33,315 nucleotides of DNA from a virus, in the IMG/VR virus record IMGVR_UViG_3300025701_000033, positions 1-33,315 of that record. One strand, written 5' to 3'. Position numbers and translations under genes: made by a program. This document shows positions 1 to 33,315 of the stretch, in pieces. Under the pieces are notes generated by a model, which saw only the letters and a program-made list of their open reading frames with translations, searched no databases and was not told the DNA's origin. Numbering within the stretch: position 1 is the first letter of the stretch; every line of letters begins with the position of its first letter.

Positions 1-1
1 T

Positions 2-688
2 ATTCCTGATCCTGCCGATATACCTATGGAAAATCCTTATAAATCATATGCGACTGGAACTCAATCAGCGCAAGACTTTGGCGCTAGTGGCACGTATGGT
101 TATACGCGAGATCCACAGGAAGCTATGAGAATTATAGAAAGAGGCAGAAGAACAGCTAATTCAGGCGTTCAACCTGTAGAAAGGTTAGGAATGAGCCAAC
201 AACAGGGTGGGACTAGTGGTTTAGTAGATAGAGATAGAAACAACTTTCAAGCAGAGGAACAATACGTATTAGGATTAAAAAATCCAGATGACTATAGAGC
301 GGGGTTAGATAGCGGAAAAGGTTATGTAACTGAAATGATAAAGAAAGAAAGAGACGCTTTGAGGCAAAAATATAAAGGTCAAGAAAATAGAGCAGAATAT
401 CAAAATGAAGTGAATGCTTTAAAAGAAAAAGCAAGAAATTACTTTGAGTCAGCAAGATCAGGTAATTTCGCAACACCCGAGATGCAGGAAAGATTTACAG
501 CTTCTCATGACACTATTTACAATAAGCAACAACCTGATATAGATCCAAAACTATTAGAAGGCTTGAGTAGAGCTCAACAAACGGCTGCTATAAAAAGATT
601 CAAAGGCGGCGGAAGAACTGGTTTAGTAAAACCATCTTCAGTAACATCTGATGATACCCGTTTTTTAGATGACTACTTAAATAAATGA
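2..688 (+). CDS. Unknown phage protein, 5' end cut by window edge
   Basis: The reading frame is open to the left edge: in-frame codons before the ATG at 26 encode IPDPADIP without a stop. The true start may therefore lie outside the window and the ATG at 26 may be internal. The visible part (about 228 residues) is hydrophilic and rich in Gln, Arg, Lys and Gly. It has a probable helical, charged segment in the middle (YVTEMIKKERDALRQKYKG) and a C-terminus GGGRTGLVKPSS...FLDDYLNK. There is no signal peptide or membrane segment. Its TGA overlaps the ATG of the holin-like gene (ATGA), so the two are probably translationally coupled. I do not recognise the family; position suggests a virion or late gene. 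Coding status is secure, function unknown. Confidence 0.8.
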   Translation: MPDPADIPMENPYKSYATGTQSAQDFGASGTYGYTRDPQEAMRIIERGRRTANSGVQPVERLGMSQQQGGTSGLVDRDRNNFQAEEQYVLGLKNPDDYRAGLDSGKGYVTEMIKKERDALRQKYKGQENRAEYQNEVNALKEKARNYFESARSGNFATPEMQERFTASHDTIYNKQQPDIDPKLLEGLSRAQQTAAIKRFKGGGRTGLVKPSSVTSDDTRFLDDYLNK

Positions 689-1080
689 AAAAAATAATTC
701 AATGGCTATCAGGTGGCGTTATCAAAGAGATTGGTAACGTCATCGACAAGCTTACTACAACCGAAGAAGAAAGGTTAGAAGTAAAGAAACAAATACAGCA
801 GATATTAGAAGATGCAGATACTAAAGCTCAATTAGAAGTTAGTAAGCGTTGGGAAGCAGATATGAAGTCTGATAGTTTTTTAAGTAAAAACATTAGACCA
901 ATGATATTAATATATCTAACTGTAATATTTACGTCTTTAGCTTTCTTTGATGGTAATATTGGTGAGTTTGGGTTAGCTAAAGAATATATACCAATATTTC
1001 AAACATTGTTAGTAACCGTTTACGGAGCTTATTTTGTAGGTAGAACTTGGGAAAAAGCAAGGTCAATAAGTAATAAATAG
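685..1080 (+). CDS. Holin-like protein, gene-transfer-agent 3TM type
   Basis: A 131-residue protein with an amphipathic charged N-terminal half (helical, Glu/Lys-rich, residues 25-60). It then has the motif RWEADMKSDSFLSKNIRP (55-72) and two clear hydrophobic segments at about 71-88 and 103-119, followed by GRTWEKAR. The RW..DM.SDS.LS.NIRP signature directly before membrane helices is what I know from the holin family described as 'holin of 3TMs, for gene-transfer release' (PF11351, from memory). Such proteins open the inner membrane so endolysin can reach the wall. The start overlaps the upstream stop. The amidase endolysin lies far away at 31.3 kb, next to another small membrane protein, so which one is the actual holin is open. 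Confidence 0.8.
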   Translation: MKKIIQWLSGGVIKEIGNVIDKLTTTEEERLEVKKQIQQILEDADTKAQLEVSKRWEADMKSDSFLSKNIRPMILIYLTVIFTSLAFFDGNIGEFGLAKEYIPIFQTLLVTVYGAYFVGRTWEKARSISNK

Positions 1081-1123
1081 AAAAACAAGTAATAATAAAT
1101 TATAAACAATTAAATTAAATCAA

Positions 1124-1375
1124 ATGAGTAAAAAAATCACAGAAGAGCAATTAAAACAAATCAACGAAAGCCAAGATAAATTAATGGGTTTAGTTAATCA
1201 AATTGGTATTTTAGAATCACAAAAGCATGGACTTTTACATCAAGTGGCAGATGCTAACAAAGAGCTAGAAGATTACAAGCTTGAGTTAGAAAAAGAGTAC
1301 GGTCCAGTTAATATAAACCTAAAAACAGGTGAATATGAAATTATTGAAGAAGATGCTAAATTAGAAAAAGCATAA
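1124..1375 (+). CDS. Small coiled-coil phage protein of unknown function
   Basis: An 83-residue, highly charged protein. Residues about 6-60 show a heptad-like pattern typical of a coiled coil (QLKQINESQDKLMGLVNQIG, then ESQKHGLLHQVADANKELED). The C-terminus is acidic and includes a short predicted strand motif YGPVNINLKTGEYEI. Small proteins with a 'QIG.LE.QK..LLHQ' core and a 'YG.VNINL..G.Y' tail recur in phage genomes near packaging genes; their function is unknown to me. The gene follows an A/T-only leader with no Shine-Dalgarno sequence and ends one base before the next ATG. Confidence 0.8.
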   Translation: MSKKITEEQLKQINESQDKLMGLVNQIGILESQKHGLLHQVADANKELEDYKLELEKEYGPVNINLKTGEYEIIEEDAKLEKA

Positions 1376-1376
1376 T

Positions 1377-1604
1377 ATGTCTTCAATTGTAAGAAAAATA
1401 AGTATTGGTTCTGACTACAAGAATGACGCTATGCATTATTCTGTAGGTCAACAAGTTTATGGCGGTCACGAGATTTCACATATACTTCTTGATGAGTCTG
1501 ATAACTCTTACAATATTCATATTAAGAAAAACAACGAGATAATGCCATGGAAGAAGTTTAATTCTCACATGGCAATATCCGTTGAATATGACTTAGAGTA
1601 TTGA
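1377..1604 (+). CDS. Small conserved phage protein of unknown function
   Basis: A 75-residue protein beginning MSSIVRKISIGSDYKNDAMHY and predicted to be mostly beta. It contains GQQVYGGHEISHILLDE and ends ISVEYDLEY. No membrane or signal segment. I recognise the pattern (an opening strand, 'MHY.VGQ', alternating hydrophobics) as common in small phage genes close to terminase, without a known function. Its TGA (1602-1604) overlaps the TTG start of the next gene (1601), which suggests translational coupling. The tight packing between two coding neighbours supports it as real. Confidence 0.75.
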   Translation: MSSIVRKISIGSDYKNDAMHYSVGQQVYGGHEISHILLDESDNSYNIHIKKNNEIMPWKKFNSHMAISVEYDLEY

Positions 1605-2206
1605 AAGCTTTATATGACTTTATAGTAGAGCCGTTAGGCGAAAAATACAGTAATAAAATAACAATAGCCGGTAAGGAGTTAGTTGTAAATACAAAGATTG
1701 AAGATTTCAAGTTTGTTAATAGACTAGCTAGAGTGGTAGAGACACCTCAGGCTTTTAATACTGATATTGGTATTGGTGATATAATTGTTATACACCAAAA
1801 CGTGTTTAGAGTATTCTATGACATGAAGGGAAGAAAAAAGAAAAGTAGATCTTGGTTCAAAGATGAGTGGCATTTTTGTGCTATAGATCAAATTTACTTA
1901 TATAATAAAGGTGACAAATGGAGGTCTTTTGGAGACAGATGTTTTGTTTCACCAATAAAAAATACAGAGTCTTTAACGCTAGATAAAGAAAGAAGCCTTG
2001 TTGGTATATTAAAATATGACAATAGCTCCTTAAATGTGCTAGGAATTAACTCAGGAGACTTAGTTGGTTATACGCCAAACGGGGAATGGGAGTTTTTAAT
2101 TGACGGAAAAAGATTATACTGTATGAAATCTAATGATATCGTAATTAAATATGAATACCAAGGAGACGAAGTTGAACATAATCCAAGCTGGGCAAAAAGC
2201 AGTTGA
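1601..2206 (+). CDS. Tandem Cpn10/GroES-like co-chaperonin candidate
   Basis: A 201-residue protein with two consecutive segments that each follow the GroES pattern. Domain 1 (about 1-103): opening strand MKALYDFIVEPL, a loop with a hydrophobic patch (GKELVV, 24-29), RLARVVETP (41-49), GIGDIIVIHQNVFR (57-70), closing FCAIDQIYLY (92-101). Domain 2 (about 110-184): GDRCFVSPI, LVGILKYD, GINSGDLVGYTPNGEWEFL, closing LYCMKSNDIVIKY. GroES itself opens with a V-x-V-[KR]-x-L-type strand, has VGDIVIF in the middle and ends LIMSESDILAI. Tandem Cpn10 fusions of this size are known (chloroplast Cpn20), and phage T4 uses a GroES substitute (gp31) for capsid folding. The start is TTG at 1601; the first strand needs these residues, and no better start exists. 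The 3' end overlaps the next gene. Fold assignment is pattern-based, not alignment-tested. Confidence 0.6.
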   Translation: MKALYDFIVEPLGEKYSNKITIAGKELVVNTKIEDFKFVNRLARVVETPQAFNTDIGIGDIIVIHQNVFRVFYDMKGRKKKSRSWFKDEWHFCAIDQIYLYNKGDKWRSFGDRCFVSPIKNTESLTLDKERSLVGILKYDNSSLNVLGINSGDLVGYTPNGEWEFLIDGKRLYCMKSNDIVIKYEYQGDEVEHNPSWAKSS

Positions 2207-2426
2207 GGAATTAATCAAGGTGGCTAAAGAAGCTATTGTTGATTCAGATGACGATATATCAGCAGATAGATTAAAGAATGCTGCAGCTACAAAAAAACTA
2301 GCTATATTCGATGCTTTTGAAATATTGAATAGAATAGAAGCTGAAGAGAACTTGTTAAATGAAAAACCTGTAGAAGTAAAAGAAGAAAAGTCTTTTAGAG
2401 GATTTGCAGAAGGGAGATCTAAATAA
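2151..2426 (+). CDS. Small helical protein upstream of terminase; possible TerS position
   Basis: A 91-residue protein, helical and charged (GQKAVEELIKVAKEA; ADRLKNAAATKKLAIFDAFE; LNRIEAEENLLN) with a polar tail. It ends one base into the start of terL. It sits where a small terminase subunit usually lies, and its all-helical make-up is compatible, but there is no recognisable helix-turn-helix, so this is only a positional guess. The ATG at 2151 overlaps the previous gene by 56 bases. An alternative TTG start at 2172 is preceded by a good AAGGAG (2160-2165) with 6 bases of spacing and would still leave the helical core intact. I cannot decide between the two. Confidence 0.75.
   Translation: MNTKETKLNIIQAGQKAVEELIKVAKEAIVDSDDDISADRLKNAAATKKLAIFDAFEILNRIEAEENLLNEKPVEVKEEKSFRGFAEGRSK
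2160..2165 (+). promoter_or_regulatory. Shine-Dalgarno AAGGAG before alternative TTG start
   Basis: AAGGAG lies 6 bases upstream of an in-frame TTG at 2172, ideal ribosome-binding geometry in a window where nearly every other start lacks a Shine-Dalgarno sequence. It lies inside the coding end of the upstream gene, so it may be coincidental coding sequence. Confidence 0.35.
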
Positions 2427-4636
2427 TGTACGAGCAAACTTTATATAAAGTATTAGAAGACCACGTAAAACCTAAAGTTCTTAAAAGAATGAATAGGTAT
2501 AAGAAGTGGGAATATGGTTACAATGAGGAGCACGACTTAATAGTCATAAGTAAAACTGGCGAAATAGGTGAAATATATGAGATACAAGATCTTGTTATAG
2601 CTTTACCAAAAGAAAATGATGTTGTTACTTTTGAAGACAACAGATGGTCGCACACTGAATACCCAAAAGAATTAAGTAAAATTAAATCTGTATTTGACTG
2701 GGAAGAATACCCGTTAGATTTTAAAGAAAAATGGTATGATTACATCGATAAAGAATTTACAAGGCGTGAAGAAGGTTTTTGGTTTATTAACAAAGACAAG
2801 CCTACTTATATTACTGGCACTAACTATATGTACTTGCAGTGGAGTAAGATTGACGTTGGGCAGCCAGACTTTAGGGAATCAAACAGATTATTCTACATAT
2901 TCTGGGAAGCTTGTAAAGCAGACAAGCGTTCATATGGGATGTGCTACCTTAAGAACAGAAGATCCGGTTTTTCGTTCATGGCAAGCGGGGAGACCGTTAA
3001 CCAAGCAACAATATCTACAGATGCACGTTTTGGTATACTCTCGAAATCTGGACCCGATGCAAAGAAAATGTTTACTGACAAAGTTGTACCGATATCAGTC
3101 AATTACCCCTTCTTTTTCAAGCCAATACAGGATGGAATGGATCGACCGAAGACAGAACTCGCTTATAGAGTTCCCGCGTCGAAGTTCACAAGACGGAAGC
3201 TCGACTCAAACGAGAAGCTACAAGAGATCACAGGACTTGACACGACCATCGACTGGAAAAACACAGGGGATAACTCCTATGACGGGGAGAAACTAAAACT
3301 ACTAGTACACGATGAAAGTGGAAAGTGGGAGAGACCAACCAACATATTAAATAACTGGAGGGTTACAAGAACTTGTTTAAGACTAGGTTCAAGAATTATA
3401 GGTAAGTGCATGATGGGATCAACATCAAACGCTTTAGATAAAGGAGGAGATAACTTTAAAAAACTTTACAATGATTCAGACGTTACACAAAGAAACGCCA
3501 ATGGACAGACTCGCTCAGGACTCTATTCTTTGTTCATACCTATGGAATGGAACTACGAAGGCTACATTGATTCTTATGGCTTTCCTGTATTCAACACACC
3601 AAAAAAAGAAGTAGTAGGTCCTCTTGGAGACGCTATAACTCAAGGTGTAATAGAGTACTGGGATAATGAAGTAGAAGGGTTAAAGCAAGATCAAGACGGT
3701 TTAAATGAATTTTATAGACAGTTTCCACGCACAACAAAGCACGCGTTTAGAGATGAGTCTAAAGAATCTTTATTTAACTTAACAAAAATATACGAGCAAA
3801 TAGATTTTAATGAAGATCTTAAAAACTCAATAAACGTTACTCAGGGAAGCTTTCAATGGCAGAATGGAGAGAAAGATACAAAAGTTATATTTGTTCCAAA
3901 CAAAAGCGGAAGATTCAGAGTTTCTTGGGTTCCACCTTTAAATCTACAAAATCGTGTGATAATAAAGGGTGGGTTAAAATATCCAGGTAACGAACACTGT
4001 GGAGCTTTTGGTTGTGATAGTTATGATATATCAGGTACGGTTGACAAGAGAGGGTCAAATGGATCTTTACACGGCTTAACCAAGTTTAGCATGGAGGACG
4101 TACCTCCAAATCATTTCTTTTTAGAATATATAGCTAGACCACAAACCGCTGAAATATTTTTTGAAGACGTGTTGATGGCTTGCGTATTTTACGGAATGCC
4201 AATACTAGCAGAAAATAACAAACCTAGATTATTATACCATTTTAAAAGAAGAGGTTATAGACGCTTCTCTATAAACAGACCAGACAGGAGCTACAACAAG
4301 CTATCAATAACAGAAAAAGAATTAGGTGGAATACCAAATTCAAGTGAAGATATAAAACAAGCACACGCTGCTGCAATTGAAACTTATATAGAATCATACG
4401 TTGGTTTAAAAGAAACTGGATATGGTGATATGTATTTTCAAAGAACATTAGAAGACTGGGCTAAGTTTAACATAAACAACAGAACAAAGCATGATGCTTC
4501 TATTAGTTCTGGTTTAGCTTTAATGGCTTGCAACAAACACAGATATGCTCCGTCTAACCCTGTTAGAAGAGAAGCTGTAAATTTAGGTATTAAAAAATAT
4601 GACAATAAAGGTGTCACATCAAAAATTATAAGTTAA
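2426..4636 (+). CDS. terL: Terminase large subunit (packaging ATPase-nuclease)
   Basis: A 736-residue DNA-packaging motor that translocates DNA through the portal and cuts concatemers. ATPase part: a divergent Walker A region LKNRRSGFSFMAS (about 175-187), without the usual glycine-lysine loop, as in other TerL proteins; Walker B LLVHDE (292-297); and a coupling motif MMGSTSNA (329-336). Nuclease part (RNase H fold): GAFGCDSYDISG (first acidic residue D531), LAENN (E596) and KHDASISSGLALMA (D690). The portal gene follows with no spacing, the normal order. A GGGAG lies 9 bases before the ATG. The DNA from about 2990 to 3320 has codon use unlike the rest: eight leucines and none encoded by TTA, the gene's usual codon. 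Length is on the large side for the family. Confidence 0.93.
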   Translation: MYEQTLYKVLEDHVKPKVLKRMNRYKKWEYGYNEEHDLIVISKTGEIGEIYEIQDLVIALPKENDVVTFEDNRWSHTEYPKELSKIKSVFDWEEYPLDFKEKWYDYIDKEFTRREEGFWFINKDKPTYITGTNYMYLQWSKIDVGQPDFRESNRLFYIFWEACKADKRSYGMCYLKNRRSGFSFMASGETVNQATISTDARFGILSKSGPDAKKMFTDKVVPISVNYPFFFKPIQDGMDRPKTELAYRVPASKFTRRKLDSNEKLQEITGLDTTIDWKNTGDNSYDGEKLKLLVHDESGKWERPTNILNNWRVTRTCLRLGSRIIGKCMMGSTSNALDKGGDNFKKLYNDSDVTQRNANGQTRSGLYSLFIPMEWNYEGYIDSYGFPVFNTPKKEVVGPLGDAITQGVIEYWDNEVEGLKQDQDGLNEFYRQFPRTTKHAFRDESKESLFNLTKIYEQIDFNEDLKNSINVTQGSFQWQNGEKDTKVIFVPNKSGRFRVSWVPPLNLQNRVIIKGGLKYPGNEHCGAFGCDSYDISGTVDKRGSNGSLHGLTKFSMEDVPPNHFFLEYIARPQTAEIFFEDVLMACVFYGMPILAENNKPRLLYHFKRRGYRRFSINRPDRSYNKLSITEKELGGIPNSSEDIKQAHAAAIETYIESYVGLKETGYGDMYFQRTLEDWAKFNINNRTKHDASISSGLALMACNKHRYAPSNPVRREAVNLGIKKYDNKGVTSKIIS

Positions 4637-7024
4637 ATGGGTATATACACTAACACTAATAGCGCTTTTCCAAGCCAAGTAGTAAGCGATGCTGAAAAAG
4701 CTAGCTGGGAATACGGAAACCAAGTTGCTCAAGCTATCGAGTATGAGTGGTTTAACCAAGGCAGAACTGGAGGTAATAGATACTTAACAAACTGGAATAA
4801 TTTTCACTCGTTAAGACTATACGCTAGAGGTGAACAACCCGTGCAGAAATATAAAGATGAATTATCTATTAATGGTGATTTGTCTTATCTTAATTTAGAC
4901 TGGAAGCCAGTACCTATTCTATCTAAGTTCGTAGATATTGTAGTTAATGGTATATCGCAAAAGTCTTACGACATAAAAGCTTATTCTCAAGATCCTAGCT
5001 CAGTTAAAAGAAGAACTGAATATGCTAGCAAGCTTCAAGAGGATATGGTGGCTAAAGAATACTTAGACAACTTAAAGCAAACGTTAGGTATTGATTTACA
5101 TCAATCACCAAGTGGAGTTACGGTTCCAGAATCTAAAGAAGAGCTAGAATTGCACATGCAACTTAGCTACAAGCAGTCAATTGAAATAGCAGAAGAAGAA
5201 GCTATATCAACTGTGTTTGCTCAAAACAAATTTGACTTAGTTAGACGTAGATTAAATATGGATCTTACGACAATAGGTATTGCAGCTGGTAAAACCAATT
5301 TTAATACAGCTGAAGGTATCACTATTGATTATGTAGATCCAGCTTACATGGTTCACTCATACACAGAAGATCCAAACTTCGAAGATATATACTACGTAGG
5401 TGAAGTAAAATCTATAACAATACCGGAACTTAAAAAAGAGTTTCCTGGTATATCAAAGGAAGAATTAGAAAGAATACAAAAATCACCTGGAAACAGGCAG
5501 TATATAACTGGTTGGGGTAATTATGATGAAAACACTGTACAGATTATGTACTTTGAATATAAGACTTACCACAATCAAGTTTTTAAAATAAAGCAAACAG
5601 ATTCAGGATTATTAAAAGCTCTGGAAAAACCAGATACGTTTGATCCGCCTGAAAATGATAACTTTGAAAGAGTATCTAGGTCTATAGAGGTTTTATACAC
5701 TGGCGCAAAAGTTTTAGGAACTAATACTATATTAGACTGGGGCTTAGCGGAGAACATGTCTAGACCAATGGCAGACACAACTAAAGTTGAAATGAATTAC
5801 ACGATATGTGCTCCTAGAATGTATAAGGGACGCATAGAGTCTGTTGTAAGTAAATGCGTTGGATTTGCAGATATGATTCAGCTAACGCATCTTAAATTGC
5901 AACAGGTAATGTCTAGAATGGTACCAGACGGTGTTTATTTAGATATGGACGGTTTAGCTGAGGTTGATCTTGGTAATGGAACTAATTATAATCCTGCCGA
6001 AGCATTAAATATGTATTTCCAAACTGGTTCTATTGTAGGTAGATCAATGACGCAAGATGGTGATATGAATCCAGGTAAAGTACCTATTCAAGAACTTAAT
6101 AGCTCGAGTGGTTTAGGTAAAATACAAGCACTTATACAAACGTATCAATATTATTTGCAAATGATACGAGATGTGACCGGGTTAAATGAAGCCAGAGATG
6201 GAAGCACGCAAGATAAGAACTCATTAGTAGGTCTTCAAAAGATGGCAGCTAACGCGTCCAATGTAGCGACTAGACATATCAAACAGGCTAGTTTATACCT
6301 TACGTTAAAGCTAGCAGAGAACGTATCTCTTAAAATAGCGGATGCTTTGTATTTTCCATTAACAGCTGAATCACTTAAGAACTCTATATCAACTTATAAC
6401 GTTGAAACGCTTCAGCAGGTTGTTGATTTAAACTTGTATGACTTTGGTATATTTTTAGAACTAGAACCAGATGACGAAGAGCAAGCTAAGTTAGAAGAAA
6501 ATATTCAAGTTGCATTAGGCCAAGGAGGTATTGACTTAGAAGATGCTATTGATTTAAGACAAATTAAAAATCTTAAACTAGCTAATCAAATGCTTAAAGT
6601 AAAACGTAAGCAAAAAGCTATTCAAGATCAAGCTAATCAACAAGCTAATATACAAGCTCAAGCTGCTGCTCAAGCGGAAACCGCAGAGAAAACAGCTATG
6701 GCTGAGGTTCAAAAGCAAGAAGCTATATCAGGGTCTAAAGTTCAGTACGAGCAAGCTAGATCTCAAATGGAAATAAACAAAATGCAAATAGCAGCTGATT
6801 TAGAAAAAATTAAAATGCAACAAAAGTTTGAATATGATATGCAATTAAAGCAATTAGAGGTTCAAGCAATGCAGCAAAAAGAAGCAGCTATAGAAGATAG
6901 AAAAGATAAACGTAGCAAAATGGAAGCTACGCAACAAAGTGAAATGATAAGCCAAAGACAAAATGATAGCTTACCTAAAGACTTTGAGAACCAACCCGAT
7001 ATGGGTATGCAAGCTTTCATGTAG
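4637..7024 (+). CDS. Portal protein
   Basis: A 795-residue protein starting directly after the terL stop. N-terminal portal features: an aromatic-rich segment (WNNFHSLRLYARGEQPVQKY), then LNLDWKPVPILSKFVDIVVNGI, the 'find the current state and hold the channel' region seen in many portals. A long mixed alpha/beta core follows. From about residue 620 there is an acidic stretch, then a very Gln/Lys/Glu-rich coiled coil (about 650-770: repeated QANIQAQAAAQAE, KMQQKFEYDMQLKQLE), compatible with the helical barrel or crown that projects into the capsid in podovirus portals. It forms the dodecameric DNA gateway at one capsid vertex and docks TerL. Evidence is position between terL and the scaffold/capsid genes plus size and composition; confident overall. 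Confidence 0.88.
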   Translation: MGIYTNTNSAFPSQVVSDAEKASWEYGNQVAQAIEYEWFNQGRTGGNRYLTNWNNFHSLRLYARGEQPVQKYKDELSINGDLSYLNLDWKPVPILSKFVDIVVNGISQKSYDIKAYSQDPSSVKRRTEYASKLQEDMVAKEYLDNLKQTLGIDLHQSPSGVTVPESKEELELHMQLSYKQSIEIAEEEAISTVFAQNKFDLVRRRLNMDLTTIGIAAGKTNFNTAEGITIDYVDPAYMVHSYTEDPNFEDIYYVGEVKSITIPELKKEFPGISKEELERIQKSPGNRQYITGWGNYDENTVQIMYFEYKTYHNQVFKIKQTDSGLLKALEKPDTFDPPENDNFERVSRSIEVLYTGAKVLGTNTILDWGLAENMSRPMADTTKVEMNYTICAPRMYKGRIESVVSKCVGFADMIQLTHLKLQQVMSRMVPDGVYLDMDGLAEVDLGNGTNYNPAEALNMYFQTGSIVGRSMTQDGDMNPGKVPIQELNSSSGLGKIQALIQTYQYYLQMIRDVTGLNEARDGSTQDKNSLVGLQKMAANASNVATRHIKQASLYLTLKLAENVSLKIADALYFPLTAESLKNSISTYNVETLQQVVDLNLYDFGIFLELEPDDEEQAKLEENIQVALGQGGIDLEDAIDLRQIKNLKLANQMLKVKRKQKAIQDQANQQANIQAQAAAQAETAEKTAMAEVQKQEAISGSKVQYEQARSQMEINKMQIAADLEKIKMQQKFEYDMQLKQLEVQAMQQKEAAIEDRKDKRSKMEATQQSEMISQRQNDSLPKDFENQPDMGMQAFM

Positions 7025-7037
7025 AAAGTAAACAATT

Positions 7038-7058
7038 ATTTAATTATATTATATTATG
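7038..7058 (+). repeat. 21-nt duplicated leader, copy 1 (ends in ATG of scaffold gene)
   Basis: ATTTAATTATATTATATT followed by ATG is identical to positions 9791-9811 in front of another gene. Because both copies end at a start codon, this may be a shared translation-initiation leader or part of a promoter. AT-richness raises the chance of coincidence, but a 21-base exact match at two equivalent positions is notable. Confidence 0.6.
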
Positions 7059-8234
7059 TCAGAAGTAAAAACAAATGAACCTGTTAAGCGGGAAGGTGAG
7101 TTTAAAATTAAAAAGAAAACTCCAAAAAAACTAACAACACCAAGCAGTGAACCTGTTAAAGTTAACATTAAAGAACCTTTAGTAGAGGTTCCAGCGGAAG
7201 TCACCAAGGTGGTAATACCTAAAGAAGATGCCATTCAAATCGGAGAAACAACGGAAGTTCTTGTGGAAGAACCATCCGGAGATAGCATTAAGATGGGAGA
7301 ACAAGTACAAAAGCCCGTCGAAGATACTAAAGAGTTTACACCAATCAAAGAAGTTGAAGTAGCTAAAGTAGAAGCTGAGATTAAAGAAGCTTTAAGAGAT
7401 GAGAAGGTTTTAGGCAAGCAATTACCTGAGAACATTGAAAAGTTAGTTAGCTTTATGGAGGAAACTGGTGGAACTATTGAAGACTACACTAGACTTAACG
7501 CTGATTACTCTAGCATTAATGAAACGACATTATTAAAAGAGTATTATAAAAAAAATAAACCTTATTTAGACGAGTCAGATGTAGAGCTTCTATTAGAAGA
7601 CTTTTCTTACGATGAAGAACTAGACGAGGATATAGATATACGCAAAAAGAAACTTGCGTTCAAAGAAGAAGTTGCAAAAGCTAAAGGCTTTTTAGAGGAA
7701 ACAAAGGTTAAGTATTACGATGAAATCAAGTTGAGATCAAACGTAAACCCTGATACTCAGAAAGCTACAGACTTTTTCAACCGATACAATAAGCAGCAGG
7801 AAGCAGTTAAGCAACAACACGAGCGGTTTCAAGAAAGTACTAAACAACTTTTCAACGATGATTTCGAAGGTTTCGATATCAAGGTCGGTGACAAGAACTA
7901 TAAGTACAATATACAAAACCGTGATAAAGTTGCAGAAAACCAATCAAACATTAATAACCTTGTCGGGAAGTTCCTAGACTCTGATGGTAATGTTAGTGAC
8001 ACGAAAGGTTATCACAAAGCTATGTATGCTGCTGACAACGTAGACAAAATAGCCTCTCACTTTTACGAGCAAGGAAAAGCAGATGCCGTTAAAGACGTTA
8101 TGAACAAGTCTAAAAACTTAAGTGATACCAAAGCTAGGTCATCACAAGGTGACGTGTTCTTGAATGGATTTAAGGTTAAAGCTATCTCAGGTGCTGATTC
8201 TACAAAACTGAAAATTAAAACAAAAAGATTTTAA
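7056..8234 (+). CDS. Scaffold-like protein between portal and capsid
   Basis: A 392-residue hydrophilic protein. Residues 1-110 are low-complexity with many Pro, Val, Glu and Lys (KKKTPKKL, PLVEVPAEVTKVVIPKE) and look disordered. Residues about 120-290 are acidic and helical (LLLEDFSYDEELDEDIDIRK), and the C-terminus is basic (ADSTKLKIKTKRF). An acidic, helix-rich protein with a basic C-terminal tail, encoded immediately before the major capsid gene, is the classical signature of a head scaffolding protein, which guides procapsid assembly and then leaves or is degraded. No protease motif was seen, so I do not call it a protease-scaffold fusion. Function is inferred from position and composition. 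Confidence 0.7.
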   Translation: MSEVKTNEPVKREGEFKIKKKTPKKLTTPSSEPVKVNIKEPLVEVPAEVTKVVIPKEDAIQIGETTEVLVEEPSGDSIKMGEQVQKPVEDTKEFTPIKEVEVAKVEAEIKEALRDEKVLGKQLPENIEKLVSFMEETGGTIEDYTRLNADYSSINETTLLKEYYKKNKPYLDESDVELLLEDFSYDEELDEDIDIRKKKLAFKEEVAKAKGFLEETKVKYYDEIKLRSNVNPDTQKATDFFNRYNKQQEAVKQQHERFQESTKQLFNDDFEGFDIKVGDKNYKYNIQNRDKVAENQSNINNLVGKFLDSDGNVSDTKGYHKAMYAADNVDKIASHFYEQGKADAVKDVMNKSKNLSDTKARSSQGDVFLNGFKVKAISGADSTKLKIKTKRF

Positions 8235-8250
8235 CTAAAAAACACAAATT

Positions 8251-9690
8251 ATGGCGAGTACTTTAACTCCAACATTTGGTAGTATTATCCCGAGTCAAAA
8301 GCAGGAATTGCTAAACTCTAACTACCTACAATTTAACAGTGACGCTGCTGGCGACACTAACACATTTGCACAACAATACTTACCTGAGATCTACGAACAA
8401 GAAGTAGAGCGTTACGGAAACCGTACTTTATCTGGATTCTTACGCATGGTTGGTGCTGAAATGCCAATGACTTCTGACCAAGTAATTTGGTCTGAGCAAA
8501 ACAGATTACACATCTCTTACAATGGATGTACTCTTCCTTCTACTTTAACTATTGATTTAGAAACTAACGGAACAACTATTCAAAACGTTATATCTCCAAG
8601 AGCTACTGTTGTGGTATTAGACCCAACGACTGGTTTAGAGGCTAAATGTTTAGTGACTGACTCTGACACAACTACAGGTATAATTACTATACAACCTTAT
8701 ACTGTTGCGGATCTTACTGGCTTCACAGCTACTGGATTGAAAGTTTTTGTATACGGTTCTGAATACCAAAAAGGTGGATCTATTTCAGCTAGTTCGGTAG
8801 GTGCTAACACTGGAACTCAGTACGTAAGTGTTGATCCTCAATTCCAGCAATACTCTAATTCACCAATTATCCTTAAAAGCCAATACGTAGTATCTGGTTC
8901 TGATATGGCACAAATTGGATGGGTTGAAGTTGCAACTGAAGACGGAACATCTGGATATTTATGGTATTTAAAAGCTGAATCTGAAACTCGTTTACGTTTT
9001 GAAGATTACTTAGAAACATCTATGATTGAGGGTGAAAAAGTTGACGGTACTGTATCAGCTATCACTACTGGAAAAGGAACTGAAGGTTTATTCGCTGCTG
9101 TAACCGCGCGTGGTAACGTAAATGTTGGCTTTACAGCAACTGATGGATTAGCTGATTTTGATGCTATCTTGAAAAATTTAGATACTCAAGGAGCAATTGA
9201 AGAAAACATGTTATTCTTACAGAGACAAACATCTCTTGATTTTGACGATATGTTAGCTGCTATTTCAAATGGTAACAACGGTGGAACTGCTTTTGGATTA
9301 TTTGAAAACTCTGAAGAAATGGCTTTGAATCTTGGATTCTCTGGATTCAGAAGAGGTTCTTACGATTTCTATAAGACTGACTGGAAATACTTAAATGATG
9401 CATCTACTCGTGGTGGAGCTGGTGGTAACAACTCTGTTGAGGGTGTATTAATTCCTGCTGGAACTTCTACAGTTTACGATCAAGTATTAGGAACTAACAT
9501 CCGTCGACCATTCTTACATGTACGATACAGAGCTTCACAAGCTGATGATCGTAGATTGAAATCTTGGTTAACTGGTTCTGCTGGAGGAGCTTACACATCT
9601 ACTTTAGATGCTATGGAAGTAAACTTCCTATCTGAAAGATGTTTAGTAACTCAAGCTGCTAACAACTTCGTTCTTTTCAAAGGAGCATAG
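8251..9690 (+). CDS. Major capsid protein
   Basis: A 479-residue protein, starting 16 bases after the scaffold gene. It opens MASTLTPTFGSIIPSQKQELL, followed by an N-arm-like stretch with FAQQYLPEIYEQEVERYGNRTLSGFLRMV, and continues with mixed alpha/beta content and abundant Gly, Ser and Thr. Codon use is the most biased of the window (GGA for Gly, CGT for Arg, TAC, AAC and TTC preferred), as expected for the most abundant phage protein. It is followed directly by the strongest terminator in the window, which would stabilise its mRNA. Presumed HK97 fold, as in all tailed phages. The identification rests on position, expression-type codon use and size; I did not align it. Confidence 0.88.
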   Translation: MASTLTPTFGSIIPSQKQELLNSNYLQFNSDAAGDTNTFAQQYLPEIYEQEVERYGNRTLSGFLRMVGAEMPMTSDQVIWSEQNRLHISYNGCTLPSTLTIDLETNGTTIQNVISPRATVVVLDPTTGLEAKCLVTDSDTTTGIITIQPYTVADLTGFTATGLKVFVYGSEYQKGGSISASSVGANTGTQYVSVDPQFQQYSNSPIILKSQYVVSGSDMAQIGWVEVATEDGTSGYLWYLKAESETRLRFEDYLETSMIEGEKVDGTVSAITTGKGTEGLFAAVTARGNVNVGFTATDGLADFDAILKNLDTQGAIEENMLFLQRQTSLDFDDMLAAISNGNNGGTAFGLFENSEEMALNLGFSGFRRGSYDFYKTDWKYLNDASTRGGAGGNNSVEGVLIPAGTSTVYDQVLGTNIRRPFLHVRYRASQADDRRLKSWLTGSAGGAYTSTLDAMEVNFLSERCLVTQAANNFVLFKGA

Positions 9691-9705
9691 TAATTTATCA
9701 ATAAT

Positions 9706-9733
9706 AATCCCTGCCTTCGGGCGGGGGTTTTTT
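9706..9733 (+). terminator. Rho-independent terminator after the major capsid gene
   Basis: CCCTGCC (9709-9715), a TTCG tetraloop, and GGCGGGG (9720-9726), extended by A-T and wobble pairs at the base, are followed directly by a run of six T residues. The exceptionally GC-rich stem stands out in AT-rich DNA. It separates the packaging/capsid transcription unit from the connector/tail unit. Confidence 0.92.
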
Positions 9734-9808
9734 ATATGACATTAGCCCCTTACTAGTTATATACTATGGCTATTGTCACAATTTTAAACTATTTAATTAT
9801 ATTATATT
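9734..9808 (+). promoter_or_regulatory. Gap after terminator; probable site of a new promoter
   Basis: Transcription probably restarts here because a strong terminator lies just upstream and about 20 kb of co-directional genes lie downstream. I cannot assign convincing promoter boxes. A TTGTCA at 9773-9778 with AT-rich sequence about 17 bases later is the best candidate. The Bacteroidota consensus (TAnnTTTG) is not visible. Confidence 0.35.
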
Positions 9809-9811
9809 ATG
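9791..9811 (+). repeat. 21-nt duplicated leader, copy 2
   Basis: Identical to 7038-7058 (ATTTAATTATATTATATT then ATG). It lies between the capsid terminator and the next gene, again ending at the start codon. Confidence 0.6.
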
Positions 9812-10627
9812 GCTAAAAAAGCTACAGCAGAAACAATCGAGGTTGCACCTCAAGAGGTAGCAGTTAAAACTGCACCACAAAAACCCACAAAACCAACGTG
9901 GGAAATTAAAGATAGAATATACTATCTTAAAGGTAATAAATCTCCTTTAACGTTAACAATACCTAGTAAGCATACACGTAAGCATGCTTTATTATACTTT
10001 GACCCTAAGTTAGGCACGCAAAGGGAAATTAGATATGCAACTAACCAGAGTTCTCCACTTGTTGATGAACAAAAAGGGGAATGCACTATGGGTCATATAA
10101 TTTTTAAAGATGGGGATTTAAAAGTTCCAAAAGAACAACAAAACTTACAAAAACTACTTTCACTTTACCACCCTTTAAAAGGTAAAATGTATGAAGAGTT
10201 TAGTGCTGTTGAAGAAGCAGAAGATCAATTAGATATTTTAGATCTTCAAATTGACGCTTTAAACGCAGCTAGATCAATGGACGTAGATCAAGCAGAAGCA
10301 ATATTAAGAGTTGAACTAGGGTCTAAAGTTAACTCGATGAGTTCTAAAGAGCTTAGAAGAGACTTACTTTTATTCGCTAGACAAAACCCTGCATTGTTTA
10401 TAAACTTAGCTAACGATGAAAATGTTATGCTACGAAACTTTGCCATCAGAGCTTCTGAGGCAAGTATAATTAAATTATCTCAGGATCAAAGAACTTTCAC
10501 GTGGGGATCAAACGGTAGAAAATTAATGAATGTACCATTTGATGAAAATCCTTTCTCAGCTTTCGCGGCTTTCTTAAAAACCGACGAAGGTGTTGAAATT
10601 TACAAGTCTATAGATAAAAAACTATAA
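9809..10627 (+). CDS. Capsid-adjacent protein of unknown function
   Basis: A 272-residue protein. The N-terminus is a low-complexity Ala/Pro/Lys/Val stretch (1-30). A probable beta-rich part with WEIKDRIYYLKGNKSPLTLTI and ALLYFDPKLGTQREIRYA follows (about 31-90). The remainder is helical (about 130-220: LDILDLQIDALNAARSM; LLLFARQNPALFINLANDEN). It ends with EGVEIYKSIDKKL. It is the first gene after the capsid terminator and shares the capsid operon's duplicated leader with the scaffold gene, which suggests coordinated late expression. A head decoration or head-completion role is possible by position only; I do not recognise a family. Confidence 0.75.
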   Translation: MAKKATAETIEVAPQEVAVKTAPQKPTKPTWEIKDRIYYLKGNKSPLTLTIPSKHTRKHALLYFDPKLGTQREIRYATNQSSPLVDEQKGECTMGHIIFKDGDLKVPKEQQNLQKLLSLYHPLKGKMYEEFSAVEEAEDQLDILDLQIDALNAARSMDVDQAEAILRVELGSKVNSMSSKELRRDLLLFARQNPALFINLANDENVMLRNFAIRASEASIIKLSQDQRTFTWGSNGRKLMNVPFDENPFSAFAAFLKTDEGVEIYKSIDKKL

Positions 10628-10640
10628 AAACAAGTAATAC

Positions 10641-10681
10641 TATAGTAGCTAGGTCACTTTTAAAGTGGCCTAATTACTATA
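10641..10681. repeat. Long near-perfect inverted repeat between genes
   Basis: Arms 10641-10659 (TATAGTAGCTAGGTCACTT) and 10663-10681 (AAGTGGCCTAATTACTATA) pair over 19 bases with one C-A mismatch and two wobbles around a 3-base loop. Downstream on the plus strand there is an A-run, not a T-run, so it is not a standard terminator in the gene direction. It may be an RNA processing or stabilising hairpin, or a protein-binding site. Confidence 0.8.
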
Positions 10682-10697
10682 ATTAAAAAAATAACAA

Positions 10698-11456
10698 ATG
10701 GCGGTAAATGTAAACACTGTGTATCAAACGGTCTTGTATATATTAAACAAAGAACAAAGAGGTTACGTTACACCTGCTGAATTCAACAGCTTAGCGGCTC
10801 AGGTTCAGTTGGAAATATTTGAATCATATTTTCCAGATGGAAATCAATTAAATAGACCGAATCAAAATAATAGTCAAAATGACACTGAGTTTTTCAATAT
10901 GTCTAAAGACATACAATCAAAATTAACGCCGTTTGAACAAGAATTACAATTAACTATAAACGCAGAAAATGCTTTTATTCAACCTCAGTTGTCAGATACT
11001 GGTTCTATAAATAGAACTGTGCGTAAATTTGGGTCTATTATATCAACGTATGATGGTCAAACTAAATACGATTCAATAACTCAGTTTACTTCAAAAAGTG
11101 ATTACAACAAAATAGTAAGATCAAAACTAACTCTACCTACAAAAAAAAATCCAATATACTACTTAAGCAGTGGCACATCTACTAGTTCTTCTTTAATAAT
11201 AAACCCTCTTCCAGACTCTGTATTAGCTAATTGCGTGGTTTACCCATTAAATCCAAATTGGAACTTCACAATTGGTAGTTCCGGTCAATACTTACACAGT
11301 TCTACAAACTCTGTTAATTTTGAACTAGATAATTCAGAGCAAACAAATATAGTTATGCATATATTAAAATATTGCGGAGTTATAATAAATGACCCTACTG
11401 TTATACAGGCGGCTGCTCAAGATATTCAACAAAATTCAATTAACGAAAAAAGCTAA
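10698..11456 (+). CDS. Probable head-tail connector / neck protein
   Basis: A 252-residue protein. The N-terminal part (about 1-45: VYQTVLYILNKEQRGYVTPAEFNSLAAQVQLEIFE) is a helical segment that I associate with a conserved structural protein following the capsid gene in Bacteroidota phages, including crAss-like ones. The rest is beta-rich and polar (LTLPTKKNPIYYLSSG; SSLIINPLPDS). It lacks membrane segments. Placed before another connector-like protein and the long tail genes, it is likely to form a ring between portal and tail. The next gene starts 3 bases after its stop. Virion role is well supported by context; exact ring identity is inference. Confidence 0.65.
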   Translation: MAVNVNTVYQTVLYILNKEQRGYVTPAEFNSLAAQVQLEIFESYFPDGNQLNRPNQNNSQNDTEFFNMSKDIQSKLTPFEQELQLTINAENAFIQPQLSDTGSINRTVRKFGSIISTYDGQTKYDSITQFTSKSDYNKIVRSKLTLPTKKNPIYYLSSGTSTSSSLIINPLPDSVLANCVVYPLNPNWNFTIGSSGQYLHSSTNSVNFELDNSEQTNIVMHILKYCGVIINDPTVIQAAAQDIQQNSINEKS

Positions 11457-11459
11457 TAA

Positions 11460-12686
11460 ATGAGTTTAATAACTGAAACAAACCAACAATATTATCAAGG
11501 TGCTCAAGGCTTTAGAGGTGACGGTGATAAGCTGTCTTTCCCAACAACTTTCGACACGGATTTAATCTTAGGTAACTTCGATCCTAATGATATTAACTAT
11601 TCTTTAAATAACTTTAAACTATACACTAGCCAAACTGGTTTACCAGGTGATTACGAAGAGTATATTACAGAGTTTTCTGTTGTAGATAACGCTATAGTAT
11701 TTCCTGCAGGTTCTGAACCAGCGCTTGGTTTATACATAGTTGTTCAGTTAAAAAAACTAGACGGAGGACTTTATGGTAATGACGAAACCGCTAAAGCCTA
11801 CGGTCAAATCGTTGAAGACAACTACGGTAGCTATTCTTATATATCGTTAAACGATGCTATAGACAACTTCATGGTTGGTTACGTAGGTGATGGCAAGTTA
11901 ATACAAACGGCTAAAAAATCAGATGTTTTATTTTTTGCTAAAAGAGGCTTACAAGAGTTTAGTTATGATACTTTAAAAAGTATAAAAACATCAGAGCTAA
12001 CAATACCACCAAGCCTAACACTGCCGCTGCCTCAAGATTACGTTAACTATGTTAGAGTATCTTGGACAGATAGACATGGTGTTAAGCATATTATATATCC
12101 GGCTAATAATTTAACAAACAGCCCATATTACACAAACATACAAGACTCTAAAGGCATACCAACTCAAGATAATTTTGGAGAAAACGTAGAAGGTACTTCT
12201 ATCATACAAGAAAGATGGCACAGTAATAGCGACGAAGCATTGAACGATTACTTAGCTAACAACCCAGACACTTTAGGGTCTAACTTTGTTGGTAGTAGTA
12301 ATTTCTCAAGTGCAAATCCTAGGCAGAGATACGGTTTAGACCCTCAATATGCTCAGAGCAATGGTTATTTTAATTTAAACGAAAGAGAAGGTAAAATATC
12401 TTTTTCAAGCGGCTTAGTTAATGAGCTTATATTGCTAGAATATATATCTGATGGTTTGGCGTACGATACTGACACTAAGATACCTAAAATGGCTGAAGAG
12501 GCTTTGTATGCACATGTACTACACGCTATCATATCTACTCGCGCTAATCAACCTGAGTATGTAGTTCAAAGATTGAAAAAAGAGAGATCTGCTAAATTAA
12601 GAAATGCAAAAATAAGATTATCTAATATAAAGACTGGAGAGATTACTCAAGTTATGAGAGGTAAGTCTAAATGGATTAAACACTAA
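11460..12686 (+). CDS. Probable head-tail adaptor / tail ring protein
   Basis: A 408-residue protein. The N-terminal third is beta-rich (DGDKLSFPTTFDTDLILGNF; residues up to about 125). A conserved helical core follows at about 133-190 (LNDAIDNFMVGYVGDGKLI, then DVLFFAKRGLQEFSYDTLK), with LPLPQDYVNYVRVSWTDRHG at about 195-215. This core, with 'FFAKRG.QEF.YD' and 'LP.DYV.Y.RV', is a pattern I know from virion connector proteins of crAss-like and related phages. The C-terminal part (about 330-400) is helical and basic (HVLHAIISTRANQPEYVVQR; KKERSAKLRNAKIRLSN). It would sit between portal and tail. The gene is packed between two structural genes (3- and 6-base gaps). Confidence 0.68.
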   Translation: MSLITETNQQYYQGAQGFRGDGDKLSFPTTFDTDLILGNFDPNDINYSLNNFKLYTSQTGLPGDYEEYITEFSVVDNAIVFPAGSEPALGLYIVVQLKKLDGGLYGNDETAKAYGQIVEDNYGSYSYISLNDAIDNFMVGYVGDGKLIQTAKKSDVLFFAKRGLQEFSYDTLKSIKTSELTIPPSLTLPLPQDYVNYVRVSWTDRHGVKHIIYPANNLTNSPYYTNIQDSKGIPTQDNFGENVEGTSIIQERWHSNSDEALNDYLANNPDTLGSNFVGSSNFSSANPRQRYGLDPQYAQSNGYFNLNEREGKISFSSGLVNELILLEYISDGLAYDTDTKIPKMAEEALYAHVLHAIISTRANQPEYVVQRLKKERSAKLRNAKIRLSNIKTGEITQVMRGKSKWIKH

Positions 12687-12692
12687 AATTAA

Positions 12693-15600
12693 ATGGCTAA
12701 AGCTATAAATACTTTTTTAAAGTCTAAGATGAATAAGGACTTAGACGCCCGCTTAATACCAAACGGAGAATATAGAGATGCTTACAACATACAAGTCAGT
12801 CGTTCTGATGGAGACGGTGTTGGTACTGTTGAAAACATTTTAGGTAACTATCCTGTTTTTGATTTTGAAGCTATAACAGGTGTTAGTAACTTATATTGCA
12901 TAGGTCATTTAGAAGATGATAATTCTAACACTGTTTTTTTATTTTTAACAGATAATCCAGATCCAAGTAGACTCAATTTAGATTATTACCCAACAGGTGT
13001 TGGTTCTAATCATTTTGTATTCGCGTGCAATCCTAACGCTCAAGCACCCGTGTGCTTAGTTAAAGGAGCTTTTTTAAACTTTTCCAAAAAAAATCCAATA
13101 TATGGAGTAAATCTTTTAGAAACATTGCTGTTTTGGACTGACAATAGAAATCAACCTAGAAAAATAAATATAGAACTAGCAAATCCAACAGGTTTTTTTT
13201 CAGCGGCAACATACTACACAACAGAGGATCAAATATCTGTTGCTAAGTACAATCCTTATGCGTGCATGGAGCTTTATGAAGAAAGCTATTTGTCAGCTGC
13301 AGGCGGTGAATATGAAAGCACGATGTATGACGTTAGCTCGTTGTATTATCCCAACGGAGGAGCAGGTAATGTTTTAAGTAGAGAAAGTAACACAGTGGTT
13401 AGAGTAACATCTTTTAAAGGTGATATACAGACAAACGCATTAACAGTATACGACTCTGGCGCTACCGTTTCTGTTCTAGGTAATCCTGCTTTTGGGGGTG
13501 GACTAACGCCAGTTACTGGAGCTACAGTTCAGTCAGCTACATATGACGACACAACTACACCCTCAACTCCATTTTGGGAAATAACAATAACAGGAGGAAT
13601 ACTACCACTAACGCTTAATACTAATGAAAAAATAGTATTAAATCCAAACCCTTATTATAATGCTAATTTCTCAGGAGATCCAGATTTTTTAGAAGATAAA
13701 TTTGTTAGATTTTCTTACAGATTTAGGTTTGATGATAATGAATATTCTGTATTTGCCCCTTTTACTCAAATAGCATTTATACCAAAGCAAGACGGGTATT
13801 TTATGTATGTAAAAGAAAACACCCTTAATTTGCAAGAGCTAGATAATCAAGCTGATGCTTATAGAAGTACAGTTGTTTATTTTGTAGAAAACAAATTAGA
13901 TAAAATAAAACTTAGAATACCTCTACCATCTTTAAACTACAACTTAAGAAATAGTTTAAAAATAAAAGAAATAGACATACTATACAAGGAGTCAAACTCT
14001 TTAGCTGTTAAAGTTGTTGATACCGTTACTATAAGCGATGTTGCAACTTCTTCTGGAACGTTTACTGTTAATGGAGCTGTTCCAGCTTCTACCACAATTG
14101 TTATAGACAATCTACAGGGAGGTATAAGCGTTGGTAGTATCATATCAGGTACTGGTATTGTTGGTAAACCAAAAGTTTTAACATATGCGCCTACAGACGT
14201 AAACAATCCTTCTATTGGTGGAGAAATAACTTTAGACTTAATTCAAACGTTAGAGAACAATGCTATTTTAACTTCTAACGAACCTAGTTATTATGTTTAT
14301 GATTATTTATCTAAAAAACCTTTTAAAACTTTACCAGAAAAAGATTTAACTAGAGTTTACGATAAAATTCCAGTAAGATCTCTTTCTCAAGAAATCGCTG
14401 GTAATAGAGTTGTATATGGAAACTATCAAAACAAGCACACGCCACCACAGTCTTTAAACTACAATGTATCTGTTTCCAACAAATCTGAGTTTAAATTAAA
14501 CGAAAACGAAGCAACATATAATGGTGGAGCTGGAACTATAGCTCCCGGGCAGCCTATAGATATAGATTTAATACCTGGAAGTAGTCTTATTCCTGGTAGT
14601 GTATTATCTTCAAATACACCTGGGGTTGTAATACCTCCTGAAACTTTAGTGTCTTCAACAAACAATAACGGTGAAGGTGTTTTTATAACAGGGTTATTAA
14701 ACTCCTCTGGAACGTCAGATGATTTTCTTGTAAAAGAAACAAATGGTTTTATACCAGTAGGCGCGGTAGTTAGTGGAAATGGAGTTATTCCAGGAACAAC
14801 TGTGCTTTCGGTGGTCGTAGGAGGAGGTTCACTTGGTGATAATGAGCAATATGTAACATGTTCATCTATTGTAACATTGGTGGAAAATCAACCAATTTAT
14901 TTTGGCTCAACTTCACAAACAGAAGCTGTAATATCGGTAAGTAGAGAAGTAACTTTTCCAGCTGGAGTAGTTGATTTAGATTTTGAACCAGAATCAAATG
15001 TAATTAACACCACTAGTATTATAGAATACCCTAACAGCTCTTTAAAACAAAACAGAAACTACCAAGTAGGAGTTCTTTTGTCTGATAAGTTTGGTAGAAC
15101 GTCGACTGTTATTTTATCTAATAATAAAGAAATTGTAAGGGTTTTTGGACAAGCTTTTTCTGGTTCAACTGTTTACTCTCCTTATTCTGATATTTCACAA
15201 ACGCCATCTGATTGGCCTGGTGATTCTTTGAAAGTACTATTTAATGAAGTAATATCGTCTACTAGAGACCTAAACACGGGCACTCCAGGTTTATATAATG
15301 GAGATGTAACCAGCTTAGATTACAACCCGCTAGGATGGTACTCTTTTAAAATAGTTGTTAAACAAACTGAGCAAGAGTATTACAACGTCTATTTACCAGG
15401 TATAATGGCTTCATATCCAGAAGATGCTACTCTAGAACTAGGTAATACTTCTCACGCTATACTTATAAATGATAATATAAACAAAGTGCCTAGAGACCTG
15501 TCACAGGTTGGTCCTCAGCAAAAGCAGTTTAGAAGTTCTGTGCAACTTTACGGTAGAGTTCAAAACACTAATATAGAAATAGATCCAACAACAGACTTGG

Positions 15601-17813
15601 GCAGTTCAAACGAGCAGTATTACCCCGGAAGATCTTCAGACACTGTTTCAACTATATCTACTCTAAATGATTTATTTGAGTATAATCCTTCTGAAGTGCC
15701 AAGGCCTAATTATTTCCCTCAATTTTATTCTATTGAGTCAAATCCTTTGGTAGCTAGAATAAGTACGGAATCTAAAATAGGTCAAATATCAACAACCAAC
15801 TTTGACACCGTAACTGCTAATATAGCCGAATCTGCTACGACTGATACTTTTAGGTTAGTAGACATTGCAGGTGATACATCTACTATTATTCCTGGAGATA
15901 TAGTTTTATCTAATAATTTTCCAAAAGACTTAAAAGTTGTTCAGTTTTTAAACGGAGCATCTGCTGGATCGGCTCAAGTAACAGCTGGAACACCTGCAGG
16001 TGGAGATACTTCTTTTACTGTAGACGCTATACCAACTGGAGGTGCTGGAAACGGAACTTTAGTTACCGCAAATGGTATTCCAGCTGGAACAGCTATAACA
16101 AACATATCTGGAACAGCACCAAACGTAATCTTGACGGTTAGTAATATTGTTAATGTATCAAGTGGAACAAACATAACCTATACTACAGCTCCTACTTTAC
16201 AAGTTGATACTCCTCAAACAGTAACTTTAGATCAAACAATAACTATAATACCTGATTCTACACCTGGTATTCAGTACTTGGCTGTTTACGAAACTAAACC
16301 TGTTGAAAGTTTATTAGATATATTTTGGGAAACATCAACCTCTGGTTTAATATCCGACTTAAATAACGCTATTATAAACCAAGACTCTGCTGGAGCTAAT
16401 TTAACTGAATTTAACCAAACTCCTTTTACAGAGGGATTAGCTTTGGGTGGAAATGTATTATCGGCTCCTTTCTATGTGTTAGACAATTTTGGTAGTTTAG
16501 TTTCTATAATTGACATTACAACACCGCTAGAGTTAGTAGAAGTTAGTAATGGCGTACAGGATATAACCGATTTGAACTATTTTACTTTAGTGCAAACGTC
16601 ACCTAATCAAAATGAGTTTCAAATAATAACAACAGCGGCTTACTACAATGATATATATTTTGGTGAAGATGATAGTTCTAGTCCTCCTAGCTCACGTTCT
16701 TTTTCATTAAAATTTACAGCAGTTGTAAATGGTCAAAATTTAGATGTCACTAGAGATTTAATACTAGCTAATGTAGCACCAATAATAAATCTTCCACTAA
16801 ACGGTACAACTTTTAACATAACAAATAACACTGAAAACATAACCACTATTGACTGCGTAAATGGAGCAGATAATGTAAATTTAGCTTCACTATTTTCAAA
16901 TGGCAGCTGCACAATAACATCTCAAACAAACTCTCAAGGTGATGTAAATTATTTTGACATATTAGACGAGCCTACGATAGTTGGTGGTGAGGCTAAGTTT
17001 CAATTAATAAATACTCAAGTAGGTAACGTTCCTGTAGATAGATACGAATTAACTATATGCATTCAAGATGCTGGAGGTCAAAACGATCAAGACTGTATAG
17101 ATATAGTCATCGACTTTGGAGCAAAAGTAAGAAATGTAAAGCAGTTTTCATACTCTAGGAAGTTCCGAAGGAAATACGCTCAAACAGGTGGCGCTGGTAA
17201 TGCAGGCGGCGATGACACGTGGTATCAAACTATAACAGTTTTTGAAGTATACGGCGGTGCTAGTAGTGCGGCTTGGGGTTGGTATTTGTATAATGGCCCC
17301 TGGTCTAACGAAAGTAGTCTAGAGAGTTTAACAACTTTAAGTTTTAGCACAGAGTTTGGTTTAGATAACCCTCCAAACAGATTCATCTCTCAATATCCTA
17401 CTGGATATGGTGGGTATGCGCCAGTTCAAACAATGTTTGGACCAATCCAACCACCTTTAACAAGCGTACTTGGAGGAAATGGTTTTATAACTATAGATTT
17501 TGCAACTGTAAACATTCCACCTTTATATGAAAGCATAAGATTCTCTAATGTTTCAGAACAAGCAGTTATAGATCTTTGGCTGGCTGACACCGAAACGTAC
17601 GGTTATTTTGCGACACTTCTTCCTGCTTCTACACCAGGCCAGGTTGGTAATTACGCAATAACAGACACTGGTAATAATGCTGCTCCCAATATAGGTAACT
17701 TTGGTTGGCGCCCTTCTTCCTATCCAACACCAACACCTGTTACAGTTGCTACGTTTGATATAGACGAAAACAATTATGACGTAGACAGCATAGCTTGGCA
17801 GGTTAATGTGTAA
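12693..17813 (+). CDS. Very large tail protein with repeated beta modules (stabilisation-like N-terminus)
   Basis: A 1706-residue protein. The N-terminus (FLKSKMNKDLDARLIPNGEY, then RDAYNIQVSRSDGDGVGTVEN) resembles the opening of tail-stabilisation proteins (P22 gp10-like) annotated in crAss-like phages; these cap the connector and have beta-propeller cores. The body is almost all beta, rich in Thr, Asn, Ser and Gly. At least four short modules with an SG-x-G-[IV]-P-x-x-T-x-[VI] type core occur (near residues 479, 633, 690 and 1125). A cadherin/Ig-like segment with paired cysteines lies at about 1365-1480. The C-terminal region is Trp/Tyr/Gly-rich (GAGNAGGDDTWYQTITVFEV; AAWGWYLYNG) and may be a receptor-binding tip. 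It is probably a tail spike or stabilisation component; the division of labour with the next gene is unresolved. Confidence 0.65.
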   Translation: MAKAINTFLKSKMNKDLDARLIPNGEYRDAYNIQVSRSDGDGVGTVENILGNYPVFDFEAITGVSNLYCIGHLEDDNSNTVFLFLTDNPDPSRLNLDYYPTGVGSNHFVFACNPNAQAPVCLVKGAFLNFSKKNPIYGVNLLETLLFWTDNRNQPRKINIELANPTGFFSAATYYTTEDQISVAKYNPYACMELYEESYLSAAGGEYESTMYDVSSLYYPNGGAGNVLSRESNTVVRVTSFKGDIQTNALTVYDSGATVSVLGNPAFGGGLTPVTGATVQSATYDDTTTPSTPFWEITITGGILPLTLNTNEKIVLNPNPYYNANFSGDPDFLEDKFVRFSYRFRFDDNEYSVFAPFTQIAFIPKQDGYFMYVKENTLNLQELDNQADAYRSTVVYFVENKLDKIKLRIPLPSLNYNLRNSLKIKEIDILYKESNSLAVKVVDTVTISDVATSSGTFTVNGAVPASTTIVIDNLQGGISVGSIISGTGIVGKPKVLTYAPTDVNNPSIGGEITLDLIQTLENNAILTSNEPSYYVYDYLSKKPFKTLPEKDLTRVYDKIPVRSLSQEIAGNRVVYGNYQNKHTPPQSLNYNVSVSNKSEFKLNENEATYNGGAGTIAPGQPIDIDLIPGSSLIPGSVLSSNTPGVVIPPETLVSSTNNNGEGVFITGLLNSSGTSDDFLVKETNGFIPVGAVVSGNGVIPGTTVLSVVVGGGSLGDNEQYVTCSSIVTLVENQPIYFGSTSQTEAVISVSREVTFPAGVVDLDFEPESNVINTTSIIEYPNSSLKQNRNYQVGVLLSDKFGRTSTVILSNNKEIVRVFGQAFSGSTVYSPYSDISQTPSDWPGDSLKVLFNEVISSTRDLNTGTPGLYNGDVTSLDYNPLGWYSFKIVVKQTEQEYYNVYLPGIMASYPEDATLELGNTSHAILINDNINKVPRDLSQVGPQQKQFRSSVQLYGRVQNTNIEIDPTTDLGSSNEQYYPGRSSDTVSTISTLNDLFEYNPSEVPRPNYFPQFYSIESNPLVARISTESKIGQISTTNFDTVTANIAESATTDTFRLVDIAGDTSTIIPGDIVLSNNFPKDLKVVQFLNGASAGSAQVTAGTPAGGDTSFTVDAIPTGGAGNGTLVTANGIPAGTAITNISGTAPNVILTVSNIVNVSSGTNITYTTAPTLQVDTPQTVTLDQTITIIPDSTPGIQYLAVYETKPVESLLDIFWETSTSGLISDLNNAIINQDSAGANLTEFNQTPFTEGLALGGNVLSAPFYVLDNFGSLVSIIDITTPLELVEVSNGVQDITDLNYFTLVQTSPNQNEFQIITTAAYYNDIYFGEDDSSSPPSSRSFSLKFTAVVNGQNLDVTRDLILANVAPIINLPLNGTTFNITNNTENITTIDCVNGADNVNLASLFSNGSCTITSQTNSQGDVNYFDILDEPTIVGGEAKFQLINTQVGNVPVDRYELTICIQDAGGQNDQDCIDIVIDFGAKVRNVKQFSYSRKFRRKYAQTGGAGNAGGDDTWYQTITVFEVYGGASSAAWGWYLYNGPWSNESSLESLTTLSFSTEFGLDNPPNRFISQYPTGYGGYAPVQTMFGPIQPPLTSVLGGNGFITIDFATVNIPPLYESIRFSNVSEQAVIDLWLADTETYGYFATLLPASTPGQVGNYAITDTGNNAAPNIGNFGWRPSSYPTPTPVTVATFDIDENNYDVDSIAWQVNV

Positions 17814-17821
17814 TTTAAGTT

Positions 17822-17835
17822 AAAAATAAGTAATA
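17822..17835 (+). repeat. AAAAAYAAGTAATA intergenic motif (one of three)
   Basis: AAAAATAAGTAATA between two tail genes. Near-identical copies (AAAAACAAGTAATA) occur just after stop codons at 1081-1094 and 10626-10639. All three are in the plus orientation and just before a gene. It may be a promoter or RNA-processing element, but low complexity limits confidence. Confidence 0.45.
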
Positions 17836-17843
17836 TTATATAA

Positions 17844-19526
17844 ATGGCAGCAATAATAGAAGTTAAATATTTCAATTCGTTTTTTTTAAATAAAACTAAT
17901 TCTTCTCAGGAACCTATTTGGAATGGATCTAGAGGTATACCAGAAGACATAGGAGGTTACCCTGTTGTTGCTGTTACAAACGACGCTCAAGATTGGGTCA
18001 TAGAAGAATCTAGAATTAGAGGTGGATTTAATAATACATCCACAGATTATGGTGCTAAAGCTTACTTAGTAGAAGATCAAGCTTCTGCGTCGTTTAGAGT
18101 TAACTCAATGATATACTCTGGAATATTTAATTCTAGAACTGGAATAAACAACTCTAACGTTTTTTCTATAGCGGAAGACATAACAAAAAGTGCGGATCCT
18201 TCCAACGGTTCCATACAAAGGCTTTATGCGGAGGATTCTAATTTAGTTGTTTTTCAAGAACAAAAAGTATCAAGGGCATTAATAGATAAAGACGCGATAT
18301 ACTCCGCGGAAGGCAGTGGAGCTGTAACTAACTCTAATTTAGTTATTGGAACAATTCAGCCTTATGCTGGTGAGTACGGTATAAGTAAAAATCCAGAAAG
18401 TTTTGCTGTTTATGGTTATCAAAAATATTTTGCAGACAAAAACAATAACGCTATATTAAGATTAAGCAGTAATGGTATTACTGAGATATCAGCTTATGGA
18501 ATGAAAGACTTTTTCAGAGATGAGTTAAATAAAATAGATACAACTAGTTCTAGCGGGTTTATACAAGGCGGTTATAACGTACACAACTCAGAATATGTTG
18601 TTTCTTTGCAAAGAGACCCAATATCTCAACCCGCGTTATTACCGTATTATACATCGTCTTTTGATGAAACATCTAGTGGTTGGCCTTCTTTTTATAGTTA
18701 TAAACCAGAGCAAATATTTAGCATTCAAAACGATTTTTATACAGCATACAAAGGTAAGTTATATAAACATTATGTTGAAGTAACGCCAACCGGAAGTGTT
18801 GTTAGAAGAAGTAACTTTTATGGAGTTCAATATCCTAGTACAGTATCTTTTGTTGTAAATTCTAGCCCTGCTACATCTAAAAGTTTCCAGACCATAGGTT
18901 ACGAAGGAACTAGTGGTTGGCAAGTTTCTAGTTATACATCTGATTTAACTGGACAAATAAGCTTAAACAACGGTTGGAGTAATACTCTTGATTTCACGTC
19001 AGGTGTTAGTAGTTACCACGAAGGTGAGTATGTTATATCTGAATCAACAGGTACAACAGCACAAGCGTCTACAACAACAAGTATAAACCTAAACAACGTT
19101 ACAGGTTTAATACCAGTGGGTGCGCTAGTGAGTGGCTTAGGTATTCCAGCAAACACCACGGTTGTTAGCTACAACGTAGCTACAGCAGTTTTAGTTGTCA
19201 GTCAAAATGTAAATGTATCTCAATTTGTTTTATTAAATTTTTATTTAGTAGCTAATAGAGCTCTGTACAATGCAGCTTTCAACACTACTAATCCACCATT
19301 ACCTAAATATTACGCTGGGTTTAATTTAAAAGAAAATAAATATGTAGCTAATCTGCAAAACGCTAGTAAAGCTGCAGACTCTGAAATTAACTTTGGACAA
19401 CAAATTAGTGGAGTAAAAGGATTTTATGCCAATGTAAAATTATCAACAGATAATACAACAAATATAGGTGCTGAAAAACAGTTGTTTAACGTTAGCACAA
19501 CTTATACTCAAAACAATGGATATTAA
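17844..19526 (+). CDS. Tail structural protein (stabilisation / propeller-like)
   Basis: A 560-residue beta-rich protein. It opens EVKYFNSFFLNKTNSSQEP, with ESRIRGGFNNTSTDYGAKAYL (about 54-74) and SNVFSIAEDITKSADPSNGS, then NLVVFQEQKVSRALIDKDAI (about 135-154). It continues with aromatic/Gly/Ser repeats suggesting propeller blades. The 'LVVFQE.KVS..L' element matches stabilisation proteins of Bacteroidota podoviruses as I remember them. Near residues 423-455 it carries the same small module (IPVGALVSGLGIPANTTVVS) present in the preceding 1706-residue protein. Together the two genes may represent one ancestral stabilisation protein split and enlarged. Its stop TAA overlaps the next ATG. A virion tail role is likely; details are inferred. 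Confidence 0.7.
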   Translation: MAAIIEVKYFNSFFLNKTNSSQEPIWNGSRGIPEDIGGYPVVAVTNDAQDWVIEESRIRGGFNNTSTDYGAKAYLVEDQASASFRVNSMIYSGIFNSRTGINNSNVFSIAEDITKSADPSNGSIQRLYAEDSNLVVFQEQKVSRALIDKDAIYSAEGSGAVTNSNLVIGTIQPYAGEYGISKNPESFAVYGYQKYFADKNNNAILRLSSNGITEISAYGMKDFFRDELNKIDTTSSSGFIQGGYNVHNSEYVVSLQRDPISQPALLPYYTSSFDETSSGWPSFYSYKPEQIFSIQNDFYTAYKGKLYKHYVEVTPTGSVVRRSNFYGVQYPSTVSFVVNSSPATSKSFQTIGYEGTSGWQVSSYTSDLTGQISLNNGWSNTLDFTSGVSSYHEGEYVISESTGTTAQASTTTSINLNNVTGLIPVGALVSGLGIPANTTVVSYNVATAVLVVSQNVNVSQFVLLNFYLVANRALYNAAFNTTNPPLPKYYAGFNLKENKYVANLQNASKAADSEINFGQQISGVKGFYANVKLSTDNTTNIGAEKQLFNVSTTYTQNNGY

Positions 19527-19990
19527 TGGATAAGTTAGTAAAAAAAATAAGAGACAGTATATTAGATTTCCAAGAGTCTTTAAGTAATTTACCTGAAGGT
19601 CAAGTTGCTTTTGGAGATAATGACATTTGCCCTGTAACTAACACATTTGCAGATGGAATGCACATAAGACAAATAGAAATTCCTAAAGGTATATTTTCTA
19701 TAGGAAAGATACATCTAAAAGAACATGTTAGTTTTCTATTGAAAGGTAAAATGGTAATTGTTGATGAGGAAAACGGAAGGCAAACAATTGAGGCTCCTGC
19801 TACAATAATATCTAAACCAGGTATTAAAAGAGCTGTTTACGCTGTTGAAGATTGTATATTTACTAATGTGTTCCATAATCCACTAAACTATAAAGACGCT
19901 AAGGTTCTAGAAAAGAATAATGTAGTTAATACTTATGATGAGTATTACCTTCAACTAGAAAACAAAAAACTAATAAAAGAAAAGATATGA
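19526..19990 (+). CDS. Cupin-fold phage protein
   Basis: A 154-residue protein. Residues about 44-120 form a cupin barrel: GMHIRQIEIPKGIFSIGKIH, with H63 and H67 in KIHLKEHVSFLLKG (a degenerate cupin motif 1), then KMVIVDEE, IEAPATIISKPGIKRAVYAV and EDCIFTNVFHN (H117). This 'GKIH..H..FLLKG....' family occurs in many phages inside structural gene blocks and its role is unknown; some family members are annotated only as cupin. The C-terminal tail (121-154) is helical and charged. It overlaps both neighbours by one to four bases (TAATG before, ATGA after), so it is translated as part of the tail/ejection unit. Fold assignment is strong, function is not. Confidence 0.8.
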   Translation: MDKLVKKIRDSILDFQESLSNLPEGQVAFGDNDICPVTNTFADGMHIRQIEIPKGIFSIGKIHLKEHVSFLLKGKMVIVDEENGRQTIEAPATIISKPGIKRAVYAVEDCIFTNVFHNPLNYKDAKVLEKNNVVNTYDEYYLQLENKKLIKEKI

Positions 19991-20643
19991 GTTACATGGC
20001 AGTAGTAGGCGGAGTTGCGTCCATAGCTGGAGGGCTTTTTGGTTCAAGCTCAGCTAAAAAAGCAGCAAGAGCTGCAGCGAGAGAGAAAGCTAGATTACAA
20101 AAAAAATTAAATAATTTAGAAGAGAATAGACAAGAGGTAATAAACCCTTATGAAGATGTAAAAAGCTTAAGCAGTATGATTTCAAATCCTTTTGCTAATT
20201 TAAGCGTTGCAACGCAAGCCGCTGAAATGAAGATTGAACAAGCTGACATATCTTTAGCTAATACACTAGATACAGTTAGAGCAACCGGAGGTTCTGGAAG
20301 CGCTACAGCTTTAGCTCAAGCGGCTTTAAAATCTAAAAAAGGAGTTGCTGCTAGCATAGAAGCTCAAGAAAAATCTAACGAAGACAAAAGAGCTCAAGGC
20401 GAGCAAGATGTTCAACGTCGTAAAATGGCAGAAGAACAAAGAATGCAACAAGCTGATGTAGCTGGTAAACAATTTGTTTTTAACACTACAGAGCAAAGAG
20501 AGGTTAAAGAAATGGATAGAACTTACGCGGAAATGATGGGTGCGGGTCAAGCTCAAGCTCAAGCAAAAGCAGATCAAACAGGCGCTATAACAGGTATGTT
20601 TGGCTCTTTAGCTTCAATTGGCGGTGGAATGTTAAACGCGTAA
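19987..20643 (+). CDS. Ejection / internal virion protein candidate
   Basis: A 218-residue protein. It starts with a Gly/Ala/Val-rich hydrophobic stretch (VVGGVASIAGGLFGSSSAKK, about 5-25), followed by a long Ala/Arg/Lys/Gln/Glu-rich helical region (about 26-190). It closes with a small amphipathic Gly-rich segment (GMFGSLASIGGGMLNA). Hydrophobic Gly-rich ends around an Ala/Gln-rich helical middle are typical of podovirus internal virion or pilot proteins (T7 gp14, P22 gp7/gp20 type), which leave the capsid ahead of DNA and help form the trans-envelope channel. Position after the tail genes and before the giant polyvalent gene agrees. The start overlaps the cupin stop (ATGA). Role inferred from composition and context. 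Confidence 0.65.
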   Translation: MSYMAVVGGVASIAGGLFGSSSAKKAARAAAREKARLQKKLNNLEENRQEVINPYEDVKSLSSMISNPFANLSVATQAAEMKIEQADISLANTLDTVRATGGSGSATALAQAALKSKKGVAASIEAQEKSNEDKRAQGEQDVQRRKMAEEQRMQQADVAGKQFVFNTTEQREVKEMDRTYAEMMGAGQAQAQAKADQTGAITGMFGSLASIGGGMLNA

Positions 20644-20653
20644 AAATAAAAAA

Positions 20654-21751
20654 ATGGAAAACAAAAACACACTTCAAAATATTTTTTTACAGCAGTTTAA
20701 TCAAAGCGACTCTATTGCTTACAATGAAAGCTTTGTTTCTAATACTAGTGATTATAATTTTCAAATATTAGATAACGCTTATAGAAACACTGGTAGAGTC
20801 TACGCCAAGCTAAAACTAGCTATAGAATCTAATAAATGCCAAGATGAGACGTGTTCTTTAGAGTTAGCTGAAATAAAACATATGGATCAAGCACCACAGT
20901 TGTCCTTAGATTTCTTGTCTTCATTAATAGCTGAATTTAGTGTTACAGATGAACCTAACTTTGACCCTAACAACAATTACAAATACACTGCAGCTAATAG
21001 TGTATTAAACGGTAGACCTGGTTTTTCTAAGTCAGATGGTTATAATGTTTATTTAGACTTACTACCTGGCGGATCTCAGCAAATAGTATTTATTGGACCA
21101 GCTTTTGAATACCCTTTAGTTATAAACAATACAGCTCTTAGTTCTTTAAACAAAGCAGAAACCTCACTAATAGCTTCTACGCCGGACGTGTCTAAAGACA
21201 TGTTAAGACTTCTCACAGAGGTAGGTATATTCTCACCTGATATGGTTGGTGAAGACGGACAGCTTTCAGCTGGAGCTAAAATAACCGAGGAGTATGTAAT
21301 TATGAATCCTGATGGAACTCCTGATTATGCGATTATAGACATCGGAAATGGAAAAGGTAGAAATACACTTAAATACGATTTAGATAAAATCGAAAAGAAA
21401 GTAAATCCTTTTGTAAATGCCGAGGTTGCTGGTTTACTGAGCTCTGAGCAAGACGCGGTTGCAGCTTGGAATGTTTATATATCTAAAAGCACAAGTGCTG
21501 AAGAGGACGATCAGATGGCTCAGAACGCTAATGCTGGTGAGGAAAGCTGGAGCTATGAAGAAGACTTACCATTAGATCAAGATAAGAAAGTTTTATTTGA
21601 AAAGAAATATAAAGAATACTTTATGAATAATTATCTGAAACAATTTATTACGAACCAATTTCCTACGGTTCAAGCAGACGCTGCGGTGTTTGATTTAGCT
21701 GAAGCTAAGAAGGCTAAGGCTCAAAAGTTTATTGACGATAATAACCTATAA
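20654..21751 (+). CDS. Unknown protein, probable virion/ejection component
   Basis: A 365-residue protein, acidic (notably in EEDDQMAQNANAGEESWSYE, about 278-297). Its N-terminal part is mixed, starting MENKNTLQNIFLQQFNQSDS. A middle region looks globular (LDLLPGGSQQIVFIGPAFEYP), and the C-terminus is helical and charged. I see no signal peptide, membrane helix or enzyme motif, and I do not recognise a family. It lies between the ejection-type protein and the giant polyvalent gene, with gaps of about 10 bases, so it is most likely co-expressed with them as a virion cargo or chaperone. No Shine-Dalgarno sequence; an A-run leader precedes the ATG. Confidence 0.7.
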   Translation: MENKNTLQNIFLQQFNQSDSIAYNESFVSNTSDYNFQILDNAYRNTGRVYAKLKLAIESNKCQDETCSLELAEIKHMDQAPQLSLDFLSSLIAEFSVTDEPNFDPNNNYKYTAANSVLNGRPGFSKSDGYNVYLDLLPGGSQQIVFIGPAFEYPLVINNTALSSLNKAETSLIASTPDVSKDMLRLLTEVGIFSPDMVGEDGQLSAGAKITEEYVIMNPDGTPDYAIIDIGNGKGRNTLKYDLDKIEKKVNPFVNAEVAGLLSSEQDAVAAWNVYISKSTSAEEDDQMAQNANAGEESWSYEEDLPLDQDKKVLFEKKYKEYFMNNYLKQFITNQFPTVQADAAVFDLAEAKKAKAQKFIDDNNL

Positions 21752-21761
21752 ATTTAATTAA

Positions 21762-24700
21762 ATGACATTACTAGAATACATAACTTCTTTGCAAGACACT
21801 GGGTTATCTCAAGAAGAAATATTCGCTAAAGCTCAAGAGTTTAAAGGTAGAGCAAAAACCGAAGAAGTAAAGGTGACTGAAGCACCTGTTGAAGAAGTAA
21901 AGACAGAAGTTGTTGTGGAAAAGGATGCGACTGCAGCAACAACCCCGGTAGCATCCGAGAGTTTAAGTTCTGGAAGTGGAGAATCAGTATCTCAAGAACC
22001 TAGATTTTTTGGTCCTGGCATGACTGATAAAGAAATGGATCAAGCTAGAAAATCACAAAAACAATACAAAGACCAAACAGCTAAGTTAAACAGTGTAGTT
22101 AAGGAAAATGAAACTTACTCTGCTGATAACTACGATTATAAATGGGAGGTAAGTGACGATAATAAAATAAAGTACTATACTAAAAAGCAAGAAACCGATA
22201 ATTGGTTAGATCTAAGTGAAAATAATGGATCTCAAGATGCTCAAATAAACTTAGCAGCAGTTCAATTAGAGTTGGGTCATAGAGACGATATAACTAAAGA
22301 AGAGCTTCAAGAAGCTAGAAATCAACCTATAGATTTAGGTGTGAATCAAGAGGAAGGCGTTTTGTGGGAAACTCAAACCTACGCACCGCCAATGTCAGAA
22401 TATGTTGGTAACGTTATAGAAGAAGATATAGAGCAAAGCCCTGAGCTCACGTATTACACTGCTCAAAAAAATAAGCTAAAAGAAATAGAACAACAAAGAG
22501 TTGACCTAGAATCTAAGTCAATTAGATTTGCTAATAATAACTTTGAAGATCAAGCATCTAGAGATCAATTTATAGCTAAAGAGCTAGCTAATTTTGATGA
22601 AAATAACGCTAAGGAAATAGAGTTAATTAAAGAGTTAGATGGTTTAACAGATACTCAGTCAAAGGCTCTTGAAGAGCTTAGAAAAGACACTGGAAACAAT
22701 GCTAGTACAGGTGGTGGCTTTGGAGATGTTACAAACTATATAAACTCTGCTTTAAAAGGTTTCGGTGTAGACTTTAGTGAACCTAGTGAAACTATAGAAA
22801 TAAACGATGAGATAGAGTTAAACATAGTAAATTCTTTAGATAAAAGATCTTTACAAAAACTAGCTAAAGGAACTTTTACTTTACAAGAAAAAGAAGATTT
22901 AATAAATAAATTTAAAATACCTGTAATAAAAAGAAAGTCTAAATTTTTAAGTTCTCAATTTGAAAATGTTAAACTAAAATACGATGAGGATATTATTCAA
23001 TTAGACTCTGATTTAGACACTATAAATTCTCAAATGACAGCTCTAAAGGATTCTGGATTAAACACTCCTGAGCAGGTGCAAAACTATAATTCCTTAGTTT
23101 CAACTTACACAGAAACTTCTAAAATAAGAAACGAAAAGCTTGGTTTTTATAAGAAAGAATTGTCTAATATAGCCGCGACTAAAAGCAGTATTGAAGGGGA
23201 TTTAAACATGAGTTTTTCTAGAGAAACTTTGGGAAACAATTTTAAATTATCTGATGAGGTTGAAGCTTACAGAGAAAGCTTTTCAGGAGATGGTTTCTGG
23301 AATGGCGCAATGGACATTGTAGGTGGGGAGATTGTTGGTGGACTATATGGTTTAGCTAAAAAAGCTTCTATTGGTTTTCCTGCAGAAGTAATGGCTGGAT
23401 TTGGAGATCTTTTTACAGACGAAGAAGAATATTCGGTTTATGACGCTTGGAGAGATACGGTGTACAATTTCACAGACTATAGTTTAGTACCCAAGTCTGA
23501 AGACGAAAAATTTAAAATCACAACTGAAGAAGGTGGTTTCAATACTGATGCTGGCGCTAGGAATTATCTAAAACTTGGCGGTCAAATGCTTCCTTTTACT
23601 TTACACTTAATGAATGAAGTCAGAAAAGGTAATGTTACATCCTTTCAAAAGGGAATAGGTAAAACAATTACTGGACTTGGGTCTAAGTCTAAAGTGTTAT
23701 CACCTGTTTCTAGTAAATTAAAGGATAGTATATTGATGGCAGACGCCACTTTTAGAGCAACTTTAATGGACAACGTTAAAGAAGCTGAAGCTAAGGGTTT
23801 ATTTGGTGGGCGTGGTTTAGCATATGCTAGCGCTGTTTCTTTGACGGAAGGTTTAGTGCAGACTATAATGCCAGACGCTCAGTTTTTAAGAGGAGTTGGC
23901 GGTAAAAAAATAAAAGACATATTCTCAGGTAAATTAAAAAACATAGCAACTAAAGAAGGTTTTAAAGCAGCTGGAAAAGAGTTTACAGTTAATATATTAA
24001 AAGAACTTGGTGAAGAAGAAATAAACGCGGCTATGAATATAGTTACTGACGCTTCTTTTGGTTTAGCTTTACCTAAGTCTTCAGAATTTTTAAATTCACA
24101 GATAGAGCTAGTGGCAGGAACACTAATGCTTAGTGGAGGCATGGGGTCTATTGGAGCGGTTAAAACATTCAATAATCAAAAAACTTTAATATACAATCAG
24201 ATACATAAGAACATAAATTCTACTATGTTGTATCTTGATACAATGAAAAAATCAAGCAGCAATCCTGAAACAATAGAGCAAATAATAAAAGCGCAACAGC
24301 TTGCTTTTAACGTTTCTAAAGCCATGAGTAAAGCTCCAGGTGACGTAACAGGGGTAGAGGTTGATTTATTGATGGAGAAAACAGAGCTATTAAAAGAAAA
24401 AGAAAATGTAGATTCATCTTTTCACGGACCTATAAATGAAAAAATAGCAAAAGTAGATGAGCAAATAATTGAAATTAATAAAACTAAAATAGCAGAATCT
24501 AAGTCAAGAGCAGGTGCTAAAAATATATCTGATCAAATAGAAAGTACACTAGAAACTTTTAGTGACCAAGCTAAAATAGATGAAAGAGTAAAAGAAATAA
24601 AAGAACAAGGAGGTAGCGTTTTAGAATCTACCGGTTATGGTCAAGCTTTGGTTTTAGATGGTAAGAAAATAATATTAATAAACGACCAAGCGCAAGCAGA

Positions 24701-27700
24701 AGACTTTAAATACACTACGGATCAACATGAGCTTTTGCATCATTTTTTCCTTCAAACGTTTCAAACAAATCCAGACGCTGCGATTAAGTTTGGCCAAGCG
24801 TTAGTTAACGAAATAGTTAACAACCCTGATATAACAGGTGGGTTTAATTTCATGACTAGATTTAATGAGTACTTAGTCGATGAAAATTACTCTGCAGAAA
24901 ACACATGGGAAGAAGTTATTCCTTTACTAAGTGAGTCTCTTACTGATGGAGACATTGTATACAACAAGAAGCAAGATGGTTTTTGGAAGTCTATAGGTAA
25001 ACAGATTTCTAGCTTGTTTAAAGACCCAAAAAACCAACAAAAACTAGGTATAACATTTGACACCGGTTTAGATGCTTTTAACTTTATTAAAGATTTCAAC
25101 GACACTATACAGTCAGGTGGTAAACTTACTGAAGATCAAGTTAGAACAGCTAAAGAGGGAGCTAAGGGCGAGTTAGTTACTGGAGATGTGAAAATTGACG
25201 GTAGAAAAAAAGGTGGTAAAGCCGTAAAAACTCTTAACGAAGCAATGGTTGATAACACTGCAGAGGTTGAAAACATAGTAGCTAAAGAAAGTAAAAAAGA
25301 CACAGGCGTACAAGCATCTACCAAGGTGCAAGAAATATACGATACTCAAGGTGAAGCTGGAGCTTTTGATATTATAGATCAATTTAAGCCTATAGTAAAT
25401 AGAATAGTAGAGAAAAGAAGAGACGCACCTAATTTTGATCGTCAGTTGTTAACTGATGAAATTGAAACAGGTAAGCGTGGTATATTCGATTTAATTAGAG
25501 AGTACAAACCTGAATCAGGTGTGCCATTAGCCGCTTATATAAATAAGTTTTTACCAGCTAGAGCTATTGAAGCCTCTCAAAGAGTTTTAGGTGAAACATT
25601 TACTGAAGACGTTACAGAAGCTAAAGGCATTATGGCAGAAGAAGTAACAACTGAAACTGCTACAAAACCTGTTACTAGAAAAATAAAGCCAAGCTCGTTT
25701 ATTTCTAACGAAGCAGTAACTAAAATTAAAGAGCAAGTACAAGAGAAGATTAAAGGCATCGATCCTAAAAATCTAACGTTTAAAAAACTTGGTGACTTAG
25801 CTCCTGAAATTATTGCAGCTGAAATTGGTATACCAGTTAAAAAGCTTACAGTAGCTACAGCCAACCTATCAAAAGGTGATGCTACAGCTATTCAGCAATT
25901 TATCAATAAGAACGCAGATAAATTATTAAAGATATTACCAGAAGGGGCAGTTATAGAAGCTGCAACAGACAAGCTCTTAGGTACGTCTACTGGCGTGCCA
26001 AAAGGTTTGCTTAATGCTTTTTATACTAAACAATCTAGATTAGGTAAAGGCGCTGGACTTGCTCCGTTTAAATTAAACAAAGGAATTAGTAAAGCTGATT
26101 TCTTAGAAGCGTTTGGTATTGTTGAAGGTAAAAAAGCTGAAGGATTTGACGCTAGATCACCACAAGCTCAAGCGTTAAAAGGTATAGCTAGCTTGTACGG
26201 TAAATTAGTTACAAATGAAATTGTAAGATCTGACACAGGTTTAAGTTTAGAAGCTAAGCAAGATGTTGCAGCCGGCAAGAATAAAGCTATGGCTAGTAAA
26301 AGGCCTGACATTAAAAGTAGGTTCAATACGGCATCAACCACAAAAACAGGTGGGGTTAGTAAAGCTAACAACGTAGACCCTATATCTAGGGGATCTGTAG
26401 AATACATGGGAGGTAAAGGTGGTCTTAAAACAGAAACTAGATGGACACCGTCTAAAGAAGACATAGCGTATATTCCAACATTTATGAATAAAGCTGCCGG
26501 TTTATTCGGCAAAGACTTCTTTACTACTGGAAACTTTGCTTTTGGTGGAAGATCTTTAATAGGTACAAGAGGCGATTTAACTAATGCTTTAGAAGGAGCG
26601 GTTTATAATAAAGACGCTCCGCAAATGCCTAAAAGAAAGCCTTATAAAAAAACCAAAAAGTACGACAAGAATTTCCACAAAAAATTAAACACTAAGGAGT
26701 TTTTAGATAATGAAAAAGCTAAAATGCCTTATCTTAAATTTATATTTGAGCAAATACAAGCTGATTTAAAAACTAACCCAAACCACTTAAAGTATTGGGA
26801 AGCTGTTTTAAACGACGCTCAAAACAGTCAAGGTCACTTTATGAGGTTTTTAGCACCTATAGCTTTTTACCCAGTAGATAAAAATGGAAACCCAGTTTTT
26901 GACCAAGATATAGTTGAAGAGCATACTATGCCTCAAAGTAACGTTGCAGCATTTTTGTTACAATCAGCTCTTGATGGTGACATAGAACAAGATTTTGGAT
27001 TTATAGAAGATAACTATTTTCAAGGAGCTTTACTATTAGCTGACGACAAAAAGACCAGAGGTAAAGATTATAATTATATATCCAACATGGGAGAGACTTT
27101 TTTAGAGTCAGACAACCCATCTTCTTGGATGAGGTATAATAATGAAAACGTAAACGCTAATCAAGGTGGTATTGACTTTAATGCTTATAAATTATTAAAC
27201 GGTCAGACTATAGCTGAAAGTTTAGACGCTGGTTTACCACCTAAAGATAGAACTCCTGACGCTTTAGAAAACCAAAGAAATGAAATATTAAAGCAATTAA
27301 AAGATCCTAGCTATAAAGCTAAAGAAGCTATAGAAGCTTTTAAAGAACTAGCACCAGGTAAAGCAATGGCTTCAAAACGTGATAGCAATTTAATACCTGA
27401 TGCTATAAAATACGAAGGACCTATAACCGTGCAGACAGCTATAAATGCTTTAGAAAAAACTGATAAAGCTTTAGAACTTGCTAGAAAACTAGATCAACCT
27501 GTCAAGAAGATTAGAGTATTTGATTTCGATGATACATTGGCTAGAACTAAAAGCAACGTGTTATACACAATGCCTGACGGAACTACTGGAGCTATTGACG
27601 CTGCCACATTCGCTAAAGAAGCAGGTAACATGGAAGCTGAAGGAGCTCAATGGGATTTTTCTGAGTTTAGTAAAGTAATGCAAGGAAGTAAAGGACCACT

Positions 27701-30185
27701 ATTAGATGTAGCTAAAATCATAGCAGACAAACGTGGAACTAAAGATGTATTTGTTTTAACGGCAAGACCTGCAGATGCAGCTGGACCAATCAAAGAATTC
27801 TTAGCTAGTATGGGATTAGATATTCCACTTGCTAATATTACTGGATTAGGTGATGGAACTCCACAGGCTAAAGCTGGGTGGATTATGGGTAAAGCAGCTG
27901 AAGGTTATAATGATTTTTACTTCGCTGACGATCACACAGGAAACGTTAAAGCGGTTAAGGATGTATTAAGTCAGATCGATGTTAAGTCTAAAGTTCAATT
28001 AGCAAAAGCTAGTAAGAGACAAACCTTTGATACTGTCGTGAATGATATGATCGAGGATTCGTCTGGTATTGAAACTTATAAAAAGTATTCTGCTGCAAGA
28101 GCTAAAACAGTTGGCGCTAGTAAAGGTAAATATAATTTTCTTATTCCACCATCTGCTGAAGACTTTACAGGTTTACTATATAAAATGATAGGTAAAGGTA
28201 AGAAAGGAGATGCCCAAATGGCTTTCTTAAAAACAAACTTACTTGACACTTACAACAGAGCTGAGTCTGCAGTTACGCAAGCTAAGGTATCTGCTGCAAA
28301 TGATTTTGTAGCTTTAAAAACAGAACTAAAAACACTACCTAAGACTTTAAGTAAAGAAACTGGTATTGGTAAATTCACTTACTCTCATGCAGTACGTGTT
28401 GCCGCTTGGACTAATCAAGGTATGGATATACCAGGTTTATCTAAAAGAGATGTCAAGGAGTTAGTTGACTTTGTAAACAAAGACGCTAAGCTTAGGGTAT
28501 TTACTGACGAGCTTATTAAAATACAAAAAGGCAAAGAATATCCAAAACCTGGTAAAGACTGGTTAGGTGGAAATATCACCACAGATATTATTGGTGGTAT
28601 TAATAAAGTTAATAGAGCTGAATATCAGCAAGAGTGGAGAGAGAACATCGACATTATATTCTCTGAGGATAATATGAACAAGATGGAAGCTGCATACGGA
28701 TCTAGATGGCGTGAAGCTATGGAAGATTCTATTCGTAGAATGAAATCTGGTAGCAATAGACCGATCGGAGGTAACAGAGTAACAGAAGGATTACTCAACT
28801 GGTTAAACAACTCTGTCGGTGCTGTAATGTTCTTAAATACAAGGTCTGCATTATTGCAGACTATATCTGCGGTAAACTTTATAAACTTGAGTGATAATAA
28901 TATAGTGAAAGCTGGAGTGGCGTTTGCTAATCAGAAACAGTTTTGGGGTGACTTCATGACACTTATGAATTCTGACTACCTAGTAGAGCGTAGAAATGGT
29001 CTTAAGATTAACGTAAGTGAGTCTGAGATTGCTGATGCTGTAAGAGAATCTAAGAACAAACCTAAAGCAGCTATTGCTTTCTTACTTAGCAAAGGTTTTG
29101 TGATGACTAGATTTGCGGATAGTTTTGCTATCGCATCTGGTGGTTCTACTTTTTATAGAAATAGAGTTAATAAGTATGTCAAAGAAGGTGTAGAGCAGAG
29201 CGTTGCTGAAAAGCAAGCGTTTGCAGATTTTAAAGCTATAGCAGAAGAAAGCCAACAGTCTAGTTCACCTAGTAAGATTAGCCAACAACAAGCGTCAGCC
29301 GCTGGTCGTGTAATACTAGCTTGGGCAAATACACCGATGCAGTATGCTCGTATACAGAAACGTGCTGCACAGGATATTATAAACGGTCGTGGTGACTGGA
29401 AAACTAACGTATCTAAAATAGTTTACTACGGTGCTATTCAGAATTTAATATTTAACTCGCTGCAAAGCGCTGCGTTTGCTTTAGGATTTGGAGATGACGA
29501 AGAAGAAACTGACGAGGCTAAGTCTAAAAATAAAGAAGAAAAAGCTTACAAGATTTTAAATGGAATGATTGATTCTCAATTAAAAGGTTTAGGTGTGTTT
29601 GGCACAGCTAGTGTAGCTCTTAAAAACACTCTAATGACTCTTTACAAAGAACATAATAAAAAAGGTTCTAAATACGAAAACGCTGTAGAAGACTTGTTAA
29701 GCTTCTCACCACCGCTTGGATCTAAGATAGGTAAAATAACCGGAGGTCTTAGAAGTGCTAGTTGGAATAAAAAGGATATGAAAGAAAAAGGTTTTAGCTT
29801 AGATAATCCAGCTTATATAGCAGGTGCTCAAGTTGTGACTGGTCTTACAAATGTTCCTTTTGATAGAGTTATGAAGAAGATTAACAACATAAGAGGTATT
29901 GTTAACGAAAGATCTGCTCTATGGCAAAAAGTAGCTTTAGGTCTTGGGTGGTCAACGTGGGATGTAGGTCTTGGATATTACGGAGGTTTTGATAAAGAAA
30001 AACCATTAACACCTAAGCAACAATTGAAGCTTGAGGTTGATACAATGAAAAAAGAAACTAGCAAAGAAGATCAAGTTAAAACATTACTAGATTTTGGGTT
30101 AACTAAGAAGCAAATTAGAGAGCTTAAAAACGAAAACAATAGAGTTAAAAAAATATTAGAACTACAAAAAAAAGATAAAAAATAA
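21762..30185 (+). CDS. Giant multidomain 'polyvalent' protein (protease, HAD and other motifs)
   Basis: A 2807-residue protein. Visible order: a short N-terminal helix and a disordered Glu/Val/Thr tract (1-110); charged coiled coil (about 200-500); Gly-rich amphipathic segment (about 516-550); another hydrophobic patch near 780-800; zincin motif HELLH (989-993); a sigma-region-2-like segment (about 1240-1275, YKPESGVPLAAYINKFLPA); an HNH-like stretch (H1721, N1751); a complete HAD phosphatase set (D1921/D1923 in FDFDDT, T2000 in LTAR, D2056/D2057); and a C-terminal part with FLIPPSAEDF-like and hydrophobic segments (about 2347-2375 and 2553-2577). Three (A)SKR linkers fall at 1511-1514, 1870-1873 and 2083-2086. 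This is the architecture of phage polyvalent proteins (Iyer and Aravind's term), thought to be injected with DNA. Its position after an ejection-type gene fits. Individual domain calls vary in strength; HAD is best. Confidence 0.8.
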   Translation: MTLLEYITSLQDTGLSQEEIFAKAQEFKGRAKTEEVKVTEAPVEEVKTEVVVEKDATAATTPVASESLSSGSGESVSQEPRFFGPGMTDKEMDQARKSQKQYKDQTAKLNSVVKENETYSADNYDYKWEVSDDNKIKYYTKKQETDNWLDLSENNGSQDAQINLAAVQLELGHRDDITKEELQEARNQPIDLGVNQEEGVLWETQTYAPPMSEYVGNVIEEDIEQSPELTYYTAQKNKLKEIEQQRVDLESKSIRFANNNFEDQASRDQFIAKELANFDENNAKEIELIKELDGLTDTQSKALEELRKDTGNNASTGGGFGDVTNYINSALKGFGVDFSEPSETIEINDEIELNIVNSLDKRSLQKLAKGTFTLQEKEDLINKFKIPVIKRKSKFLSSQFENVKLKYDEDIIQLDSDLDTINSQMTALKDSGLNTPEQVQNYNSLVSTYTETSKIRNEKLGFYKKELSNIAATKSSIEGDLNMSFSRETLGNNFKLSDEVEAYRESFSGDGFWNGAMDIVGGEIVGGLYGLAKKASIGFPAEVMAGFGDLFTDEEEYSVYDAWRDTVYNFTDYSLVPKSEDEKFKITTEEGGFNTDAGARNYLKLGGQMLPFTLHLMNEVRKGNVTSFQKGIGKTITGLGSKSKVLSPVSSKLKDSILMADATFRATLMDNVKEAEAKGLFGGRGLAYASAVSLTEGLVQTIMPDAQFLRGVGGKKIKDIFSGKLKNIATKEGFKAAGKEFTVNILKELGEEEINAAMNIVTDASFGLALPKSSEFLNSQIELVAGTLMLSGGMGSIGAVKTFNNQKTLIYNQIHKNINSTMLYLDTMKKSSSNPETIEQIIKAQQLAFNVSKAMSKAPGDVTGVEVDLLMEKTELLKEKENVDSSFHGPINEKIAKVDEQIIEINKTKIAESKSRAGAKNISDQIESTLETFSDQAKIDERVKEIKEQGGSVLESTGYGQALVLDGKKIILINDQAQAEDFKYTTDQHELLHHFFLQTFQTNPDAAIKFGQALVNEIVNNPDITGGFNFMTRFNEYLVDENYSAENTWEEVIPLLSESLTDGDIVYNKKQDGFWKSIGKQISSLFKDPKNQQKLGITFDTGLDAFNFIKDFNDTIQSGGKLTEDQVRTAKEGAKGELVTGDVKIDGRKKGGKAVKTLNEAMVDNTAEVENIVAKESKKDTGVQASTKVQEIYDTQGEAGAFDIIDQFKPIVNRIVEKRRDAPNFDRQLLTDEIETGKRGIFDLIREYKPESGVPLAAYINKFLPARAIEASQRVLGETFTEDVTEAKGIMAEEVTTETATKPVTRKIKPSSFISNEAVTKIKEQVQEKIKGIDPKNLTFKKLGDLAPEIIAAEIGIPVKKLTVATANLSKGDATAIQQFINKNADKLLKILPEGAVIEAATDKLLGTSTGVPKGLLNAFYTKQSRLGKGAGLAPFKLNKGISKADFLEAFGIVEGKKAEGFDARSPQAQALKGIASLYGKLVTNEIVRSDTGLSLEAKQDVAAGKNKAMASKRPDIKSRFNTASTTKTGGVSKANNVDPISRGSVEYMGGKGGLKTETRWTPSKEDIAYIPTFMNKAAGLFGKDFFTTGNFAFGGRSLIGTRGDLTNALEGAVYNKDAPQMPKRKPYKKTKKYDKNFHKKLNTKEFLDNEKAKMPYLKFIFEQIQADLKTNPNHLKYWEAVLNDAQNSQGHFMRFLAPIAFYPVDKNGNPVFDQDIVEEHTMPQSNVAAFLLQSALDGDIEQDFGFIEDNYFQGALLLADDKKTRGKDYNYISNMGETFLESDNPSSWMRYNNENVNANQGGIDFNAYKLLNGQTIAESLDAGLPPKDRTPDALENQRNEILKQLKDPSYKAKEAIEAFKELAPGKAMASKRDSNLIPDAIKYEGPITVQTAINALEKTDKALELARKLDQPVKKIRVFDFDDTLARTKSNVLYTMPDGTTGAIDAATFAKEAGNMEAEGAQWDFSEFSKVMQGSKGPLLDVAKIIADKRGTKDVFVLTARPADAAGPIKEFLASMGLDIPLANITGLGDGTPQAKAGWIMGKAAEGYNDFYFADDHTGNVKAVKDVLSQIDVKSKVQLAKASKRQTFDTVVNDMIEDSSGIETYKKYSAARAKTVGASKGKYNFLIPPSAEDFTGLLYKMIGKGKKGDAQMAFLKTNLLDTYNRAESAVTQAKVSAANDFVALKTELKTLPKTLSKETGIGKFTYSHAVRVAAWTNQGMDIPGLSKRDVKELVDFVNKDAKLRVFTDELIKIQKGKEYPKPGKDWLGGNITTDIIGGINKVNRAEYQQEWRENIDIIFSEDNMNKMEAAYGSRWREAMEDSIRRMKSGSNRPIGGNRVTEGLLNWLNNSVGAVMFLNTRSALLQTISAVNFINLSDNNIVKAGVAFANQKQFWGDFMTLMNSDYLVERRNGLKINVSESEIADAVRESKNKPKAAIAFLLSKGFVMTRFADSFAIASGGSTFYRNRVNKYVKEGVEQSVAEKQAFADFKAIAEESQQSSSPSKISQQQASAAGRVILAWANTPMQYARIQKRAAQDIINGRGDWKTNVSKIVYYGAIQNLIFNSLQSAAFALGFGDDEEETDEAKSKNKEEKAYKILNGMIDSQLKGLGVFGTASVALKNTLMTLYKEHNKKGSKYENAVEDLLSFSPPLGSKIGKITGGLRSASWNKKDMKEKGFSLDNPAYIAGAQVVTGLTNVPFDRVMKKINNIRGIVNERSALWQKVALGLGWSTWDVGLGYYGGFDKEKPLTPKQQLKLEVDTMKKETSKEDQVKTLLDFGLTKKQIRELKNENNRVKKILELQKKDKK

Positions 30186-30334
30186 TGGCATACAAACTCC
30201 CGCATCAAAGCCCTTTTCAATTCAAGGGAGCAAATTCATCTAATTCAAAATGTTGGCCTGGTTACGAAAAGGTAGGAACTAAACCTTCACCTAGCGGAAC
30301 CGGAGAAACTGTTAACGACTGCAAAAAAAAATAA
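30185..30334 (+). CDS. 49-residue SP-motif protein
   Basis: A 49-residue protein (MAYKLPHQSPFQFKGANSS...) whose ATG overlaps the giant gene's stop (TAATG). The N-terminal HQSPFQFKG matches the SPF-type motif of the neighbouring small proteins. It has two cysteines (CW at 23-24; C46) and a Lys-rich end; Gly/Ser/Pro-rich, probably disordered. The tight junctions on both sides (start overlap; 3-base gap to the next ORF) support it being real despite its size. Function unknown; it may be a virion-associated or signalling peptide of the SP-motif family. Confidence 0.6.
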   Translation: MAYKLPHQSPFQFKGANSSNSKCWPGYEKVGTKPSPSGTGETVNDCKKK

Positions 30335-30337
30335 ACT

Positions 30338-30493
30338 ATGAGTCTATCAGACATTAAATTATACGCTATGAACGCTGGAGCATTAGGCGTAACAACATTT
30401 ACACATATAGAAGCCCCGTTGAAAATATTTCTATTAATAGTCACTATAGGTTATACTATATCTAAATGGGTCGAACTAAAAAAAGATAAATAA
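30338..30493 (+). CDS. 51-residue membrane protein, holin candidate
   Basis: A 51-residue protein starting MSLSDIKLYAMNAGALGVTT. It has a moderately hydrophobic stretch (about 10-23) and a strong one (APLKIFLLIVTIGYTISKW, 26-44) followed by a positively charged tail (VELKKDK). Its stop overlaps the next ATG. The hydrophobic segment plus short cationic tail is typical of small phage holins or holin-like proteins. It lies about 0.9 kb upstream of the amidase, much closer than the 3TM-type holin at 685-1080. It could be the working holin, an antiholin or a small membrane component. A single or hairpin topology cannot be settled from the sequence. Confidence 0.65.
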   Translation: MSLSDIKLYAMNAGALGVTTFTHIEAPLKIFLLIVTIGYTISKWVELKKDK

Positions 30494-30747
30494 TGGGTAT
30501 ATATAATGACATAATGTTCCCGACCTCTCCTTTGAATAGAGAAAAACCACACACAGCGGGAATGAGTGCGGCTGAAAGAGCTGCTTACAATAAGAAGACA
30601 GGTGGAAACTTAAAAGCTCCACAACCAGAAGGTGGATCACGTAAGGAATCTTATTGCGCTAGGTCTGCAGGCATTAAGAAATGTAAAGATCCAGACAAAA
30701 ATGGAGACTGTCCAAACGACATCGCGAGAAGAAACTGGAAGTGTTAA
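30493..30747 (+). CDS. Small Cys-rich DUF6321-like protein with SP motif
   Basis: An 84-residue protein. The N-terminus MGIYNDIMFPTSPLNREKP contains the SPLN version of the cluster motif. The C-terminal half is the conserved unit: AAYNKKTGGNLKAPQPEGG, then SRKESYCARSAGIKK, and closely spaced cysteines (C55, C63, C72, C84). The 'YN..TGGNLK.P' plus 'RK(E)S.CARS.G' pattern matches the phage domain I know as DUF6321 (from memory, not checked). Four cysteines could bind a metal, but spacing is irregular. The ATG overlaps the stop of the membrane-protein gene (TAATG). Function unknown; family assignment moderately secure. Confidence 0.7.
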   Translation: MGIYNDIMFPTSPLNREKPHTAGMSAAERAAYNKKTGGNLKAPQPEGGSRKESYCARSAGIKKCKDPDKNGDCPNDIARRNWKC

Positions 30748-30776
30748 AAATAAATCAAAAAAATAAAAAATAAACT

Positions 30777-30795
30777 AAATAAAAATTATGAGTTC
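30777..30795 (+). repeat. Duplicated leader plus start (SP-family copy A)
   Basis: AAATAAAAATTATGAGTTC is identical to 32532-32550 and includes the start codon of each of two SP-motif genes. Both also encode near-identical N-termini, which suggests duplication of the leader with the beginning of the gene. Confidence 0.65.
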
Positions 30796-31333
30796 ACCAT
30801 TTCAACAATCATTCAGCGCTAAATCGCCGATTAAGCAAAACCTAGATTTTGGTAAAGTAAAAAAATCATCTGTAATGGATGAGAAATCAGAAGCTAATAA
30901 GTATTTTGATTCAATTACTAAATTGCCGGGTATGAAAGAAAATTACGACGCACACGTAGAAAGAAAAACAAAAGGATATTTTGACGATGAGGATGGGCAG
31001 TTTATTTCTCCACAACCAGATAAAATTTTATCACCACAAAGACATGCTGTTAGTGTAGAGATCGGAAAAGGTGGTAAGTCTGGAGTTGCAGGTTTAAAGG
31101 CCATTCAAAGCGATGAATACAAGAATGATTATAAAGGTTTTGTAAAATCTCCTTTAGATCAAAAAAAAGAAGTTAAAAAAGAATTATCACAGAAAACTAA
31201 AGATAGCTTGCAAAATAAAGCTAGAAAGATAGGTAAAGGTTTTTATAGTAAAAAACACAAAGTATACGTAGATGGCGAGGATGGCGTTTTAGGTCAAACA
31301 CCATTAAAACCTGATAACTACGAAAAGCTCTAA
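30788..31333 (+). CDS. SP-motif protein A (lysine-rich, 181 residues)
   Basis: A 181-residue, basic, hydrophilic protein. The N-terminus MSSPFQQSFSAKSPIKQN nearly matches that of the protein at 32543-32896 (MSSPFQQQFSNKSPFKP). A second motif copy, FVKSPLDQKK, occurs at about residues 118-127. It also has Lys/Gly-rich stretches (GKGGKSGVAG) and an acidic turn in the middle (DDEDGQF), with no membrane segment. It is likely an extended, partly disordered virion-associated protein. The N-terminal match implies a common tag (targeting or binding) followed by unrelated bodies. A 40-base A/T leader precedes the ATG with no Shine-Dalgarno sequence. Function unknown. Confidence 0.72.
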   Translation: MSSPFQQSFSAKSPIKQNLDFGKVKKSSVMDEKSEANKYFDSITKLPGMKENYDAHVERKTKGYFDDEDGQFISPQPDKILSPQRHAVSVEIGKGGKSGVAGLKAIQSDEYKNDYKGFVKSPLDQKKEVKKELSQKTKDSLQNKARKIGKGFYSKKHKVYVDGEDGVLGQTPLKPDNYEKL

Positions 31334-31336
31334 CAA

Positions 31337-31762
31337 TTGAGAGATATTGACAAGATCATAGTTCATTGTACAGCTACGCCTGAAGGTAGACATACCACCG
31401 TAGAAGACGTTAGACGATGGCATTTAGATCGAGGTTGGTCTGATATCGGATATCATTTTTTAATCTATCTAGATGGCTCTCTGCACGAAGGAAGACCTGT
31501 TGAAAAGCAAGGAGCTCATTGTAAAGGTCACAATAAAGGATCTATTGGAATAGCTTATGTTGGTGGAATTGATAAGGTTAATTTTAAACCTAAAGATACT
31601 AGAACTGAAGAGCAGAAAGAAGCTTTAGTGTATATACTAGAGTATTTGAAGATACAACATGCTCACGCTACGATACATGGTCATAATGATTTTGCTAATA
31701 AAGCTTGTCCTAGTTTTAATGCAACAGAAGAGTACGATAATATAACTAACATGTGGAAATAA
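31337..31762 (+). CDS. N-acetylmuramoyl-L-alanine amidase endolysin (T7 lysozyme type)
   Basis: A 141-residue Zn-amidase that cuts between muramic acid and L-alanine in peptidoglycan to lyse the host. Motifs: IIVHCTATPEGR (H10), YHFLIY with Y39 and H40, GSIGIAYVGG (69-77), and HGHNDFANKACPSFN (H116, K122, C124). The spacing H116-K122-C124 equals that of T7 lysozyme (H122, K128, C130), and H10 and Y39 match H17 and Y46. The whole protein is one domain of normal T7-type length. The start is TTG at 31337, three bases after the previous stop; residues from MRDIDKIIVH are needed for the first strand. The stop overlaps the next ATG. Function is secure. Confidence 0.95.
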   Translation: MRDIDKIIVHCTATPEGRHTTVEDVRRWHLDRGWSDIGYHFLIYLDGSLHEGRPVEKQGAHCKGHNKGSIGIAYVGGIDKVNFKPKDTRTEEQKEALVYILEYLKIQHAHATIHGHNDFANKACPSFNATEEYDNITNMWK

Positions 31763-31842
31763 TGAGTAAAGTAATAAAGTTTTTAAAGAGTGAATGGAAC
31801 TCTTTAATGTATAAATTAATGTTTAAAAAAGAAAAAAAATGA
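31762..31842 (+). CDS. 26-residue basic micro-ORF coupled to the amidase
   Basis: ATG at 31762 shares a base with the amidase stop (TAATG), and its TGA overlaps the next gene's ATG (ATGA, 31839-31842). It encodes 26 residues (MSKVIKFLKSEWNSLMYKLM plus a basic tail), an amphipathic, strongly basic helix. Overlap at both ends argues it is a real, coupled micro-gene rather than spacer. It may act in lysis (membrane-disrupting peptide, spanin or accessory) or only couple translation. No family recognised. Confidence 0.55.
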   Translation: MSKVIKFLKSEWNSLMYKLMFKKEKK

Positions 31843-32096
31843 AACCATTTACATCAAAACACTGCGCGCAGCACTTAACTAAAGAATCACCATTAAATCA
31901 AGGATTAATTTTAGCAAATCAAGATGCTAATGACCCAAATGTTAAAAAAGCTGTTGTTAGAGGAGTTAGAAAAGCTGAAGAAGCTGGATTAATTAAAAAG
32001 GTCCCAAAAAAACCAACTAACAGTAGATTAGCTCCAGCTGGGTATTCTAAAAGAACTAAGTTTGACAACGCTGCTAAAGAGGCTTTAAAGAAATAA
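31839..32096 (+). CDS. SP-motif protein B (85 residues, basic)
   Basis: An 85-residue basic protein (many Lys/Ala). The N-terminus MKPFTSKHCAQHLTKESPLNQ carries the cluster motif ESPLNQ. It continues with a helical, Lys/Ala-rich body (VKKAVVRGVRKAEEAGLIKK) and a Pro-rich turn (KKPTNSRLAPAGYSKR). Translation is coupled to the micro-ORF through ATGA. It may be a small nucleic-acid- or capsid-binding peptide given its charge, but nothing specific is visible. Overlapping antisense reading frames are shadows. Function unknown. Confidence 0.65.
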   Translation: MKPFTSKHCAQHLTKESPLNQGLILANQDANDPNVKKAVVRGVRKAEEAGLIKKVPKKPTNSRLAPAGYSKRTKFDNAAKEALKK

Positions 32097-32099
32097 ATT

Positions 32100-32537
32100 A
32101 TGAATAATTTTTCAAGCCCATTCATGTTTAAAAGCCCTTTAAACGATTTAAGAAAAGCAAATTCTAGCAGAAAAACTAAAAAGAGAGAGCCTATGAAAGA
32201 CTGTGAAGGTTTTGAATGCTCTAAAAGTGAAGCTAGTTTAAACAGGGAAAATAAAACAAAAACTAGAACCAAGACACACATAGACAACGCACGTGCGTAC
32301 GCTGCTAAAGATAGTGCTCCTTTAAATCAAATTACAGGTGGTGAAAACACCGGTGAAGTTAAAAAAGATAAAAAAGGAAAATATGTATTACGTAGTGAAA
32401 GTAGTATTGCTGGTGCTAAAGGTGATACTATAAGAATACCTAAAAACAAGCATATTCAAGACGGTTATTTAATGGGAGGAGATTACGAAACTAAAAAGCT
32501 AGGTGATAAAAGCTTTGAGATAACTAAGCAAAAATAA
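32100..32537 (+). CDS. SP-motif protein C (145 residues)
   Basis: A 145-residue hydrophilic protein. The N-terminus MNNFSSPFMFKSPLNDLRKA combines both halves of the cluster motif (SPF..., KSPLN). A probable second weak copy, SAPLNQITGG, lies at about 73-82. It has a Cys pair (CEGFECSKSE) and Lys/Glu-rich polar segments. It ends with a beta-like tail (GDYETKKLGDKSFEITKQK). No membrane segment. The gap to the previous gene is 3 bases. It is another member of the motif family with an otherwise unrelated body; function unknown. Confidence 0.65.
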   Translation: MNNFSSPFMFKSPLNDLRKANSSRKTKKREPMKDCEGFECSKSEASLNRENKTKTRTKTHIDNARAYAAKDSAPLNQITGGENTGEVKKDKKGKYVLRSESSIAGAKGDTIRIPKNKHIQDGYLMGGDYETKKLGDKSFEITKQK

Positions 32538-32550
32538 AAATTATGAGTTC
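32532..32550 (+). repeat. Duplicated leader plus start (SP-family copy B)
   Basis: AAATAAAAATTATGAGTTC is identical to 30777-30795, again spanning the leader and start of an SP-motif gene with the same N-terminus. Confidence 0.65.
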
Positions 32551-32896
32551 GCCATTCCAACAACAGTTTTCTAATAAATCTCCATTTAAGCCTTTACATG
32601 AGGCTCAGAGCGTTATAGACCCTAAGTATTCGGGGTCTAAGCAAGAATTTGAACAAAAACAAGCTCAAAGACAAAAAGATTTTATTTCTAGTTTACCTGA
32701 GTGGGATGGCCCTACTCAAACAGGTGCTATTAATGAATTCAATGACCACGTGTTAGTAGGAGGAGCAGCTAAAGCTGGTTTTAATTTATCTAAAAAAATT
32801 CCATCTCTTTTAAGTAAACAAGTTAAAAAAGCAAAGAATATAGCGGTAAATTTTGCAGATAATATAGCTACAACTTTACTAACTAATAACAATTAA
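32543..32896 (+). CDS. SP-motif protein D (117 residues)
   Basis: A 117-residue protein. The N-terminus MSSPFQQQFSNKSPFKP is near-identical to protein A's. It continues with a Gln/Lys/Glu-rich stretch (KQEFEQKQAQRQKD), then ISSLPEWDGPTQTGAINEFN. A hydrophobic/basic helical C-terminal part (HVLVGGAAKAGFNLSKK; KAKNIAVNFADNIATTLL) could form a membrane-active helix. The N-terminus and leader look duplicated from the same source as protein A, while the body differs. It is the last gene of the rightward block, before the terminator. Function unknown. Confidence 0.7.
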   Translation: MSSPFQQQFSNKSPFKPLHEAQSVIDPKYSGSKQEFEQKQAQRQKDFISSLPEWDGPTQTGAINEFNDHVLVGGAAKAGFNLSKKIPSLLSKQVKKAKNIAVNFADNIATTLLTNNN

Positions 32897-32901
32897 AAAA
32901 A

Positions 32902-32941
32902 AGGAACAAAAATAAATAGGCGTACCATACCTAAAGTTCCT
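32902..32941. repeat. Inverted repeat upstream of the late-block terminator
   Basis: AGGAAC (32902-32907) pairs with GTTCCT (32936-32941); inside them TAGG (32917-32920) pairs with CCTA (32930-32933). The loops are long and A-rich, so stability is uncertain. Confidence 0.35.
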
Positions 32942-32949
32942 GTAACCAG

Positions 32950-32981
32950 AAAGGGGTCCACATTACGTGAACCCCTTTTTT
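32950..32981 (+). terminator. Rho-independent terminator ending the rightward late block
   Basis: AAAGGGGTCCAC (32950-32961), a 5-base loop ATTAC, and GTGAACCCCTTT (32967-32978) form a 12-bp stem with one C-A mismatch, followed by a T-run. It lies between the last plus-strand gene and the convergent minus-strand reductase gene; the A-run on the other side gives weaker minus-strand function. Confidence 0.9.
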
Positions 32982-32985
32982 GATT

Positions 32986-33315
32986 TTACCCATCACAAGC
33001 TAAACAATCTTCGTTCATTGCTTGTTGCGCTATGTCCCCTCGTAGCACTGACTCTGTTCTTGTATAGTACAAAGTCTTAACTCCGTTTTTCCAAGCATCA
33101 AAGTGTACTTTGTTAAGCCACTTAGGTGTTGCTTCACTAGGAAAAGCTAAATTCAAACTAACTGATTGATCTATGTACTGCTGACGTAATCCAGCTTGAT
33201 TAACTAATTCCAATTGGTTAATCTCCTTAAAAGTCTTAAATACCTCTTTTGCTGGTATGTCGTGGCCCATAGTGATATCATCAAGCTCAGCAATATCTTG
33301 AACGCTACCACCATC
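32986..33315 (-). CDS. nrdA: Ribonucleotide reductase large subunit, C-terminal part (cut by window edge)
   Basis: The frame is open to the right edge and ends in TAA, so only the C-terminal 109 residues are visible. They read through a conserved stretch of the class I large (alpha) subunit: LVNQAGLRQQYIDQSVSLNL, then WLNKVHFDAWKNGVKTLYYT and RTESVLRGD. They end with DCLACDG, where the C-x-x-C pair is the flexible-tail redox pair that reloads the active-site disulfide from thioredoxin or glutaredoxin. The enzyme makes deoxynucleotides for phage DNA. It lies on the opposite strand and belongs to another (early or middle) transcription unit. An internal ATG at 33270 is not the true start. Confidence 0.9.
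   Translation of the reverse strand, partial: DGGSVQDIAELDDITMGHDIPAKEVFKTFKEINQLELVNQAGLRQQYIDQSVSLNLAFPSEATPKWLNKVHFDAWKNGVKTLYYTRTESVLRGDIAQQAMNEDCLACDG

Follow-up and report, generated by a model that had tools for sequence, protein, structure and literature searches.

To our knowledge, few cases are known outside the T-even phages in which one short peptide tags many unrelated phage proteins. In cells, the encapsulation peptides of bacterial microcompartments and the cargo peptides of encapsulins are short terminal peptides that address unrelated cargo to a protein shell, and the microcompartment peptides form an amphipathic helix. The capsid-targeting sequence (CTS) of phage T4 is a leader that ends in a prohead-protease site, (L/I)xE. 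According to the passages of two papers that deal with them, the injected Ip proteins of T4 share only this capsid-targeting leader (PMC3012670, PMC12373910). The locus described here resembles the T-even internal proteins (Ip1-3) in that small, otherwise non-homologous proteins share an N-terminal leader, which contains an SP motif. It differs in that the SP leader is unrelated to the CTS in sequence, is carried by relatives of podoviruses, comes in several types and has its motif also at internal junctions.

The window analyzed is a virus record of 33,315 bases from IMG/VR (IMGVR_UViG_3300025701_000033, positions 1-33,315), which is a fragment. It encodes terminase, portal, capsid and other virion proteins related to those of flavobacterial podoviruses, as well as a gene of 2,807 aa that is followed by a run of small genes at 30185-32896. 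The clade is one of uncultured marine podoviruses with Flavobacteriia as probable hosts, and no cultured phage carrying the tag was found. The features of the small-gene cluster are as follows:

30185-30334, + strand: small tagged protein with another leader (MAYKLPHQSPF) and a FKGANSSNSKCWPGY body
30338-30493, + strand: untagged 51-aa putative membrane-spanning protein, region marker
30493-30747, + strand: tagged DUF6321 protein (PF19846; 43.5 bits, above the Pfam cut-off of 28.5) with leader MGIYNDIMFPTSPL
30777-30787, + strand: A-rich untranslated leader of gene 30788, the same bases as 32532-32542
30788-30832, + strand: tag module copy 1, codons 1-15 of gene 30788 (181 aa), MSSPFQQSFSAKSPI
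30833-31333, + strand: body of tagged gene 1, with two modules, the second from near an internal SPL at residue 121
31337-31762, + strand: untagged Amidase_2 protein (58.4 bits, above the Pfam cut-off of 26), likely endolysin, within the tagged cluster
31839-32096, + strand: tagged protein with leader type C, MKPFTSKHCAQHLTKESPL
32100-32537, + strand: tagged protein with leader type D, MNNFSSPFMFKSPL
32532-32542, + strand: A-rich untranslated leader of gene 32543
32543-32587, + strand: tag module copy 2, codons 1-15 of gene 32543 (117 aa), MSSPFQQQFSNKSPF
32588-32896, + strand: body of tagged gene 2, unrelated to body 1
32953-32981, + strand: hairpin followed by a T run, possible cluster terminator (61-nt stretch, z -2.97; not reported by a simple terminator scan)

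The motif SP[FLIMV] occurs in six of the nine genes of 30185-32896, mostly near the start; the three without it are the apparent membrane protein of 51 aa, the Amidase_2 gene and a 26-aa ORF. In total, there are 10 motifs in the 879 aa of the cluster vs 5 in the 9,945 aa of 19 upstream genes (odds ratio 22.9, p = 2.4e-8), and shuffles of the nine cluster proteins gave an average of 0.66 and a maximum of 5 (5,000 shuffles). Promoter and terminator scans yielded no signal above shuffles, and there was no match in Rfam.

The initial annotation had reported an identical 19-mer at the starts of genes 30788 and 32543, with nearly identical N-termini and unrelated remainders, and had read these as a cassette-style 5' duplication with new bodies attached. 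The identity is exact and far above chance: AAATAAAAATTATGAGTTC occurs twice in the window, at 30777-30795 and 32532-32550, whereas dinucleotide shuffles searched at up to three mismatches contain 0.09 matches on average, and none of 100 shuffles contains two. It comprises 11 untranslated A-rich bases and the start of the coding part. Exact identity over the 11 nt ahead of the start codon was seen in 16 of 20,000 random gene pairs. The near-identity of the N-termini was likewise borne out, with 12 of the first 15 residues identical and no homology between the bodies past residue 16 at E 1e-3. Each body has relatives of its own. The first module of the gene 30788 body matches L005:9593-9997 and the second matches L213:6854-7126, while the C-terminal half of the gene 32543 body matches L179_7262, a protein without an SP leader. 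Another protein, L375_4729, is like gene 32543 in both N-terminus and body. The structure model of the gene 30788 protein is of low confidence (pLDDT 56.8).

An exact scan of viral_contigs with the first 18 bases matched 85 stretches, 80 of which supplied the later counts of bodies and ORFs; the unfiltered residue counts given below draw on all 85. These 80 contain 92 matches of the 18-base start, and 86 of the matches open a complete ORF of at least 30 aa. The consensus of the module is M-S-S-P-F-Q-x-x-F-x-x-K-[SNT]-P-[LIF]. A scan that tolerates synonymous codons and requires F9, K12 and P14 matched 89 stretches in viral_contigs and none with a scrambled pattern, and a stricter version of the module pattern had 0 matches in genome_contigs. 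A marker gene of the window clade is present at 52 of 62 MSSPFQ loci. The tag is patchy among relatives (an SP gene is absent from 46 of 80 loci retrieved by their amidase), and five of eight records contain the 16-base MSSPF start when up to two mismatches are allowed. In a tally of all tripeptides at residues 1-30 of 2,242 non-redundant short ORFs from the loci collected up to that point, SPF was the top tripeptide (52 vs 9.1 in shuffles) and SPL the fourth (62 vs 15.7). The density of SP[FLIMV] per 1,000 is 3.4 at residues 1-10 and 3.0 at residues 11-20, then falls to about 1.1 to 1.3. The low complexity of the 11 untranslated bases could suggest that the likeness of these A-rich starts arose by chance, but the window shuffles, the motif enrichment and the 89 stretches against none for the scrambled pattern speak otherwise; the collection scans refute this explanation, and we give it virtually no weight.

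Comparison of related genomes, which the initial annotation had proposed for the number and boundaries of such cassettes, showed that matching loci have one to three copies each and that the boundary falls after codon 15. The idea of a cassette-style 5' duplication therefore stands insofar as one 5' coding cassette sits on unrelated bodies in many related phages, in tandem at some loci. The unit itself has to be redrawn, since it consists mainly of protein residues 1-15, with an untranslated leader that is only loosely conserved (62% identity over the 11 nt among tag genes vs 36% in random gene pairs). The duplication need not be local or recent; elsewhere, relatives of either window gene carry the same leader or one like it. 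The pattern also extends past this one leader: there are four more leader types, SP motifs occur internally where domains join, and bodies are found to switch leaders. Beyond a two-gene duplication, the sequences reveal that the unit is a protein tag employed across a clade of phages.

The boundary of the module is apparent from the pattern of substitutions. By codon, pN/pS is 0.84 at 7-8, 0.80 at 10-11, 0.377 at 12-15 and 1.04 at 16-18. Because starts without F or M at residue 9 were filtered out of this set, the count of F9 (81/83) and the ratio at codon 9 (0.056) partly reflect the filter itself. Unfiltered, F9, K12 and P14 are each present in all of 15 distinct MSSPFQ starts that were taken, whatever their serine codons, from loci retrieved with other queries. 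Among 77 distinct starts retrieved solely by their first 18 bases, the counts are 72, 72 and 71. The step in pN/pS at codon 15/16, together with the retention of F9, K12 and P14, delimits the module as residues 1-15. K12, P14 and a hydrophobic residue 15 are conserved with variable codons, and since residues 12-15 are kept though their codons change, selection acts on the protein. These substitution patterns establish, at the level of sequence, that the MSSPFQ peptide is under selection as a peptide.

Near the start codon, the DNA is constrained as well. The 15 unbiased starts have AGT at codon 2 in 14, TCA at codon 3 in 14 and CCA at codon 4 in 15. Among the matches listed for the degenerate scan (87 distinct starts), codons 2, 3, 4 and 6 are AGT in 75, TCA in 82, CCA in 81 and CAA in 87, whereas P14 is encoded by CCT in 41 and CCA in 37; the degenerate pattern demands F9, K12 and P14, so its starts inform codon choice only. 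From codon use, TCA would be expected at 0.384 within the serine boxes and CCA at 0.413. The near-fixed codons 2-6 point to inheritance of a single DNA element, with some constraint on the nucleotides themselves close to the start. At 0.24, pS at codons 2-6 is the lowest among the six families compared. Two of five untagged control families also have low early pS (0.31, and 0.37 on 6 sequences) and three do not, so the effect may be partly general.

These features could mean that the cassette is mainly a strong translation-start region and a seed for recombination, with the peptide as a by-product. Besides the near-fixed codons 2, 3, 4 and 6 and their low pS, the A-rich stretch upstream, which is more alike than in random genes, fits such a role. 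Codons 2-6 are explained in this way, but neither residues 9-15 nor the internal motifs are: the amino acids at positions 12, 14 and 15 (K, P and a hydrophobic residue) persist under changing codons, and SP motifs recur deep inside proteins, ahead of DUF6321, and with mixed serine codons (44 AGY and 125 TCN outside the MSSPFQ leader). The low early pS of the two untagged controls further weakens this explanation, which we consider improbable.

The bodies joined to the module are diverse. The 73 distinct MSSPFQ-leader proteins (75 minus 2 without the leader consensus) fall into 15 body clusters at E 1e-3 and 23 at E 1e-6 by single linkage, which at E 1e-3 chains 48 of the 73 bodies. All 11 within-locus pairs (10 pairs in eight loci plus the window pair) have non-homologous bodies. 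More generally, when two starts counted as alike from 9 identities in the 17 N-terminal residues upwards, non-homologous remainders were seen in 169 of 342 SP pairs (49%) vs 262 of 24,300 non-SP control pairs (1.1%); pairs and leaders are not independent, because related phages each supply several. A scenario without exchange of cassettes, in which genes simply duplicated and their disordered bodies then diverged fast, would be in keeping with the shortness of the bodies, the partly low confidence of two modelled proteins and the chaining of most bodies at E 1e-3. It sits poorly with the abrupt rise of pN/pS from 0.377 to 1.04 at codon 15/16, with bodies found under other leaders or standing alone, and with the rarity of lost body similarity among like-start non-SP pairs. 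We consider it more improbable still than a translation-start role.

Four more leader types that end in SP[FLIV] behave like MSSPFQ, namely MA[YF]x[QM]..SP (17 body clusters), MKPFTxKH..SP (7), xSSPFMxKSP (6) and M[NKA]SP (13). Leader types A-E have 21, 17, 7, 6 and 13 body clusters, and a holin control has 1. The type E set takes in at least one protein that looks like a member of the GroES-like family (L032_18790) rather than a tagged accessory protein.

Bodies also move between leaders. L006 and L007 agree in 38 of 42 leading residues, up to SPLD, and then their bodies switch; a close relative of the L006 body is encoded at 30185-30334 of the window, behind a different leader. The module MKSPLNSYASGGRGE stands alone in L389 and elsewhere forms the C-terminal part of several MSSPFQ proteins, mostly again behind SPL. 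A match to a protein without the leader start was found for 67 of 81 MSSPFQ proteins, although in 31 of these 67 the best match is aligned from residue 1 on, and most of these 31 represent extended or altered starts rather than swaps. The DUF6321 body, of which the gene at 30493-30747 encodes a member, has 72 distinct leaders in the loci collected. SP[FLIMV] lies upstream of it in 39, at times well inside the protein, and several other DUF6321 leaders carry SPAK or TPLK. The motif precedes DUF6321 in many phages of the window clade but in none of five other marine phage records (cyano-, pelagi- and methylophages, included among the 72 leaders), a small part of 32 and 118 matching records. At least two SP motifs occur in the first 60 residues of 69 of 208 tagged proteins (shuffle average 31, maximum 49 in 200 shuffles). 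Across all proteins, the motif is at the start of left alignment boundaries in 41 of 28,570 positions vs 34 of 22,592 at 50-54 residues inside, and 52 of 5,714 left boundaries have it in both proteins; these statistics agree with exchange at the motif but are noisy. By sequence comparison, the DNA of the tag acts like a cassette that is duplicated and joined to new bodies, and the bodies occur under other leaders, often with SP[FLI] at the join.

The tagged genes are mostly placed on the late strand, next to structural genes. Three contigs of 66-69 kb have most of their tags in two late-strand groups, after the giant gene and before the terminase, and 16 of 112 short ORFs on the late strand are tagged vs 2 of 143 on the other strand. 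One or two scattered tag matches occur elsewhere in each of these contigs. The median pI is 10.04 for 112 tagged short ORFs and 8.18 for 639 others (the 88 loci of this set include the window twice, but the figures are on distinct sequences and are unaffected). Position and strand would fit a late expression of T4 type, together with the structural genes.

We propose that residues 1-15 of the products of genes 30788 and 32543 are two copies of one N-terminal peptide tag, which belongs to a set of related leader types and would act as a linear address. It would be bound by a partner at a late stage, most likely by a component of the capsid, portal or core. Small basic accessory proteins would be loaded into the virion through the tag and may enter the cell with the DNA. 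Their fast-changing bodies would do the actual work, such as countering host defences. By analogy with the T4 capsid-targeting leader, we put the probability that the SP leader is such a virion-loading address tag at about 0.48, just short of even. A broader version is more tentative: a general cargo-loading code in which interchangeable short leaders built on [KS]SP[FL] direct unrelated basic proteins by the dozen to one shared partner in the virion, whether these proteins stand alone or are fusions in which every module has a motif of its own; gaining a single 45-base cassette would then suffice to recruit a new injected effector. The DNA-level constraint on codons 2-6, which also fits a translation-start or recombination role, was counted against the loading reading.

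Alternatively, the leader might dock to a non-virion partner, a host or phage complex late in infection, with a role in takeover, lysis timing or protein stability. This would suit motifs found in protein interiors and where domains meet, with many proteins having at least two (69/208 vs a shuffle mean of 31), and a window cluster that surrounds the Amidase_2 gene. However, the tagged proteins are mostly on the late strand and strongly basic. The distribution of the tag also argues against this alternative. Elemovirus, Pervagoviridae and Pachyviridae, all flavobacterial podoviruses, have TerL, portal and capsid genes related to those of the window but, unlike the window clade, show no SP-tag cluster over the stretches analyzed. 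Across 28-49 kb of each of six outer relatives, 5 of 227 ORFs contain the motif as defined and there is no cluster like that of the window, although related capsid genes are present. Since these outer relatives share related structural genes but the tag was not found in the parts of them that were analyzed, it follows this virion lineage. We view docking to a non-virion partner as unlikely, though less so than a translation-start role.

Virion loading was compared further with the known systems. The SP leaders are not counted as members of the T4 CTS system, because they have another sequence and show no enrichment of a T4-like cleavage site ([LIV]xE in 20 of 80 near the leader vs 21 of 80 further in). 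PHROGs matches of 28 genes of the window, itself a fragment, named no prohead protease or T4-type scaffold core. The microcompartment and encapsulin peptides are cellular systems with other sequences. An amphipathic-helix leader of that kind was rejected here, as the observed helical moment was reached by 197 of 300 column shuffles; being no higher than in column shuffles, it leaves a defined binding shape unsupported. The N-termini of the major capsid protein (MCP) and portal were likewise rejected as carriers of the same tag: most clade MCPs start like L-x-P-Q-F-G and portals like NSxFPSQ, and SP variants there are sporadic. One glycine-zipper tagged body weakly matches an internal-virion-protein family (phrog_6056, 8.2e-7) and scores better against a tape-measure family (2.1e-7). 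Nine other tagged proteins searched alike gave no virion family except for one further weak tape-measure match. A search of the P-SCSP1u paper for proteomic evidence found no passage, and a literature search, beyond whose reach most subscription papers lay, showed no earlier description of the SP tag among the entries listed.

If the tag loads virions, genomes would yield a list of candidate injected effectors, possibly anti-defence, in uncultured marine phages, and the 15-residue peptide could be a ready-made signal for packing foreign proteins. Even without a loading function, the loci make up a clear natural record of how cassettes are shuffled, and the boundary is a defined one.

Individual tagged proteins gave few further clues. 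The structure model of the window DUF6321 protein has a pLDDT of 67.7, with residues 1-10 and 18-21 under 50, and is of low confidence like that of gene 30788, so that neither model was strong enough for a fold search; a search of solved structures with this protein returned one match (E 0.63) and nothing useful, and one with its Prochlorococcus phage relative returned none. The SPLYGKISSACK body of a relative scored 17.1 bits against DUF5872, below the Pfam cut-off of 27.5. No phage record matched the tagged proteins of L036 and L128. A protein of L169 with a TP motif had matches in seven phage records.

In locus L350 and in other viral loci related to the window, some open reading frames begin with a small protein and read on, without a change of frame, through the MSSPFQ leader downstream of it, the 15-residue N-terminal tag shared by many unrelated small proteins. 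This run-through suggests either gene fusion or a longer start. Within the bodies that follow the leader, a second short motif, EGQGG[IKV]DYE, is recurrent in several proteins (loci L346, L382, L409, L421, and others), and some single proteins contain repeats of it.

DUF6321, the family of the tagged gene at window positions 30493-30747, is also present in contigs of this set (L249-L328), and cyanophages, methylophages, and pelagiphages carry it too. Prochlorococcus phage P-SCSP1d has its DUF6321 gene flanked by those for the major capsid and tail tubular proteins.

The cluster of small, mostly tagged genes (30185-32896) is preceded by the following feature:

21762-30185, giant gene, 2,807 aa

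A Pfam search of its product yielded no match; residues 1912-2085 are polynucleotide-kinase-like (phrog_415, 4.3e-5). Beyond the other end of the cluster, at 32953-33315, a hairpin and T run separate it from a minus-strand reading frame that resembles the end of a putative ribonucleotide reductase.

Window positions 1601-2206 matched a GroES family. Putative GroEL-like genes, judged so by their sequence, lie en route to the terminase in contigs L169, L189, L202, G001, and G004, and in some of these the candidate genes are close to the second tagged group, which precedes the terminase.
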